DNA of 64,000 nt from Salinigranum rubrum (GTDB taxonomy: Archaea; Halobacteriota; Halobacteria; Halobacteriales; Haloferacaceae). The notes below the pieces were generated by a model that saw only the letters and a program-made list of their open reading frames with translations, was not told the DNA's origin and searched no databases. Position numbers and translations under genes: made by a program. The stretch spans positions 2,604,001 through 2,668,000 of the forward strand of contig NZ_CP026309.1 in NCBI RefSeq assembly GCF_002906575.1, written 5' to 3'. Of this stretch, positions 1 through 64,000 are shown piece by piece (the stretch's first letter is position 1; each line of letters begins with the position of its first letter).

Positions 1-496
1 TGATAACGACGACGCTGAGAAAGACCACCCACTGGACCAGAACCGACCGTCTTGAGGCGGTTCCGGTCCACGCTGAGGAGTGGCGGTGGACCCCGTAGGC
101 AAACAGCGCGCTCGCCGTGATGAACACCGCCGGCAGGAGCGCGACCGACAGAGTTGGCTCGCCACGACCCGGAAACAGCCCCAGCCGGCTGAACGGGATG
201 AACAGCGCGAGAAAGGAAAACCCATAGATGATGCCGAACGCGACCGACAGCAGGAGATACCGGGGCCTGAGAACCACCCTCCAAGACGGTGTCTCGTCGT
301 CAGGCTGGCCACCCGAAGCTTCGATGAGAAACCGGCGGACATCCGGGAGTACGTACAGCACCGGAACCGAAAGCACGCCCCCGAGCAGTCCGATACCGCC
401 GGTTATCCCTAGCCAGATTCCGAGCGATAGCACGAAGAGAAGAAGAATGTACAGAATGATGCTAAGGACGCCCACCACAAAGTCGAGGACTGGCAT
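1..496 (-). CDS. Integral membrane protein, 3' end beyond the window (partial)
   Basis: An open frame runs from an ATG at 496 to the left edge (165 codons visible) with no stop. The protein starts MPVLDFVVGVLSIILYILLL and shows at least four hydrophobic segments: near residues 5-30, 33-50, 82-102 and 115-135, with a further one at the edge. A short charged loop (about 50-75, including QPDDETPSW) lies between. An AT-rich TTTTATAT element 25-30 bases upstream of the ATG suits a leaderless archaeal promoter. It is divergent from sucC. I do not recognise a named family; it looks like a haloarchaeal conserved membrane protein. The C-terminus cannot be judged because it lies outside the window. Confidence 0.7.
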   Translation of the reverse strand, partial: MPVLDFVVGVLSIILYILLLFVLSLGIWLGITGGIGLLGGVLSVPVLYVLPDVRRFLIEASGGQPDDETPSWRVVLRPRYLLLSVAFGIIYGFSFLALFIPFSRLGLFPGRGEPTLSVALLPAVFITASALFAYGVHRHSSAWTGTASRRSVLVQWVVFLSVVVI

Positions 497-899
497 CAGT
501 GTGTTCTCTTCCGAGGAAGATATAAAATACCGCCCTGTGGCTGGTTGAGAACCCCCCTGTCTCAACTATTTCAGACGGTATTCGCTATAGTGGACTACAA
601 CGTATCCGTTGTACAGCATACACCCGCTGTATTCAGCACCGTATTTTTGACTAGGACTGGAGAGACGGGGAGCAGTCGTGCGTGACACAGAGCATGTCTG
701 GATGTTCGTGCTGTCAGCGGCTCCTCTCGGATTGCATATTCCATCCCCAACGTGTTCGAGATGTCCTCGCGGTTCCGCTTACGTCCCGACGACACCGCTC
801 CATAACAGAGGAAACACGGATTCGAGTGAATCCTCGACCAGGGGTCACACTCGCCCGAATCGGCGGGATTTAAGCGTCGGCCTCTCCCGGTCACACACG
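497..899. other. Divergent intergenic region upstream of sucC
   Basis: About 400 bases between the start of the leftward membrane-protein gene and sucC. It carries promoters for both sides (TATA-like sequence near 521-528 for the left gene, TTTAAG at 869-874 for sucC). No convincing short gene was found in it. Confidence 0.5.
869..874 (+). promoter_or_regulatory. TATA box of sucC
   Basis: TTTAAG centred about 28 bases before the sucC ATG at 900. This spacing places transcription start at or next to the start codon, the leaderless arrangement usual in haloarchaea, and supports that start over upstream in-frame codons. Confidence 0.6.
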
Positions 900-2045
900 A
901 TGCGACTTCACGAGTACCAGGCGAAGGACGTGTTCGCCGACGCCGGGATTCCCGTTCCTGACTCTCGACTCGCGTCGAGTGTCGACGAGGTGGTAGCGGC
1001 GGTCGAGGACATCGGCTTCCCCGCCGCGATCAAGGCACAGGTGCACGTCGGCGGCCGCGGGAAGGCCGGCGGCATCAAGATCGCGACGAGCGAGGAGGAA
1101 GCGCGGGAGTACGCCGACGACATCCTCGGGATGGACCTCAAGGGGTACACCGTCGACCGCGTCCTCGTCGAGGCCGGTGTCGACTTCGAGGACGAACTGT
1201 ACGTGGGCGTGACGATGGACCGCGGCGAGGGCCGCCCCGTCGCCATGGTCTCCGAGAAGGGTGGGGTCAACATCGAGGAGGTCGCCGCCGAGGAACCCGA
1301 GGCCATCGCCCGCGAGCACATCGACCCCGCGTTCGGGATGCACCCGTACCAGGCGCGCAAGGCCGTCTACGGCGCCGGTATCGACCGCGACATCGCGCGG
1401 CAGGTGTCGAGTATCCTCACGACCCTGTACGACCTCTGGGAGGACAAGGACGCCTCCGACGCCGAGATCAACCCGCTGATGGTCACCTCGGATCGGGAGG
1501 TCATCGCCGCCGACGCCGTCCTCAACGTCGACGACGACGCGCTGTTTCGCCACCCGGACCTCGCGGAGATGGAAGACGAGGCCGCCGGGGACGAACTCGA
1601 AGCCAAGGCGAACAAGTACGGCTTCGACTACGTTCGGTTATCAGGAAACGTCGGCATCATCGGCAACGGCGCAGGGTTAGTGATGACGACGCTCGACCTC
1701 GTCGACTACTACGGCGGGGAACCCGCCAACTTCCTCGACATCGGGGGCGGAGCGAAGGCCGAGCGCGTGACGAACGCGCTCGACATGGTGTTCTCGGACC
1801 CGAACGTCGACAGCGTGGTGTTCAACATCTTCGGCGGCATCACGCGCGGCGACGAGGTGGCGAAGGGTATCAACGAGGCGCTCGAAGCGTTCGACGAGAT
1901 CCCAAAGCCCGTCGTGGTTCGTCTCGCGGGGACGAACGCCAAAGAGGGAATGGAGATCCTGAACACGGAGTTGGTACAGGTCGAGGAGACGCTCGAGGAC
2001 GCGGTCCAGCGCGCGGTTGAAAACGCCAAGGAGGTCAGCCAATGA
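900..2045 (+). CDS. sucC: Succinyl-CoA ligase (ADP-forming), beta subunit
   Basis: With SucD this catalyses the TCA-cycle interconversion of succinyl-CoA and succinate with substrate-level NTP formation in the cytoplasm. The 381-aa product starts MRLHEYQAKDVFADAGIPVP. It has the ATP-grasp glycine loop GGRGKAGG near residue 53, the INPLMV motif of the ATP-grasp domain, and the C-terminal ligase-CoA domain with a GNGAGLVMTTLD loop. Length matches the family. The ATG at 900 is chosen because the family begins MRLHEYQ and a TATA box lies 28 bases upstream. sucD follows after about 70 bases on the same strand, so the pair is probably one transcript. Confidence 0.97.
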   Translation: MRLHEYQAKDVFADAGIPVPDSRLASSVDEVVAAVEDIGFPAAIKAQVHVGGRGKAGGIKIATSEEEAREYADDILGMDLKGYTVDRVLVEAGVDFEDELYVGVTMDRGEGRPVAMVSEKGGVNIEEVAAEEPEAIAREHIDPAFGMHPYQARKAVYGAGIDRDIARQVSSILTTLYDLWEDKDASDAEINPLMVTSDREVIAADAVLNVDDDALFRHPDLAEMEDEAAGDELEAKANKYGFDYVRLSGNVGIIGNGAGLVMTTLDLVDYYGGEPANFLDIGGGAKAERVTNALDMVFSDPNVDSVVFNIFGGITRGDEVAKGINEALEAFDEIPKPVVVRLAGTNAKEGMEILNTELVQVEETLEDAVQRAVENAKEVSQ

Positions 2046-2115
2046 GTTCTACAGTACACTCGCTCACTCGTTCGCTCGTGCACGGTAACCTCACGCTCAC
2101 CACGAGGTGGTTCGC

Positions 2116-2988
2116 GTGAGCATTCTGGTCGACGACGACACGCGCGTCGTGGTACAGGGCATCACCGGCGGTGAGGGGTCGTTCCACACCGAGCAGATGA
2201 TGGAGTACGGGACGAACGTCGTCGCCGGGGCCGTCCCCGGCAAGGGCGGCCAGGAAGTGAAGGGCGTCCCCGTCTACGACACGGTCCACGACGCAGTAAG
2301 CGAAGAGGACGCCGACGCCTCCGTGATCTTCGTCCCGCCGGCCTTCGCCGCTGATGCGATGTTCGAGGCGCTCGACACCTCGCTCGATCTGGTGGTCGCC
2401 ATCACCGAGGGCGTCCCGACCCAGGACATGGCGAAGGTGTACCGACGCCTGAACGAGACGGACACCCACCTCATCGGGCCGAACTGCCCGGGAATCATCA
2501 CGCCCGGCGAGGCGAAGTTAGGAATTCTGCCCGGCAACATCTTCTCCGACGGTAATGTGGGACTTGTCTCGCGGTCGGGTACCCTGACGTACCAGGTCGT
2601 CGATAACCTCACCCAGCGCGGCATCGGCCAGACCACGGCTATCGGTATCGGCGGCGACCCCATCATCGGGACGTCGTTCGTCGACGCGCTCGAACTGTTC
2701 GAGGCCGACACCGAGACCGAGGCCGTCGTGATGTGCGGCGAGATCGGTGGCGAGGACGAGGAGCAGGCGGCGAAGTTCATCGCCGAGAACATGGACACGC
2801 CGGTCGCCGGCTTCATCGCGGGGCGGACCGCCCCGCCGGGCAAGCGGATGGGTCACGCCGGTGCAATCGTCTCGGGGTCGGGCACCGGCACGGCCGAATC
2901 GAAGATCGAGGCGCTCAACGACGCCGGGACCCCGGTCGGCGATACGCCCGAGGAAGTGGCCGACCACATCGAGCACTTCCTCTCGTAG
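2116..2988 (+). CDS. sucD: Succinyl-CoA ligase (ADP-forming), alpha subunit
   Basis: Alpha subunit partner of SucC; it binds CoA and carries the phosphohistidine intermediate. An N-terminal CoA-binding Rossmann fold contains [11 protein letters not shown]. The C-terminal half has [18 protein letters not shown], with the active-site His at about residue 247. About 290 aa, as usual. I chose the GTG at 2116 (product [12 protein letters not shown]) because family members begin this way and a GAGGTG ribosome site sits just upstream; a GTG at 2107 is an alternative. The sucC-sucD gap contains a CTCGCTCACTCGTTCGCTCG-type sequence of the kind common in haloarchaeal intergenic DNA. Confidence 0.96.
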
Positions 2989-3142
2989 ACTCCCGCGACG
3001 GCGCGGCACGCGTTCGGGTTCTGAACGAGGCGGCGACCGCGTGAGGCGGCTACGGGGGGTCGATCACGCCGAACGGGGTCGTCTCGAAGCGCAGTCGAAG
3101 CCAGCACGCTACGTCGCGGATGGCGAGGCAGTCTTGGTGGGC

Positions 3143-3442
3143 CTAGCCGTCGAGTTTCGCGAGGCAGTTGCCGCAGTAGCCGGCGAAGCCGTGGTTCGGG
3201 AGCCCACAGGACGAACACGTGACGAGATCCGACTTCGACGAACCGGAGACGGCGCCGCCCGTCAGGACGGCCGCCGGACCGGGCGCGCCGGAGGGTTGCT
3301 CGTCGACCCGCTCCATGATGCGGTCCACCAGGGCGTCGTCGCGCATGCGGTCGAGGACGCGGACGAACCCGATGAACAGCAAGGAGGGGGCGACGATGCA
3401 GAACGCCGCCACGAGTAGTCTGAAGACAATACCCAGGTCCAT
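3143..3442 (-). CDS. Small membrane-anchored zinc-ribbon protein
   Basis: A 99-aa protein with one N-terminal hydrophobic segment (about residues 5-27, FRLLVAAFCIVAPSLLFIGF). A charged linker follows (DRMRDDALVDRIMERVDEQ), and the C-terminus carries two CxxC pairs: CSSCGLPNHGFAGYCGNC, near residues 76-93. This fits a membrane-tethered zinc ribbon. Such proteins are common in haloarchaea but their function is not established. It converges on sucD and is divergent from the CBS gene. No named family was recognised. Confidence 0.75.
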   Translation of the reverse strand: MDLGIVFRLLVAAFCIVAPSLLFIGFVRVLDRMRDDALVDRIMERVDEQPSGAPGPAAVLTGGAVSGSSKSDLVTCSSCGLPNHGFAGYCGNCLAKLDG

Positions 3443-3542
3443 ACGCCGTGAAAGGAACCCATACCTATGGTCTTGTCGGGATTTCTCACACCTGATAGCG
3501 GGAGGTAGAGGGTTAAGTATCGCCGTTCAGGAGTTCCTACCA

Positions 3543-3983
3543 ATGCAGGTCCGAGACGTGATGACGACGGACTGTCTGACAGTCCCGTCCTCGGCGACGC
3601 TGGCCGACTGCGTGAGCCGGATGCTCATGGCAGGGACAGGAAGCGTCATCATCGACGACGACGGTCCCCTCGGTATCGTAACCGAAAGCGACGTCCTCCG
3701 CGCAGCGTGCGACATCGACGAACCGCTCGGGGACATCCCTGCCCACGTGGCGATGTCCCACCCGGTCGAGCGCATCGAGCCGACGGCGACGGTCAGGAAG
3801 GCCGCCCAGCGGATGCACGACCTCGGTATCAAGAAACTCCTCGTCGCCCGCGGGCTCGACCCGGTGGGCGTGGTGACCGTGACCGACCTCGTGTGGCACT
3901 TCTCCGACTTCCAGCGCGAGGCCGGTCGGCTCGCCCTCGAAGGTCACGCGTGGGAACACGGTGACGACAGACACGCACGCTGA
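3543..3983 (+). CDS. Tandem CBS-domain protein
   Basis: A 146-aa protein made of a pair of CBS motifs. The first is about residues 5-60 ([26 protein letters not shown]) and the second about 70-130 ([31 protein letters not shown]). CBS pairs bind adenosyl ligands such as AMP, ATP or SAM and act as energy or redox sensors; stand-alone versions have no assigned partner. The ATG at 3543 is supported by the family start MQVRDVMT and a TTAAGTAT element about 25-30 bases upstream. The end is polar and His-rich. It is probably monocistronic. Confidence 0.88.
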
Positions 3984-4020
3984 CGTTTGCCCCACGCCCC
4001 GAAGCGGGAGACCCGGCACC

Positions 4021-4026
4021 TTTTAG
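4021..4026 (+). promoter_or_regulatory. TATA box of the phosphoribosyltransferase gene
   Basis: TTTTAG lies 28 bases before the ATG at 4049, leaderless spacing. It favours that start over an upstream in-frame TTG. Confidence 0.5.
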
Positions 4027-4048
4027 CAGTGGTTTGGCAACCTCGGGT

Positions 4049-4624
4049 ATGGACCGACTCCGCCGGTCGTTCGACGACGCACCGATCATCGAGAAGGAGG
4101 GCGGCTACCAGTACGTCGTCCACCCGATCAGCAACGGCGTCCCGATGCTCCGGCCCGAACTCCTCCGTGAGGTCGTCATCGGCGTCATGCGCGTCGCCGA
4201 CCTCGCGCGCGTCGACAAGATCGTCACGCCCGAAGCGATGGGCATCCACATCTCGACGGCGGTGTCGCTCATGACCGACATCCCGCTCGTCGTCATCCGC
4301 AAGCGCGAGTACGGCCTCGACGGCGAGGTGTCGCTCCACCAGCAGACCGGCTACTCGGAGTCGGAGATGTACATCAACGACGTCGAACCGGGCGACCGCG
4401 TGCTCGTCCTCGACGACCTGCTCTCGACGGGCGGGACGCTCGCCGCCGTGACCGAGGCGCTCGCGGACATCGGCGCCGACATCGTCGACACCGTCGTCGT
4501 CGTCCGGAAGGCCGACACCGACAGCGCGATGGACGAGAAAGAATACGACGTCACCTCGCTCATCGACATCGAACTCGTCGACGGCGAGGTGGTCGTCCGC
4601 GACGAGTACCGTCGTCGGGACTGA
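4049..4624 (+). CDS. hpt: Hypoxanthine/guanine phosphoribosyltransferase
   Basis: This purine-salvage enzyme transfers phosphoribosyl from PRPP to a purine base in the cytoplasm. The 191-aa product begins [20 protein letters not shown], typical of archaeal HGPRTase. The PRPP-binding signature [14 protein letters not shown] lies near residue 116-129. The segment [20 protein letters not shown] is also strongly conserved in the archaeal family. Length matches. The start is set at 4049 by homology and the TATA box. Single gene; no operon partner is evident. Confidence 0.9.
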
Positions 4625-4718
4625 GCGCGTCCCGCCCGCTGCGACGGCAGACGGGGTGTCGCGTGATGCGGAACGCGACGGCGTCGGTATCGACCTCGAG
4701 GGCGAGTCTGTGTCAGCG

Positions 4719-5047
4719 TCAACCGGAGCGACCGAACGCCCCCGTCACCGCGCGGAGGTTCCCGCGGAGCCCCCACGAGAACTGTCGGTCGAGGCCGAGG
4801 AGGAAGACGAGATACGAGAGCACGCCCACGGCGACCAGGAGGACCAGTTCGGCGAGCGCGGGGACGCCGACGACGGATTCGCGGACGAACAGGGTCGTCA
4901 CCGCCATGCCGGCGCTCGCGGTGAACGGGACGGCCAGTTCCCGCGTGACCCGCCGGGGGCCGACGCCGATGAGCCGGCGCATCAAGAACAGATCGACGGG
5001 GAGCGCCACGAACACGTAGACGCCGACGACCGGCCGAGCCGTCGGGG
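4719..5047 (-). pseudogene. C-terminal remnant of a polysaccharide flippase-like membrane protein
   Basis: About 110 residues of open frame with hydrophobic helices (VGVYVFVALPVDLFLMRRL, VPALAELVLLVAVGVLSYLV) and a tail DRQFSWGLRGNLRAVTGAFG. This pattern resembles the last two or three helices of oligosaccharide flippase/MATE-fold exporters. There is no full-length upstream part: the frame is cut off by msrA, which ends at 5048. A GTG at 5015 could start a 98-aa fragment. I read it as a decayed 3' end left by a rearrangement. The family assignment is inferred from pattern only. Confidence 0.45.
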
Positions 5048-5584
5048 TTACGCCTGCTTGACCTTCGCCGCGAACCGCTCACGCACCTTCTCGATCTTTG
5101 GCTTCGCGTGGAAGTTGCAGTACGCGTCGTTCGGGTTCTTCTCGAAGTAGTCTTGGTGGTGCTCCTCGGCCTCGTAGAACGTTTCGAGGGATGCGAGTTC
5201 CGTCACCACGCTGTCCTCGTACTCCTCGTCGAGGGCCTCGATGTACGCCTCCGCGAGCCGGCGCTGTTCGTCGTCGTGGAAGAGGACGATAGAGCGGTAC
5301 TGCGACCCGACGTCGGGGCCCTGTCGGTTCAACTGGGTGGGGTCGTGGACCGCGAAGAACACCTCCAGCAGTTCCTCGTAGGAGATGACGCTCGGGTCGT
5401 ACGCGACCTGGACGACTTCGGCGTGGCCCGTCTTCCCCGAGCAGACCGCCTTGTACGTCGGGTTCTCGGTGTCGCCGCCGGCGTAGCCCGACGTCACGGC
5501 CGAGACGCCGTCGAGTTCCTTCAGCGCCGCTTCGACGCACCAGAAACAGCCGCCGCCGAACGTGGCGTGGTTGGTTTCAGCCAT
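5048..5584 (-). CDS. msrA: Peptide-methionine (S)-S-oxide reductase
   Basis: Reduces methionine-S-sulfoxide in oxidised proteins with thioredoxin-type reductants. The 178-aa product has the active site GGGCFWCVEA with catalytic Cys13, the motif GYAGGDTENPTYKAVCSGKTGHAEVVQV, and the conserved PTQLNRQGPDVGSQYRS region (each part typical of MsrA). Full family length. It is transcribed toward the flippase remnant; a 400-base gene-free stretch lies upstream. No MsrB is adjacent. Confidence 0.95.
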   Translation of the reverse strand: MAETNHATFGGGCFWCVEAALKELDGVSAVTSGYAGGDTENPTYKAVCSGKTGHAEVVQVAYDPSVISYEELLEVFFAVHDPTQLNRQGPDVGSQYRSIVLFHDDEQRRLAEAYIEALDEEYEDSVVTELASLETFYEAEEHHQDYFEKNPNDAYCNFHAKPKIEKVRERFAAKVKQA

Positions 5585-5985
5585 GGTAGGGGTAGGAACT
5601 CAGCGCGTAAAGCCTCCGTGGCGCACTGAGACGCGAGTGCAGGAAGGGGATCGGCAGCGACCGAGACGCGAACCACGAGAACCCGACAGAGCGGCGGACC
5701 CGGCGAGTGAACAGCAACGGACCGCACGGTACACGGGCGCGGTGGACCGCAGCCTCGACCCTCCCCACCCGGTGTGGCCGGGACAGAGCCCGGCCACGGC
5801 CCTCGCGCGTTCACTCGCTCCCGCCGGTCGCTCCCTCATCGCGCGCCGACCGCAGCGGCGGGAGACGGCGCGGTGGCGCGTGCCGGCGCGCTCCTGAGAG
5901 CGCCAGAGCGAGGACGCGTGTCACTCCCTGGCGCCCTCACCCACGACGAGAGACCTATGTACGCCCTGACCCTACATGGACGCAG
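5585..5985. other. Gene-free stretch between msrA and the HAD gene
   Basis: About 400 GC-rich bases between two divergent genes. No convincing reading frame is seen; it must hold the msrA promoter and that of the HAD gene. It contains CACTCGCTC-type repeats common in haloarchaeal intergenic DNA. Confidence 0.45.
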
Positions 5986-6579
5986 ATGAACAGGGCACGC
6001 GACGCTTCGACACCCGCTCCCGACACCGACCGCATCCTCGTCGACGTCGACGGCACGCTCGCGTGGCAACTCCCCCGCGCGTGTCAGTACCTCGGCGAAG
6101 AGTACGGCGTCTCGCTCCAGCCCGAAGACGTGACGGCGTGGGACTACCGGATTCCGGGTCACGACGACCACGACCACATCGGCGACCTCATCTTCGAGGC
6201 GTTCCGCCGGGACCCCGCGTGGTACTTCGGCGGGATGGAACCGCTCCCCGGGGCGGCCGACGCGCTCGCGCGTCTCGGCGAGGACCACCACGTCGCTATC
6301 GCCACCCACCGTCCGCCCGAGACGCACGACCACACCCGCGTGTGGCTCCGTGACCACGACATCCCTTACGACGAGTTCGTCGAACAGGTCCCCGAGAACA
6401 AGGCCGAACTGCAGGGGAGAGCGCTGATCGACGACTACCACGGCAACGTCGCCGACGCCCTCGCCGCCGGGATGGACGGCCTGCTGTTCAGCCAGCCCTA
6501 CAGCGACCACGCGGCCTGCGACGGCGCGACCGTCGTCGACTCGTGGACGGACGTCCTCGCGGCCTTCGACCTCGCCTGA
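5986..6579 (+). CDS. HAD-superfamily phosphatase (5'-nucleotidase-like)
   Basis: A 197-aa HAD hydrolase. Motif I is ILVDVDGTLA with nucleophile Asp20 and Asp22. Motif II is the Thr in VAIATHRPPETH, and the motif IV acidic pair lies in ALIDDYHGNVADAL. The cap insertion after motif I (YLGEEYGVSLQPEDVTAWDY) resembles deoxyribonucleotidase-type NT5C proteins, so a nucleotide or phosphosugar phosphatase is likely; the substrate is not determinable. ATG 5986 is preferred because upstream in-frame sequence is low-complexity and Arg-rich. Confidence 0.8.
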   Translation: MNRARDASTPAPDTDRILVDVDGTLAWQLPRACQYLGEEYGVSLQPEDVTAWDYRIPGHDDHDHIGDLIFEAFRRDPAWYFGGMEPLPGAADALARLGEDHHVAIATHRPPETHDHTRVWLRDHDIPYDEFVEQVPENKAELQGRALIDDYHGNVADALAAGMDGLLFSQPYSDHAACDGATVVDSWTDVLAAFDLA

Positions 6580-6598
6580 GCGCGTCGCGACTCGCGAC

Positions 6599-7195
6599 TC
6601 AGCCCGAGCCGTCGGTCGACAGTTCGATGCGGTCGTGGATGGTCCCCTCTCTCGTGCGGAGATGTCTCGGCTCGCGCCCGTTCTTCACCGCGAGCACCTC
6701 CGAGACGATGGAGAGGGCGATTTGATACGGCGAGCCGCCCCCCAGGTCGAGGCCGACCGGGGTGTACAGGCGGGCGAGTTGGGCGTCGGTGAACGTCGTT
6801 CCCTCGTCTTCGAAGTCGTCGAGCATCTCCTCGAAGCGCTCGTGGGGGCCCATCAGGCCGACGTACGGGACGGGAGTATCGAGGAGCGCTTCGATTGCGA
6901 GTCGGTCGTCGACGAAGTTGTGCGTCGCCACGACCACGTAGGTGTTCGCGTCGAAGTCGAACTCGTCGGTCATCCGCGCGGGCGAGGTCGAGACCACCTC
7001 GCTGGCGGCGGGGAACCGGTCGGCCTTCGCGGCGGCGCCGCGGAAGCCGACGACGGAGACGCGGAAGTCCGCCTGTGCGCCGAGTTCGGCGATGGGGCCG
7101 ACGTCGTGGCCGGTGCCGACCACGACCAGCTTCGAGGGCGCGGTGAGGCCGTCGACGAACACCGTCACTGACTCCCCGTCGAGTTCGACGGTCAC
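6599..7195 (-). CDS. XdhC-family protein, C-terminal Rossmann part (split from 7192-7779)
   Basis: 198 residues matching the C-terminal XdhC Rossmann domain: KLVVVGTGHDVGPIAELGAQ near residue 23, VVVATHNFVDDRLAIEALL, and the family end TPVGLDLGGGSPYQIALSIVSEVLAVKNG. XdhC/CoxI/CoxF proteins bind and mature molybdopterin cofactors before insertion into enzymes such as CO dehydrogenase. It would start at a GTG (7195) that overlaps the stop of the N-terminal part by four bases. The frame continues open upstream (GKADAVTVELDG). Adding one base near 7209-7212 fuses both parts into one normal-length XdhC, so this is probably one gene with a frameshift. Confidence 0.8.
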   Translation of the reverse strand: MTVELDGESVTVFVDGLTAPSKLVVVGTGHDVGPIAELGAQADFRVSVVGFRGAAAKADRFPAASEVVSTSPARMTDEFDFDANTYVVVATHNFVDDRLAIEALLDTPVPYVGLMGPHERFEEMLDDFEDEGTTFTDAQLARLYTPVGLDLGGGSPYQIALSIVSEVLAVKNGREPRHLRTREGTIHDRIELSTDGSG

Positions 7196-7779
7196 GGCGT
7201 CGGCTTTCCCCGAGCGGTGAGTTCCGCGGCGACCCCGCGCACTCGCTCGGCGAGGTCCGCGTCGAACCCCTCGCCGAGGTCGAACGTCTCCCCACGCGGG
7301 TCGTAGTACGCTCGGGCACCCGCGTGGTCCCCGTCGGTGACGGTCAACACGCCGACGTCGTACCCCTCCGCGAACGCGTCGACGGCAGGGCGGTACGTCT
7401 CGTCGAGGGGTTCGAGCAGGATGTCGATTCGGCCGTTGCAGCCGACACCGAGCCCCCAGACGTCGTCGTCATCGGCCTCGGGCATGAGGTCGTAGTGCTC
7501 GACGCGCGGTTCGCCGGCTTCGAGCACGTCGCTCGCGAGTCCCTGCACCTCGTCTTCGAGACAGCCCGCGGTGATGTGCCCGACGCCTACGCCGTCCTCC
7601 GGAATGACCATCTTCGCGCCGGGGCGACGGTACGCGCTGCCCTCGACGCGGATGACCGTCGCGAGGACGCCGCGGCGGTCGCTCTCTAACAGTCGGCGTG
7701 CCTGTGTCAGTACCTCCGTCTCGGGGACGCTCCAGTTGGCGTCCCCGGCCGTGTCGTCCGTGTCGTGTGTGTCGGTCAT
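7192..7779 (-). CDS. XdhC/CoxI-family protein, N-terminal part (split gene)
   Basis: 195 residues carrying the XdhC_CoxI N-terminal domain: GVLATVIRVEGSAYRRPGAK near residue 38 and HITAGCLEDEVQGLASDVLE with the conserved Cys. It stops at 7192, where the partner frame begins. It lies at the end of the CO-dehydrogenase maturation operon, overlapping the DUF364-like gene by four bases (7776-7779). Known XdhC/CoxF proteins help insert sulfur, and in CO dehydrogenase copper, at the molybdenum site. Whether it works as two chains or is interrupted depends on the suspected frameshift. Confidence 0.82.
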   Translation of the reverse strand: MTDTHDTDDTAGDANWSVPETEVLTQARRLLESDRRGVLATVIRVEGSAYRRPGAKMVIPEDGVGVGHITAGCLEDEVQGLASDVLEAGEPRVEHYDLMPEADDDDVWGLGVGCNGRIDILLEPLDETYRPAVDAFAEGYDVGVLTVTDGDHAGARAYYDPRGETFDLGEGFDADLAERVRGVAAELTARGKPTP

Positions 7780-8618
7780 GGTTCTGTATTGGGTCGCTCC
7801 GCTGGTAACTGTAGCCCCGGGAGGGGCGAGTCGGCCGCGCAGTACACCTTCTGTAGCCCCGCGTCGTGGAGGTCGGTCCCGCAGTCGCCCGCGGCGACGT
7901 GGTCGCGGACGCTCGCGACGTCGCGGACCCGCGCGCCGGCGACGAGGTCGACGCCGCGGTCGAACAGCGGACCCGGAAGCATCGAGGCGGTCGCCCCGAC
8001 GACGACCACCAGCGGAACCGCCGCCCGTCCGGCCGCCGCGAGGTACGCGTCGATGCCGCCGTAGACGAGCGTCGATCCGGTGACGAAACAGACGTCCGCG
8101 CCGTCGAACGCCGCGTCGACCTCGCCGGGGGAGAAGAGCGCCGTCGGGACGCGCTCGGGGAGCGACTCGGGGTCGATTCCCCCGACGTCGCGCTCGACGA
8201 CCCGGACGGAGACGTCGCCGAACTTCTTGAACGCGGGGCGGAACAGGCCCACGGTGGCGACCGTCTCCACCGAGGTGTCGAGCGCCGCCATCGGGTCACC
8301 GGCCAACCACTCGACTTCCCCGACCGACAGCGCGTTGAGCGTCGCGAGGCCGACCGCCCGGGCGACGCTGCCGGGAGCGGCGTCGGTCGCCTCTTGGGCC
8401 AGTTGCTCGACGGTCGCGTCCCTCGCGTCCTCGTCCGCGACGGGTGCAGAGGGTCGATGGGCGACGCCCGCCAGCGTCCCCTCGTCGGGGTGGCGACACG
8501 ACACCAAGAGTGCGCGGTCGCCGACCGTGATTCGGGGGTCGGTCGCCGCTGCGGCCCGTGCCGACAGCGCCTCGCGCACCTCCCGGACGACGGCGTCGGC
8601 GTCGACGGGTGGGGACAT
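7776..8618 (-). CDS. DUF364-like (putative heavy-metal chelation domain) protein in the cox operon
   Basis: A 280-aa protein. The C-terminal half is a Rossmann-like domain with VCFVTGSTLVYGGIDAYL, VPLVVVVGATASMLPGPLF and a final Cys-containing segment (DCGTDLHDAGLQKVYCAAD). This resembles the DUF364/DUF4213 heavy-metal chelation family often found near molybdenum or tungsten enzyme genes. The N-terminal part matches the DUF4213-like region (LSVGEVEWLAGDPM). Packed between coxE (1 base apart) and xdhC (4-base overlap), it is presumably a maturation factor for CO dehydrogenase. The family call is from pattern; the function is inferred from context. Confidence 0.7.
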   Translation of the reverse strand: MSPPVDADAVVREVREALSARAAAATDPRITVGDRALLVSCRHPDEGTLAGVAHRPSAPVADEDARDATVEQLAQEATDAAPGSVARAVGLATLNALSVGEVEWLAGDPMAALDTSVETVATVGLFRPAFKKFGDVSVRVVERDVGGIDPESLPERVPTALFSPGEVDAAFDGADVCFVTGSTLVYGGIDAYLAAAGRAAVPLVVVVGATASMLPGPLFDRGVDLVAGARVRDVASVRDHVAAGDCGTDLHDAGLQKVYCAADSPLPGLQLPAERPNTEP

Positions 8619-8619
8619 C

Positions 8620-9942
8620 TCAGGTCACCCCCGTCTCTCCCGCTCGCTCTCGGAAGTCGTGTTCGTAGCCGATGGGACCGTGCGGGCCGTGTCTTCGGAT
8701 CTGGCGCGCCACCTCCGAGAGGTCCTCGGGCCCCGCGAGCGCGAAGAGGCCGTCGACGTACGGGAGCGACGCGGCCATCCCCCGGCAGGTCGGTTCGTAC
8801 TTCGCCGAGGCGGCGAGCGGGTTCAGCCAGAGGACGGCCCGCGACCGTCCCGAGAGCCACGTCATCCCGCGTTCGAGGTCCGAAACGTCGCCGACGTCCA
8901 GTCCGTCGCTCACGACGAGCGTGACCGTCCGGCGGTCGACGGCGTCCGGCCAGCGGGTGCGAAGTTCCGAGATGGCGTGACCGATCTTCGTCCCGCCGCC
9001 CCACGCCACCTGGGCACGTTCGAGCGCGAGCACGGGGTTCCCGCGCGACGCCGTGAACACGTCGGTCACCTCGCGGATGTCCGTGTCGAAGAAGAAGACG
9101 CGGACGCCGCGGCCGTCCTCGACGAGCGTGTCGAGAAACTGCAGCAGGAAGCCGCGGTCGACCGTGTCGAGGACGGACTGGCTCACGTCGACGAGGACGG
9201 ACGTGCGGAACGCGGTGGGTTTTCGCTCACGGGTCGGCAGCGAGACGACTGCGCCGCCGGTGCTGACGCTCGACCGGAGGGCGCGCCGCGCGTCGACCTG
9301 CCGGCCACCGCCCGCGGTCCACCGACGGCCCGAGAGCGTCGAGAGCGCCCGCTCGAACTGGCGGACCGCGTCCCGGTCGATGGCGCGGCTCCGACCCTCC
9401 TCGTCGACCTCGCTCCCCGCGCCGCCGGCGCTGTACGTCGAGGCGCGACTCCGCTCGCCCGCGGCCTCGTCGAGGTCACCCGCGTCCGTGTCGTGGTCGA
9501 CGAGTCGCCGCTCTCGAACCGCGTCGTCTGAGTCGTCGCCGCCGTGCCCGTCCCCGGCCGGGTCGCCGCCGCTCGCGGCGACCGACTCCTCGGCCGCGTC
9601 GTCGTCGGCTCCGAAGAACGCGCCGCTGCCCGATCGGTCGCCGACGTCGTCGCTCGTGGCAGTGGCTTCTAATCCGGTGCGGAGGCGGTACCAGAACTCG
9701 GGGAAGTGCGCCTCGAACGTCTCCGTGTCGCGGGCGTCGGTGACGAGTGTGGCGTGCGTCGCCGCGTAGACGCTCTCGCGGTCGCGCAGCCCCACGGTAC
9801 ACAGCGCCTCCGTCGCCGAGAGCGCGGCGTTCGCCGGCACCGACAGGCCGTTCCGACGGAGGGTCCGGGCGAACGACACCACCTCCCCGAGGACGTGATC
9901 GCGGGCGGCGACGAAGTCGGGTGTCTCGTCGAAGGAGTCCAT
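8620..9942 (-). CDS. coxE: CoxE-like VWA-domain maturation protein
   Basis: A 440-aa protein with a helical N-terminal region, an acidic low-complexity middle (about 110-190, rich in Asp, Gly, Ala) and a C-terminal von Willebrand A domain. The MIDAS motif is DVSQS from Asp252, and VVSDGLDVGD supplies later MIDAS acids. CoxE with the AAA+ ATPase CoxD is required in bacteria to build the Mo-S-Cu site of CO dehydrogenase. It sits directly downstream of the AAA+ gene (12-base gap) in the same operon. The long acidic insert is a haloarchaeal feature. No truncation is seen. Confidence 0.85.
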   Translation of the reverse strand: MDSFDETPDFVAARDHVLGEVVSFARTLRRNGLSVPANAALSATEALCTVGLRDRESVYAATHATLVTDARDTETFEAHFPEFWYRLRTGLEATATSDDVGDRSGSGAFFGADDDAAEESVAASGGDPAGDGHGGDDSDDAVRERRLVDHDTDAGDLDEAAGERSRASTYSAGGAGSEVDEEGRSRAIDRDAVRQFERALSTLSGRRWTAGGGRQVDARRALRSSVSTGGAVVSLPTRERKPTAFRTSVLVDVSQSVLDTVDRGFLLQFLDTLVEDGRGVRVFFFDTDIREVTDVFTASRGNPVLALERAQVAWGGGTKIGHAISELRTRWPDAVDRRTVTLVVSDGLDVGDVSDLERGMTWLSGRSRAVLWLNPLAASAKYEPTCRGMAASLPYVDGLFALAGPEDLSEVARQIRRHGPHGPIGYEHDFRERAGETGVT

Positions 9943-9954
9943 ACGCGCTCAGGT

Positions 9955-10932
9955 TCAGGAGTCGCCCGTGCCGTCGCTCGTCGCCTGTTCGACCTGGCCA
10001 TCCGCGCTTCGCTCGCTTTGCTCGCCGTGTTCGCTCGCCTCGCGCGCCTCACGCGCCGCCCGTTCGAGGCGTTCCAGCAGCGTCGAGTCCACCCGCTGGA
10101 CGTCTTCGACCTCCTTCAACAGGGTGCCGATGGTGCGCTCTATCTCCTCGGCGTCGATGTCGGAGTCGTCGTCGGGCGGGCGGAGTTCGGCCACGGCCCG
10201 CGCCCAGTCGAGCGTCTCGGCGACGCCCGGTCGCTTGAGGAACGCGTTCTCGCGGAGTTCCGCGACGATGGCACACACCTCGGCGGCGACCGTCGCGTCG
10301 AGTTGGGGCACCTTCCGCCGGACGATTTCCCGCTCCGTCTCGTAGGAGGGCGCCTCGACGTGCAGGTACAGACACCGCCGCTTGAGCGCGTCCGACAGCC
10401 CTCTCGTCCGGTTCGAGGTGATGATGACGATGGGGGGCGTCTCCGCCGCGACGGTCCCGAACTCCGGGATGGTGACCTGAAAGTCCGAGAGCACTTCGAG
10501 GAGGAACGCCTCGAACTCCTCGTCGGCGCGGTCGACCTCGTCGATGAGCAGGACGGGCGGGGTGTCGCCCTCGTGGGTGAGCGCGCGCAGGAGCGGTCGC
10601 TCGAAGAGGTACTCCTCGGAGAAGACGCCGTCCTCGACGGTGTCGCCCGACTGCACGGCGAGAAGCTGTTTGGTGTAGTTCCACTCGTAGAGGGTGTTCT
10701 CCGCGGCGAGCCCCTCGTAACACTGCAGCCGAATGAGTTCCGTCTCGAAGCTCTCGGCCAGCACCTTCCCGAGTTCGGTCTTTCCCGACCCGGGTTCGCC
10801 CTCGATGAGCAGCGGCTTACCCAACCGAAGCGCGAGGTACACCGTGGTGACGAGCGTATCGTCGGCGACGTAGTCGGCTCCCTCGAACCGCTCGCGGAGT
10901 TCCTCCTCGGAGACGGAGTCGACCACGGTCAC
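9955..10932 (-). CDS. coxD: MoxR/CoxD-type AAA+ ATPase
   Basis: A 325-aa AAA+ protein with Walker A GEPGSGKTE (residues 45-53), Walker B LLIDEVDRAD (128-137), sensor 1 IITSNRTRGLSDALKRRCLY and an arginine-finger region. The C-terminus is a charged tail rich in Glu, Ser and Gln. MoxR ATPases paired with VWA proteins act as metal-centre chaperones; CoxD is needed for sulfuration of the CO dehydrogenase molybdenum centre. The start overlaps the stop of the XdhC-YHS gene by four bases, so translation is probably coupled. Confidence 0.9.
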   Translation of the reverse strand: MTVVDSVSEEELRERFEGADYVADDTLVTTVYLALRLGKPLLIEGEPGSGKTELGKVLAESFETELIRLQCYEGLAAENTLYEWNYTKQLLAVQSGDTVEDGVFSEEYLFERPLLRALTHEGDTPPVLLIDEVDRADEEFEAFLLEVLSDFQVTIPEFGTVAAETPPIVIITSNRTRGLSDALKRRCLYLHVEAPSYETEREIVRRKVPQLDATVAAEVCAIVAELRENAFLKRPGVAETLDWARAVAELRPPDDDSDIDAEEIERTIGTLLKEVEDVQRVDSTLLERLERAAREAREASEHGEQSERSADGQVEQATSDGTGDS

Positions 10933-12035
10933 GACTCGACACGCTCCAGGAACCGCGGGGGGTCGTCGACGAACGTCTCCTGACAGCCGACGCCGCAGAA
11001 GTGGTAGGTCGTCCCCTCGTGGGTAGCGGTCACCGCCGCCTCGCCGACGACGACGTCCATCCCGCAGACCGGGTCGGTGACGACCTCCGGTTCCGATTCT
11101 TCCGTCTCCATCTCGCTCCCGCCCTCGTCCTCGACCGGCTTGTCAGTGTCGGACACGGACTCGGCGAACACACCCCCCGTCTCGTGGGTACGCCGCACCG
11201 CGACGAGTTCCGCGAGCACGCTCACGCCGACCTCTTCGGGGCTCTTCGCTCCGATGTCGAGGCCGGCGGGCGAGGTGACCGCCTCCCGAACGTCGTCGGG
11301 CGAGCGGCCGGTTCGGTCGGCGACGCGCTCGCAGAGTTCGTCCGCGCGGCGTCGGCTGGAGACGAGGCCGATGTACGGGACCCCCGCGTCGAGCGCCGCG
11401 GCGACGGTGACGTCGTCGGTCGCGCCCATCGACGCGGCGACGACCCACGTGGCACCCCGGAGTTCAGCCGCGAGCGCGTCGACGTCGTCGGTCGCGGTCT
11501 TCACCTCGTCGGCTCCCTGCACCTCGCTCCCCCGCGGAACGACGGCGGTCACCTCGAACGAGAGTTCGCTCGCGAGGCGGACCACGGCGCGCCCGATGGG
11601 CGAGTCGCCGACGACGACGAGGCGCGCCGCCGTCGTCACCGGTTCGATGAACAGTTCCAGGGTGCCCTGGCTGTGACACGTCATCGGAAACGCCTCCAGG
11701 CCGGGGCGAGCCACCGAATCGGGGTCGGGCGCGATGCCGACGAGTTTCGGCGTCCCGTCTCGGAGCGCCGCCTGCGCCTCGCGGATGGCGACCGACTGAG
11801 CGCAGGCGACACCGCCGATCCAGCCGAGTAACTCGCCGTCGGGCGTGATGATGGCTCGGTCGCCCACGTGCGCCGACACGGGCGCCTCCCGGCGGACGAC
11901 GGTCACCCGTGCGAACGGGCGACCCTCTTTCGTGAACTCTCGGGCGACTCGGTCGACGGTCTCCGGGGAGGCGGCGGCGTCTCGCGAACGTTCTCCCTCG
12001 TTCGTCTGGGTCTCGGCGTCGGTATCGTCTGTCAT
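10929..12035 (-). CDS. XdhC/CoxI-family protein fused to a C-terminal YHS metal-binding domain
   Basis: A 368-aa protein in three parts. It has an XdhC N-terminal domain (REAPVSAHVGDRAIITPDGE, GWIGGVACAQSVAIREAQ), an XdhC Rossmann domain (RLVVVGDSPIGRAVVRLASE, TSPAGLDIGAKSPEEVGVSV), and after an acidic linker a YHS domain of about 45 aa (DPVCGMDVVVGEA, YHFCGVGCQETF) with four Cys in CxxM/CxxxC-like arrangement. ATG 12035 is chosen because upstream residues are Arg-rich and unlike the family. It lies between coxL and coxD. XdhC relatives handle the Mo cofactor; YHS domains bind metal, so a role in copper or Mo insertion is plausible but not shown. Confidence 0.85.
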   Translation of the reverse strand: MTDDTDAETQTNEGERSRDAAASPETVDRVAREFTKEGRPFARVTVVRREAPVSAHVGDRAIITPDGELLGWIGGVACAQSVAIREAQAALRDGTPKLVGIAPDPDSVARPGLEAFPMTCHSQGTLELFIEPVTTAARLVVVGDSPIGRAVVRLASELSFEVTAVVPRGSEVQGADEVKTATDDVDALAAELRGATWVVAASMGATDDVTVAAALDAGVPYIGLVSSRRRADELCERVADRTGRSPDDVREAVTSPAGLDIGAKSPEEVGVSVLAELVAVRRTHETGGVFAESVSDTDKPVEDEGGSEMETEESEPEVVTDPVCGMDVVVGEAAVTATHEGTTYHFCGVGCQETFVDDPPRFLERVES

Positions 12036-12269
12036 CTGAGCGGTGGTGTCTGGGAGTCGTGTCGTGAACCGGTGAGCCGGTAACGCGGTGAAACGAGCGG
12101 CGAGCGGTCGCGTCCCCCGCCGACGGCGCGTCAGCACCGTCAGCGCGGGTACGATGCGGTTCGCGGGCCGCGTGCGTGGTGTCGTGGTCGGTGTGATCGT
12201 GTGTGGCGAACGGCAGGTGTCGACGGGACGGGGGTCGAAACCCCCGGCGTGGTCCCGTCGGCGACGGGT

Positions 12270-14753
12270 TCAGTCGTCGGCGGGCGTCTCGCCGGCGTCG
12301 AACTCGAAGCGTTCGGCCGGGTCGAGCGTCAGCCCTGCCTCGTTCAGGACGGACCAGACGCGGTCCGGGGTCATGGGCATGTCGATGTGGCGCACGCCGG
12401 CGTGGGCCATCGCGTCGACGACGGCGTTGACGATGGCCGGCGGCGACCCCACCGTGGGGGACTCGCCGACGCCCTTCGCGCCGATGGGGTGGTGCGGCGA
12501 CGGCGTCACCGTGTAGTCGGTGTCCATGTGGGGAATCTCCATCGCCGTCGGCAGGAGGTAGTTCATGAAGTCTCCTGCCGTCACGTTGCCGTTGTCGTCG
12601 AACGTGACCTCTTCGAGCATCGCGGTGGCGATGCCCTGCGCGAGGCCGCCGTGGACCTGTCCCTCGATGACCATCGGGTTGATCCGGTTCCCGCAGTCGT
12701 CGAGCGCGTAGAACTTCCGGATGTCCACCTCGCCCGTCTCGCGGTCGACCTCGACGACGCAGACGTACGCCCCGAACGGGAACGTCATGTTCGGCGGGTC
12801 GTAGTAGTCCACTGCCTCTAATCCGGGCTCCTCGTTCGCCGGCGAGTTGGTGTAGGAGGCAAACGCGACCTCCTTCATCGTCACCCCGCGGTCGGGTGCG
12901 CCCTTGACCTGGAACGCGCCCGAGGAGCGGTCCCAGACGATGTCCTCTTCTGCGACCTCAAGTTCGTTGGCGGCGATGCTCTTGGCCTTCTCGCGGACCT
13001 TCCGGGCGGCGACCGCAGTCGCGGCACCGCCGACCGGCGTCGACCGGGAGGCGTACGTTCCTAACCCGTAGGGGTCGGTGTCGGTGTCGCCGTGTTCGAC
13101 CGTGATGTCCTCGACGTCGAGGCCCAGTTCTTCGGCGACGATCTGGGCGAACGTCGTCTCGTGGCCCTGACCCTGCGTCTGGACGCCGATTCGGACGGTG
13201 GCGTTCCCCGTCGGGTGGACGCGAATCTCGGCGGAGTCGAACATCTCGACGCCGGCGATGTCGCACTGCTTGCCGGGGCCCGCGCCGACGATTTCGGTGA
13301 ACGTCGAGAAGCCGATTCCCAGCAGTTTGTCGTCATCGGCGTCGAGACGGCGCTGTTGCTCCTCGCGGAGGCCGTCGTAGTCGACGGCGTCGAGCGCCTT
13401 GTCGAGCGCGCGCTCGTAGTCGCCGGAGTCGTAGGTCCATCCCGTCGCCGACTCGTACGGGAACGCCTCCTTCGGGATGAAGTTCTTCCGCCGAATCTCG
13501 GCGGGGTCCATGTCCAGTTCCTGCGACAGGACTTTGACCATGCGCTCGATGAGGTAGACCGCTTCTGTCACCCTGAACGAACACCGGTAGGCGATGCCGC
13601 CCGGGGCGGTGTTGGTGTAGGCCGCGTCGAGCTTACAGTACGCCGCCGGGACGTCGTACGACCCGGTGAATATCTTGAAGAAGCCCGCCGGGAACTTCGA
13701 CGGCTGGGCCGCGGCGTTGTACGCGCCGTGGTCGGCGAGCACGTCCACGTCGATGCCCTGGATGATTCCGTCCTTCGTGGCGGCGACCCGGCCGGTCATC
13801 TCGTAGTCGCGGGCGAAGTGCGTCGTCTGAATGTTCTCCGAGCGCTCCTCGACCCACTTCACGGGCTGGCCGATGACGTACGACGCCGCGGCGGCGATGA
13901 CGTACCCCGGATAGATGGGCACCTTGTTCCCGAAGCCGCCGCCGACGTCGGGGCTGACGATGCGCACCTTGTGTTCGGGGATGCCCGACACCATCGAGAA
14001 CAGGGTTCGGTGCGCGTGGGGCGCCTGCGAGGTGAGGTGGACCGTCATCTTCTCGTTGGCGGTGTCCCAGTCGGCCACACACCCACAGGTCTCGATGGGC
14101 GCGGGGTGGATGCGCTGGTAGTACATGTCCTGTTCGACGGTGACGTCGGCGTCCTCGAACGCCTTCTCGGTCGCCTCCTTGTCGCCGGTCTCCCAGGTGA
14201 AGATGTGGTTCGAGTCGTTGTCCTCGATGTCGTCTCGGACCAGCGGCGCGTCGGGTTCGAGCGCCTTCCGCGCGTCGACCACCGCATCCAGCGTCTCGTA
14301 CTTGACCTCGACCTTGTCGGCGCCGTCCTTCGCGATGTAGCGGTCGGTGGCGATGACGGCGGCGACCTCCTGGGACTGGAACTTCACCTTGTCCTGGACC
14401 AGGACGTCCTGGGTGTCGTCCATCAGCGTCGGCATCGTCGCCAGGTCGTACTCGGCGAGGTCCTCCGCGGTGAGGACGGCGACGACGCCGTCGACGTTGA
14501 GCGCCCGCTCCTTGTTGATGGACTTCACGTACGCGTGGGCGTGAGGACTCCGGACGACGTGGCAGTGGAGCATCCCGTCCTTCTTGATGTCGTCGACGTA
14601 GTTGCCGCGACCCGTGATGAAGCGGCGGTCCTCCTTGCGCTTGACCTCTTGGCCCATCCCGCCGCGACCGTGTCCGTGGTGGGCCTCGGGGTCGGGACCA
14701 CCGTCCTCGTCGTGTCGGTACTTCGCGTCGGGTTTCTCGGTCTCGCTGCTCAT
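12270..14753 (-). CDS. coxL: Aerobic carbon-monoxide dehydrogenase, large (molybdenum) subunit, form I
   Basis: An 827-aa catalytic subunit of the Mo-Cu CO dehydrogenase that oxidises CO to CO2 and feeds electrons to the respiratory chain. The form I signature AYRCSFR is at 388-394, with Cys391 the copper-ligand position. The catalytic Glu764 is in [10 protein letters not shown], and the cofactor-binding loop [14 protein letters not shown] is present. Length matches bacterial CoxL (about 810). The start overlaps coxS by four bases (ATGA). The N-terminal 35 residues are polar and His-rich. Form II homologs lack AYXCSFR, so this is a true CoxL candidate rather than a generic xanthine-oxidase-family protein. 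Confidence 0.95.
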
Positions 14754-15364
14754 CGGTCTTCCTCCCCGAAGTCGACGTCACAGCCGCAGCCCGACCCACA
14801 TTCGAACCCGCCGTCGGCGGCGGCCTCCTGCTCTTGGGGGTTCTCGACCGGCGACTCGGGGGGTTCGCGGTCGTTGTACACGTCCGCGGCGTACTGGATG
14901 GACTTGACGATGTTCTGGTAGCCGGTGCAGCGACAGAGGTTGCCGCTGATGTTCTCTCTGATCTCCGCCTCGGTCGGGTCCGAGTTCTTGTCGAGGAGCG
15001 CCTTGCCCGCCATGATCATCCCGGGCGTGCAGTAGCCGCACTGCAGGCCGTGCATGTGGCGGAAGCCCTCCTGGATGGGGTGGAGGTCGTCCGAGCGGCC
15101 CATACCCGCCTCGGGGAGGTCCGCCATCCCCTCGACGGTGGTCACGTCGCTCTCGTCGGCCTGAACGGCGAACATGAGACACGACTTGACCGCCTCGCCG
15201 TCCTTGTAGACGGTGCAGGCGCCGCAGTTGCCCGTGTCACAGCCGATGTGCGTGCCGGTGAGGTCGAGGTCCTCGCGGATGGCGTGGACCAGCAGTCGAC
15301 GGGGTTCGACGCTCAGTTCCCGCTCGGTGCCGTTGACGGTGATGGTGATGTCTTTCTGGCTCAT
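14750..15364 (-). CDS. coxS: Carbon-monoxide dehydrogenase small (2Fe-2S) subunit with Cys-rich tail
   Basis: A 204-aa iron-sulfur subunit. The plant-type [2Fe-2S] ligands lie in [20 protein letters not shown] and the second cluster in [13 protein letters not shown] plus [15 protein letters not shown]. Bacterial CoxS ends about 160 aa. Here an extra 35-40 residues follow, ending [20 protein letters not shown] with four Cys in eight residues. The stop overlaps the coxL start and coxM ends one base before its ATG, so the order is M-S-L as in bacteria. The tail might bind a metal; that is inference. Confidence 0.95.
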
Positions 15365-16225
15365 TTATCTGGCACGCTCCACGGCCGAAGCGAGCGCTCG
15401 CTGGGTCAGGACGCGCGTCATGTTCTCCTTGTAGTCGGCGCTGCCGTGTTCGTCCGACTCCGGATGGGCGGTCTCGGCCGCGGCCTCGCCCGCCCGCTTG
15501 AACAACTCGCCCGAGGGCTCCTCGTCGACGAGTCTCTCCTCGGCCTCCGGGACGGCGATGTTCGTGATGTCGACGGCCGTGAGGGCGACGCCGGCGTCGA
15601 CGATGACGCCGTCTTCGAGCACGACGCGGGCGGCGACCCCGACCATCGCGTAGTCGCCGACCTTGCGCTTCAGCTTGTGGTAGGCGCTCCCCTCGCCTTC
15701 GGCGGGGACGGGGACGCGAAGCTCCGTGATGAGCTCCGTCTCGTCCAGCATGTTGTCGTACGGGAGGAGGAAGAACTCCTCGGCGGGGATGGTCCGCTCG
15801 CCGTCGGGGCCGTTGGCGACGACTTCGCCGTCGTGCGCCAGGAGGACGGTCCCCCAGTCGCCCTTCGGGTCGGACTGTGCGACGCTGCCGACGACCGTTC
15901 CCCTGTTTCGGATCTGCGGGTCCGCGACCAGCGGCGCGGCGTCGAAGAAGCTCCCGTACTTCTCGGCGATGAGGTCGGACTCCTCGACGTCGACGTGCCG
16001 GCAGAGCGCGCCGATGCGGAGGCTCCCCTCGGCTTCTTCGAGGAAGTCGAGTTCCTCGACGCGGTTCAGGTCGATGACGGTCTCGGGGCGCGCGAGCCGA
16101 AAGCGCATCATCGGGATGAGGCTCTGCCCCCCCGCGAGGATGGCCGGTTCGTCGAGGCTGTCGAGGAGGCTCACGGCCTCGTCGACCGTCGTCGGTTCGT
16201 GGTGTTCGAATTGGGCTGCTTTCAT
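15365..16225 (-). CDS. coxM: Carbon-monoxide dehydrogenase medium (FAD) subunit
   Basis: A 286-aa FAD-binding subunit that passes electrons from the iron-sulfur clusters to the quinone pool. FAD motifs AGGQSLIPMMRFRLARP (near residue 31) and RNRGTVVGSVAQSDPKGDW (near 107) are present, and the C-terminal CO_deh_flav_C region follows (KLKRKVGDYAMVGVAARV). Length matches the family. It lies immediately upstream of coxS and 12 bases downstream of coxG in the same transcript. Confidence 0.95.
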   Translation of the reverse strand: MKAAQFEHHEPTTVDEAVSLLDSLDEPAILAGGQSLIPMMRFRLARPETVIDLNRVEELDFLEEAEGSLRIGALCRHVDVEESDLIAEKYGSFFDAAPLVADPQIRNRGTVVGSVAQSDPKGDWGTVLLAHDGEVVANGPDGERTIPAEEFFLLPYDNMLDETELITELRVPVPAEGEGSAYHKLKRKVGDYAMVGVAARVVLEDGVIVDAGVALTAVDITNIAVPEAEERLVDEEPSGELFKRAGEAAAETAHPESDEHGSADYKENMTRVLTQRALASAVERAR

Positions 16226-16237
16226 GATACGGCTGGG

Positions 16238-16828
16238 TCAGAGGAGTCCACTGAGTCGGTCGCGAATGCCGCTCGACTTCTCGGACTCCTCGAACCCGGT
16301 CATCTGCTTCTGGATGTTCTTGAAGAAGTTCGAGACTATCTTGTCCGCCACGGGGTTCATCACGCGTCCGCCCAGCTGTGCGATGCGGCCGGAGACGTCC
16401 GCCTGTGTCCCCCACTTGACGGTCGACCCCGTCTCGGTCTCCTCGATGTCCATCCACGACTCCATCTCGAAGCTGCTGTTCGAGGCGTCGCCGCCCCCGG
16501 TCGCAACCATGTGCGGGAACTCCCGTTCCTTGATCGTGACGCGCGTCTCGAACCGCGGCTTGACGCTCCCGACGCCGACCTGCATCAGCGCGGCGTAGAC
16601 GCCGCCCTCGACGAACGCCCGCTCCGCGACCACTTCGGGGTCCGCGTCCGGCAGCGTCTCGATGTCCTCCTCGGGTTCGTATTCGTCGAAATTGAAGTCT
16701 TCTCCGTCGATCCTCGTGATGTAGCGACACCCCTTGAGGGCGTCGCGTACGGCGATTGGATCCGAGAGAACGATCCACGCGTCCTCTGGCGATACTCCGT
16801 CTAATTCGAATTCACCACTGAACTCCAT
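16238..16828 (-). CDS. coxG: CoxG-like SRPBCC protein
   Basis: A 196-aa protein starting MEFSGEFELDGVSPEDAWIV, the CoxG (SRPBCC/START-like fold) signature. WGTQADVSGRIAQLGGRVM and ADKIVSNFFKNIQKQM lie toward the C-terminus. CoxG is found with CO dehydrogenase genes; work on mycobacterial CoxG implicates it in delivering lipid quinone electron acceptors to the enzyme. The ATG at 16828 is set by the family start. It is probably the first gene of the leftward cox operon; an AbrB-type gene lies upstream on the same strand. Confidence 0.9.
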   Translation of the reverse strand: MEFSGEFELDGVSPEDAWIVLSDPIAVRDALKGCRYITRIDGEDFNFDEYEPEEDIETLPDADPEVVAERAFVEGGVYAALMQVGVGSVKPRFETRVTIKEREFPHMVATGGGDASNSSFEMESWMDIEETETGSTVKWGTQADVSGRIAQLGGRVMNPVADKIVSNFFKNIQKQMTGFEESEKSSGIRDRLSGLL

Positions 16829-17008
16829 TTTTGTACTAGCCCCTATGCGAGTGCTAAGACTCGTGCTTGTGACTCTCATCCACTCGCATAAACGTTACTG
16901 AAGGACCGGACGATTCGTATCAGCGGAAAACCAGATGAGGGAGAGCGCGGGCGGTGAACGCGGGGAACGCGGAAGGCCGGGCGGGTCGTCGCCGACTCCC
17001 GTCGGGGG

Positions 17009-17170
17009 TCAGTCGTCCGCCGACGGGACGACCTTGCGGACGATGACGTGGCCGTCCTCGACGTGCCACTCGACCCGGTCGCCCTCGCCGACGTCGAGGA
17101 AGTTCCGAACGGGCTTGGGGATGGTTGTGAGGTTCTTCTCCGATATCTTGGTGTCCGCGAGCATTCCCAT
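17009..17170 (-). CDS. AbrB/SpoVT-type small DNA-binding protein (53 aa)
   Basis: A 53-aa frame, starting MGMLADTKISEKNLTTIPKP and ending KVVPSADD. The pattern (ISEKNLTTIPKPVRNFLDVGEGDRVEWHVEDG split over two strands of a swapped-hairpin barrel) is typical of archaeal AbrB-domain transcription factors or antitoxins. No toxin gene is next to it. It lies 180 bases upstream of coxG on the same strand with its own GGTGA ribosome site, so control of the cox operon is possible but unproven. Confidence 0.75.
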   Translation of the reverse strand: MGMLADTKISEKNLTTIPKPVRNFLDVGEGDRVEWHVEDGHVIVRKVVPSADD

Positions 17171-17292
17171 AGGGTTCACCTAGGGCGTGCATAGATGCGG
17201 GGCGTAATCAACGTTGCCGTGGTCGGCGGTCGTCTCGGCCGTGAGCGCCGTCGCCACCTGGTATTATGCCCCACTACGCGTAGGGAGCGGCC

Positions 17293-17715
17293 ATGGACTG
17301 TGCGCCATTCTTCGAACTGGTCGACGAACTGGTCGACGACTCCCTCGTTCGCCCCCGACGGACACAGACGGGAGGGCAGTGCGTCGTCGACTTCTTCCAC
17401 CCGTCGACGGCGGCGCGACTCGGCGACGACAGCCTCGTGACCGCGTTCAACCGCAGCGGCATCGTGTGGGCACCGCCGGCGCGCAGACTCGGCGTCCAGC
17501 TTCGGATCCCGGAAGCGGACGAGGAGCGGGTCAGAGCGGCGCTCGAACGGGGACCGTTCCCGGTCGAGCGCACCGACCACCGGGGCGCGTCCGCGCCGGA
17601 CGGCGAGATGGTGATGCTCGTCCACTACGCCATCCGCGAGACCGACGTGGACGACGACGACCTGCGGGCGGCGCTGGCGGCGGTCGCCGCTGCGCTCGAC
17701 GTTCCTCACGAGTGA
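17293..17715 (+). CDS. Conserved haloarchaeal hypothetical protein
   Basis: A 140-aa acidic soluble protein starting MDCAPFFELVDELVDDSLVR and ending AALDVPHE, with no membrane segment or recognisable catalytic motif. ATG 17293 follows GGGAGCGG. It has the amino-acid composition of a real haloarchaeal protein and normal coding GC skew. It precedes moeA by 61 bases on the same strand, but moeA has its own TATA box. No function is assigned. Confidence 0.6.
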   Translation: MDCAPFFELVDELVDDSLVRPRRTQTGGQCVVDFFHPSTAARLGDDSLVTAFNRSGIVWAPPARRLGVQLRIPEADEERVRAALERGPFPVERTDHRGASAPDGEMVMLVHYAIRETDVDDDDLRAALAAVAAALDVPHE

Positions 17716-17745
17716 CTCGCCTGCTCTCGCAGGTGTGTGAGAGGA

Positions 17746-17751
17746 TTTAAC
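17746..17751 (+). promoter_or_regulatory. TATA box of moeA
   Basis: TTTAAC about 28-31 bases before the GTG start at 17777, leaderless spacing. Confidence 0.5.
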
Positions 17752-17776
17752 AACCACCCTCGCCAACCCGCGGAGC

Positions 17777-19035
17777 GTGACACAGGACACCCCCGACGCC
17801 GACGAGTCGCCGCCGTACGACGCGATGCTGTCCATCCCCGAGGCGACGCGGCGCGTCCACGCGCTCCGGCAGTCCGTCCTCGAAACCCGCGCGACGGAGG
17901 CCGTCCCGCTCTCCGACATCGGCGGCCGCACGCTCGCGGCCGACGTCGTCGCCGAGGCCGACCAGCCGCCGCACTCGCACGCGACGATGGACGGCTTCGC
18001 GTTCGACGCGACGGACGACTACCCGCTCCGCCTCCGCGACGTCTCGGTGTTCCCCGAGGACGACCCCCCGGAACTCGGGGATGGAGAGGCGGTCCGCATC
18101 GCCACGGGCGCACCGCTCCCGGCGGGCGCGAACGCGGTCCTCAAGCGCGAGGAGGCGACGGTCACGGGAGAGGGCGAGGAGCACCTCGACGGGCCGACCC
18201 TCGCGCCGTGGACGTACGTCTACCGCCGCGGGAGCAACGTCTCGGCGGGCGAGACGCTCTTCACCGCGGGGGAGCGCCTCTCGCCGAAGGACGCCATCTT
18301 GCTCCGTGACCTCGGGCACGAGTCCGTCGAGGTCCACGAGCGGTTCTCGGTGGCGTTGCTCGCCACGGGGACGGAGATACACGAGGGGCGACACACCGAC
18401 CTCGACTCGCCGATGCTCGCCGCCCTCGTCGACGCGTGGGGACACGAGGCGACCTACGAGGGGTCGGTCCCCGACGACTACGACACGGTCCGCGAGCGCG
18501 TGCGGGAACTCGCCGCCGAGTACGACGTCGTCGTCACCACCGGGGGACGAGCGTCGGCCGGAAGGACTACGCCGTCCGGACGCTCGCGGACCTCGGCGAG
18601 GTGCTCTTTCACCGCGTCCGCATCCGCCCGGGCAAACCGATCGCCGTCGCCGACCTCCCCGAGTTCGATGCCGTCGCCTTCGCCATCCCCGGCAAACCCG
18701 TCGGCGCGCACGCCGTCACGACGCTCGTCGCGCGGCCGTTCTTCGTCGGCGACACCGAACGGCCGACGGTGACGGCCACGCTCACGAGAGGGTTCGACAT
18801 CGGCGCCGAGGGGTTCGACTACGTCGTCCCGGTGACGCTGTCGGGGGATGGGAGAGAGGCGCTCCCGCTCGGGCACGTCGACTCCCCGCTGACCGTCTAC
18901 GACGAGACGTTCGACCCGAGCGTGCTGTCCTCCAGCACGCGCGCGACCCGCGCGGACGGGTTCGTCGTCACCGACACGGGCCTGAGAGCCGGAACCGCGG
19001 TCGACGTCGTGCCGTACGACGTCGTCGAGCGATGA
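17777..19035 (+). pseudogene. moeA: Molybdopterin molybdenumtransferase MoeA, single-base frameshift
   Basis: Encodes MoeA, which inserts molybdate into adenylated molybdopterin. The first frame gives family residues HATMDGFAFDATDDYPLR and LPAGANAVLKREEATV up to YDVVVTTGG near residue 256. Adding one base to the G5 run at 18542-18546 restores TTGGTSVGRKDYAV and the rest of MoeA (VRIRPGKPIAVADLP, FAIPGKPVGAHAV), ending DVVPYDVVER. Repaired length is about 420 aa, normal for the family. The stop overlaps the next gene's ATG by a TGA/ATG overlap, so moeA and mocA are one operon. It may be a sequence error rather than decay, since moeA is needed for any Mo enzyme unless a paralog exists elsewhere. 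Confidence 0.9.
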
Positions 19036-19778
19036 CCGGGCGGGACGACGAGCGTCGGGGAGACGCTGACGCGCGAGGCACCGACGGCGACCCGAGAGGG
19101 GAGGGACTGCCGGTCGTCCACCCGCCGACGGGCGCGGACGCGACGAAGACGACTGAAGCGACGGAGCCAACGGGAGACGACCCCGCCCCGCGCGTGGCCG
19201 GCGTCCTCCTCGCCGCGGGGACGAGTTCGCGGTTCGGCGCGGCGAACAAGCTACTCGCTTCCCTCGACGGGGACCCGCTCGTCCGTCACGCCGCTCGGAC
19301 GCTCGTCGACGCCGGCCTCGACCCACTCGTTGCCGTCGTCGGCCACGACGGGGACCGGGTCGCCGCCGCGCTCGACGGCCTCGGCTTCACAGTCGTCGTG
19401 AACCCCGACTACGAGGAGGGACAGGCGACGTCGGTTCGACGCGGGGTCGAGGCGCTCACAGACGACCGCGAAGGCGAGCGGGTCGACGCCGTCGTCTTCG
19501 CGCTCGGCGACATGCCCGCGGTCGCCCCCGAGAGCGTGCGGGCGCTCGTCGACGTCTTTCGAACGGGGGAGTGGACGGCGCTCGCGGCCGCCTTCGAGGG
19601 AAAGCGGGGGAATCCGGTCCTCTTCGACCGCCGCCACGTCGACGCGCTGACCGACGTGTCGGGGGACAGGGGCGGCCGTCGAATCCTCCGGGAGGGCGAG
19701 CGCTCGGCGCTCGTCGAAACCGGGGACGAAGGCGTCCGACACGACGTGGACACGCCGGCGGACCTCGACCGACGCTAG
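19032..19778 (+). CDS. mocA: Molybdenum cofactor cytidylyltransferase (MocA/MobA-like)
   Basis: A 248-aa protein. A polar, Thr/Asp-rich N-terminal extension (about 1-55) precedes a nucleotidyltransferase fold: GVLLAAGTSSRFGAANKLLA (N-terminal signature and Lys), VVGHDGDRVAAAL, FALGDMPAVAPESVRAL with the DMP metal-binding motif, and GKRGNPVLFDRRH. MocA makes molybdopterin cytosine dinucleotide, the cofactor form used by CO dehydrogenase and other xanthine-oxidase-family enzymes. Placement beside coxMSL and moeA fits this role. The N-terminal extension is unusual; an internal start could shorten it. Confidence 0.88.
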   Translation: MTGRDDERRGDADARGTDGDPRGEGLPVVHPPTGADATKTTEATEPTGDDPAPRVAGVLLAAGTSSRFGAANKLLASLDGDPLVRHAARTLVDAGLDPLVAVVGHDGDRVAAALDGLGFTVVVNPDYEEGQATSVRRGVEALTDDREGERVDAVVFALGDMPAVAPESVRALVDVFRTGEWTALAAAFEGKRGNPVLFDRRHVDALTDVSGDRGGRRILREGERSALVETGDEGVRHDVDTPADLDRR

Positions 19779-20080
19779 TCGTCCGCCGGCCGCACCCACT
19801 GGTGGAGGCCGTGTCTGGAGAGCCGTTTGACCGCCGCGGGCGACGGTGCCCGCTGCTGGAGGCTGGGGCCGACGAGATACCGGCCGGTCTCGTCGAACCG
19901 CGGCCCCTCACGGAGGAGGCCCCGGTCACACATCGTCGTGAGTACGTCGGCGACGGTCCGTTCGCGCCCGGAAATGAGGTTGGCCTCCTCGACGACGCTG
20001 TCGACGTCGACCCAGCCGCGGAGATACGCGAGTCTAATGGCGGCGACCCAGGCCGGTTCGCGGTTCAGTTCTCGACACAT
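19775..20080 (-). CDS. Small winged-helix-like protein, unassigned
   Basis: About 101 aa from an ATG at 20080 (115 aa from 20122). It starts MCRELNREPAWVAAIRLAYL; the segment VVEEANLISGRERTVADVLTTMCDRGLLREG looks like a winged helix, followed by a basic tail. It may be a local regulator, but the target is unknown. It converges on mocA with its stop overlapping the mocA end by four bases. No DNA-binding family could be named with confidence. Confidence 0.6.
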   Translation of the reverse strand: MCRELNREPAWVAAIRLAYLRGWVDVDSVVEEANLISGRERTVADVLTTMCDRGLLREGPRFDETGRYLVGPSLQQRAPSPAAVKRLSRHGLHQWVRPADD

Positions 20081-20122
20081 GAGGTGGAGGCGCGACGGCA
20101 CCGACCCGCACGGGCGCGTCAC

Positions 20123-20579
20123 GCGGTCTGTCTCTCCGTAGGACGCTGGATGATATATAAACCGACCGTTCGGGTCAATATCGCGCGTTCGGGGAGCGGT
20201 CGGCGGGCGCGTCGGTCACCCCATCGACCTCCCGGTGTGCCTCCTCGGCGGTCCGCTCACAGCGGTCACAGCCCGTCCTCCCGACGGCGCTGGTCGTCGA
20301 CAGACCGACCAGTACGTGGTCCGTTCTCGTGCCGAGGTCCCTTTCGAGAGTTCGGCTCGACCCGGACGGCCCCGTCGGAACCACGGATCGCTGCCGTCTC
20401 GGCACTCGGTGGCTGTGACGACTCGCTCCGTTCGCGGGAACGAGCGGCGGGAGCCACGGTGCGGCGGATGGAACCGAACCGGATTCCCACCTCCACTTTC
20501 GATTCCAAGAAATCACGGGCACATTACCGAACGTCAGAAAGAGAAACCACGTTGAATAGGGAACCCGTACTAGAGTGTA
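20123..20579. other. Intergenic region upstream of copA
   Basis: About 450 bases. On the minus strand a frame ends near 20175 with GRTGCDRCERTAEEAH, which has one CxxC, but no start or family is recognisable, so I do not call it. The last 60 bases (AATAGGGAACCCGTACTAGAG) carry the likely copA promoter. Confidence 0.4.
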
Positions 20580-23185
20580 ATGAGCCAGCGTCGCAGTCAG
20601 ATCGATATCCGGGGGATGAGCTGTGCGAACTGTTCGCAGAGCATCGCCGACGCCGTCGGCTCCCTCGACGGAGTGACGGAGGTGAACGTCAACTACGCGA
20701 CCGACGAGGGCACCGTCGCGTACGACCCCGAGGGGGTGTCGCTCGGCCGGATCTTCGAGGCCATCGAGGACGCCGGCTACCGCCCGGTCACGGCGTCGGT
20801 GACCGTCGGCATCACGGACATGTCGTGTGCGAACTGCGCCGAGACCGTCCAGGAGGCGCTCGAACGCCTTCCGGGAGTGGTTCGCGCCGACGTCAACTAC
20901 GCGACCGACGAGGCGCAGGTCACGTACAACTCTGGGGAAGTGAGCCCCGGCGACGTCTACGACGCCATCGAGGACGCGGGGTACACGCCGGTCCGCGAGG
21001 ACGGGACGAGCGGGGACGGCGAGTCGGGGACGAGCGCGAGAGACGCGGCGCGGGCGTCCGAACTCCGTCGACAGCGCCGGCTGACGCTGTTCGGCGCGGC
21101 GCTCTCTCTCCCCTTGCTCTTCTTCCTCGTCGAGAAGCTCCTCCTGGGTGGAGGCGTCCTCCCCGACCGCGTCTTCGGAGTCGCGTTCGGATGGGTCGAG
21201 TTCCTCCTCGCCACGCCCGTGCAGTTGGTGCTCGGCTGGCCGTTTTACAAGAACTCGTACAAGGCGCTCGTGAAGAACGGCCGCGCCAACATGGACGTCC
21301 TCATCGCGCTGGGGTCGACGACGGCGTACGTCTACTCGGTGGCCGTCCTGAGCGGACTGATCGCCGGCGGGATCTACTTCGACACCGCGGCGCTCATCCT
21401 CGTGTTCATCACGCTCGGGAACTACCTCGAAGCCCGCTCGAAGAGCCAGGCCGGCGAGGCACTTCGGAAGCTCCTGGAGATGGAGGCCGAGACGGCCACC
21501 CTCGTCGACGAGGACGGAAACGAGGAGGAGGTCCCGCTCGAAGACGTCCAGGTCGGCGACCGCATGAAGGTGCGGCCCGGCGAACAGGTCCCGACGGACG
21601 GCGTCGTCGTGGAGGGCCAGTCGGCGGTCGACGAGTCGATGGTCACCGGCGAGTCGGTCCCCGTCGAGAAGGGCGAGGGCGACGAGGTGGTCGGGTCGAC
21701 CATCAACGAGAACGGCGTCCTCGTCGTCGAGGCGACCAAGGTGGGCAAGGACACGGCGCTCCAGCAGATCGTCCAGACGGTGAAGGAGGCCCAGTCGCGC
21801 CAGCCCGACATCCAGAACCTCGCCGACCGCATCTCGGCGTACTTCGTTCCCGCGGTCATCGCGAACGCCCTCCTCTGGGCCGTCGTCTGGTTCCTCTTCC
21901 CCGGAACGCTCGCGGGGGTCGTCGAATGGCTCCCGCTGTGGGGGCTCGTCGCCGGCGGTCCGGCCGTCGCCGGGGGCACGGTGTCGGTGTTCGAGTTCAG
22001 CGTCGTCGTCTTCGCGAGCGCCGTCCTCATCGCCTGCCCCTGTGCGCTCGGGTTGGCAACGCCGGCGGCGACGATGGTCGGCACGACTATCGGCGCACAG
22101 CACGGCGTCCTGTTCAAGGGTGGCGACGTCCTCGAACGCGCGAAGGACGTCGACACGGTCGTCTTCGACAAGACGGGGACGCTCACCAGAGGCGAGATGG
22201 AACTGACCGACGTCGTGGCGTTCGAGGACGGCACGCCGGTCGCCGGCGGTGAGGCGGCGGCGGACGGAGGACAGCTGACGACCCCGAGCGGCGCACCGAG
22301 GGGGAGGTGCTCCGCCTCGCCGCCGCCGCCGAACGCGGAAGCGAACACCCGCTCGCGCGGGCCATCGTCGACGGGGCGCGAGACCGCGGTATCGACGTCC
22401 CCGAGCCCGAGAGCTTCGAGAACGTCCCCGGACACGGCGTCCGCGCCACCGTCGACGGGAGCGAGGTGCTCGTGGGCAACCGCAAACTCCTGCGCGACAA
22501 CGGCGTCGACCCGTCCCCGGCGGAGGGGACGATGGAACGGCTCGAACGCGAGGGCAAGACGGCGATGCTGGTCGCGGCCGACGGTGAGCTCCTGGGCGTC
22601 GTCGCCGACGCCGACACGGTCAAAGAGAGCGCGGCCGACGCGGTGCGCGCCTTGCAGGAACGCGGCGTCGACGTGATGATGATCACCGGCGACAACGAGC
22701 GCACCGCCCGTGCGGTCGCCGAGCAGGTCGGCATCGACCCCGCGAACGTCCGTGCGGAGGTCCTCCCCGAGGACAAGTCCGACGCGGTCGAGGCCGTCCA
22801 GTCGGAGGGTCGGAAGGTGATGATGGTCGGCGACGGCGTCAACGACGCCCCCGCGCTCGCCGTCGCGTACGTCGGGACCGCCATCGGTAGCGGGACCGAC
22901 GTCGCCATCGAGGCCGCCGACGTGACGCTGATGCGTGACGACCCGCTGGACGTGGTGAAGGCCGTTCGGATCTCGGAGGCGACGCTCGCGAAGATCAAAC
23001 AGAACCTCGTGTGGGCGCTGGGTTACAACACGGCGATGATCCCGCTCGCCTCCCTCGGACTGCTCCAGCCCGTGCTCGCCGCCGGGGCGATGGCGTTCTC
23101 CTCGGTGTCGGTGCTGGCGAACAGCCTGCTGTTCCGGCGGTACGCGCCCGAGGAGGACTACCGACTGCTGTACCGCTGGCGGTAG
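20580..23185 (+). pseudogene. copA: Copper-exporting P1B-ATPase CopA with two HMA domains, single-base frameshift
   Basis: Cu(I) efflux ATPase of the cell membrane. Two N-terminal heavy-metal domains have CxxC at residues 15-18 and 83-86 ([16 protein letters not shown]). The family transmembrane core follows with [14 protein letters not shown] (CPC ion site), phosphorylation motif [11 protein letters not shown], then after the break GDNERTARAV and [14 protein letters not shown]. The frame is lost between 22250 and 22310; the downstream frame resumes with [22 protein letters not shown], the usual N-domain with its HP motif. One added base restores a protein of about 868 aa. Both halves are otherwise perfectly conserved, so a sequence error is a real possibility. 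Confidence 0.92.
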
Positions 23186-23527
23186 CGAGGCGAGGAGGGG
23201 CGGACGCCGTCGGGAGCCCATCGGCTCTGACGGGGCGAATCCAGAATCTGTCGGGGCATCAGCTAGTCGTGAGAGACTGATAAAAAGGCTGAGACGGGTG
23301 CTCAGAATCGCGTTGTCTGTGCCTTCCCCACTCAGACCATAAAAACCGAACTCGAATCTCTCGATCCACAGTCGATATCGGGACGGGCCACAGGTCTGAC
23401 AGCGTTGCACCCGAACAGGGGGACGATGGCTATAACCGTGTCAAGGCAGCACTGGTCTGGCCATCGCGAACGACCCGGGCGATCTTCAGTCATCGATCCG
23501 TCTCCCCGTGATTGATTCGACCGCCGG
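23186..23527. other. Gene-free stretch
   Basis: About 340 bases between two convergent genes (copA and the SDR gene). No reading frame with coding character is seen, and no clear repeat. Confidence 0.4.
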
Positions 23528-24550
23528 TTAGGGTCCGGCCATCACGGCCGAGAGCGATTCGGCGGTCCCCGCCCCGCCCCATTCGTACCCGGTCGACGAT
23601 TCCCGGATCGTGCCGTCAGTCGCCCACGTCCCGACGACCTGTTCGAGCCCCTCCCGGTAGGTAGGGAAGGACGGCTCCCAGCCGACCGCCCGGCGGAAGC
23701 GGTCGGCGTCGGTGGGGAACGACTTCGTGAGCACGTTCACCTGTTCACGGCCGACGAAGTACCGGGCAAGCCACCCGGGGACCCGGCGGGGCGACGGTGC
23801 GTCCAGTTCGGTCGCGAACGCGTCGAAGAAGTCGGCCACCGTCACCGGCTCGTCGTCAACGACGTGGTAGAGTCCGGTCACCTCGGCGTCCATCGCGGCG
23901 ACGAACGCCGACGCCGCATCGTCGGCATGGAGCAGCGAAAGCGCCGCGTCCCGACGACCCAATGGGCCACCACCGACGATCGGCAAGTCCCCGGCGAGGA
24001 GCTGTTCACCCATTTGGTGAGTGTGGCCCGCGTCCGGGGCGTAGAGAAAGCCCAGTCGCAGGATGGTAACGTCGAAGTCGCGTTCCGAGGCGGCTTGCGT
24101 GAGGAGGTCTTCGACGTCGGCTGCGGACTGCGTGGCCCGGTCCGGGTGACGGTCGGCGCCCTCGTCGAACGGCGACCCGTCAGGCAGGCGAGCGATCCAA
24201 ACGATACTCGGGAAGTAGAACCGCTGGACGCTCTCGTCGGCGGCCGCCAGCAGGTTCCGGGTCCCCTCGACCCGGACACGATCGTTGCGGGCCCAGTCCT
24301 CGTCGGTCGGCTTGTCCTTCACCGGGAGCGCGGTTTGGGCGGCCACGACTGCTTGAGCGCCCGCCATCGCGGTAGTGAGCGACTCGGGTTCGAGCACGTC
24401 GCCGTAACGAGCAGTTCCGCCCCGAGCCTCGACGAGTGCCGCTCCGTCGTCGTCCCGGACGAGTCCGGTTACGTCGTGTCCCACGTCGGTGAGACGTTCG
24501 ACCAGCCGGCGTCCGATGACGCCCGTCGCTCCCGCAATGAATATTTGCAT
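23528..24550 (-). CDS. NAD(P)-dependent epimerase/SDR family protein
   Basis: A 340-aa atypical/extended SDR. It starts MQIFIAGATGVIGRRLVERL with the GATGVIG dinucleotide loop (residues 7-13). It then shows DRVRVEGTRNLLAAADES, a YFPSIVWIARLP segment where the catalytic region lies (a Tyr precedes, but no clear YxxxK), and a C-terminal substrate region ending VGWEPSFPTYREGLEQVV. It probably acts on a nucleotide sugar or quinone-like compound; the substrate is unknown. It is divergent from the HTH-10 regulator at 24639, which may control it. Confidence 0.85.
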   Translation of the reverse strand: MQIFIAGATGVIGRRLVERLTDVGHDVTGLVRDDDGAALVEARGGTARYGDVLEPESLTTAMAGAQAVVAAQTALPVKDKPTDEDWARNDRVRVEGTRNLLAAADESVQRFYFPSIVWIARLPDGSPFDEGADRHPDRATQSAADVEDLLTQAASERDFDVTILRLGFLYAPDAGHTHQMGEQLLAGDLPIVGGGPLGRRDAALSLLHADDAASAFVAAMDAEVTGLYHVVDDEPVTVADFFDAFATELDAPSPRRVPGWLARYFVGREQVNVLTKSFPTDADRFRRAVGWEPSFPTYREGLEQVVGTWATDGTIRESSTGYEWGGAGTAESLSAVMAGP

Positions 24551-24608
24551 GGTAGTTCCAGGTAGGCGCTTCAGCGTCGAAGCGTCACTGCCGGAATCCT
24601 ATGGGGGG

Positions 24609-24614
24609 TTTAAG
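24609..24614 (+). promoter_or_regulatory. TATA box of the HTH-10 regulator
   Basis: TTTAAG about 28 bases before the ATG at 24639; leaderless spacing. Confidence 0.5.
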
Positions 24615-24638
24615 CCGAGGAGAACGTAGCTTCTCTCG

Positions 24639-25301
24639 ATGCGACACGTCCGGTTGACCGTTACGCCGGTCGACGGCGAGGGCGACCTCCCTACCATGTA
24701 CCGGGTGCTCTCGGCCGCCCCCTACCTTGACCGCGTGGTCGGCCTCCACTGGAACGTCTCGGGTGACCGACTCGGTCTGATGGTCTACGCTGAGGGCGAC
24801 GCCGACGCGTTCCGGGAGGAGGTTCAGACGGTTCCCGAAGTGGTGGACTTCGAGATGGTATCGGCGGACGAGGAGGGCTTCTACGCGTTTCTCCGGAACG
24901 AGTTGAACGCGCTGTCGCGGCGCCTTTTCGGCACGTTCACGCGCGGGAGCCTGCTCGTCGTGCCGCCGCTGGTCTACGGCGGCGACGGCTCGGTGACATT
25001 CTCGATGGTAGGACCGACCGAGGAGGTGCAGGCCGCGATCGAGGAGGCACCCGAGGCATTTGAGGTAACGGTGAGCGCGGTAGGCGGGCTGGGGGCGACG
25101 CCGGGACTCGATAGAACGTTGCTCTCCCCACGCCAGCGCGAAGCCGTCAAAGTCGCCCTCGAGGTCGGGTACTACGACATCCCACGCCAAGGAGACTACG
25201 CAGTCATCGCCGAGCGGATGGGCTGTGCGCCCAGCACGGCGGCCGAACATCTGCGGAAAGCAGAGTCGAAAGTGCTTCGGGCGACGTTCGCCACCGAGTG
25301 A
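24639..25301 (+). CDS. Bacterio-opsin activator-type (HTH-10) transcriptional regulator
   Basis: A 220-aa protein with an N-terminal sensory half and the C-terminal HTH-10 domain: LSPRQREAVKVALEVGYYDI then ERMGCAPSTAAEHLRKAESK (about residues 160-215). This family contains Bat and many haloarchaeal regulators; ligands are mostly unknown. It is divergent from the SDR gene with about 90 bases between, which suggests control of that gene. The end overlaps nothing functional; a decayed DUF4386 gene follows. Confidence 0.88.
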   Translation: MRHVRLTVTPVDGEGDLPTMYRVLSAAPYLDRVVGLHWNVSGDRLGLMVYAEGDADAFREEVQTVPEVVDFEMVSADEEGFYAFLRNELNALSRRLFGTFTRGSLLVVPPLVYGGDGSVTFSMVGPTEEVQAAIEEAPEAFEVTVSAVGGLGATPGLDRTLLSPRQREAVKVALEVGYYDIPRQGDYAVIAERMGCAPSTAAEHLRKAESKVLRATFATE

Positions 25302-25390
25302 CGCGTCCAGGCGCAGTTCCGACCGTTCGACGGCGGGTCGCTCCGACCCAGCTCCGGGCGTCAACGTATCTCTCCGCGTCGTGCATCTCG

Positions 25391-26045
25391 TTGAACGACA
25401 ATAGGATTCAAACGACACCCAGGGTCATCGGTGCCCTGTTCATCGCGGCGGTGTTCGCTGTCGCCGGCCTGCTGTCCTTCGACCCGATACTGAACAACCC
25501 CGACGACCCTAGCCGCGGGACCGATGAAGCACGGCCGAGACGTGGCGTGGGCGTGTTCGAACTGCTCACGGCGGCGGTCGGACCGCGCTGGCATTCTCCC
25601 CGGTCCTGCGACGGTACGCTGAAAGCGCCACTCCCGTGTACGTCGCGTTCAGAACCGTCAAAGTCGTCCTGATGTCGTCAGGCCGACGGCATGCTGGCAC
25701 TGCGCCAAGACGTCGCAGGTGACGCCGGCTTCGACCCGGCGGGGCTCCTCGTCGTCGATGGGGTCCTACGGTCGAAATACTCGCTGACGATGATCGTCGT
25801 GCAGAGCTTCGTGCTGGTCATCAACACCGCGCTGTACACCATCGTATGCTTCCAGGCGGTCTGGTTCCGTGCCCGCTCACTATCAGGGATTTACGGCGGT
25901 GGCCTTCGTCATGGTGACAGCTCTGCTCGAACTGTTCGATGTAATCGACTGGCTTCCCAGCCGGAATAGCGCTGGCCGTCCCGGTGTTCGCCTACGTGAT
26001 GTCGCTGGCGGTATCACTCGTCGTGAAGGAGTTCTCGAACGCGGA
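25391..26045 (+). pseudogene. DUF4386-like membrane protein, multiply frameshifted
   Basis: Pieces in different frames add up to a DUF4386 protein. TTPRVIGALFIAAVFAVAGL with ILNNPDD (25410-25505) comes first, then GVFELLTAAV (about 25550), then in another frame ALAFSPVLRRYAESATPVYV (25585-). Next are ADGMLALRQDVAG (25683-), ALYTIVCFQAV, then FTAVAFVMVTALLELFDVID (25893-) and finally ALAVPVFAYVMSLAVSLVVK (about 25970-26035). At least four frame changes are needed, with gains and losses of bases, so this is a genuine pseudogene rather than one error. The assignment rests on my recall of the family pattern. Confidence 0.65.
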
Positions 26046-26121
26046 GACTGCACCCGGAGCCAGGAGCGACGAACCGTACATCGCGGTCGAACCGCTCCCA
26101 GCACCCCGGCCGGGAAGGTTG

Positions 26122-26661
26122 TCACCGTCGGGGAGTGGCGCCTTCAGCCACGGTATCCGATTCGAGTGCCGTCGAGGAGTCCGAGCGAGCCGTCCACAGC
26201 AACAGGACGATGAATCCCAGCTGAACCAGGGTGCGGAACCAGAACGGGGTGGCTGGGGTCCCGCCGACACCGATCCCTTCTCGTGCCGCGACGACGTTTG
26301 CGGGGAACATCGCCACGAGCAGAAGCGCCAATCCGACCGCGGTGACGCGGGCGATCGAGCGCCGGAGCAACCCGACGGCTCCGGCCAGTTCGAGTACCCC
26401 GGTGACCGTCACGATGGCCGCCGGGTAGGGGAGGATCTCGGGGACGAGCCGGACTAGGTCGGAGCGGGTGGCGGTGAAATGTGAGAGGCTCGTCACCGCG
26501 AACGTGCAGGCGAGACCGTAGCGGGCCGCGTTCCGCCAGGAACTGGCCGATTCGACGCCGAGCGTACCCAGGAGTCGGGTCGCGACTGTCACCGCGACGA
26601 GAACAACGAGTGGGTCGACGAAGTACGGGTTCTCGGTCACCGTCGCTACGGTGGTGCTCAT
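26122..26661 (-). CDS. DoxX-like membrane protein
   Basis: About 179 aa from ATG 26661 (MSTTVATVTENPYFVDPLVV); a longer start at 26769 is possible but less hydrophobic. Four or five membrane helices are visible, with the DoxX-like pattern SHFTATRSDLVRLVPEILPY, TVTGVLELAGAVGLLRRS, VGLALLLVAMFPANVVAA and a final LVQLGFIVLLLWTA. DoxX/DoxD relatives are found with redox and sulfur metabolism, but the function here is unknown. It sits in a decayed stretch between the DUF4386 pseudogene and a truncated regulator. Confidence 0.75.
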   Translation of the reverse strand: MSTTVATVTENPYFVDPLVVLVAVTVATRLLGTLGVESASSWRNAARYGLACTFAVTSLSHFTATRSDLVRLVPEILPYPAAIVTVTGVLELAGAVGLLRRSIARVTAVGLALLLVAMFPANVVAAREGIGVGGTPATPFWFRTLVQLGFIVLLLWTARSDSSTALESDTVAEGATPRR

Positions 26662-26897
26662 CGGTTCGGCGAGTGCTATCGGTTGAGTAAATCCTGACGT
26701 CCCATCGCCGCTTTCGATTCCGGTGAATCCCGTCGGTCCGACGACTTCCGCGGCCTGTGCAAGTGACATACAGACGTCGGTAGCGACTCTGGGGTCCAGT
26801 CACTTTCACCCATATGTGGGAACCGCTCGGGGACGCGCCGCGTCAGCGGAAGGCTCAGGCCGGCCGCCGTCCACTACTCGTGACGGACGACCCGCCG

Positions 26898-27134
26898 ATG
26901 ATACAAAGCACACTCCGCGTTCGACTGCCCGACGGTCTGTGGATCGGGGAGGTCTCCCGGTCCGTGCCGGCGGCCACCTTCGAGTTGCTCGCCGGTATCG
27001 ACGCAGCGCCTCGTGCGGTCGAACTTGGGCAGGTCCACGCGGCCGACCCGGCGGCGATCCTCGACACCATCGACTCACACGACGCCATCGGCGACCTCGA
27101 AGTGCAAGACTGGATTCCAGACATCGTCTCGTGA
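26898..27134 (+). pseudogene. Truncated HTH-10 regulator, N-terminal domain only
   Basis: 78 residues starting MIQSTLRVRLPDGLWIGEVS, with PAATFELLAGIDAAPRAVEL and DPAAILDTIDSHDAIGDLEV. This is the N-terminal sensory pattern of haloarchaeal HTH-10 regulators. It stops after about 80 residues, where full-length members continue for another 130 including the DNA-binding domain, which is absent. The downstream arginase gene begins its 3' end only 15 bases away, so the rest was lost by deletion. Confidence 0.6.
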
Positions 27135-27149
27135 CCAATTTGGCCAATT

Positions 27150-28034
27150 TCAGTCCGCGTCGATCTGGTCGCAAATAGTCGCTGCCAGCTCGAAGGCCGC
27201 CGTCAGGACCCGTTCGTCCTCGTCGTACGTTGGATCGTACGCCGTCAGCGCAGCGGCCCGAATCTCGAAGCGCTTCCCAACCATTCGGATCGCGTCTTGG
27301 AGCAGGTCGAGGGAGAGTCCCCCGGGGGGCGCGAAACCGTTTGCGGGACCTATCCGGGTCGCGTCGAGGACGTCGAGGTCGATGTGAAGATACACGCCGT
27401 CAACCCGTGTCTGCAGAGAGGACAGTGGATCGACGAACGAGGCGAAAGAATCCGGCTCGGTGAGTTCTCCTGCGTCGACGTGGGCTATCCTCGAGTGTTC
27501 CACCCGATCCGCTTCGCCGCCGTCGAGTTCGCGGGTCCCGACGAGGAGTGCGTTTTGCACCGGCACCGGCGTGAGACTCGGAAGTCCGCTACAGAGTGCG
27601 TCCCAGCACGACCCAGTCAGTGTCGCGAGCGCCATACCGTCGAAGAACCCCGAGGCGGACGTGTCCGGGGTGTTGTAGTCTCCGTGCGCGTCGAACCAGA
27701 CAATCCCGGGGGGAGTCACGGATCCGTCGACAGCCGCTCCGAGACCGGCACACGTGCCGAGACTGCTATTACAATCGCCGGCGAGGACGAGCGGGAAGCG
27801 ACGCTCCTGTACGGTCGCTTGAACCCGGTCCGAGAGGACCGAGTTGAGATCCATCGCGGCACCGATTTCATGCGAGAATGCGCTCGGACGGTCGACCCGT
27901 TCGACTACAACCTCGTGACCGCGATCGCGGAGCTGCCTCCCCATGCCTGCCGAAACGAGTCGATCGGGTCCGCGCCCGATGCCGGACCGTTCCCGTCCGT
28001 GGTGGTACGGTACTTGGAGTAATTGTACGCTCAT
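27150..28034 (-). CDS. Arginase/agmatinase-family hydrolase
   Basis: A 294-aa ureohydrolase fold. Metal-site motifs seen are LAGDCNSSLG (near residue 84), WFDAHGDYNTPDTSASGFFD (near 113) and HIDLDVLD (near 217). In classical arginases the first motif is GDHS, whose His binds Mn; here it is GDCN, a Cys at that place, as in a subgroup of arginase-like proteins of uncertain substrate. So the fold is clear but arginase or agmatinase activity is not. Divergent from a gene-free stretch; no operon. Confidence 0.82.
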   Translation of the reverse strand: MSVQLLQVPYHHGRERSGIGRGPDRLVSAGMGRQLRDRGHEVVVERVDRPSAFSHEIGAAMDLNSVLSDRVQATVQERRFPLVLAGDCNSSLGTCAGLGAAVDGSVTPPGIVWFDAHGDYNTPDTSASGFFDGMALATLTGSCWDALCSGLPSLTPVPVQNALLVGTRELDGGEADRVEHSRIAHVDAGELTEPDSFASFVDPLSSLQTRVDGVYLHIDLDVLDATRIGPANGFAPPGGLSLDLLQDAIRMVGKRFEIRAAALTAYDPTYDEDERVLTAAFELAATICDQIDAD

Positions 28035-28250
28035 GAAACGACCTCGTTCGGTTCTCCGACGCTACCGGCCGTGGTAAATCTTCGCACCTCTCGGCCGAGA
28101 GTACTGGATACAGTGACGGACGTGTACACAGCCACACAGCGTCGACAATACAAAATCGAGGCGTGGCGTGGTGGGAATAGCAGTATCTGCAGACCGCGGG
28201 ATCGATGACTGCATAGCGACACTTGACCGAAAGCAGTCCTCCCGAAGCGA

Positions 28251-30590
28251 TTAGAGAGAGTTCGAGTCTTCAGGTTGCGCGTCAATCGGTAGTGTCCCTC
28301 CTGGAAGCTCGGGGATGGACAGATCCACCCGCCGGAGCAGTTGCGCGTTGACTGCGACGATGACCGTACTCAGCGACATCAGGAGCGCGCCCACAGCGGG
28401 CGACAGCAGAATCCCGATCGGAGCCAACACGCCCGCTGCGAGCGGGAGTGCGAAGACGTTGTAGCCGGCCGCCCAGACGATATTCTCCTGCATCTTCCGG
28501 TAACTCGCCTTGCTGAGCTTCACGAGCCGAACCACGTCCATCGGGTTGTTCTGGACGAGGATGACGTCGGCCGACTGGACTGCGACGTCGGTGCCGCTTC
28601 CGATAGCGATGCCGACGTCCGCTCGCGTCAACGCCGGCGCGTCGTTCACGCCGTCGCCAACCATCCCCACGAGCTTGCCCTGATCTTGGAGTTCCCGCAC
28701 CTTCTCGTCCTTGTCCTCGGGAAGGACCTCCGCGAACACCGTGTCGATGCCCAGGTCGTCGGCGACGGCGGTGGCGACGTCTCGGGAGTCACCGGTCAGC
28801 ATCGCTACCTCGATGCCCAGGTCGTGCAGGGCGTCGACGACTCGGAAACTCTCCTCGCGGATCACGTCGGCCATCGCGAATGCGGCGATCAACTCCCCTC
28901 CGCGAACGAGGTACACCACAGTCTGGGCGTTTTGGCCGGCTTCGTCAGCGAAGCGCTGGAGGTGGTCGGGAACCTCGCTATCGAGTTGGGTCAACAGGTT
29001 CGGCCCGCCAACGTACACCTCGTTTCCGCTGTCGGACCCGTCCGATGGGCCTCCGGCGAAGCCGGAGACGTCGACTGTCGCACGGACGCCCCTCCCTTTG
29101 ATGGCCTCGAAGTCGGACGCGTCAGGAGCGGTGAGGTCTCGCTCCGTGGCGGCCTCGCGGATGGCTCGCGCGATCATGTGCTCTGAGTCGCTCTCAACGG
29201 CCGCCGCCAGCGCGAGCGCATCCTCCTCGGCGACGCCGTCGACTGTCGCCATATCGACGACGCCGTGCTCGCCTTCGGTGAGCGTCCCTGTCTTGTCGAA
29301 GATGATGGCGTCCAAATTTCTCGCCTCTTCCATCGCGATGCGGTCGCGAACGAGCATCCCGTTACGAGCGGCGAGAGACGTGTTGATCGCGACGACCAGC
29401 GGGATCGCGAGTCCGAGCGCGTGCGGGCAGGCGATGACGAGCACCGTTACGACGCGCTCGATAACCGTTGCGTCGAACGAGACCGCGATTGTCCATCCGA
29501 TTGCTGTCACGACTGCGGCCGCGAGGGCGACGTAGAACAGCCAGCCGGCCGCTCTGTCGGCCAACACCTGCGTTTGAGACTTGCTCTGCTGGGCTTCCTC
29601 GACGAGTCGCATGATGCCCGCGAGCGTCGTCTCCTCGCCCGTCGCACCGACACGCACACGGAGGCTGCCGTCACCGTTGATCGTCCCGCCGATGACCTCG
29701 TCACCGGGCTCCTTCGAGACCGGTTTCGACTCACCCGTAATCATCGACTCCTCGACGTCTGAATCACCCTCCTCGACGGTTCCGTCAGCAGGGACACTCG
29801 CGCCCGGTCGGACGAGCACGAGGTCACCTTGGGTGAGTTCACCGACAGGGACTTCCTCGGTCTCACCGTTGTCGGTGATCCGCTCGGCGGTGTCGGGCAT
29901 CAGCTTCGCCAGTTCGTCGACCGCGCTTGAGGCACGTCGCACCGACCGCATTTCGATCCAGTGCCCGAATAGCATGATGTCGATCAGCGTGACGAGTTCC
30001 CAGAAGAACGCCGACTGTGCAGGGAAGATGACGGTGGCCAGGCTGTAGACGAACGCGACGCTGATTGCCATCGAGATGAGCGTCATCATCCCCGGCGACC
30101 GATCTTTCAGCTCCGGCACTGCCATTTGGAGGAACGGAACCCCACCGTACGCGAAGACGAGTACCGCGAATACGGGGTTGATCCATTCGCTACCCGGGAA
30201 CGCTGGGACAGAGAACCCGAGCCACTCCTGTAGCATTTCGCTGTACAGAAGGACGGGAATCGACAGGAGTGACGAGACGAAAAAGCGCCGTCTAAACATC
30301 TGCTCGTGACCCTCGTGCATGCCGCCATGGCCCTCGCCGTGCTCCCCGTGGGCACCGTTTTCGTGGCCCTCGTCCTCGTGTCCTGCGTGCTCGTGGTGCC
30401 CGTTTAGAGCCGTCTCACCCTCAGCGGCAGGTTGAGCTTTCTCCTCCAATAGTCCCTGTTCTACTTGTTGCTCGTCTGGCTCGTCGACAACTTTGTCGTG
30501 GTCGCTGGGTCTGTGCTGGCGGTGGCTGCCGTTATCCTGCTGGTTTTTCCCTCCTGTGGGGTTCTTGTTTTCGTCTTTGTTATCATCCAT
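28251..30590 (-). CDS. copB: Copper-translocating P1B-type ATPase CopB
   Basis: A 779-aa ATPase. The N-terminal 105 residues are His-rich ([20 protein letters not shown]), a CopB hallmark, with no CxxC HMA domain. The core shows [15 protein letters not shown] (CPH ion site instead of CPC), [17 protein letters not shown] (phosphorylation Asp), [15 protein letters not shown] and [23 protein letters not shown] ATPases move Cu(II)/Cu(I) or similar ions. Intact, unlike the CopA copy 8 kb away. It lies downstream of copZ on the same strand (about 150 bases). Confidence 0.93.
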
Positions 30591-30742
30591 GAGTCATTTT
30601 CTCTCTCTTGTGGTGGTTCCGCAGGCTTCCTGTACGTTCGGGCCCTGAAACCGTGCGACAGGGTCGGTGTGGGCGAACTCCGAAGAGAACGGAGAGTCGT
30701 TCATCTAGGAGTGTTCGATGCTATCCTCAGATTGCGTATTAG

Positions 30743-30937
30743 TCAGATGTGAGCGGTATACCCCGCGTTTTCGACGGTCTCTACGAGTGTCGTGGCGTCC
30801 GCGTCACCATCGACGCTCACCTGTTCTTCCTCTCGGTCGACGGTCACGTCGGTCACGCCAGAGACATCTTGAAGCGCCTCTTCGACCGTCTGTTCACAGT
30901 GACCGCAGGTCATTCCCTCTACGGTGATAGTCGTCAT
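30743..30937 (-). CDS. copZ: Copper chaperone CopZ (HMA domain)
   Basis: A 64-aa heavy-metal-associated domain: MTTITVEGMTCGHCEQTVEE with metal ligands CGHC at 11-14, then GVTDVTVDREEEQVSVDGDA and the ferredoxin-like end ETVENAGYTAHI. Delivers Cu(I) to CopA/CopB-type pumps. ATG 30937 is chosen because it gives the compact family length; upstream MCSC would add four residues with two Cys. It is divergent from the broken AsnC-TRASH regulator, with a CTTCGATT inverted repeat between. Confidence 0.92.
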   Translation of the reverse strand: MTTITVEGMTCGHCEQTVEEALQDVSGVTDVTVDREEEQVSVDGDADATTLVETVENAGYTAHI

Positions 30938-30977
30938 ACAGGAGCACATACGTCACCCTCCCTTTAGCGGATTTCTC

Positions 30978-31022
30978 CTTCGATTAATCGGCAATACCCC
31001 CAGAAAAACTTTAGAATCGAAG
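30978..31022. promoter_or_regulatory. Inverted repeat between copZ and its divergent regulator
   Basis: CTTCGATT at 30978-30985 and its perfect complement AATCGAAG at 31015-31022 flank an AT-rich promoter-like stretch. The position between a copper-efflux gene and a (broken) copper regulator gene makes it a candidate operator. The length of the arms (8) and the 29-base spacer are odd for a single protein site; it may be two half sites. Confidence 0.45.
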
Positions 31023-31067
31023 TAATTCCGACGTCGTGATTTAGTCGCCTGTAAACGTTGATCCGCC

Positions 31068-31289
31068 ATGCGCAATCTCGACGAAACGGATCTCGAAATT
31101 CTCCAGATCTTGATGTCGAACGTTCGTTGTCCGTATAGTGATATTACGGACGTCGTCGGTCTCTCGTCTCCGGCCCTCTCGGATCGAGTTACGAGACTAC
31201 AGTCTGAAAGAAAGATAACGACACGATCGAAGATTACTGCCCCAAGTGCGGCGAGACGATGGAGACTCCCGATACGGTCCGTTTCGTGA
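31068..31289 (+). pseudogene. Collapsed AsnC-type regulator with TRASH domain remnant
   Basis: The first 46 residues are a normal Lrp/AsnC helix-turn-helix: MRNLDETDLEILQILMSNVR, DVVGLSSPALSDRVTRLQSE. The following frame is nonsense. One base earlier a different frame reads DTIEDYCPKCGETMETPDTV, the start of a TRASH-type metal-binding domain (CxxC). In intact haloarchaeal copper regulators an effector region of roughly 90 residues separates these parts. So the middle is deleted and the TRASH end cut off. The neighbours (copZ, copB) support an ancestral copper-sensing role. Confidence 0.7.
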
Positions 31290-31296
31290 GGTGTCT

Positions 31297-31650
31297 CTAT
31301 AAATTTAGCCAGTTACCGGCCCACGAATCGATCTCGTCGAACATAGACGAGAGCGAGCGTCCCTTCTCAGTCAGAGCGTAGTGGACTGACACCGCACCAT
31401 CGGCATCCACCCGGCGCTGGACGAGGTCGTTCTCTTCGAGATCACCCAGTACCCGCGATAGTGTGTGCGAACTCGCGTTCGTCGACCGTTTCAACTCGTT
31501 GAATCGCTTCTCACCCTCCAATAGAGTGTCGACGACGATCCACTGCCACTTCGAGCCGATCTGATCGAACGTGTGAACTAGAGAACACGTGGTGCTACTG
31601 TTCTGGTTCTGGAGTGAGGACGAACCGCCGCAGGGGGTACATGATTCCAT
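31297..31650 (-). CDS. HxlR-family transcriptional regulator
   Basis: A 117-aa winged-helix protein with the HxlR pattern DQIGSKWQWIVVDTLLEGEK, FNELKRSTNASSHTLSRVLG, and DLEENDLVQRRVDADGAVSV with YALTEKGRSL. The N-terminus has three Cys (MESCTPCGG, TTCSL); in HxlR proteins N-terminal Cys often sense aldehydes, quinones or disulfide stress. It is divergent from an SDR oxidoreductase gene, with an 18-bp palindrome between them, so it likely represses that SDR and itself. Confidence 0.92.
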   Translation of the reverse strand: MESCTPCGGSSSLQNQNSSTTCSLVHTFDQIGSKWQWIVVDTLLEGEKRFNELKRSTNASSHTLSRVLGDLEENDLVQRRVDADGAVSVHYALTEKGRSLSSMFDEIDSWAGNWLNL

Positions 31651-31698
31651 GGTCGAATCCTACCCGAGTACTACGACAACTGCAATATGTATAGGTTC

Positions 31699-31716
31699 GG
31701 TTACACAGGTGTAACC
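31699..31716. promoter_or_regulatory. Palindromic operator between hxlR-type gene and SDR gene
   Basis: GGTTACACAGGTGTAACC, 8-bp perfect arms around a 2-bp centre, midway between the divergent starts at 31650 and 31840. HxlR-family dimers bind such inverted repeats. Confidence 0.7.
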
Positions 31717-31839
31717 TAATTCCATTCATATTACCAAATTGATATATTCGGGCCAATACAAGCAGGAGCGTGGTGAACCGCGTCGGGAAGCGACGAAGAC
31801 GCAGAACAGCGAACCACGATTAGAGAGGAGATACTCGAA

Positions 31840-32625
31840 ATGGTAACACTCACAGACACGACGTCAGTACAGGGACTCGAAAACAAGGTTGCGCTCGTCA
31901 CGGGCGCTACGTCGGGGATCGGGCGCGCAGCGGCGCTCGCACTCGGACGGAATGGAGCAAGCGTCGTCGTTGCCGGGCGGCGCGGGGCCGAAGGCAAAGA
32001 GACGGTCGAGCAGATCGAACAGACGGGGAGCGACGCGATCTTTGTCCGAACTGATGTAACCGACGAGTCCGCAGTCGAGCACCTCGTCGATCGGGCCGTC
32101 GAGAGCTACGACGGACTGGACATCGCAGTCAACAACGCCGGTAACGTCGGCCGGCCGGGACCGCTTGAGGGCCTCACGGACGAGGACTGGGAATACACAC
32201 TAGATGCGAACCTTCGCGGTGTCTGGCTTTCGCTGAAGTACGAGCTCCCGGCGATGCGCGAGAACGGCGGTGGAACCATCATCAACACCGCCTCGGAATT
32301 CGGGCACGTGGGGGCCGAAAACTTCGGAGCCTACGCGGCAGCGAAGCACGGCGTGGTCGCCCTCACGCGCGTGGCCGCGCTCGAAGGGGCGACCGATGAC
32401 ATCCGTGTCAATGCAGTGAGCCCCGGAATCGTGCTCACGCCGATGACCGAGGGCGTGTTCGGCGGTGCCGAAGCGGTCCGCGAGCAAACCGCGGCTAATC
32501 ACCCGCTCGGCCGGATAGCTGACCCGGAGGAGATCGCCGAAGCGATCGTCTGGCTCGGGTCGGACGCGGCGTCGTTCGTTTCTGGGGAGGCACTTCGGAT
32601 AGATGGGGGAAAGGCGGCTCGATAG
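31840..32625 (+). CDS. SDR-family oxidoreductase
   Basis: A 261-aa classical SDR: ALVTGATSGIGRAAALAL (TGxxxGIG coenzyme loop), NNAGNVGRPGPLEGLT, the catalytic Ser region IINTASEFGHV, YAAAKHGVVAL (catalytic YxxxK) and NAVSPGIVLTPMTEGVFG. NAD(P)(H) alcohol/ketone conversion; substrate unknown. The HxlR regulator beside it, with sensing Cys, suggests a reactive carbonyl or quinone. Confidence 0.92.
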   Translation: MVTLTDTTSVQGLENKVALVTGATSGIGRAAALALGRNGASVVVAGRRGAEGKETVEQIEQTGSDAIFVRTDVTDESAVEHLVDRAVESYDGLDIAVNNAGNVGRPGPLEGLTDEDWEYTLDANLRGVWLSLKYELPAMRENGGGTIINTASEFGHVGAENFGAYAAAKHGVVALTRVAALEGATDDIRVNAVSPGIVLTPMTEGVFGGAEAVREQTAANHPLGRIADPEEIAEAIVWLGSDAASFVSGEALRIDGGKAAR

Positions 32626-33076
32626 AAACCGAATCGGTTCAGCGGGATGTCGACCGACAATAGATTCAGCCTCTCCATCCACGAGAACGACACCGATTTT
32701 CAGGCTTCCGGTTCCTCGGGCATTTTTACCGATTGACACTGTTCCTCATCGGTACTCAAACCGATCGAGGGGATAGTGATCGGTGAATAAATCGGGAAAA
32801 AATACTGGTTACAACCCCTCTAATTGTGACTGGACGTCGTTGGATTGGCTTGGGAGACAGTCGAGGATCACGAGGAACAACAGCCAGATCAATTACCGCT
32901 AACATCTGACCGCCTTGACAGCCTTGTTGAACGGGGTCACGTATTAGCTAGAAACCTCAACGATCAGTTCTAGGAAATCACCTCAAGGTAGCGAGCTCGT
33001 GGATCTGAGTGAGGGACAGTATTTTGACGAACAGTAGTTGGCAGTACAGTTCCTCTATCCAGCCTTAGGAGTGGAA
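32626..33076. other. Degenerate region with a C-terminal gene scrap
   Basis: About 450 bases of lower GC. At 32830-32973 (+) a 47-codon frame with no start reads LDVVGLAWETVEDHEEQQPD to LARNLNDQF; it looks protein-coding but is cut at the left by TGA. A further short frame ends SEGQYFDEQ before 33045. These appear to be remnants of lost genes. Family not recognised. Confidence 0.4.
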
Positions 33077-33544
33077 TCAACTTTCAAGAAGGCGGTTCAG
33101 TTCGGTGAACTCAGAGGGAGAGAGAATGATCTCAGTGTCGAACGCATCGAATCGTTCGAAGTCGTCGTCAATCGTCAACACAGTATTCACACCCTCTGCG
33201 ATCGCTACCTGAGCGTAGTATCCGTCCCACCCCTCAATGTTCGCGCTGCCTGCACGAGACAGAGCCTCGTGGACAAGAGCCTCAGACATTCCATCGTACC
33301 AGTGAATTCGTTTCGCACTCAAGAAATTTTGAAGCAGCTTTGCCGCCTCTGTATTCGAGTATCCGAGGTGGTTCCGTAGCACGTGGTGCGCTCCGAGAAC
33401 TGCTGTACGGGGAACAATCGCGTCGATTTCTCCCGCGATTGCATCACGGACGTACCCGAGTGCGTTCTCTTGAACCGGAGTCTCTGCGTGGGCGAGGGCG
33501 ATAACACCCACGTCAAACAGGTACGGCTCAGAGTCGTCACTCAT
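33077..33544 (-). CDS. PIN-domain toxin (VapC-like)
   Basis: A 155-aa PIN-fold protein. The first acid is in LFDVGVIALAHAETPVQENA (Asp11; the canonical Asp-xx-Thr/Ser start is replaced by DVGVI), and later acids lie in GWDGYYAQVAIAEGVNTVLT with IDDDFERFDAFD. PIN toxins cleave RNA and are neutralised by a cognate antitoxin. Here the AbrB-type antitoxin gene is directly upstream, with its stop overlapping this start by eight bases. Start ATG 33544 chosen by that overlap and the MSDDSEP start. Confidence 0.82.
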   Translation of the reverse strand: MSDDSEPYLFDVGVIALAHAETPVQENALGYVRDAIAGEIDAIVPRTAVLGAHHVLRNHLGYSNTEAAKLLQNFLSAKRIHWYDGMSEALVHEALSRAGSANIEGWDGYYAQVAIAEGVNTVLTIDDDFERFDAFDTEIILSPSEFTELNRLLES

Positions 33545-33821
33545 CGAATTCGTCCTTCGCACCGTTTCGGACGTTGTCGCGGAAATCCTCGCTGATCGGG
33601 TCCGCGTTGTCCGAGAACGGCCTCGTCTCTCCTCGCTTTTTCGAGAACTCTGCAATCAGTTGGTCCATCCGATGAAGGACTTCTTCGGGGTCGTCTTCGG
33701 GTTCGACGACAGCTTTCCCGTTTTCTTCGCGAACATCCACTTCTGTGCCAGGGGTGATCCCGAGGCGTTCCCGAACCTCCTTGGGGAGGACGATTCGCCC
33801 TTTTGAATCCACTTTAGCCAT
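33537..33821 (-). CDS. AbrB/SpoVT-type antitoxin
   Basis: A 94-aa protein with an N-terminal AbrB swapped-hairpin domain (MAKVDSKGRIVLPKEVRERL, GTEVDVREENGKAVVEPEDD) and a C-terminal helical tail that would bind the toxin. It is first in a two-gene unit with the PIN toxin. Upstream lie TCCCAC-type inverted repeats, so autoregulation is expected. Confidence 0.88.
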   Translation of the reverse strand: MAKVDSKGRIVLPKEVRERLGITPGTEVDVREENGKAVVEPEDDPEEVLHRMDQLIAEFSKKRGETRPFSDNADPISEDFRDNVRNGAKDEFDE

Positions 33822-33823
33822 AT

Positions 33824-33840
33824 TCCCACTCTAGGTGGGA
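33824..33840. promoter_or_regulatory. Operator-like palindrome of the AbrB/PIN module
   Basis: TCCCACTCTAGGTGGGA: 6-bp arms with a 5-bp spacer, starting three bases upstream of the antitoxin ATG. A second copy of the half site TCCCACTCT with a degenerate right arm is at 33872-33880. Confidence 0.6.
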
Positions 33841-33871
33841 CCAGATATGATTGTTGCGGTCAGAGTGCCGA

Positions 33872-33885
33872 TCCCACTCTTGGGT
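33872..33885. promoter_or_regulatory. Second TCCCACTCT site upstream of the AbrB/PIN module
   Basis: TCCCACTCTTGGGT repeats the left arm of the palindrome at 33824, 48 bases further from the gene. The right arm keeps GGG but not the final base. It may allow cooperative binding by the antitoxin. Confidence 0.4.
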
Positions 33886-34329
33886 CTGAATAAAGAGACC
33901 GCCTCACCGACTACTGAGAATATGCTGTCAATCGCAACCACCGATTGATTTTGTGGAGAGGCGGTCTCGACTCTGTTAGAAGGCACGACAGCAACGACCC
34001 CTATCCAGCAGTTGGATGGGCCAAACGAACCCCAACACCGTGATCCAAGCGTCGGTTCACGAAATTGGTGGATACAGCGGTTCTCGGCTAAGAATCCGTT
34101 GGCTCACGATCGTGCAGAATTTGGATGGGCCCTGACGGAGTTAAATCGGGCCGAGGCTGGCTCTGCAAGCACAACTTCCTGGGAGCTACAGGGTGTCGTT
34201 ACAGCCGATGCAGTCGACACGAATCACGCCAGCCGCAGCGGGTCGGTCCGACCCGCGCGTACGACGACACCGAGACGAACAGACGACGAGACACCACCGG
34301 ACGGAGAACGCGTCACGACGAGGTGGCAA
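33886..34329. other. Gene-free stretch upstream of the DUF1328 gene
   Basis: About 440 bases. An in-frame extension of the DUF1328 gene reaches back to 34012 but has no coding character (many Arg/Thr runs) and no homolog pattern. I see no other gene. Confidence 0.4.
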
Positions 34330-34521
34330 ATGAACCCCACTTCGGTCGCACTGCTTCCGTTGCAGTCCGGCGGATTCCTCGGCTGGGCCATCGCGTTCTT
34401 CATCATCGCGATAATCGCCGCCCTCGCGGGGTTCCGGGGCGTCGCGGGCATGACGATGAGTATCGCGAAGATACTCGTCGTCGTCTTCCTCGTCCTGGCC
34501 GTCGTCTCGCTCCTCCTGTAG
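34330..34521 (+). CDS. DUF1328-family small membrane protein
   Basis: A 63-aa protein with two membrane helices: [20 protein letters not shown] and [20 protein letters not shown] around the conserved [10 protein letters not shown] turn. DUF1328 proteins (YtjA-like) are small hydrophobic membrane proteins of unknown, possibly stress-related role. ATG 34330 chosen because the upstream extension lacks coding character. Confidence 0.8.
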
Positions 34522-34692
34522 TTCGGCGGTGTCGCGGCCGGGTCCGCCGTCGAGGTTCGCGGTTCTGACCCGACTCGTTCGACAGAGTGCGGACCGTACG
34601 AAGAGACGACCAGCGTCACAGCCGTGAGACGAGAGGCGTGTCGCAGGTCGACGACGTCCTCCTCGCCGTGAACGGCGGGACGCTCTCCGTGA

Positions 34693-34718
34693 GTCAGGTA
34701 GTGTCAGGTAGTGTCAGG
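34693..34718. repeat. Short tandem repeat GTCAGGTAGT
   Basis: Two full 10-base units plus six bases of a third. It lies at the 3' end of the gas-vesicle transcription unit, between convergent genes. Confidence 0.6.
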
Positions 34719-34763
34719 AACGGGTGGACGAATCGGCTCGAACGCGGTCCGCGCGGACCGGTC

Positions 34764-35282
34764 TCAGTTCGTCGCCGCGTCTTCGGCGGGTGCCGTGGGC
34801 CGTTCGCCCTCGGGAATCTCGTCGTCGTCGTCCGAGTCGGCGTCAGCGTCGACGTCGTCGTCGTCCGCTTCGGAGCCGTCGGCCGCAGTGGAGTCGTCGG
34901 TGTCGACGGCGTCCTCGTCTCCGCTGGTACTGGTTCCATCATCACCCGACAGCGAGTCGTCCGTGCTCGGGTCGTCGCTTCGTCGTCGACGGGTCGCGAG
35001 GTACGCGCCTCCCGCCAAGAAACCGACGAGCAGGAGGAATCGCTTCCCGCTCGGTCGGCCCGACGACGTGGGGTCGTCTCCGTCGTCACCGTCGGCTTCG
35101 TGGCCGCCCGAGTCGTCCGCGTCCGATGCGTCGGTCTCGTCCGCGTACACCCCCTCGCGTGTCTCGGTCGCATCGTGTTCCGCGAGCGCCTCCCGGACGG
35201 CTTCCCGGACGGGTTGTTTGATCGCTCGCTCGACGAAGTCGGTCGACCAGGTACGCGCTGGTTCCGCTTGGCTATCGCTCAT
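34764..35282 (-). CDS. Acidic single-pass membrane protein downstream of gvpM
   Basis: 172 aa starting MSDSQAEPARTWSTDFVERA. An amphipathic N-terminal part has KQPVREAVREALAEHDATET. One membrane segment is at about residues 82-98 (FLLLVGFLAGGAYLATRR), and the tail is very acidic. It follows gvpM by about 50 bases on the same strand, so it may be cotranscribed with the gas-vesicle operon. Similar membrane proteins occur widely in haloarchaea without gas vesicles, so a Gvp function should not be assumed. Confidence 0.65.
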   Translation of the reverse strand: MSDSQAEPARTWSTDFVERAIKQPVREAVREALAEHDATETREGVYADETDASDADDSGGHEADGDDGDDPTSSGRPSGKRFLLLVGFLAGGAYLATRRRRSDDPSTDDSLSGDDGTSTSGDEDAVDTDDSTAADGSEADDDDVDADADSDDDDEIPEGERPTAPAEDAATN

Positions 35283-35333
35283 GCGGGTGGAGGTCGCACC
35301 GACGTGGCCAGTAGGTTCTGCTTGCACCTGCAG

Positions 35334-35618
35334 TCACCGGTCGGCGTCGTCACCACGCTCGACACCGGACTCGGACTCGAACTCGGAGGAGGGCTGCGCC
35401 TGAAGGCGTACCTCCTCGTCCCAGGCGGTCAGCATCCCGGCGTCGCGCATCGCCGCCATGCCCGCGACGGCGGCGCGGAGTTCGAGGCCGACGAGCGGGA
35501 CGTCGGCGACGCTGACGAGCACGTCGGCCTCGACGACGACGCCGTCGCGCAGGAGGACGTCGGCGAGGTCGACGACGGCGTCCTCGGACTCGCGCGTCGG
35601 CCGCACGTCACGGCTCAC
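35334..35618 (-). CDS. gvpM: Gas vesicle protein GvpM
   Basis: A 94-aa GvpA/J/M-family protein. The conserved core is DAVVDLADVLLRDGVVVEAD, VLVSVADVPLVGLELRAAVA and a hydrophobic end, with a short polar tail. GvpM is a minor shell-related protein thought to help nucleate the vesicle together with GvpJ and GvpL. Its start overlaps the end of gvpL by 11 bases. It is the last clear gvp gene of the leftward operon. Confidence 0.88.
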   Translation of the reverse strand: MSRDVRPTRESEDAVVDLADVLLRDGVVVEADVLVSVADVPLVGLELRAAVAGMAAMRDAGMLTAWDEEVRLQAQPSSEFESESGVERGDDADR

Positions 35619-36459
35619 CCCCGAGCGACGGCGCGAACGAGTACGGCGGCCACGGGCCGGTGAACCGGACTTCGACGCCGGGTCGGGAGGCGAAGTCCTC
35701 CAACCGGTCGCCGAGTTCCGACTCGTGAGCCTCCCGCGCGAGCACCGTCAGCGTGTTCCGGACCCGGTCGTCGTCCGCCCGCGTTTCCGAGCCGAGGTCG
35801 GTCGACCCCGACCCCGAAGACGCTTCGAGACGGTCGACCAGCGGGCGCAGTCGGTCGCGGAGGTCGTCCATCGCCCCCTGCCGGTGCGCCGCTTTCACCT
35901 CGGCGAGCCGACGGTCGTACTGTTTCCCCACGAGGAACGACCGCCCGTCGCTGGCCTCGTCGCGTTTTCGACGGAGTTCGGCGAGTCGGCTGTCGTCCGA
36001 GGCGAGCCGGTCGCCGAGCGTCGACTCGTCCCACGACACCTCGATCCGGTACTCCCACGTCCCCGCGAGCGAGTCGAGCGCGTCGGACAGCTTCGGCTCG
36101 TGGGTGCGGAGCCAGGCGCGGACCGCCGCGTCGTCCCCCTGGAGCACCGTGTCGAAGCGGAACGGCAGCGGCGTGCCGAACGCCTCTCCCATCCGGTCGA
36201 CGACGGTCTGGTGCTGGAGGAGCCACCGTCGCACGGTGTCGACGTCGTCCGAGTCGAAGAGGGAGCGACACGGGTGGGTAGCGACGACGAACCCGGCGTC
36301 ACGGACGAGCGTGACGTCGCCACCACCGACGCCGGCCGTGTCTTCGAGCGTCACACCCGGCTCGTCCTCGACGACGCAGTAGAGGTAGCGACCCGTCTCG
36401 AACGACGCCGTCGCGTCCGAGCCGTCCGACCGTCCCCGGGGTTCGGGTTCGGGGCTCAT
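35608..36459 (-). CDS. gvpL: Gas vesicle protein GvpL
   Basis: A 283-aa GvpF/L-family protein. The N-terminal half is the ferredoxin-like domain (RYLYCVVEDEPGVTLEDTAG, VVDRMGEAFGTPLPFRFDTV). The middle is coiled coil (RLAELRRKRDEASDGRSFLV, KQYDRRLAEVKAAHRQGAMD). The C-terminus has VRFTGPWPPYSFAPS, the GPWPPY motif of the family. Length is normal. Overlaps gvpK by four bases and gvpM by eleven. It acts as the assembly hub that contacts other accessory Gvp proteins. Confidence 0.93.
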   Translation of the reverse strand: MSPEPEPRGRSDGSDATASFETGRYLYCVVEDEPGVTLEDTAGVGGGDVTLVRDAGFVVATHPCRSLFDSDDVDTVRRWLLQHQTVVDRMGEAFGTPLPFRFDTVLQGDDAAVRAWLRTHEPKLSDALDSLAGTWEYRIEVSWDESTLGDRLASDDSRLAELRRKRDEASDGRSFLVGKQYDRRLAEVKAAHRQGAMDDLRDRLRPLVDRLEASSGSGSTDLGSETRADDDRVRNTLTVLAREAHESELGDRLEDFASRPGVEVRFTGPWPPYSFAPSLGGEP

Positions 36460-36806
36460 CGACCGTCACCTCCCGCCGCTCCCTGTCGCTGTGGGACGCC
36501 GGAGTCGTCGACGCGCCTGATGGCGCTCTCGACGAGACCGTCGAGCCGGCCGCGGAGGCGGTCGACCTCGTCGTCGACGCCCTCGCGGGCGGCGAGCTGT
36601 TCGATCTCGGTCTCGAGCGTCGCGAGTTGGGTTCCGAGGCGCTCGACCTCCTCGTCGGTGAGATCGCCGCGTTCCATCCGGCGGACCGCCTCGCGCTCGA
36701 GCACCTCGACGAGGATTTCGACGACCGCGATGACGAGTGCGACCAGGCCGTTGGCCCCGCCCTCCGCCGTCCCGTCGGCGGACGCGGGGAGGTCAATCCG
36801 CGTCAT
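36456..36806 (-). CDS. gvpK: Gas vesicle protein GvpK
   Basis: A 116-aa protein with the GvpK pattern GLVALVIAVVEILVEVLERE, AVRRMERGDLTDEEVERLGT and a coiled coil QLATLETEIEQLAAREGVDD. Required for vesicle formation. ATG 36806 fits the family start and overlaps the end of gvpJ by 14 bases. Confidence 0.92.
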   Translation of the reverse strand: MTRIDLPASADGTAEGGANGLVALVIAVVEILVEVLEREAVRRMERGDLTDEEVERLGTQLATLETEIEQLAAREGVDDEVDRLRGRLDGLVESAIRRVDDSGVPQRQGAAGGDGR

Positions 36807-37293
36807 CGTCACCCCCCGAAGGCGCCTCGGCGTCGGCGTCGGCCACGTTCTCGGCCTCGCCCGCGTCGTTCGCCTCACGCTCGCTCGACCGACTGCCGTC
36901 GTCTTCCGCTCCCCCGCTGTCGGAGGTCGGGCGGACCGAGATGTACGGATCGGAACCACGGCCCGTGCCGTCGTTGCCCGTCTCCTCGCCGTCGGAGACC
37001 GGCCGGGCCGAGATGTACGGGTCGGAGCCGCGGTCGACGCCGCCTTCGGTCGTGATCGGCGGACGGCCGGAGGCTCGTTCGAGCCGCCTCTGGTCGGTCC
37101 CCGCGGGGAACTCGAGCCCGTACTCGGCCGCCGTGTCGAACGACGCGATCGCCGCGCGGACGCGGACGCCGAGGAGTTCCGTGTCACCGACGGTCACGAC
37201 GATGTCCGCGTTGACGACCACGCCCTTGTCGAGCACCAGTTCGACCACGTCGGAGAGGTCGCTCTGCGCTCTGACGGGACCGGGGTCACTCAT
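36793..37293 (-). CDS. gvpJ: Gas vesicle protein GvpJ with a repeated C-terminal tail
   Basis: A 166-aa protein. The first 75 residues are the GvpA/J domain (DLSDVVELVLDKGVVVNADI, GDTELLGVRVRAAIASFDTA). The rest is an acidic tail that includes a 16-residue motif twice, RGSDPYISARPVSDG and RGSDPYISVRPTSDS, a tail longer than most GvpJ. Start ATG 37293. The gene overlaps its upstream neighbour by eight bases and gvpK by 14. Confidence 0.9.
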   Translation of the reverse strand: MSDPGPVRAQSDLSDVVELVLDKGVVVNADIVVTVGDTELLGVRVRAAIASFDTAAEYGLEFPAGTDQRRLERASGRPPITTEGGVDRGSDPYISARPVSDGEETGNDGTGRGSDPYISVRPTSDSGGAEDDGSRSSEREANDAGEAENVADADAEAPSGGDDDAD

Positions 37294-38209
37294 CGCTCTC
37301 ACCCCTCGCGTCGTCGAACCGCCGGCCGTAGATTCGTCTTCGGTTCGGGGCGGAGGAGTATCTCGTCTCCTCGGGAACGGTCGAGTGCCGGACGGCGTTC
37401 CGCCCGAGACCCGTCCGTGACATCGTCGAGACGGCCGTCGGGTTTCGGGAGTGCGACGCCTGCGACCGCCGGGCTTCGGACTCCTGACGGTTCGCCTCGT
37501 ACAGCTCTTCGAGACGGTCGTGGAGGTCGAGCAGCCCCTCGCGGAACTCGCTGACGGCGTCGCTCACGCCCGATTGAATCGCGTTCTCGGCGGTCTCGCC
37601 GTGGAGCTCCGACCCCTCGACGAACGACACGGCGGAACCGTCCGGCAGGGCGTCGTCCGAGTCGTCGCTGTCACCGCCACCGTCCTCGCCGACGAGTTCT
37701 TCCAGTTCCGATTCGAGCTGTCGAAGCTGTCGCCACGCCTCCCGGACGTCGACGTGGCTCCACACGTCGCTCGGGTCGACGAACGAAGTGACGTCGAGGT
37801 GTGCATCGTCGTCCGCGCCGTCCCCGTCGACGACGGGGAGGTCGGACTCGTCGGCGACGTCCGGGAGGTCGCCCCAGTCGAGCGCCGCCAGCAGGTCGAG
37901 CGCGTCGACGGTACCCGCGAGGTCACCGAGTTCGTCGACGACGTCCTCGACGTTGTCGGCGTGTTCGACGGCCGCGGTGAGCGCCGATAGCTCGTCGAGC
38001 GCCGCGTCGACCCGGTCGGTTCGTCCGTCGTCCCCGTCAGACGGGTCGGCATTCCCGTCAGCATCGGGACCACTCGCAGCTCGGTCGGCATCCCCGCCGT
38101 CCCGCTCGGAGCCACCCTCGGGCGTGTCGTCGGGACCGGTCTCGGTGAGGGAACCGACCGTCTCGATAACCCGTTTGAGCGCGTCCGTGGTCCGCTCGGA
38201 CGGAGTCAT
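37286..38209 (-). CDS. Gas vesicle accessory protein in the gvpH/gvpI position
   Basis: A 307-aa protein. The N-terminal two thirds are very acidic (ADRAASGPDADGNADPSDGD, VDALDLLAALDWGDLPDVAD, SFVDPSDVWSHVDVREAWRQ). The C-terminal 80 residues are basic and Ser/Arg-rich (REGLLDLHDRLEELYEANRQ, SAPNRRRIYGRRFDDARG), as reported for GvpI-type proteins. It shows no Hsp20 fold, unlike Halobacterium GvpH. It lies between gvpG and gvpJ, where gvpH-gvpI sit in other clusters. I read it as one protein replacing H and I; the label is by position, not by recognised domain. Confidence 0.7.
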   Translation of the reverse strand: MTPSERTTDALKRVIETVGSLTETGPDDTPEGGSERDGGDADRAASGPDADGNADPSDGDDGRTDRVDAALDELSALTAAVEHADNVEDVVDELGDLAGTVDALDLLAALDWGDLPDVADESDLPVVDGDGADDDAHLDVTSFVDPSDVWSHVDVREAWRQLRQLESELEELVGEDGGGDSDDSDDALPDGSAVSFVEGSELHGETAENAIQSGVSDAVSEFREGLLDLHDRLEELYEANRQESEARRSQASHSRNPTAVSTMSRTGLGRNAVRHSTVPEETRYSSAPNRRRIYGRRFDDARGESDE

Positions 38210-38457
38210 CTCATCACCTCGACCTTGCCGCTGAGGCGGTCGCGAGCCTCCATCGCGATGTCGAGTGCGTCCTCCAGTTCGGTCTTGCGTCGGGTGTACT
38301 CCGCATCGGACCGTTCGCCGATCTCGTAGAGCAACTGGTTCTCCTTGAGGTCGTCTCGGATCCCCTCGACGTCGTAGCACTCTTCGAGCGCCATGTCGTG
38401 AAGCGTTCGGAGGAGAAAGGTGAACGGCCGGACGAGGAGGTCATCGAGCAGTAACAT
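38206..38457 (-). CDS. gvpG: Gas vesicle protein GvpG
   Basis: An 83-aa helical protein, [20 protein letters not shown] then [20 protein letters not shown], the GvpG family pattern. It sits between gvpF and the H/I gene, with stop and next start overlapping by four bases. GvpG binds other accessory proteins during early vesicle assembly. Confidence 0.9.
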
Positions 38458-38463
38458 CCTGTG

Positions 38464-39084
38464 TCAGCGCTCCGCACCGATGTGGATGTCGACGAAGTTG
38501 TACGGCGCGTACGGTCCGGTGTAGCGGACGGTCAGCGAGTCGTGTCGCTCGCGAACCCGGTCGATCGCGTCGTCGAACGCCTCCCGCTCGGCCCGTTCGA
38601 CGAGATACGACCGGTTCAGCACCAGTCGGTCGCTGAACTGGTCACCGTCTGCTTCCGCCACGCTCGCGCTGGCGAGTTCCTCGGAGACCGACTCCGTGAC
38701 CGCCGGCGGGACTCCCCCATCGTCGGGTGCGACGACCTTCACCCCGAACTCGAAGGTCCCGTCGACCTCGTTGAGGCTGCGGGTGAACGTGGGGCGGCCG
38801 CTCCGGAGAACGTTCCGCAGCGGTCCCTCCCCCTCGAACACCATGCCGAACTGCATGGGGACCACGGTCCGCCCGTCGCCACCGGTCATCACCGAACGGA
38901 GGACCTCGTCGTGTGCCTGGACGTTCTCGTCCGTTCGCGGCGGTTCCCGCTCTTCGACGTCGCTCACGACGGCCGCGAGCGGGTCGTGTTCGACGGTCCG
39001 CACTTCCGTTGCGTCCTCGACTCCGTCGAGGGACGCCGTGAACGGCGCGGCGTCGGTGACCCCGTAGACGTACACTTTGCTCAT
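38464..39084 (-). CDS. gvpF: Gas vesicle protein GvpF
   Basis: A 206-aa GvpF/L-family protein: [40 protein letters not shown] with [20 protein letters not shown] and [14 protein letters not shown], and the C-terminal [18 protein letters not shown]. GvpF binds GvpA and is thought to prevent premature polymerisation. ATG 39084 begins the leftward operon, six bases before gvpG. Confidence 0.93.
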
Positions 39085-39270
39085 AGAACTGTACACTCGC
39101 ACGCACGTCCACCAACCCGTCGCTTGCACATGCAGCCAAGAGCGAGAGCTTCGTGGCACGCGCGGCCATCGAGGGAGTCCGACGAAGGGTGCGTTTCGGG
39201 CGACGGCGAGCGCCGGCAGGGTGCACGCGCAAGCAACAGCCGCAAGCACGAACCCCGTGTGGGTAGTCTC

Positions 39271-39552
39271 ATGGCACGACCTGACTCTTCGAGTCTCGCC
39301 GAAGTGCTGGACCGCATCCTCGACAAAGGAATCGTCATCGACGTCTGGGCACGGATCTCCGTCGTCGGGATCGAACTGCTCACCGTCGAAGCACGCGTGG
39401 TCGCCTCCTCCGTCGACACGTTCCTCCACTACGCCCAGAGCATATCCAAAGTGGAGATGGCGTCACAGTCGGGGGACCTCTCCGACATGGAGGACATCGA
39501 AATCGAGACGCCGACGCGACCGTCCTCGTACGAGCAGGCGCCGACGCAGTAA
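39271..39552 (+). CDS. gvpA: Gas vesicle structural protein GvpA
   Basis: A 93-aa shell protein: [60 protein letters not shown], the near-invariant GvpA sequence, then a polar tail ending [10 protein letters not shown]. It forms the ribs of the hollow protein vesicle that provides buoyancy. It is divergent from gvpF and 12 bases before gvpO. No clear TATA box was seen within 40 bases of the ATG; the promoter may be weak or further upstream in the 186-base spacer. Confidence 0.95.
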
Positions 39553-39564
39553 CACCGCCGAACG

Positions 39565-40047
39565 ATGGCCACTGCTTCAGACGGCTCTCGCTGCCGGGCA
39601 CGCACCGACGACGGCGACCGATGCGAGCGCACCGCGCAGGACGACGGCTTCTGCTACCAACACGGGCCGGACGACCCGACGGTCGACGAGGCCGACGGGG
39701 ACGAAGAGACCGGCGCGAGCGAGGAGACCGACGGGGACGAAGAGACCGAGGACGGCTCGAACGACGACCGGAGCGTCGAGCGAGGACCGCTCGTCGAGGT
39801 CCGCGAGCGGGTCGTCGCGAACGCGGCCGGTCTCGTCGGGCACCCGCTGGACAACGTCGTCGCGATCACGAGTCGCGACGAGGGCTGGACGGCGACCGTC
39901 GAGGTCGTCGAACGGACGGCCGTTCCCGACACACAGGACATCCTCGGACGGTACGAACTCCTGCTCGACGACTCCCCGGTCGTCACCGAGTATCGCCGAG
40001 TCGGTCGCTCCCGGCGAGGGGACACGGAGCAGGAAGAACAGCTCTGA
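39565..40047 (+). CDS. gvpO: Gas vesicle protein GvpO with N-terminal zinc-finger-like motif
   Basis: A 160-aa protein. The C-terminal 90 residues are the GvpO domain: EVRERVVANAAGLVGHPLDN, VVAITSRDEGWTATVEVVER, VPDTQDILGRYELLLDDSPV. The N-terminus has SRCRARTDDGDRCERTAQDD followed by GFCYQHG, a C-x7-C-x8-C-x2-H pattern like a small zinc finger, then an acidic linker. GvpO is needed for vesicle formation. The zinc-finger part is unusual compared with Halobacterium GvpO. No gvpN or gvpC lies between gvpA and this gene. Confidence 0.88.
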   Translation: MATASDGSRCRARTDDGDRCERTAQDDGFCYQHGPDDPTVDEADGDEETGASEETDGDEETEDGSNDDRSVERGPLVEVRERVVANAAGLVGHPLDNVVAITSRDEGWTATVEVVERTAVPDTQDILGRYELLLDDSPVVTEYRRVGRSRRGDTEQEEQL

Positions 40048-40788
40048 AGGCGACACGGACTCGCTGAAGCCGGTCCCAGGAGGAGTCGATAACCGGGTCG
40101 CGCTCGCGTTCGGCCGCGAGCATCGGCCCGTCTCGTTTTCGGGGGGAGAGGGGGGACACGACCGGCCCCGAGCGGAGGTACGCCCCGAGAGACGTGTCCG
40201 AACCGGGGTCGACAACATTGCATATGGCATCGAATACGCTGCTGTCAGTCGATGAGAGCACACCGGAGCACGTTTGATAGAAGGCGAGTCACGTCTCGGC
40301 GGCAGGCGTAACTGGACGCGGCCGAACGCGAGCGACCCGAATCCGTCGTCGGGAACCTCCGCGAACGTGTCGAGGTCCGCCCACGATTATTTTGATATTA
40401 GTAATTAAATAAACTAAGATCAAAGGGGATAACCTTGCGATGGAAAAAGTACTATTACAATAAATTGAGATTATTTCTACCCGAATGTATAGAATATAGA
40501 TATAATATTGTATTTAATACAGATAATCGGACCATATATCCACTATAGAGTATTTTTATGTCGATATAGACAAGGTAACGAGCAATAGAACGATAACCCG
40601 AAAATGTCGACTTCTAAGGTGCTCGGAGCCAACTAATCCAACCCGGTCACGAATTCACTGCTACGCATCGCTCCTCAAAGACGAACCGGCGGTAGCCCAG
40701 CCGCACGCGATTAATCCAATTACTTAAATCCAAACACTGACACCGACCGAATTCCACAGGGGCATCGAAGGTGCAGGAGACCAGCTAT
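40048..40788. other. Long intergenic region with an AT-rich core
   Basis: No gene seen. Bases 40390-40600 are strikingly AT-rich compared with the GC-rich surroundings (for example ATATTAGTAATTAAATAAAC and ATATAGATATAATATTGTAT). There is no coding frame of use, no stem-loop array, and no attachment-site repeat that I can verify. It separates the gas-vesicle cluster from the sugar-acid island. Confidence 0.5.
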
Positions 40789-42195
40789 TCAGTAGTTCAT
40801 GTAGACCGTTTTCGAGAGGGTGTAGAACTCGAGTCCGGCGTCTCCCTGTTCTCGATACGTTTCGCTTGAGGAGGCTTTCTGTCCGCCGAAGGGGACGTGG
40901 AGTTCGAGCCCGGTCGTCTTGTCGTTGACCTTTGCGACGCCGGCCTCGATCTCGTCAACGAACCGGTTCGCCTCGGTCAACTCCTGCGTGACGATACTGG
41001 CCGAGAGGCCAAACTCCACGTCGTTAGCGACTTCCATCGCTTCCTCGAAGTCGCCGACCGGAAGGACCGCGAGCACGGGGCCGAACACTTCCTCACACGA
41101 GATTCGCATCTCCGGGCTGGCGTCGGCGAAGACCGTCGGCTCCACGAAGTGACCGTTGTCGTACGGCGCGCCGGTGAGTCTGGAACCTCCCGTAAGCAAG
41201 GTCGCCCCTTCGCCGCGAGCGATGTCGATGTACTCCAGCGTACCCTGCAGTTCGTCAGCCGACACCTGGGGTCCCATGTCGGCACCGTCCAGCCCGGGAC
41301 CGACCGTGATCGACTCGGCGGCCACGACGAGCGCTTCGAGGAACTCGTCGTAGACGTCTTCGTGGACGATTGCGCGTGAGCAGGCCGTACAGGCTTGGCC
41401 GGTGACGCCGAACGCGCCGCTCGCGACGATGTCGACCGCCCGCTCGAGATCCGCACTCGGCATGACGACCGTCGGATTCTTACCCCCCATCTCCAACTGC
41501 ACCCGCTTGCCGGCCTCCTGTGCGGCGGCGCCAACCGCCAGGCCGACGCTCGTGCTCCCGGTGAACGAGACGGCGTCCACGCCCTCGTGCTCGGTGAACA
41601 CCGACCCAACGACGCTTCCCGGCCCAGTCACCATGTTGACGACGCCCGGCGGTAACCCGGCATCGTCGAGGCACTCGACGAGCATTCGTGCGACGTCCGG
41701 CGCGTTGGTCGCGGGCTTGAACACGACGGCGTTCCCCGTTGCCAGTGCCGGGGCGAGTTTCCACGCCGGGATGGCGATCGGGTAGTTCCACGGGGTGATG
41801 AGCGCCGCGACGCCCATCGGTTCCTGGACGGTGTACAGCGTCGTATCGGGACTGCTCGCGGCCTTGACCGTCCCGCGAAAGTCCCGTGCTTTCGCGCCGT
41901 AGTACGCGAAGATGTCGACCGCCCGCTGGACCTCGCCTGCCGCCTCTGGTCTCGCCTTTCCCTCCTCGCGAATCAGCGCCTCGGTCAGTTCGTTTTTTCG
42001 AGCCGCGAGGCGTTCGGAGGCCGCTTGCAGGATGCGACCGCGCTCCGGTCCGGGCGTCGTCTCCCACCCGTCGGCCGCGGCGACCGCGGCCTCCACTGCC
42101 CGAGTCGCGTCCGCCGGGTTGACGTTCTCGAACGTCTCCCCCGTCTCGGCTGCGATCCACTCGCCGTCGACGAAGTTGTGGTGACTGTTACCCAT
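40789..42195 (-). CDS. Alpha-ketoglutarate-semialdehyde dehydrogenase (XacF-like)
   Basis: A 468-aa aldehyde dehydrogenase. It shows ITPWNYPIAIPAWKLAPALA, the NAD site FTGSTSVGLAVG, the catalytic Glu in QLEMGGKNPTVVM, the active-site Cys in FGVTGQACTACSRA, and the C-terminal FGGQKASSSETYREQGDAG, which resembles Haloferax XacF. XacF oxidises alpha-ketoglutarate semialdehyde to 2-oxoglutarate, the last step of oxidative pentose breakdown. The start MGNSHHNFVDGEW (42195) fits the family. The N-terminus reads NVNPADATRAVEAAVAAADG, lacking about 15 residues that relatives have between NPAD and the next helix, an in-frame deletion that may or may not be tolerated. Confidence 0.88.
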   Translation of the reverse strand: MGNSHHNFVDGEWIAAETGETFENVNPADATRAVEAAVAAADGWETTPGPERGRILQAASERLAARKNELTEALIREEGKARPEAAGEVQRAVDIFAYYGAKARDFRGTVKAASSPDTTLYTVQEPMGVAALITPWNYPIAIPAWKLAPALATGNAVVFKPATNAPDVARMLVECLDDAGLPPGVVNMVTGPGSVVGSVFTEHEGVDAVSFTGSTSVGLAVGAAAQEAGKRVQLEMGGKNPTVVMPSADLERAVDIVASGAFGVTGQACTACSRAIVHEDVYDEFLEALVVAAESITVGPGLDGADMGPQVSADELQGTLEYIDIARGEGATLLTGGSRLTGAPYDNGHFVEPTVFADASPEMRISCEEVFGPVLAVLPVGDFEEAMEVANDVEFGLSASIVTQELTEANRFVDEIEAGVAKVNDKTTGLELHVPFGGQKASSSETYREQGDAGLEFYTLSKTVYMNY

Positions 42196-42293
42196 CAGCA
42201 ACCGGTATGCACAGCCAGTATAGACTTCTTTCGGTCCGCTGGCCCAGGTCCTCGATTGTTCGTCAGCGGTGACTATTTGACACCTGCCCGCGG

Positions 42294-43277
42294 ATGCCTC
42301 GCATGGTCGAACCAGCACTGATTCTCCCCCCAACCCCGGACGACCGATGGCACCTCGCCACCCAACTGGGTGTGACGAAGGCCGTGATCCACCCGATCGA
42401 GATCGGAGACGGACGAACGCAGTGGACGTACGACGACCTCCTCGGCCTGCGCAACTGGCTCGCGGAGGTCGGCCTCGAGTTCGCCGTCCTCGAAGGGTCG
42501 GTCCCCATCTCGGACCGGGTCCGCCTCGGGCAACCGGGACGCGACGAGGACATCGAGACGTTCAAACGGTTCCTGCGGGCGTGCGGTAGCGTCGGCATTC
42601 CGGTTGTCTGTTACGACTGGATGGTCGGGGTCCGGTGGGCGCGGACGCGCGCACACGTCGAGGCGAGGGGTGGATCGTACGTGACAGCGTACGACATCGA
42701 CGACACCGAGGGGCATCCGACGACGGCCGGTTACGAGGACGTCGATGCGGCACAACTGTGGGAGGCGCTCGACTACTTCCTCGGAGAGGTCGTCCCCGTC
42801 GCGGAGGAAGCAGGCGTCAAGCTCGGCCTGCACCCGGACGACCCGCCGCGCTCCGAGCTCAGAGGGATCCCGCGTATCGTCACCTCCGTCGACGCGTACG
42901 ACCGTGTCGTCGACCTCCACGAGAGTCCGTACAACGGCATCACGTTCTGTCAAGGGAACTTCGCGGCGATGGGCGCTGATATCCCCGCGGCGATCGAGCG
43001 ATTCTCGGAGCGCATTCACTTCGTCCACTTCCGGGACGTCGACGGTGACGCCGATCGGTTCGTCGAGACGTGGCACGACGCGGGTCCGACAGACATGTTC
43101 AGTGCGATGTGCGCCTACGTCGATCACGTCGCCGAGGGCGTCCCGATGCGGCCGGACCACGTTCCGACGATGAGAGGCGAGGACAACTCGAACCCGGGCT
43201 ATCACACTAAGGGTCGACTGTTCGCCATCGGCTACATGAGGGGGCTCCTCGAAGCCGCCCGGGCGGACCGAGGCTGA
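42294..43277 (+). CDS. Mannonate dehydratase (UxuA-like), paralog 1
   Basis: A 327-aa TIM-barrel sugar-acid dehydratase. It shows GVTKAVIHPIEIGDGRTQWT, PVVCYDWMVGVRWARTRAHV, GLHPDDPPRSELRGIPRIVT, TFCQGNFAAMGADIPAAIER, HFVHFRDVDGDADRFVETWH, and MRPDHVP near the end. Metal-binding His and Cys positions of UxuA (HPDDPP, FCQGN, HFRDV, RPDHVP) are kept. UxuA dehydrates mannonate to 2-keto-3-deoxygluconate, but paralogs can act on other sugar acids. Divergent from the aldehyde dehydrogenase. ATG 42303 (MVEPALI) is an alternative start. Confidence 0.88.
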   Translation: MPRMVEPALILPPTPDDRWHLATQLGVTKAVIHPIEIGDGRTQWTYDDLLGLRNWLAEVGLEFAVLEGSVPISDRVRLGQPGRDEDIETFKRFLRACGSVGIPVVCYDWMVGVRWARTRAHVEARGGSYVTAYDIDDTEGHPTTAGYEDVDAAQLWEALDYFLGEVVPVAEEAGVKLGLHPDDPPRSELRGIPRIVTSVDAYDRVVDLHESPYNGITFCQGNFAAMGADIPAAIERFSERIHFVHFRDVDGDADRFVETWHDAGPTDMFSAMCAYVDHVAEGVPMRPDHVPTMRGEDNSNPGYHTKGRLFAIGYMRGLLEAARADRG

Positions 43278-43526
43278 GCGACGGCCCGCGACGCTGTCAG
43301 TGACCCCCGACTGAGTCGGAGGCGTCCCCTCGCGTCTCCGTGACTGCCAGGCACGAACGGAGGACACCTCGGTGAACTCCACCCACCCCACTCGCAATGC
43401 CCGCTCCTCGGGGGCGGAGGCGCCACCTCACAGCATGCTGGACGGCAAGTGCGAACGATGTCGACGAGATACCGACGGGCGCTCATGGGGCGTACGCTTA
43501 TCGCGTTCCCCGACGAGAGGTGAGCC

Positions 43527-44567
43527 ATGGATCAGAGAGACAGCGTGCCGTTCGACGAGTTGCCGATGCGGATCGGGCTCGGGCAGTTCAGGGACCCGAC
43601 CGACGCCCGACTCCGGTTCATCAAACAACTCGGCGTAGACGACGTGCTCCTCAACATGTACCGGTACTCACCGGACTACCCGCACCTGCCGAACCGCGAC
43701 CGTCCGTTGCTCGCCACCCCTGAGGAGTGGACCGTAGACGCACTGGTCGAACTCCGCGAGCGCGTCGAGCGAGCGGGCATCCGGCTGAACGCCATCGAGA
43801 ACGTCCCCATCGCGTTCTACGACCACGTCATGCTCGGCGGCGACCGGTGCGAGGAACAGCTCGATGACCTCCGACAGATCGTGAGGAACCTCGGCGAGGC
43901 GGGAATTCCGATGTTCGGCTACCACTGGATGCCGAGCGGGGTGTGGCGGAACGTCGAAGCGACGGTCCGTGGCGACGCGCGAGCCTCGGGGTTCGACCTC
44001 GATGCGGTCGACGACGAGTTCACGCACGGCCGGGAGTACACCGAAGCGGAGCTGTGGGAAAACTACGAACGATTCCTGCGGGCAGTCCTCCCGGTCGCCG
44101 AGGAGGTCGGCTTGAAGGTGTGCCTCCACCCGAACGATCCCCCCGTGCCGTCGCTCGGAGGCGTCCCACAGCTGTTCCGGAACTTCGAGAACTTCCAGCG
44201 TGCGATGGAACTCGTCCCGAGTGACAACCACGGACTCGAGTTCTGTCTGGGCTGTTGGTCCGAGATGGGTGAGGACATCGAATCGGCACTCCAGTACTTC
44301 GGTGTGCGAGAGAAACTGTTCTACGTCCACTTTCGAGACGTCGACGGCACCGTTCCCCGGTTCAACGAGACGTTCATCGATCAGGGAAACTACGACGCCG
44401 TGCGGATCTTCGAACTGCTCGACGAAGTCGGGTTTCGCGGGATGATCATCCCCGATCACGTCCCCCACGTGGAAGGCGACTCGGAGTGGGACCACCGCGG
44501 CCGCGCTCACGCCGTCGGCTACCTGCAGGGCTTGCTCGCGATGTACCGCGCCCGCGACGACGCGTGA
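43527..44567 (+). CDS. Mannonate dehydratase (UxuA-like), paralog 2
   Basis: A 346-aa relative of paralog 1: MRIGLGQFRDPTDARLRFIK, NAIENVPIAFYDHVMLGGDR, CLHPNDPPVPSLGGVPQLFR, EFCLGCWSEMGEDIESALQY, FYVHFRDVDGTVPRFNETFI, IIPDHVP. The same metal-site motifs are present (HPNDPP, FCLGC, HFRDV, PDHVP). ATG 43527 follows GAGGTGAGCC, a ribosome site. It lies 249 bases downstream of paralog 1 on the same strand. Two copies suggest different sugar acids or a hetero-oligomer; no evidence separates these. Confidence 0.88.
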   Translation: MDQRDSVPFDELPMRIGLGQFRDPTDARLRFIKQLGVDDVLLNMYRYSPDYPHLPNRDRPLLATPEEWTVDALVELRERVERAGIRLNAIENVPIAFYDHVMLGGDRCEEQLDDLRQIVRNLGEAGIPMFGYHWMPSGVWRNVEATVRGDARASGFDLDAVDDEFTHGREYTEAELWENYERFLRAVLPVAEEVGLKVCLHPNDPPVPSLGGVPQLFRNFENFQRAMELVPSDNHGLEFCLGCWSEMGEDIESALQYFGVREKLFYVHFRDVDGTVPRFNETFIDQGNYDAVRIFELLDEVGFRGMIIPDHVPHVEGDSEWDHRGRAHAVGYLQGLLAMYRARDDA

Positions 44568-44620
44568 GCACCCCGTGAAGCTCTACAGAAAAGCGAGACG
44601 AGTGCCTGGGCAGAGGCGAT

Positions 44621-45385
44621 TCACGAGTACGTCACGTTCAACTCGATGACGTTCACCGTCTCCATGAGCTTTTGTGCGAGTTCCTCTTCGAGGTAGTGGC
44701 CTTGCACGCGGTTCGATGGGCCGGAGACGCTCACTGCGCCGAGGACGCGGTCGTTGTTGCTCAGGATCGGTGCCGCAACGCACCGGAGCCCACGGATACG
44801 CTCGCCGTCGTCGAACGCGAGGCCACGTTCCCTGATCGCCGCGAGTTCCTCGTACAGCGTCTCCCGGTCGGTAATCGTGTTCGGAGTCGACTGCTCTAGC
44901 CCATGAGTGTCGATGATCTCTTCGACTCTCGATTCGTCGAGGTGCGCCAGGATAGCCTTTCCGAGCGCCGTGCTGTGCAGGCTTACGCGCGTCCCGACGT
45001 GGGCTTCGACCCGGACCGCGTTCTCTCCCCGGGCACGGTGGAGGTACGAGCCTCGGCCGTGTTCTTCGATCATCAGGTTCGCGAGTTCGCCCGTCGATTC
45101 GGCCAGTTTGTCCACCTCGGGGGTCGCAATCCCGAATATTTTCAATCGCTGCCGAGCGTACGCCCCGTACTCAAGAAAGCGAATACCGACCTGATACGTC
45201 GGCCCCTCTTTCACCACGAGTTCCTCTTGGTGGAGCGTGCTGAGATAGTTGTGAATCGTACTCTTCGGCATCCCGAAGTGTGTCGCGAGTTCGGTGGCCC
45301 CGGCCCCATCCAGTTCCATCAGCGCATCGAGGATGCTGAATGCAGTTTCGACTGACTTCACCGAGTTCTTGATTCTCTGAGTCAT
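44621..45385 (-). CDS. IclR-family transcriptional regulator
   Basis: A 254-aa IclR protein. The N-terminal winged helix has KSVETAFSILDALMELDGAG and ATELATHFGMPKSTIHNYLS. The effector domain has GELANLMIEEHGRGSYLHRA, HVGTRVSLHSTALGKAILAH and CVAAPILSNNDRVLGAVSVS. ATG 45385 chosen from MTQRIKNSVKS. In Haloferax the IclR-type XacR controls pentose-degradation genes; this one lies among similar enzymes and probably controls the island, with a sugar acid as effector. Confidence 0.92.
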   Translation of the reverse strand: MTQRIKNSVKSVETAFSILDALMELDGAGATELATHFGMPKSTIHNYLSTLHQEELVVKEGPTYQVGIRFLEYGAYARQRLKIFGIATPEVDKLAESTGELANLMIEEHGRGSYLHRARGENAVRVEAHVGTRVSLHSTALGKAILAHLDESRVEEIIDTHGLEQSTPNTITDRETLYEELAAIRERGLAFDDGERIRGLRCVAAPILSNNDRVLGAVSVSGPSNRVQGHYLEEELAQKLMETVNVIELNVTYS

Positions 45386-46239
45386 ACAGTCGGTACGATG
45401 TGTCCGGGGCATATAGCTTTGTTTGATATTATCTAGCTAACACCCTCGATAGCGTTCGGGCACCTGCCTCCTGGAGCGTTCGTGTCACCGTCGGACGTGA
45501 GCAGCCCGAACCGCTGAACGTCGGCAGCCCGATTGCCGACCCACAGTCGACGAACGTGCTCCCTCGAGCGTCCCCGTCCGCTCACACTCCCGACGTTCAC
45601 TGCGCCTCCTCGGTGAACCACTTACTGAGTCGGTCTGCCAGCGACAGCGCCGCTTCACTCGACGGCCTGCGTTTCAGACTGCCGCACCTGGCCGATGGGG
45701 GTTATTCGATACTACTGAACGATACACTACAATACCGGTCACTGTTCGTCCATCCGGCTCTTCGTTCTAAACTTCCGGATATCGGTCCTCAATCCCGGTT
45801 TCGGTCGGTTTTGATGTGATGGCTCCACAATATAGCTCCTCGTTCAGTATCGTAGGACGCGCATAGATTACACCAGTATAACTGTAAATCATGTGTGTCT
45901 ATGCCATGGACGTGTATCGGTTCCGGGGTCTGAGCCGAACGCCGACACTGTCGGTAGCTCGTTCAGTAATACGGAATGAACGTTCTCGAAAGAACCACAC
46001 GTAAAATGGACATTCGTCAATAGCGATCGAGGAGTAACTCGTATTCTAGTAAATATATGTCGAAGTGGTCGAATTCGACGAATTACGGGTGCCGACTTCC
46101 GCTCACTCACACCCGCGACCTGGGGTCGGACGAGGTGGCCGGGGCTGGGTCGGCGTGTGGCGTCGGACCAGTCGTCTGACGTCGGGAGGAGTGGGGTTCT
46201 GGAAACCGTTCGGCCGTCAGGTGGTGCGTAGAGGTCCGC
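45386..46239. other. Long intergenic region in the sugar-acid island
   Basis: About 850 bases. A short minus-strand piece that stops at 45598 reads LADRLSKWFTEEAQ; it looks like a C-terminal gene scrap without family. The rest has moderate AT content around 45850-46060 and no coding frame. It carries the iclR promoter (GTTTGATATTATCTAGC near 45420). Confidence 0.4.
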
Positions 46240-47111
46240 TCACACACCCACGACGGGATTCACTAGCGTCCCGATTTCTTCGATATCGATGTGAATCATG
46301 TCGTCTTCGTGCAGGGTGAACTCGTCGGGGGAACGAGTGACGTACCGGTCATCAACACCGCGACCTCCGGAACCGCATTGTGGGCGACGAAACAGCGGGC
46401 CAATTCGTCGCACGACCGAACCATCTCAGCCGTCGAGGTCGCCTCCGAGAAGACCGTCTCGCCGTCTCGGATGATCTCCATCGACATTCGCAGGTCGTGA
46501 GGGTCGTCGATCGACTCGGCGGAGACCACGCACGGACCGATAGAACAGCAGCGGTCGTAGATCTTCGCCTGTGGGAGATACAGCGGGTTCGCCCCCTCGA
46601 TCGATCGGCTCGATACGTCGTTACCGACGGTGTACCCGACGATGTCTCCGCGATAGAGGACGACCGCGAGTTCCGGTTCAGGTACGTTCCAGCTCGAATC
46701 GGTCCGGATTCCAACCGGTTCGTCGGGGGCGACGGTCCGATCCGCTGTCGCTTTGAAGAAAATTTCGGGCCGCTCGGCGTCGTACACGTCGATGTAGATC
46801 TCGGCCATCGAGCTCTCCGACTTTCGCGCTGCTTCACTGATCTCGTACGTCACACCCGCAGCCCAGACCTCGTCGGGGACGAGCGGGAGCAATCGGTCCC
46901 TGACAAGCGCCTCTCTCGGGACACGGTCGGCCGACCCGAACTGCCGACGGGCGAGTTCATCGATCGATACACCCGCGACGGACGCGGCATGAGCGAGTTC
47001 GCTGAACTTCGTCACGCCGGGATGGGCGGCTGTCAGGTCGAAGACACCGTCGTCGGTCTCGACAACGAAGCGCTGGACGCGTCTGTCCCCCGTTAGCTGG
47101 TAGTACCGCAT
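46240..47111 (-). pseudogene. FAH-superfamily 2-keto-3-deoxy-sugar-acid dehydratase (XacE-like), frameshifted near the C-terminus
   Basis: The product begins MRYYQLTGDRRVQRFVVETD and has the FAH core: WAAGVTYEISEAARKSESSM, EIFFKATADRTVAPDEPVGI, PEPELAVVLYRGDIVGYTVG and NDVSSRSIEGANPLYLPQAK, with the acidic metal ligands in place. After VLMTGTSLVPP the frame fails. Adding one base to the G5 (C5 in the gene) run at 46327-46331 restores DEFTLHEDDMIHIDIEEIG then TLVN, the normal family end, stopping at 46240, for about 290 aa. FAH-family XacE dehydrates 2-keto-3-deoxypentonate to alpha-ketoglutarate semialdehyde, the substrate of the aldehyde dehydrogenase at 40789. Confidence 0.88.
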
Positions 47112-47180
47112 GCTGACTACATTCCTGCTATCACATAAATACATAGTGGTCACTTGGTAGATTCGACGGACCTGACCCGA

Positions 47181-47200
47181 CTCGACTCGACTCGACTCGA
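47181..47200. repeat. Four tandem CTCGA units
   Basis: Perfect pentamer repeat in the spacer between the FAH gene and the PPC-domain gene. No function evident. Confidence 0.6.
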
Positions 47201-47329
47201 TGTCCTGCCGTCGGCCTCCCTCTCAGCCTGACACGCCAGTGAATACGGTTCGGAATGTTCGCTGCCATGTCTGACAGACACAATCATTAAGTGCTCACCC
47301 CCTAAGGGTGGGGTCGTAGGAAATCACCT

Positions 47330-47764
47330 ATGGAAACTTTCGAATCAGACGATGGTCACGTGTTTGTACTGCTCCACCCGGGCGACCTCGCCCTCGAATC
47401 GATCACCGAAGCGTGCGAGAAACACGAGGTCGATTCAGGGGTGATCGTCTCGGGTATCGGGACGTTCCGAAATCTCAACTTCCACTACGTGCCCACGACC
47501 GACTTCCCCGCTGAGAAGTCCGAGCGGAACACGTTCCTCAATCTGGACGGCGCGTGGGAGGTGGGAACGATCGACGGCGCAATCGCGGACGGCGACCCAC
47601 ACCTCCACCTCGTCGCATACAACGGTGAAGAGACCATCGCGGGTCACCTCGAAGACGGGTGTGAAGTGCACATCCTGAGCGAGATCGTCATCCGGAAGGT
47701 CGACGGGCTTGAACTGACCCGCAGGCCGAACGAGAAGAATGTCAACACGCTTCAGCGTCGGTAG
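47330..47764 (+). CDS. PPC (DUF296)-domain protein
   Basis: A 144-aa protein with the PPC/DUF296 fold: HVFVLLHPGDLALESITEAC, GVIVSGIGTFRNLNFHYVPT, DGDPHLHLVAYNGEETIAGH and LEDGCEVHILSEIVI. The metal-binding His pattern of prokaryotic PPC proteins (HLHL, GH) is kept. Such stand-alone proteins have been linked to DNA binding or small-molecule handling; here it sits with sugar-acid genes and may regulate or process an intermediate. A TTAAGTG stretch near 47287 may be its promoter. The SDR gene follows 65 bases on. Confidence 0.82.
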   Translation: METFESDDGHVFVLLHPGDLALESITEACEKHEVDSGVIVSGIGTFRNLNFHYVPTTDFPAEKSERNTFLNLDGAWEVGTIDGAIADGDPHLHLVAYNGEETIAGHLEDGCEVHILSEIVIRKVDGLELTRRPNEKNVNTLQRR

Positions 47765-47829
47765 TCCAACCGGGAGAGACACGTCTCGGTATTTATCCAT
47801 GCAGACATACCCAACACAGCCTGTCGCTC

Positions 47830-48594
47830 ATGCCTGATTATCCACCCGTCACGGTGAAGGGAAAGACGGCCGTCGTCATCGGCGGCACGAGCGGTATCGG
47901 GGAAGCAATCGCGCTCTCGTTCGCCGAGGACGGTGCGGACGTCGTCGCCACGAGTCGAACCCCTGCTGCAGTCGAGGCGACCGCCGAGCGGATCGAATCG
48001 TACGGCGCTCGAACGATCGAACAGCCGTGTGACCTCACCGACCGCGAGTCCATCGAGGTGCTCTGCAACGCGGTCCTCAGCGAGTTCGGTCGTGTCGACG
48101 TACTGGTCAACTCCGGCGCCGCCGCCGCTCGAACGCCGTTTCTCGAACTCGAAGAGGACGACTGGGGCCACGTCATAGACGTGTTGCTCACTGGCGTCTT
48201 CCGCTCGTGTCAGATCTTCGCGAGAGAGATGACCGACGGCAGCATCGTCAATCTCTCTTCGATGTCGGCCGACCTCGCTCGCGCTCGGCTGATGCCGTAC
48301 TGTGCGGCCAAATCCGGAGTCAACGCATTGACGCGGTGTGCCGCCCGGGAACTCGCCCCGGACGTCAGGGTCAACGCCATCGCGCCGGGGTTCGTGATGA
48401 CCCCACTCACCGAAGAGGAGTACGGTGAGGGGACAGAGCTCCGTGCGGGCATCGACGAGCGAGCGCTGGCCGGTCGCGTCGCCGACCGCGAGGAGATCGT
48501 CGGCTCCGCGCTGTACCTCGCCAGCGACGCGGCGAGTTACACCACGGGAGAAGTGTTGTTCGTCGACGGTGGGTTCACCAGAAACGCGCTGTAA
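47830..48594 (+). CDS. SDR-family oxidoreductase
   Basis: A 254-aa classical SDR: TAVVIGGTSGIGEAIALSFA (coenzyme loop), VNSGAAAARTPFLELEEDDW, the Ser region VNLSSMSADLARARLMP, YCAAKSGVNALTRCAA (YxxxK) and NAIAPGFVMTPLTEEEYGEG. In this island it may be a sugar or sugar-acid dehydrogenase (for example a fructuronate- or lactone-related step), but the substrate cannot be read from the sequence. It is followed directly by the convergent Ldh2-family gene. Confidence 0.92.
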   Translation: MPDYPPVTVKGKTAVVIGGTSGIGEAIALSFAEDGADVVATSRTPAAVEATAERIESYGARTIEQPCDLTDRESIEVLCNAVLSEFGRVDVLVNSGAAAARTPFLELEEDDWGHVIDVLLTGVFRSCQIFAREMTDGSIVNLSSMSADLARARLMPYCAAKSGVNALTRCAARELAPDVRVNAIAPGFVMTPLTEEEYGEGTELRAGIDERALAGRVADREEIVGSALYLASDAASYTTGEVLFVDGGFTRNAL

Positions 48595-49658
48595 TCAGTC
48601 GAGCACAGGGGGTGTTTCAACCCCGTATCCCGCTGCGATCGACGTCAACTTCTCGAAAACGTTCCCGTTGACCGGGACACCGCGTTCGCGGTTCTCCACG
48701 AGGGCCCGCGATTCGATCTCGCCCGGCAGCAGTACTTCCTCGACGCCAGCGTCCGGCTCGATCGCCTTCAGCCCCTCGACGAACCGACCCACGTGCGCGA
48801 GGAACTCGTCGAGCGCTCTGAACGTGGCGATGTCGATCACGAGGAAGAAGTGACCGGCGTCCATCGACTGGTCGAAGTCGTCGTACAGCGAGCCGACGTC
48901 TGCGCTGATGTTCGCGCCGGACAGTACGCCACAAAGGAGGTCGACGATGACCCCGAGACAGTACCCCTTCGCACCTCCGAGCGGTCTGAGGGCCTCGATT
49001 CGAGTCGGGTCCGTCGTGGGAGACCCCTCGGCGTCGACGCCCCACTCTTCGGGCACTGACTCGCCCTTCTCGGCCGCGACGTGATCGATCTTCCCCATCG
49101 CCACGACGCTCGTCGCCATGTCGAGCGTGATCGGGTAGTCGAGCGGGGACGGGACGGAGACCGAGATGGGGTTCGTCCCGAGATACGGCTCCCTGCCGCC
49201 GAAGGGAATCACCTCTGCGGGCACGTTCGTCATCGCGAACCCGATGCAGTCGTGTTCGGCTGCCATCTCGGTGTAGTAGGCGGCGGTCCCGAAGTGATTA
49301 CTGTGCTTGACGACGCCCACCGCGACTCCCGACTCCGCCGCCAGTTCGATGAGTCGTCGCATGGTCTCTGTCCCGCGCTCTGTCCCGGGCCGTGATCGGC
49401 GTCGACGACCAGCGCGCTCGGACTCCGCTCGGAGAGCACGATGTCCGGGTCCGGGTTGTACCCGCCCGCCTCGAGATGCTTGACGTAGGGTTCGAGTCTG
49501 GCGACGCCATGAGAGTCGACCCCTCGAAGATCCGCACGCACGAGCGCCTTTGCGACGATTTCTCGGTGTGGCGCAGTGAGACCTGCACCCGCGAGGACGT
49601 CCTCGGCGAACTGTTCCAGTGCCTCAGGTTCGAATCGCAGTGTAGCTGATTGCGTCAT
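48595..49658 (-). pseudogene. Malate/L-lactate (Ldh2)-family NAD(P) dehydrogenase, single-base frameshift
   Basis: The N-terminal piece is MTQSATLRFEPEALEQFAED with ADLRGVDSHGVARLEPYVKH, the Ldh2 signature including RGVDSHG. After VVDADHGPGQSAG the frame fails. One added base in the G/C run at 49372-49374 gives AGTETMRRLIELAAESGVAV and VVKHSNHFGTAAYYTE, continuing to the family end with TNPISVSVPSPLDYPITLDM. Repaired length about 354 aa, normal. Ldh2 enzymes include malate, ureidoglycolate and sugar-acid (2,3-diketogulonate) dehydrogenases; the last would fit the island. The frame may be a sequence error. Confidence 0.9.
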
Positions 49659-49827
49659 CGTCTCCAGCTACATCAACCATCATTTTTGTAATAAGTATTC
49701 GCATGGGGCGGACGCTCTCTTTTTGCCGGGTTCGCCGGGTTTGCAGCCGCACAGGGAGACGAACTGTGTCGGTTTGACGTCAGATAGATATATGTGTGTT
49801 AGGAATAATCATTGGAGAGACGGAGTC

Positions 49828-51375
49828 ATGGTACAAGACAGCAGTCCGAGAGGCAGGGATAGAACTGTGCAGCGCCGACGGTTCCTCCAGGGAGCCGGTG
49901 CGGTGGGTGTCGCCGCGTTAGCAGGGTGTGCTGGCGGCGACGGTGACAATGGCGGGAGCGGCGGTGGAGGCGGTAGTGGCGGTGGTGGCGGCGGCAACGG
50001 AGGCGGTGACGGCAACAGTGGTGGTGACGGTGGCGACGGCGGGACGACCACTGGCTCGACCGGTGGGAAGTACGACGGCCTGACGATCACGTACTGGAAC
50101 CGGTTCCACAACAACTCGGGCAGAGCGGCCGAGGCGATCAGAGGCGCCATCAGCCGGTTCGAGGACGACACGGGAGCGACCGTCGACGTGAACTACTCCG
50201 CGGGCGACCCGGGACAGCGCTGGCTCACGCTCGCACGCGAGGGGGAGCGTCCCCACATCATGGACCAGGTGTCGGGGTTCGTCGGTCCGTTCGTCGAGTT
50301 GGGCATCGCGAAACCGTTCCCCGAGTACAGAGACCTGTTCAGCGACGATCTCCTCGAGCAGACCGCCTGGCTGATGGATCCGCTCGGCGAACAGGCGTAC
50401 GGCGGGTACGACGGCACCGCCTACGAGTTCAAATTCAGCAGCGAACCGCCGCGGCTCCTCCTCGCACGGAGAGACCACCTCGAAGCGGCGGGCCTCGACC
50501 CAGAGAGCGATTTCCCCCCGACAGACTTCGAGGACAGCGTTCGCATCGCTCAGACGCTTCAGGAGGACGGACCGGGGAACTACGGCTGGCAGATTTACGG
50601 GTCGTCGGGTGACGTCACCGACACGTGTACGGAAGACTGGCCTGTCGCGCAGGCTGGCCAGGCCGGAAAGATCCTGAACGAGGACTGGACCGACACACAG
50701 ATCGACGACGAGCCGATCAAGACGACCTACGAGAACTTCGTCTCGCTCCACGTCGAGCACGAACTGTCCAGTCCGGGGACCGTGTCGATGTCAGACGAGG
50801 ACGGCACCCAGCTCCTGATTCAGGGCGAAGCGAGCATGACGCAGGTCCCCGCCGCGACCTACGCGGACCTGCTGGCCAACGCCGAAGACCAGGTGATGAA
50901 CGGTGACTTCATCTTCGGTCCCGCGTGGAAGGGTGAGTCGGGGGCGAGAGGGATCACAGGCGGCGACGGTGTCGTGTTCATCAATCCGACGGACGGCGCC
51001 GACGAAGCCGAGTGGGACCGCGCACAGGAGGCGGCCGCCGATATGCTCGAGAACTACCTGTACCACTCGATGGAGTTCCAGCGGACGATGTTCAGTACCA
51101 TCGGGGGCGCGAACATCCGCGAGGACGTCACACCGGACGACATCAGGTCTGCGGTCGACGACCCCACGGGGTACGATCAGACGCAGATCATCGAGGCCAC
51201 GAACACCTGCATCACCGATCAGAGTGGCTACTTCATCCAGGAGGCCGCCCCCTTCTTCGGCGAGATCCAGCAGGGGATCATGCCGGGGTACATCCAGCAG
51301 GCACTCCAGGGCGAGATAACCGCCAGCGAGGCGCTCGATCAGGCCGCACAGGAGGCGCGCGACCAGTTCTTCTGA
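49828..51375 (+). CDS. Sugar ABC transporter substrate-binding lipoprotein (Tat, CUT1 type)
   Basis: A 515-aa protein. The Tat signal is QRRRFLQGAGAVGVAALAGC with the lipobox Cys near residue 32, as usual for haloarchaeal binding proteins. A long Gly-rich linker follows (about 35-75) before the SBP_bac_1 fold: LTITYWNRFHNNSGRAAEAI, GARGITGGDGVVFINPTDGA. It binds its sugar outside the membrane. The ATG at 49828 precedes MVQDSSPRGR; a TAGATATATG element lies about 40 bases upstream. The two permease genes and the ATPase gene follow, a complete CUT1 system. Confidence 0.93.
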   Translation: MVQDSSPRGRDRTVQRRRFLQGAGAVGVAALAGCAGGDGDNGGSGGGGGSGGGGGGNGGGDGNSGGDGGDGGTTTGSTGGKYDGLTITYWNRFHNNSGRAAEAIRGAISRFEDDTGATVDVNYSAGDPGQRWLTLAREGERPHIMDQVSGFVGPFVELGIAKPFPEYRDLFSDDLLEQTAWLMDPLGEQAYGGYDGTAYEFKFSSEPPRLLLARRDHLEAAGLDPESDFPPTDFEDSVRIAQTLQEDGPGNYGWQIYGSSGDVTDTCTEDWPVAQAGQAGKILNEDWTDTQIDDEPIKTTYENFVSLHVEHELSSPGTVSMSDEDGTQLLIQGEASMTQVPAATYADLLANAEDQVMNGDFIFGPAWKGESGARGITGGDGVVFINPTDGADEAEWDRAQEAAADMLENYLYHSMEFQRTMFSTIGGANIREDVTPDDIRSAVDDPTGYDQTQIIEATNTCITDQSGYFIQEAAPFFGEIQQGIMPGYIQQALQGEITASEALDQAAQEARDQFF

Positions 51376-51427
51376 GCGGTGCCGTTTCCTAGAAACAGTT
51401 ATCAACGATCAATGATACCATCACTCA

Positions 51428-52363
51428 ATGTCGACTGTTGACGTTAATTTGGACCTGATCAGACAGCGCGCCGGTCACGTAAGACAGGTCCTCAGGCGCG
51501 ACTGGTTGACGTACAGTATGCTCCTTCCGGTCCTCCTCATCATGGGGACGCTCGTCTGGGGCTCACTACTCGACGGCATCTGGATGAGTTTCCACGAGTT
51601 CAACTTCCTCGGCCAGCGCCAGTGGGTCGGCGCCGATAACTACCGATACGTCTTCGGATGGGACACCTTCTGGACGTCAGTTCGTGCGACCATCATCTTC
51701 GGTCTAGTCACGTTCTCGCAACTGGCAATCGCGCTAGTGGCCGCCGTGGCAGTGAAACACGCCCGGTTCCGCGATTACATTAGCGCCCTCTTCGTCGTTC
51801 CGTACACGATCCCAGGGTTGGTCTCCGGGACGCTCTGGGTGTACATTCTGCACCCGGACCTCGGTCCGATCCTGCCGTTGCTCGTGGATATCGGACTGCT
51901 CGACCAGACGATCTACTGGGGGACGCAGGGTGACTCGGCGATGGCCGTCATCATGTTCGCCGCGACGTGGGCGTACTGGCCGTTGGTGTTCATTATCCTC
52001 ACCGCGTCGTTAGACGGCATCCCCGAAGAGCAGTACGAGACCGCCCGCGTGTACGGGGCGAGTAAGGTCCAGGCGTTCTTCCACATCACGCTCCCGCAGC
52101 TGAAAGGTGCGATCCTCGTCGCCGTCAGCTTGCGGACCATCTACAACCTCACCAAGGTAAGCCAGCCGCTCCAGATTACGGGTGGCGGTCCCGGCTTTGA
52201 CACGTCCGTCCTCGGGATTCTCGTCTACCGGTTCACCGAGGGCTCACAGCGGTTCGGCCTCGCGATGACCATCGGCGTGATCCTGGTGCTGCTGACGATG
52301 CTCTTCGTCGTTCCGTACATCAGGTCGTTCGAACGCAACGCCGACACCGGAGGGATGGCATGA
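51428..52363 (+). CDS. Sugar ABC transporter permease 1 (MalF/UgpA-like)
   Basis: A 311-aa six-helix permease. N-terminal helix LTYSMLLPVLLIMGTLVWGS; the EAA loop is YETARVYGASKVQAFFHITL with PQLKGAILVAV, where the ATPase docks. SISSG-type oligosaccharide permeases have this order. It lies 50 bases after the binding-protein gene and overlaps permease 2 by four bases, so translation is coupled. Confidence 0.92.
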   Translation: MSTVDVNLDLIRQRAGHVRQVLRRDWLTYSMLLPVLLIMGTLVWGSLLDGIWMSFHEFNFLGQRQWVGADNYRYVFGWDTFWTSVRATIIFGLVTFSQLAIALVAAVAVKHARFRDYISALFVVPYTIPGLVSGTLWVYILHPDLGPILPLLVDIGLLDQTIYWGTQGDSAMAVIMFAATWAYWPLVFIILTASLDGIPEEQYETARVYGASKVQAFFHITLPQLKGAILVAVSLRTIYNLTKVSQPLQITGGGPGFDTSVLGILVYRFTEGSQRFGLAMTIGVILVLLTMLFVVPYIRSFERNADTGGMA

Positions 52364-53217
52364 GGCTGAGCATTGACACGATCGGCGGCCCGACGCTCCA
52401 TCTCGAGGACGTCTTGTTCAAGCTCGCCGTCTACGGTGTGATCGCCACGCTGGTGCTGTTGATCGTCATCCCACTGTTCGTCGTCGTCTCGGTCGCGTTC
52501 ACGCCGACAAGCGAGTTGTTCGCGAATCCAACGCTCTGGCTCCCGACGAACCCGACGCTCGAGTGGTGGTCGATCGGGTTCGGTGAACTGCAGGAGGGTC
52601 TCTTCCACAGCTTCGTCATCTCGACCGGCACCGCACTCATTGCACTGGTCGTCACCATTCCAGGCGCGTACGTCTTCGGCCGGAAAGAGTTCGTCGGCAA
52701 ACAGTTCGTGTTCTACGCGATCATCCTGTCGTTGCTGTTCCCCTCGATCGTTCTCGTCGTCCCGATCACGGCGCGTTGGCTCCAGTGGGGCCTGTACGAT
52801 TCGTACATCGGGCTCTGGATCGCGTTCCAGATCTTCATCACACCGTTTGCGATCTGGATCCTCCGCGATTACTTCAGTAACCTCCCCGAGAACCTCGAGG
52901 AAGCGGCGCAGGTGTACGGCTGCACCGAATTCGGCGCCTTCGTTCGTGTCATCCTTCCGATTGCCAAACCCGCGCTCATCGCTGTCGGGTTCCTCGCGTT
53001 CCTGAACGGATGGAACGAGTTCCTCTTTGCGAACCTCCTCACCACGAGTAGCGGCGTCCAGCCCGCGATCGTCCAGCTGTACGCGACGTTACACTCCGGA
53101 CAGGGCGAGAGCATCCCGTGGGCGATGCTGATGGCGCAGGCACTCATCATCGGGACGCCTCCCGCGATTCTCTACTTCGTCGCACAGAAGGGGCTGCGAG
53201 GTGCGTTCGGTCCATGA
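52360..53217 (+). CDS. Sugar ABC transporter permease 2 (MalG/UgpE-like)
   Basis: A 285-aa six-helix permease. EAA loop: LEEAAQVYGCTEFGAFVRVI, then LPIAKPALIAVGFLAFLNGW and NEFLFANLLTTSSGVQPAIV, the MalG-family pattern. Partner of the preceding permease in the membrane pore. The ATPase gene follows after about 130 bases. Confidence 0.93.
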   Translation: MRLSIDTIGGPTLHLEDVLFKLAVYGVIATLVLLIVIPLFVVVSVAFTPTSELFANPTLWLPTNPTLEWWSIGFGELQEGLFHSFVISTGTALIALVVTIPGAYVFGRKEFVGKQFVFYAIILSLLFPSIVLVVPITARWLQWGLYDSYIGLWIAFQIFITPFAIWILRDYFSNLPENLEEAAQVYGCTEFGAFVRVILPIAKPALIAVGFLAFLNGWNEFLFANLLTTSSGVQPAIVQLYATLHSGQGESIPWAMLMAQALIIGTPPAILYFVAQKGLRGAFGP

Positions 53218-53350
53218 GCACCTCCTGGTGCAGTCCGACCGTGAGACCACACGGAACCCCTCGTTCGGTTCGGGTCACCGGTCAGAGTGGCCACCGTGGA
53301 CGAAACGCTTATCTATGCACTTCGAGACCACTCCTCATGGTGACACGCGT

Positions 53351-54499
53351 ATGAACGAGGCCGTCAGCGGCGAATCTGACCGGGAAACGCGAAGCGAAGC
53401 CGAGCGGGCTGCCGACCCAGTCATCCGGATCACCGACCTGCGCAAGACGTACGACGGTGGAAGCATCATCGCCTGCGAGAAAGTCGACCTCTCGATCAAT
53501 CAGGAGGACTTCGTCGTTCTCCTCGGCCCGTCCGGCTGTGGAAAGACGACGACGCTCCGGTGCATCTCCGGCCTGGAAGTCCCCGACAGTGGCGAAATCG
53601 TCATCGACGGGGTGGACATGGTCGGCGTCAAACCGAAAGACCGGAACCTCGCGTTCGTCTTCCAGAGCGTCGCCCTGTTTCCACACAAGAGCGTTCGAGG
53701 GAACCTCCGGTTCGGGCTCGACATGTCGACGAAACTCTCGAAAGACGAGAAGAAAGAGCGCGTCGAAGACATCGCCCGGATGCTGGGAATCGAGGACAAA
53801 CTCGATCAGAAGCCGAGTTCGCTGTCCGGCGGGCAGCAACAGCGCGTGAGCCTCGGACGGGCGATGGTGATGGAACCCGCGGCGTTCCTGCTCGACGAAC
53901 CGTTCTCTGCGCTCGACGCGAACCTCCGAAAACGGATGCAGACGGAGATCAAAGAGCTCCAGCGCCGTCTTGACACGCCGATGGTGTTCGTGACGCATGA
54001 TCAGGAGGAGGCGATGGCGATCGGCGACAAGATCGTCATCATGAACGATGGGCTCATCCAACAGATCGGTTCACCGTATGCCGTGTTCAACGAACCGACG
54101 AACCAGTTCGTCGCGGAGTTCATCGGCTCTCCCTCGGTCAACATGATTGAGAGCCGCATCACACCCACGGACGACGGATTCCGCTTGGAGAATGACGTGT
54201 TCTCGCTGCCGATCAACACTGAACAGTCCTTCAACGCCGTCACCGACGACGTCGTGATGTTCGGTATCCGGCCGCAGTACATCCACGTCGCACAGCCGGG
54301 TGAGGAGCTGTTCTCCGGAACGGTCAAGATCATCGAACCACAGGGCGACCGTGACACGATCTATCTCGACGTGGGCGGTCGCGAGATTCGAGCGGTCGTC
54401 CCGCAGAACACCGTTACCCCGGAACGAGAAGAACTCCCGCTCACCATCGAACAGGACAAGTTCTGGATCTTCGACGACCACGGAGAGAGGGTCCTCTGA
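53351..54499 (+). CDS. Sugar ABC transporter ATP-binding protein (MalK/UgpC-like)
   Basis: A 382-aa ATPase: Walker A GPSGCGKTTT, Q-loop FVFQSVALFPH, ABC signature LSGGQQQRVSLGRAMV, Walker B FLLDEPFSALDANLRKR, H-loop VFVTHDQEEAM. A C-terminal TOBE-like regulatory domain follows (VMFGIRPQYIHVAQPGEELF). The ATG at 53351 gives MNEAVSGESD; a start at 53315 (MHFETTP) is possible. Powers the two permeases. Confidence 0.92.
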   Translation: MNEAVSGESDRETRSEAERAADPVIRITDLRKTYDGGSIIACEKVDLSINQEDFVVLLGPSGCGKTTTLRCISGLEVPDSGEIVIDGVDMVGVKPKDRNLAFVFQSVALFPHKSVRGNLRFGLDMSTKLSKDEKKERVEDIARMLGIEDKLDQKPSSLSGGQQQRVSLGRAMVMEPAAFLLDEPFSALDANLRKRMQTEIKELQRRLDTPMVFVTHDQEEAMAIGDKIVIMNDGLIQQIGSPYAVFNEPTNQFVAEFIGSPSVNMIESRITPTDDGFRLENDVFSLPINTEQSFNAVTDDVVMFGIRPQYIHVAQPGEELFSGTVKIIEPQGDRDTIYLDVGGREIRAVVPQNTVTPEREELPLTIEQDKFWIFDDHGERVL

Positions 54500-55378
54500 G
54501 TGGCGGTTCCCGTCTCGACTCGCCGCAGTGCCACACGGGCATCCGCGTCAGTCAGTGACCCACGAGTGAGTCGTTGACTTCCTCCTGCTGCGCTGTGAGT
54601 CCGACGACTCACCCGCGTCATTGATTCGTTTCTGTTCGAAAATTAGATAGAAGTAATTGTATTATTCTTCTGCGTGCTACCGGCTACAGCGGGACTCGTT
54701 GCGCTCACGTAGACGCCGGTGATGTTTCCAACCGTTCTCCGGGTACACCGTCGATATCGAGTATTCTGTCCGACTCGTTGCCGACTGTTGAAGGACGCAT
54801 GTGTGAGATCGCTTTGTCGAGACGAATCGTCACGAGCAAACCGAGCGTCTAGAGTGCGTTGAACCGTTAGACGAGATTTTTCAACTCGCACGTACGTGAT
54901 TTTCCGTCCCCCACGCGACTGACGGGAGCGTGACCCGATCAAGGCGAGCAGACTGGGCTACTCGGCGTGGTCGCCGAAGACGCTCGCGGCGGTTTTTTCG
55001 ATTTCGGAAGACGTGATTGTCGAGCGCGCGAGTCAGGTCGTTTAGAAAGTCCAATGAATTTGATTCTTTTCGGTAGATCGCAGTGTTTGCATCTCCGGCA
55101 GAAAGTACGTTCCACACCACCTCGTGACCGCGCTCTCAGTGTCGGTTGTTCACGCTGTAGGGTGGGGCGCGTTCTCGTCCCGTGCGGGTTCGGACGCTCC
55201 TCGTTGGAACGGGGAGAGTAGTGGCTTCGATTAGTCGTGGTCGTCCCAGTTACGATGCACAGGCCGTGCCACCGGCCGTAGCTCAGAGACTTTCGTGTCC
55301 GACAGTCGAATACTTCGTTATCTCGCAACAGCAAACGCACTCAGTCGATTGAGGAAACGATGACCGCCTCCGCGAAGA
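54500..55378. other. Gene-free stretch after the transporter operon
   Basis: About 880 bases with several short frames, none with a recognisable pattern or normal haloarchaeal codon use. AT-rich pieces near 54640-54670. No repeat or stem-loop that I can verify. It may hold the remains of a lost gene. Confidence 0.4.
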
Positions 55379-55789
55379 TCAGTCGCCGGTGGTGTTGCAC
55401 GACGGGGAGTTCGGAGCGCGCAGACGATCCGTCGGAGTAGACGTCGCTGACTCTCCGGTTCCGATCCGGAGTTCGAGACGGTTGCTCGTGAGTGCATAGA
55501 CCGTCATCTCCTTGCCTTTCGAGGAGTACCACGTGCCAGCGTCGGTAACGAGATCTGCGTCGCGAAGTTTGCTCAGGTGGTAGTGAGCGTTCTGGACGGA
55601 CGTATCCACGCGGTCGGCCACGTCCGATGCAGTCGCGGGACGGTCCGCAAGTGTGGAGAGGATTTTGCGGGCAGTCTCCGGAGCGAGCGACTCCAGCACT
55701 GCTGTCGACTCCTCGTCGCCGAGGACGAGGGCTGACCGAGATTGTGGCGTATGTTCGATGGAGGGCCGAAGTGGGAGCTGGTTTGACAC
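55379..55789 (-). CDS. ArsR-like winged-helix regulator
   Basis: About 136 aa from a GTG at 55789 that has a GAGGTG ribosome site nine bases upstream. A longer TTG start at 55858 would run through the palindrome at 55832 and is less likely. HTH: VLESLAPETARKILSTLADR, PATASDVADRVDTSVQNAHY, HLSKLRDADLVTDAGTWYSS with KGKEMTVYALTSNRL (wing). Relatives usually carry one or two C-terminal membrane helices, absent here (the end is RAPNSPSCNTTGD), so the tail may be truncated. Target unknown. Confidence 0.8.
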   Translation of the reverse strand: MSNQLPLRPSIEHTPQSRSALVLGDEESTAVLESLAPETARKILSTLADRPATASDVADRVDTSVQNAHYHLSKLRDADLVTDAGTWYSSKGKEMTVYALTSNRLELRIGTGESATSTPTDRLRAPNSPSCNTTGD

Positions 55790-55831
55790 GGTATCGTGCA
55801 CCTCTGGGACCTGTCGAGCCGTCCGTTTCGT

Positions 55832-55855
55832 TTTGTTCGGCTCGTACCGAACAAA
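55832..55855. promoter_or_regulatory. Perfect inverted repeat upstream of the ArsR-like gene
   Basis: TTTGTTCGG at 55832-55840 and its exact complement CCGAACAAA at 55847-55855 around a six-base centre. It is about 45 bases upstream of the GTG 55789 and about 85 before the GbsR-type ATG 55941, in the divergent promoter region; a likely operator of one or both regulators. Confidence 0.6.
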
Positions 55856-55940
55856 CAAACCAAACAGTTTAATACTTACGCTTCACTGATGAGGATGATG
55901 GCTGGCAACCGAGCGCGTTTCCTTCGCGGTTTCTCTGACA

Positions 55941-56462
55941 ATGACAGATGACGAGACAGCAGCCGTCAGGGAAGACGTGATCGAGTCGATCGAGCGCTCC
56001 GCGGAGGTGTATGGCCTCAGCCGGAGTGCCGGGCGTGTGTACGGAGTACTCTACTTTGCTGACGAGCCTCTTTCGATTTCTGAGCTCGTCGAAGAAACGG
56101 GCTACGCCAAGTCGACCATCAGCAACGTGACGCGCAAACTCACCCGAATCGGAATGGTTCATCGTCGATCGTCCGAGGGCGGTGGTCGTCGCGTTCGCTT
56201 CGCCCCCGAAACGGATCCGTGGTTCATCATCCAGGACGTGCTCCGACAGTACGTCGACCGCGAGATGGAGACGACGCAGCGGACGCTCGAGCGAGCACTC
56301 GCCGACCTCGACCAGCGGGACGGAGCCCACGTGGACCGCGACCGTGAGCGTATCGAAGAGTTATCCGAAACGTACGAACGCCTCCAGACCCTCCTTCGCC
56401 TGACGACGAACCACTCACCCGAGGAACTGATCTCCGCGATTCAAGCGGCAGACGAAGATTAG
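55941..56462 (+). CDS. GbsR/MarR-type transcriptional regulator
   Basis: A 173-aa protein: ERSAEVYGLSRSAGRVYGVL and YFADEPLSISELVEETGYAK, STISNVTRKLTRIGMVHRRS (winged HTH), then a long C-terminal coiled coil rich in Glu and Arg (MEMTTQRT-like, DREMETTQRTLERALADLDQ). It matches the GbsR family, whose known members regulate osmolyte (choline/glycine betaine) genes in bacteria; in haloarchaea targets are unknown. ATG 55941; TTTAATA at 55868-55874 is a possible TATA box. Confidence 0.85.
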   Translation: MTDDETAAVREDVIESIERSAEVYGLSRSAGRVYGVLYFADEPLSISELVEETGYAKSTISNVTRKLTRIGMVHRRSSEGGGRRVRFAPETDPWFIIQDVLRQYVDREMETTQRTLERALADLDQRDGAHVDRDRERIEELSETYERLQTLLRLTTNHSPEELISAIQAADED

Positions 56463-56493
56463 TACTCCGAGACGGACGGTCGTACCCAGAGGG

Positions 56494-57045
56494 TTACCAC
56501 GAGACGGTGTACGTGCACTCGTCGTCACCCTTTCGGCGACACGTCTCGCCTCGTTCCTCGACGAAGACGAACGCCTCGATGGGCGCATATCGGCGAGCGA
56601 CAGCGCGGATGAGCCCCCGGTCGAACGGACACGGATACGGATTCTCACACACCATCTTCCCGACCTGATCGTCGACCGGCTCGAATCGATACGCCCCACT
56701 CGTACTCCCGCGGTGGTTTAACTGGTAGGCGTCGTCGATCGCTGTGAGGCCCGCCTCGACACTCGAGACGCCTGAGGGCCAGTCGACGACATCCGGAATC
56801 TGTTCGCCGAGCCGATCGAGAATGTGCGGCTCCGTCGCCTCAGCAATCCTCTCGAACGTGTTCAGCCAAGCTTGTTGGGGATACCACTCGTCCGGCGAGG
56901 GGTCTTCGACGCCGTTGTCGGCCAGCGCGTCGAGTGCCAGCTGCTGGTACTCGTCGGAAAACCGCGTCAGAGCGTCGTCGACCACCGTTCGAATAGTCCG
57001 GCCGTGAACCTCGATATCTGGGTCGAACGCCTCGTACGTTGCCAT
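56494..57045 (-). CDS. Uncharacterised protein with a C-terminal Cys-rich (V4R-like) motif
   Basis: A 183-aa protein starting MATYEAFDPDIEVHGRTIRT. The C-terminal third has CENPYPCPFDRGLIRAVARR, FVFVEERGETCRRKGDDECT and YTVSW. The spacing of CRxxG..CTYxV resembles the end of 4-vinyl-reductase (V4R)/haem-NO-binding small-molecule domains, so a ligand-binding role is possible, but this is a weak match. The start ATG 57045 removes a poorly conserved nine-residue extension. Convergent with the GbsR-type gene. Confidence 0.6.
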   Translation of the reverse strand: MATYEAFDPDIEVHGRTIRTVVDDALTRFSDEYQQLALDALADNGVEDPSPDEWYPQQAWLNTFERIAEATEPHILDRLGEQIPDVVDWPSGVSSVEAGLTAIDDAYQLNHRGSTSGAYRFEPVDDQVGKMVCENPYPCPFDRGLIRAVARRYAPIEAFVFVEERGETCRRKGDDECTYTVSW

Positions 57046-57244
57046 TGTACAAAGTGTCTGTCCGGTTGTCAAAATCCCATCGACCGTTCGAGAGATGTCG
57101 CGGTCGTTCGAGACAGCTCCCGCGTCGACGCGATCTGCTTCATAATTGGGGGAGTAACGCGAGAGCCTTCGACACAGCTGGGCAAGGTCCGACTATCCGA
57201 AGAGGGAATCCGGTCATCAACAGTAGGCTGGGGGCGATGTGCTG
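57046..57244. other. Short spacer
   Basis: About 200 bases with no gene, between the V4R-like gene start and the DUF433 remnant; it must hold the promoter of the former. Confidence 0.35.
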
Positions 57245-57500
57245 CTCAGCATTCCAGACTCGATGTGGCGTCTACAGGGAGGTCGAACGCCGCCGCGTTT
57301 TCACGGCCGAACTCGCGCAGTTCGTCGATGTGTGCGCAGTACGACAGCGCCTCGGAGACGCTCGCGAGGGAGACGCCGAGCAGGTCCGCGACGTGTACAA
57401 AGGGTTGTCCACTATCGACCATCCAAGCCGCACCGTGTCGGACCTCGATTCGCGGGTTACCACCGAGAAATCAAGATGTGCTGTACGTCGCTCTGCCAAT
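57245..57500 (-). pseudogene. DUF433 (VapB-type antitoxin) remnant with two frameshifts
   Basis: Read with one base removed at each of two homopolymers (AAA at 57468-57470 and T5 at 57297-57301), the frame gives SDVQHILILGGNPRIEVRHG, AAWMVDSGQPFVHVADLLGV, SLASVSEALSYCAHIDELRE and FGRENAAAFDLPVD. This is the DUF433 pattern (GGNPRI.., ..ALAYY..). DUF433 proteins are antitoxins of PIN toxins, but no toxin gene is adjacent. No start codon is certain. Confidence 0.5.
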
Positions 57501-57775
57501 GATTCGTTTCACCGACTCGAACCGTCGATGGGACCGAGAGCGAGACTATCTCGCCGTTCGAGAGCGTATTTCTGGCGTTCGTCCCACCTGCTCCTCTTCG
57601 TGTGATTGGGTGATGTGAACGACCACGGGTCGGGTGACTCGTAGACCGCTCGCTGTGCTCGCTAGTGGCCACTTTCATCGAGCGTTGGAAACTCTCCGTG
57701 CTGTTCACCCTTCAGTCTCTATTAACTCAATACGAAGACGAGATGTATTTGTCGGGGATAAGACATTGTCCAATT
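57501..57775. other. Gene-free stretch
   Basis: About 275 bases upstream of the DUF433 remnant and downstream of the convergently placed Lrp-type gene; no reliable coding frame seen. Confidence 0.35.
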
Positions 57776-58282
57776 CTATGACCGTATGTCGTTGTTTTGA
57801 TCGTCCAATTCCTCATTTTCGTCTAAAAACCCGTGGTACGGACAGACGTACTCGTCGCGTATCAGTTGTTCGTCGACGATCTTGAGGCCGACTGCGTCCA
57901 GTTGTTTACTGATCCGATTGAGGTCGTCGTGGTCTTTCCCAATGGCGTTCACGTAGACGTTCCGTTCCCCCGTCATAATCTCGCGTACGGCTGTCACACC
58001 TCGGATATCCCGTGCCTCATTTGCGAGTTCATCTCGCTCTGGCACCGGTGCGGTACAGATAATCTTGGTGTACAGGGGATATCCGGCGAGGTCATAATCG
58101 ATATCGATGTGATATCCTCGGATAATCCCACTCTCCTCCAGTTTGTTAAGGCGGGTTCGAACTGTACTTGACGACAGTCCGAGCTTCTCTGCGATATCTG
58201 TGGACGACGTCGCCCTCGCGTCCTGCTGGAGATAGTATAATATGTGCCGATCAACGGAGTCCAGTTCGCCGTCTTTCATCAA
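57776..58282 (-). CDS. Lrp/AsnC-family transcriptional regulator
   Basis: A 168-aa protein: ELDSVDRHILYYLQQDARAT, SSTDIAEKLGLSSSTVRTRL and NKLEESGIIRGYHIDIDYDL (HTH), then the RAM ligand/oligomer domain (LYTKIICTAPVPERDELANE, VREIMTGERNVYVNAIGKDH). Length and order fit the archaeal family. The second Met (58279) may be the true start. It is divergent from the TrkA-N gene, possibly controlling the transport genes to the right. Confidence 0.9.
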   Translation of the reverse strand: MMKDGELDSVDRHILYYLQQDARATSSTDIAEKLGLSSSTVRTRLNKLEESGIIRGYHIDIDYDLAGYPLYTKIICTAPVPERDELANEARDIRGVTAVREIMTGERNVYVNAIGKDHDDLNRISKQLDAVGLKIVDEQLIRDEYVCPYHGFLDENEELDDQNNDIRS

Positions 58283-58520
58283 TACTGACCGCTGGTGCGC
58301 CGGAAGAATATAGCCTTGGTCCGTTTCTTTGCTAGTGCTCCGCCATCGTTTTCTCGCCGTGCGTCCGTCTCTCCCCCACCGTCTATTGACGGGAGAGAAT
58401 ATTCATGACATTCATTTTGACGAGTCGTCAAAATAATCGGCTAGTTTAATGCCTTCCGTCATCAAAGTGAAGACGAAACACGTGAAATCCGTTCGATCGA
58501 TACCGTTCGCACCAAGTATC

Positions 58521-58943
58521 ATGATTCCAACTCGATCTCAGAGAGGCGGCGCGTCCAAGGAAGCGGAAGAAATCACCCATTACATTCTGGGCGGCGACCA
58601 CGTCGGTGTCGCGATCGCCGAACAGCTAGAGGCGAACGGTCACCGGATAGCTATCGTCGATGAGTCGTATGACTCTCATGATATCCCCGGATTTGTCGGT
58701 GATCCATCGGCTCCCGATGCCCTTTCAGAATCTGGAGTAGGGGCCGCATCGACAGTCGTTGTTGCGACACGCTCGGACCGTCGGAACCTGCTTATCGCAC
58801 AGCTCGTTCGCGCGCGGTTCGACGTTCCGCGGGTCATCACATTGGTAAACGATCCCGACCGTCTCTCGCTCTTTGTCGATGCGGGTCACGAACCGTTCTG
58901 TGTGACGACTGCGCTGTCTGAGACGGTCGGTGAGGCCATATGA
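58521..58943 (+). CDS. TrkA-N (RCK-type) NAD-binding protein
   Basis: About 140 aa: ITHYILGGDHVGVAIAEQLE, NGHRIAIVDESYDSHDIPGF and VVVATRSDRRNLLIAQLVRA, VPRVITLVNDPDRLSLFVDA, a single Rossmann regulatory domain. ATG 58521 is preferred: the upstream ATG at 58449 overlaps a TTTAAT element (58446-58451) that looks like the TATA box. The stop overlaps the permease start by four bases. Probably a regulatory subunit for the next transporter or a nearby K+ channel. Confidence 0.8.
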   Translation: MIPTRSQRGGASKEAEEITHYILGGDHVGVAIAEQLEANGHRIAIVDESYDSHDIPGFVGDPSAPDALSESGVGAASTVVVATRSDRRNLLIAQLVRARFDVPRVITLVNDPDRLSLFVDAGHEPFCVTTALSETVGEAI

Positions 58944-61117
58944 AAGAACTGGAACGCGACTTGGGTCTGCCTTCCGTCCTCGCGATTAGTATCGGCGCGA
59001 TGATCGGCAGTGGTATCTTTATTCTGCCTGCTCTCGCCCTCGAGATCGCGGGGCCAGCAGTGATTCTCGCATATGCTCTTGCCGGACTACTCGTCGTGCC
59101 GGCAGCACTTTCGAAGTCGGAGATGGCGACTGCGATGCCCGAGGCCGGGGGAACGTACATCTACATCGAGCGAGGGATGGGCCCGTTACTTGGCACCATC
59201 GCCGGCGTCGGAACGTGGTTCTCCCTCTCGTTCAAGGGCGCACTCGCGCTCGTTGGTGGCGTCCCGTACTTGCTCCTGTTGTTCGATCTGCCATTGAAAC
59301 CGGTTGCGCTGGGACTCGCGGGCGTGTTGATACTGATAAACGTCGTCGGCGCGAAGCAGACGGGCCGTTTACAGGTCGCAATCGTCGTCGTCATGTTGGC
59401 TGCTCTCGGGTGGTTCGCCGCCGGGAGCGCACCCAGCGTTCAGTCGGCAAATTACGTGAACTTCTTCGCCGACGGACTCGGTGGACTCCTCGCTGCAACC
59501 GGGTTAGTCTTCGTTTCCTACGCCGGTGTCACGAAAGTCGCGAGTATCGCCGAGGAGGTAGAAGATCCCGGCCGTAATATCCCGCTCGGCATTCTCGGGT
59601 CGCTCGCGTTCACGACGGTCCTGTACGTGGCTATCGTGGCAGTCTTGGTCGGCGTGACGGATCCGGGAAGTGTCGCCGGTTCACTGACGCCGGTCGCGGT
59701 CGCTGCAGAGTCGACACTCGGTCAAACCGGCGTCGTCATCGTCATCCTTGCAGCGATCCTCGCGCTCATTTCGACGGCCAACGCGGGAATCCTCTCCTCG
59801 TCGCGCTACCCGTTCGCGATGAGCCGAGACAACCTCGTTCCGCCGTCTTTCTCGACCGTGAGTGAGCGATTCGGGACACCCGTGAACTCGATCACGCTCA
59901 CCGGTGCGGTACTGTTGGTGCTCATCGCGTTCGTCCCGATTCTCGACATCGCCAAACTCGCCAGCGCGTTCCAGATACTGGTGTTCGGACTCATCAACCT
60001 GGCCGTTGTCGCCTTCCGTGAGGGTAGCGCCGAGTACGAACCCGAGTTCACCTCACCACTGTACCCCTGGGTGCAGGTCTTCGGTGCGATTACCGGGGTA
60101 CTCTTGTTGACACAGATGGGGACGGTTGCCCTCGTCGGTGCCGTCGTGATCACCATCGGGAGCATCGGCTGGTACCTGTTCTACGTCCGCCCACGGGTGA
60201 GCCGAGAGGGAGCGGCGACGGACGCGGTTCGTCGTCGCGTCGGACGGAACGTACTCACGGAAACTCGATCCACTGTAGACGACACCCACCGTGAAGTGCT
60301 CGTCGCGCTCACAAAAAATCTCGATGAGAATCGGGAACGATCGCTCGTCGCGCTCGCTGCCGACTTGGTTCGTCCGGATGACGGTCGTGTGGTTGTCGTT
60401 CGGTTCGAAGAGGTCCCTGATCAGGCCCCCCTCACGGAGAATATGACGGTTCAATCGCCGTCCGATATCTCGTACGAAACGCGAATTGAATCGCTCTCGA
60501 CCGAGTTAGACATCGATATTGAAGCTGACGAGATCGTGAGCCACGACACGAAACATGCGATCGTCAACTTCGCGGGCAATCGGGGAGTAGATACAATCGT
60601 CGCCGAACACGAGCCACTTCGGCTTCGGTCCCGACTGTTCGGCGATCCGATCGACTGGGTTGTTCGGCATGCCCCGTGTGATGTGCTTCTCGTGGATAAT
60701 CTCGGATACGAACGGCCAGCGCATGTCGCTCTCTCCGGAGACGGTGGCCCGTACCCGCCGCTGTCAGTGAACGTTGCCGAAGCAATCGCCGCTGCGAACG
60801 ACGGTGACATTTCACTCTGGTATCCTGCCGAGCGGAAGGACACTGCCCAGTACAAGCGGACGATCGATGACTACCAGTCCGAACTCTCCGAGATGCTCTC
60901 CGTTCCGGTCCGTGCGAAATCCATCAGAGCTGATGGGGGGAGGCCATCGAACTCTGATGTAGTAGTGCGTCGTGGCACCGACGAGAGAATGCGCAATATA
61001 CTGTTCGATGACCGTCCGGTCTTCCCAAGCCCGGGATGTACGACGATCACTGTGTATCCCCGCGAGTCACGTCGACCACGGTTCGCACAGCGACTACTCG
61101 AACGCCTTACATTCTGA
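58940..61117 (+). CDS. APC-family amino-acid permease with C-terminal UspA-like domain
   Basis: A 725-aa protein. The first 425 residues form about 12 membrane helices of the APC superfamily: GLPSVLAISIGAMIGSGIFI (the GSGIF substrate loop), EMATAMPEAGGTYIYIERGM, GVTKVASIAEEVEDPGRNIP. The rest is cytoplasmic with UspA-type repeats (REVLVALTKNLDENRERSLV, GVDTIVAEHEPLRLRSRLFG, DWVVRHAPCDVLLVDNLGYE). The UspA half probably senses ATP. Overlaps the TrkA-N gene by four bases, so the two are translated together. Substrate not determinable. Confidence 0.92.
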   Translation: MKELERDLGLPSVLAISIGAMIGSGIFILPALALEIAGPAVILAYALAGLLVVPAALSKSEMATAMPEAGGTYIYIERGMGPLLGTIAGVGTWFSLSFKGALALVGGVPYLLLLFDLPLKPVALGLAGVLILINVVGAKQTGRLQVAIVVVMLAALGWFAAGSAPSVQSANYVNFFADGLGGLLAATGLVFVSYAGVTKVASIAEEVEDPGRNIPLGILGSLAFTTVLYVAIVAVLVGVTDPGSVAGSLTPVAVAAESTLGQTGVVIVILAAILALISTANAGILSSSRYPFAMSRDNLVPPSFSTVSERFGTPVNSITLTGAVLLVLIAFVPILDIAKLASAFQILVFGLINLAVVAFREGSAEYEPEFTSPLYPWVQVFGAITGVLLLTQMGTVALVGAVVITIGSIGWYLFYVRPRVSREGAATDAVRRRVGRNVLTETRSTVDDTHREVLVALTKNLDENRERSLVALAADLVRPDDGRVVVVRFEEVPDQAPLTENMTVQSPSDISYETRIESLSTELDIDIEADEIVSHDTKHAIVNFAGNRGVDTIVAEHEPLRLRSRLFGDPIDWVVRHAPCDVLLVDNLGYERPAHVALSGDGGPYPPLSVNVAEAIAAANDGDISLWYPAERKDTAQYKRTIDDYQSELSEMLSVPVRAKSIRADGGRPSNSDVVVRRGTDERMRNILFDDRPVFPSPGCTTITVYPRESRRPRFAQRLLERLTF

Positions 61118-61148
61118 CCTAATACGAGGGTATCTCGGAGCGTACACT

Positions 61149-62783
61149 TTAGGTCATCTGCTCATTGAATCGTCGGATTCCGTCGTCAGTACCGGCGATG
61201 ACGAGTTCATCGTCGGATTCGACGCGGAGATCCGGACCCACGTCGGTGATCACGGTGCCGTCACGCTCGACACCGACGACTGTACAGCCGGTCTTCGATC
61301 GGACTAGTGCTTCGCCGAGCGTCTGTCCGACCAGCTTGGGGGCATGCGTGCGGACGACTTCGACCTGCTGATCTAACGACAGCACGTCTTCGTCTTCGAG
61401 GATGGTCGATGCGATCATCCGGCCGCTGACGGTGGCAAGTGAGAGGACGTAGTCAGCGCCGGCCCGGTACATCTTCTGGACGCTCTCTGTTTCCTCGGCC
61501 CTGGCGATGATCTCCGTCTGCGGACTCACGTCTCGAATCACGAGCGTGGCAAATTCTGCCGTCGTGTCGTCGGGCAGCGCCAGGATCGCCGACCGGGCAC
61601 TGTCGATCCCCGCTTCTTGAAGGGTGTCCGGTTCGATCGCGTCACCGACGACGTCGACACCCTCCACTTCTGTCTGGTCGACCACCGTGTACGGCAGGCC
61701 GGCTTCATCGAAAGCACTAGTGATCGTGCGGCCGACCTGTCCATATCCGATGACGACTGTGTTCCCGCGGTCGAAGCGTCGCACCTCCGAGAGAGTGAGT
61801 TTTTTAAGCTGTTCGAGTTGGTCCTCACGTCCAGTGACGAGGAGCACTGTGCCGTTCGTGAGCGTCGCATCCGGGGATGGTGGGGTCTCGAACTCACCGC
61901 GGAACCACGCCCCGATGACGTTGACGCCCGCCTGCTCGCGAATCCCGCTGTTAGCGAGCGTCCTGCCCACGAGTCGACTGCCCCGATGGATCGGGAGTTC
62001 TGCGATCTCGAAGTCGTCGCCGATTTCGACCGCCTCTCCCAGATCGGCTGTGACGGATGTCGTTACTTTCGACGCGAGACTCTCGCCGAGGATCGGTCGC
62101 GGAGAGAGTACCTCATCGGCACCTGCGAGGCGATGATACGCCCTTCGATCGGGCTCCTCGACGACACTGATTATCGGCACGTCTTCGGCGACCTCTTGGG
62201 CGGTCAAGACGATACTTGCATCCACCTGGTCAGAGACGTCGGCGACGAGTGCCCGAGCGGCTGTGAGTCCTGCCTGTTCGAGACCAGCCACTGATTCGGG
62301 ATCCTCGTGAATGACGCGATAGTCATCCTCGTAGAGTTCAGTCGCACGGTCACGATCCGGTTCGACGATGACGTAGTCGACGTCCCAAGATCCGAGTTCG
62401 GCGATGAGCGCCTCGGCACGGGGGGTGTACGAGCAGATGACGACGTGGTCATCGACTCCGTTGTCGACCGATTTCGGGACCGTCGTCGAGAGGACCTCCC
62501 CGAGCAACGGGAACGCCAATACGGGAAGCGCCATGAAGATGAGAGCCACGCCGGTGAGGTCCATCACGATGACTAGCGCGTTCATCTCGGGGCTGTCCCA
62601 GGGGGCATCTGACCCGAACCCAGTCGTGGTAAAGGTTTCAACAACGACCTGCAAAGAATGGAGGAACGTGAGATTCTCTCCTTCGTAGATTCGCATTCCA
62701 TGATGATAGAGGACCGCGTAGATGAGCATCACCCCGATGAGAAGGAGCGAATAGAAAACAGTCCGTCGCTGCCATTTGTCCAT
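61149..62783 (-). CDS. Two-RCK potassium-channel-like protein
   Basis: A 544-aa protein. Two N-terminal membrane helices flank a pore loop TFTTTGFGSDAPWDSPEM, where TTTGFG replaces the usual TVGYG. Two successive TrkA-N/TrkA-C modules follow (VVICSYTPRAEALIAELGSW with VIVEPDRDRATELY, and TVVIGYGQVGRTITSAFDEA), with C-terminal ligand domains GCTVVGVERDGTVIT. It regulates K+ flux in response to nucleotides or cations; similar proteins are common in high-salt archaea. ATG 62783 (MDKWQRR) preferred. It converges on the permease gene. Confidence 0.88.
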   Translation of the reverse strand: MDKWQRRTVFYSLLLIGVMLIYAVLYHHGMRIYEGENLTFLHSLQVVVETFTTTGFGSDAPWDSPEMNALVIVMDLTGVALIFMALPVLAFPLLGEVLSTTVPKSVDNGVDDHVVICSYTPRAEALIAELGSWDVDYVIVEPDRDRATELYEDDYRVIHEDPESVAGLEQAGLTAARALVADVSDQVDASIVLTAQEVAEDVPIISVVEEPDRRAYHRLAGADEVLSPRPILGESLASKVTTSVTADLGEAVEIGDDFEIAELPIHRGSRLVGRTLANSGIREQAGVNVIGAWFRGEFETPPSPDATLTNGTVLLVTGREDQLEQLKKLTLSEVRRFDRGNTVVIGYGQVGRTITSAFDEAGLPYTVVDQTEVEGVDVVGDAIEPDTLQEAGIDSARSAILALPDDTTAEFATLVIRDVSPQTEIIARAEETESVQKMYRAGADYVLSLATVSGRMIASTILEDEDVLSLDQQVEVVRTHAPKLVGQTLGEALVRSKTGCTVVGVERDGTVITDVGPDLRVESDDELVIAGTDDGIRRFNEQMT

Positions 62784-62839
62784 ACCGAGTGTCACACGGT
62801 CGACTCCATTAAACCATCATGAGTGAACGCGCTTCACTT

Positions 62840-63862
62840 CTAACGGAGTCCGACGCCATCGGCCAGTAATTCGTGCGACTGGAGCGCATCCTCGTGGTCT
62901 GCATGGATGTGTTGGATCATCACCTCATCGACACCGACACGGGCAGCGAGTTGCTCCAGTAGCCCGGCGAGCGTTCCCGGGCTACCCGAGATTGCACGCG
63001 GCCACTCGTTCGTGGAGAGCGTCGGAGGGGTTGGGTCGGGAACCCCACCGAGTTCGTCAACGGCTTCGTCGATGGACGGCCTCGTGCCGACGACACCGCG
63101 TTGCATACGCTTGTACGACGCCTCGGCCACGGCCCGAAGCCGCGCCGCCTCCTCGTCGGTCTCTGCACAGACTGCGTTGACAGCGATCATTCCGTGGGGT
63201 TCGTCGACACTGCCGGCCAGTGACGATGACTGGAACTGCTCGCGGTACGTCTCGAACGAGTGGGAAGCGAGCTGTGGTCGAATGAATGCCGCAAAACAGT
63301 ACGGGAGCCCGAGTGTAGCTGCAATCTCCGCGCTCGACGGACTCGATCCAAGCACCCACGGAACGGGGACGTCCTTACCCGAACGGGGTATCTGTAAGTC
63401 GCTGTAGGGATGTCCGTCGGGATAGTCGTCGTAGAGATGGTTGACGACGGCTTCGATCTTCTCTGCATGATCCGCATCGGGATGCTGGACGTGTCGGTCC
63501 GTTCCGAGTGCCCGGTCAGCAGCAGGCGATCCGTTCGCCCGCCCAAGACCCGCGTCAATACGTCCCGGCGCGAGCGCGTCAAGTACACCGAACTGTTCGG
63601 CGACCTTGAACGGGCTGTAGTGGTTGAGGAGCACCGCACCGGATCCGAGCCGGATCGAGTCCGTTTCGCCGGCGAGATAGCCCATCAGCACTTCGGGAGC
63701 TACCCCAGCGATGGAGTCGGCCATGCCGTGGTGCTCGGCCACCCAGAACCGTGAGTAGCCGAGTTGCTCGGCCCGTTTGGCGGCCTCGACGGTGTTGGCG
63801 TACGCTTCTGTCCCCGTCCCATCGTTCGGAACGGGAGACAGATCGACGACAGAAAGGTCCAT
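62840..63862 (-). CDS. LLM-class flavin-dependent oxidoreductase
   Basis: A 340-aa luciferase-like protein: MDLSVVDLSPVPNDGTGTEA, SRFWVAEHHGMADSIAGVAP, IRLGSGAVLLNHYSPFKVAE, GRIDAGLGRANGSPAADRAL, VPVPWVLGSSPSSAEIAATL. It likely uses FMN or F420 to oxidise or reduce an unknown substrate. Start ATG 63862 from MDLSVVDL. It is the last gene in the window; about 140 bases beyond it to the right edge show no gene. Confidence 0.9.
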   Translation of the reverse strand: MDLSVVDLSPVPNDGTGTEAYANTVEAAKRAEQLGYSRFWVAEHHGMADSIAGVAPEVLMGYLAGETDSIRLGSGAVLLNHYSPFKVAEQFGVLDALAPGRIDAGLGRANGSPAADRALGTDRHVQHPDADHAEKIEAVVNHLYDDYPDGHPYSDLQIPRSGKDVPVPWVLGSSPSSAEIAATLGLPYCFAAFIRPQLASHSFETYREQFQSSSLAGSVDEPHGMIAVNAVCAETDEEAARLRAVAEASYKRMQRGVVGTRPSIDEAVDELGGVPDPTPPTLSTNEWPRAISGSPGTLAGLLEQLAARVGVDEVMIQHIHADHEDALQSHELLADGVGLR

Positions 63863-64000
63863 ACTAAGGCTCGGGGATACCAAGGGTTAACGGTTTGGTT
63901 AGTCGCTTAGCCTGTATGGCCGAAATAATCGAAGTCTCATGCAGAGATTCGAAAGAAATATTCATCCATAATACGCCGCCCGTACCGGTTCTGAGGGTCT

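Follow-up and report, generated by a model that had tools for sequence, protein, structure and literature searches.

Two related questions are raised by this locus: how copper reaches the Mo-Cu site of form I CO dehydrogenase, and what a YHS domain fused to an XdhC protein contributes to it. The copper route has yet to be worked out; the present model is built on a single bacterium, and the CoxF of that bacterium has no YHS domain. In this organism, Oligotropha (Afipia) carboxidovorans, coxE and coxF mutants make CO dehydrogenase free of copper, and CoxF has been proposed as the copper donor through the putative site MCPSHGTM (PMC4240915). A putative metal-binding module that tracks form I and is absent beside form II would supply both a part and better organisms in which the route could be tested.

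The form I cox operon of Salinigranum rubrum

The haloarchaeal form I cox operon is located on the minus strand of the window (the whole stretch of 64,000 nucleotides that was analysed; G000:C1:2604001-2668000), in a genome of 4.97 Mb. The gene order is coxG-M-S-L, XdhC-YHS, coxD, coxE, DUF364 and a second XdhC gene formed by two ORFs; from XdhC-YHS to the second XdhC, adjoining genes overlap by 4 bp or are separated by gaps of 12 bp at most. The structural part comprises coxG (16238..16879; Pfam COXG, E 1e-16), coxM for the FAD-binding subunit (15365..16225; Pfam FAD_binding_5 and CO_deh_flav_C), coxS for the 2Fe-2S subunit (14750..15364; Pfam Fer2 and Fer2_2) and coxL for the Mo-Cu catalytic subunit (12270..14753). 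CoxL is of form I, with 1242 bits to TIGR02416 against a cut-off of 991 and the loop AYRCSFR. A MoeA gene and, as judged by its position and its likeness to Natronorubrum, a candidate nucleotidyltransferase gene are divergent to coxG within 17777-19778.

The maturation part starts with the XdhC-YHS gene (P0005; 10929..12035), followed by coxD (P0004; 9955..10932), which encodes a CoxD-type AAA+ ATPase (Pfam AAA_5), coxE (P0003; 8620..9942), which encodes a VWA protein (Pfam VWA_CoxE, E 3.5e-35), and the DUF364 gene (P0002; 7776..8618; E 7e-21, 74.7 bits against a Pfam cut-off of 23), a haloarchaeal addition to the operon. The second XdhC is CoxI-like and consists of an N-terminal half (P0001; 7192..7779; Pfam XdhC_CoxI, E 1e-22) and a Rossmann half in a separate overlapping ORF (6599..7195; Pfam XdhC_C, E 6e-32), all of these genes being on the minus strand. 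The frame changes in the 4-base overlap at 7192-7195, and the homologues from Salinigranum and Natronorubrum are one fused gene; the split may be due to a sequencing error, to decay or to a true fission. Only these two XdhC Rossmann genes are present in the genome, against eight hydroxylase-type large subunits. A preliminary description had named five genes, XdhC-YHS, coxD, coxE, DUF364 and the second XdhC, as a candidate module for copper delivery and sulfuration. All of them are found where it had placed them, although its range left the Rossmann half of the second XdhC outside.

The same description took a copper pump gene about 8 kb away as support for a copper route. In this assembly at least, the reading frame of this copA-type ATPase, which has two HMA domains (20580-23185), shifts near 22.25 kb. 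Nor does copA lie close to cox in relatives: the haloarchaeal cox loci that were examined showed no copA in flanks of up to 10 kb. The link between the pump and cox was consequently dropped.

Domains and putative metal site of the CoxF-YHS protein

P0005, which runs from an ATG at 12035 to a stop at 10929, contains XdhC_CoxI (E 5e-14), XdhC_C (E 1e-24) and a C-terminal YHS domain (E 1.3e-9; 38.3 bits against a Pfam cut-off of 30.3). The protein aligns to CoxF of form I cox clusters and continues past the Rossmann domain, through a linker, into the YHS domain; it is the best profile match among the XdhC proteins of the genome, and it groups with CoxF from cox clusters in a quick midpoint-rooted tree with long branches. 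Its gene is found in a form I coxL operon together with coxD and coxE. By its sequence, the gene at 10929-12035 is assigned to CoxF, which acts after translation in the maturation of form I Mo-Cu CO dehydrogenase and here ends in a YHS domain. In the AlphaFold2 model (mean pLDDT 87.9) the XdhC body and the YHS domain are confident and residues 288-310 are disordered. The body matches the fold of solved XdhC proteins, and the XdhC/CoxI chaperones 2we7, 2we8 and 3on5, which have XdhC_CoxI and XdhC_C domains, are the best matches in both sequence and fold.

The coxD, coxE and coxF genes beside form I coxL are the same as in O. carboxidovorans (PMC4240915, PMC3471820), although in the window coxF precedes coxD, unlike in that bacterium. 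The CoxF of O. carboxidovorans is also an XdhC family protein with a C-x-S-x-G loop, its cluster likewise has a second XdhC (CoxI) further down, and the motif PMTCHSQGT of P0005 is the counterpart of its putative copper site. However, it is 280 aa long, with little sequence beyond the Rossmann domain, whereas P0005 carries the YHS domain; neither YHS (18.8 kb examined) nor DUF364 was found in the O. carboxidovorans cluster. The copper idea of the preliminary description therefore falls on a protein that was already suspected, here with an added domain of metal-binding type. As to the YHS protein that the operon was said to add, the fusion with XdhC is real, but it is CoxF itself in a common bacterial form and no archaeal novelty.

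The residues D355, C358, C381 and C385 of P0005 (numbering from an upstream GTG at 12137) reproduce the Asp/Cys ligand pattern of YHS/TRASH domains. Their spacing, D-x2-C-x22-C-x3-C, is that of D178, C181, C204 and C208 in the C-terminal YHS domain of the Mycobacterium phlei adenylyl cyclase, a copper-activated, probable copper sensor (PMC4626032). In P0005 the domain is attached to the maturation factor of a metallo-enzyme instead of a cyclase, and the linker is longer. Similar sequence and the same Cys pattern are also found in the N-terminal YHS of CPC-type heavy-metal P-type ATPases; unlike in CoxF-YHS, that domain is part of a membrane pump without a link to a Mo enzyme. The three ligand Cys, which are among the best-conserved residues of the tail, occur in 125 of 135 CoxF-YHS rows. 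All ten exceptions belong to Deinococcota, where the first two ligand Cys have been lost; in these tails (L041, L042, L046, L069, L092, L013, L043, L049, L050 and L065) a C-x2-C pair is kept. In Burkholderiales the ligand Asp is usually replaced by Asn.

Distribution of the fusion beside form I and form II CoxL

When genome contigs were scanned with a query built from aligned fused proteins, 80 XdhC-YHS loci were obtained, from Halobacteria, Thermomicrobia, Bacillota, Deinococcota, Acidobacteriota and Burkholderiales. coxL was found in the examined flank at 77 of the 80, and at the other three the upstream side ends at a contig edge. Because the scan was seeded with fused proteins, this result shows linkage to coxL and not frequency. 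Of the 77 coxL-linked loci, 75 have a readable (A/S)YRCSFR loop; of the remaining two sequences, one is incomplete, and in the other the loop could not be located. In plasmid records, the fusion adjoins form I coxL in Natronorubrum, Thermomicrobium, Deinococcus, Paraburkholderia and Caballeronia. Paraburkholderia xenovorans LB400 carries two clusters of this kind. An origin restricted to archaea was rejected, given that the fusion is present in several bacterial groups. In Natronorubrum bangense there is a cox cluster on the chromosome and another on a plasmid, and both stretches (L018, L019) give the same matches.

Frequencies were obtained from genome samples. In these samples, which include the centre genomes G000, G242, G244 and G250, where the fusion is present by choice, form I coxL occurs in 24 of 242 Halobacteria genomes, with XdhC-YHS adjacent in 23 of the 24; in 28 of 171 genomes of the Chloroflexota group, with YHS on all 28 CoxF tails read; in 3 of 169 Bacillota, with YHS-CoxF in the three of them; and in 11 of 279 Pseudomonadota, with YHS in one, a centre genome chosen for it. 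One further YHS-CoxF from the Chloroflexota group (G796) starts at a contig edge. Among the matches listed, XdhC-YHS was not seen in the other 218 Halobacteria genomes; absence outside the loci read rests on such matches in Halobacteria and on matches to E 1e-12 in Bacillota and Chloroflexota. Fisher tests that ignore shared descent gave p ~3e-31 both for Halobacteria and for the Chloroflexota group. The YHS domain was not found on CoxF in the sampled alphaproteobacteria, O. carboxidovorans included, nor in the sole case from Actinobacteria, a Nonomuraea record (L016). One haloarchaeon (G020; L132, L146) has a CoxF without the YHS tail and an intact form I coxL; it is a natural loss of the domain and a useful case for comparison.

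In form II, CoxL has an RGAGR loop where form I has the copper-binding Cys. No YHS was found on XdhC proteins adjacent to form II CoxL at the loci read, and in two genomes with form I and form II in one cluster (G726 and G753) YHS is present on the form I side only. Genomes with CoxF-YHS also carry other XdhC proteins without the domain, and the tail was found in none of 85 XdhC loci taken as unlinked to form I coxL in four groups. Profile coverage alone detected 15 YHS-bearing CoxF proteins in Chloroflexota, against 28 by tail reading; it under-calls the domain, so absence by coverage was distrusted and the 85 control loci were also read directly. XdhC/CoxI proteins serving other hydroxylases are thus, unlike P0005, devoid of YHS at every locus read. 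The expectation that XdhC-YHS would track form I coxL and not xanthine dehydrogenase was borne out, and a role as a xanthine dehydrogenase factor was rejected on the YHS-free tails of the non-cox and form II controls. Because XdhC-YHS and DUF364 occur overwhelmingly with form I coxL, there is good support for a role in the maturation of form I, and XdhC-YHS can serve as a marker for operons that mature the form I enzyme.

What looked like a YHS close to a different hydroxylase in the genome of the window turned out to be an AsnC-type regulator whose C-terminus is a TRASH domain; the hydroxylase near it (L287:6671-15087) is CoxL-like and has the loop PYRGAGR. Besides, an identical free-standing YHS protein of 48 residues is present in two haloarchaeal genomes of different families (L210, L212), as if it may have been transferred recently.

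In a quick tree of 145 XdhC-region sequences, midpoint rooted and with long branches and related rows, the YHS label changes four times, fewer than in any of 500 shuffles. The fusion is thus seldom changed or old; an old fusion with few losses fits these data, and repeated gain may also have occurred. CoxF-YHS is a real variant within the known CoxDEF route that is undescribed in the literature searched: no paper naming XdhC with YHS, or CO dehydrogenase with YHS, was found in a full-text search that left most subscription journals outside.

Possible roles of the YHS domain and the DUF364 protein

The YHS domain is probably a copper-handling arm of CoxF, for which a role as carrier feeding copper to CoxL is proposed; the ligand pattern and the contrast between form I and form II point in this direction. 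In this mechanism, a flexible linker connects the small YHS domain to an XdhC body, which has a C-x-S-x-G loop of the CoxF type. The arm would capture copper and then present it to the CoxF body, which would insert it between the sulfur bound to Mo and the cysteine of the CoxL loop. Sulfuration would be supported by CoxD and the complex anchored by CoxE, following the proposal for O. carboxidovorans. The domain seems inessential to the chemistry in general, because O. carboxidovorans and the other sampled alphaproteobacteria manage without it. Further points that tell against this reading are the missing ligand Cys in the ten Deinococcota CoxF proteins, the case of G020, which retains coxL without the domain, and the YHS domains of toluene-4-hydroxylase and phenol hydroxylase.

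Alternatively, YHS could be a copper sensor that switches CoxF on, the inserted copper arriving by another route. The one characterised C-terminal YHS domain is such a copper-dependent switch, on the adenylyl cyclase (PMC4626032), and loss in alphaproteobacteria would fit a regulatory add-on. This explanation is nevertheless unlikely: the near-universal presence of the domain in CoxF of Chloroflexota, Bacillota and Halobacteria and its strict linkage to form I suggest a core role, and coxF mutants yield an enzyme without copper (PMC4240915). Slightly less probable still, the domain could have a docking or structural function, perhaps binding Zn or devoid of metal, and guide CoxF to CoxL or CoxE. 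The YHS domain of toluene-4-hydroxylase is metal-free in the crystal (PMC4626032), a phenol hydroxylase component also carries YHS, and the Deinococcota tails that lack two ligand Cys retain the fold signature; however, the conservation of the ligand Cys elsewhere and the absence of YHS from form II systems with XdhC argue against it. Finally, the Cys-rich tail might carry persulfide sulfur for the Mo site, not copper. This is conceivable on a protein of the XdhC family, whose members cooperate with cysteine desulfurases when the Mo cofactor is sulfurated (PMC2997495, PMC4240915), but it is very improbable: the sulfido ligand is also required by other Mo hydroxylases, and yet the tail is missing from all 85 non-cox XdhC loci and from the form II-linked XdhC proteins read.

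Starting from the copper-handling arm, a wider scheme can be put forward tentatively, the balance being somewhat against it as a whole: CoxF-YHS would be a copper metallochaperone for the Mo-S-Cu centre, its YHS fusion would be ancestral and would have travelled together with form I CO dehydrogenase among bacteria and into haloarchaea, the alphaproteobacterial system that has been studied would be derived by loss of the arm, and the haloarchaeal DUF364 protein would be an added chaperone, for a metal or a cofactor, at the same site.

The DUF364 gene also tracks form I coxL, as had been anticipated. The family is over the cut-off in 28 of 242 Halobacteria genomes, namely 23 of the 24 with form I coxL, where it lies at the cox locus, and 5 of the 218 others. 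By tblastn, no match was found at any bacterial cox locus of the 80 loci. P0002 is related to the DUF364 proteins 3npg (sequence match with E 6e-7, and also by fold) and 3l5o, both from a family of no known function; the predicted structure, with a mean pLDDT of 54, is usable for the family match alone. C246, H251 and K257 are kept in 25 of 25 cox-linked proteins, one Cys and one His being invariant, and the Cys of their motif C-G-T-x-L-H is absent from two free-standing haloarchaeal copies. The pointers to a copper protein are the Pfam description, which speaks of heavy-metal chelation, and gene order; as a guess, the protein may be a Rossmann-like metal or cofactor chaperone added in haloarchaea to the same step. 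In one genome (G160:C8; L145, L214) DUF364 comes directly after CoxF-YHS, with coxD and coxE not within the stretch read.

Four of the five other DUF364 genomes have the gene unlinked to cox. In the fifth, G213 (L139; G213:C1:1904000-1921000), coxD, coxE, DUF364 and XdhC are kept next to MoeA and a nucleotidyltransferase, but the interval from MoeA to coxD lacks coxG, M, S, L and F. The coxD of the window shares 72.5% identity with that of G213 and 93% with Salinigranum coxD. The G213 locus is a maturation module without its enzyme, from which CoxF has gone together with CoxL.
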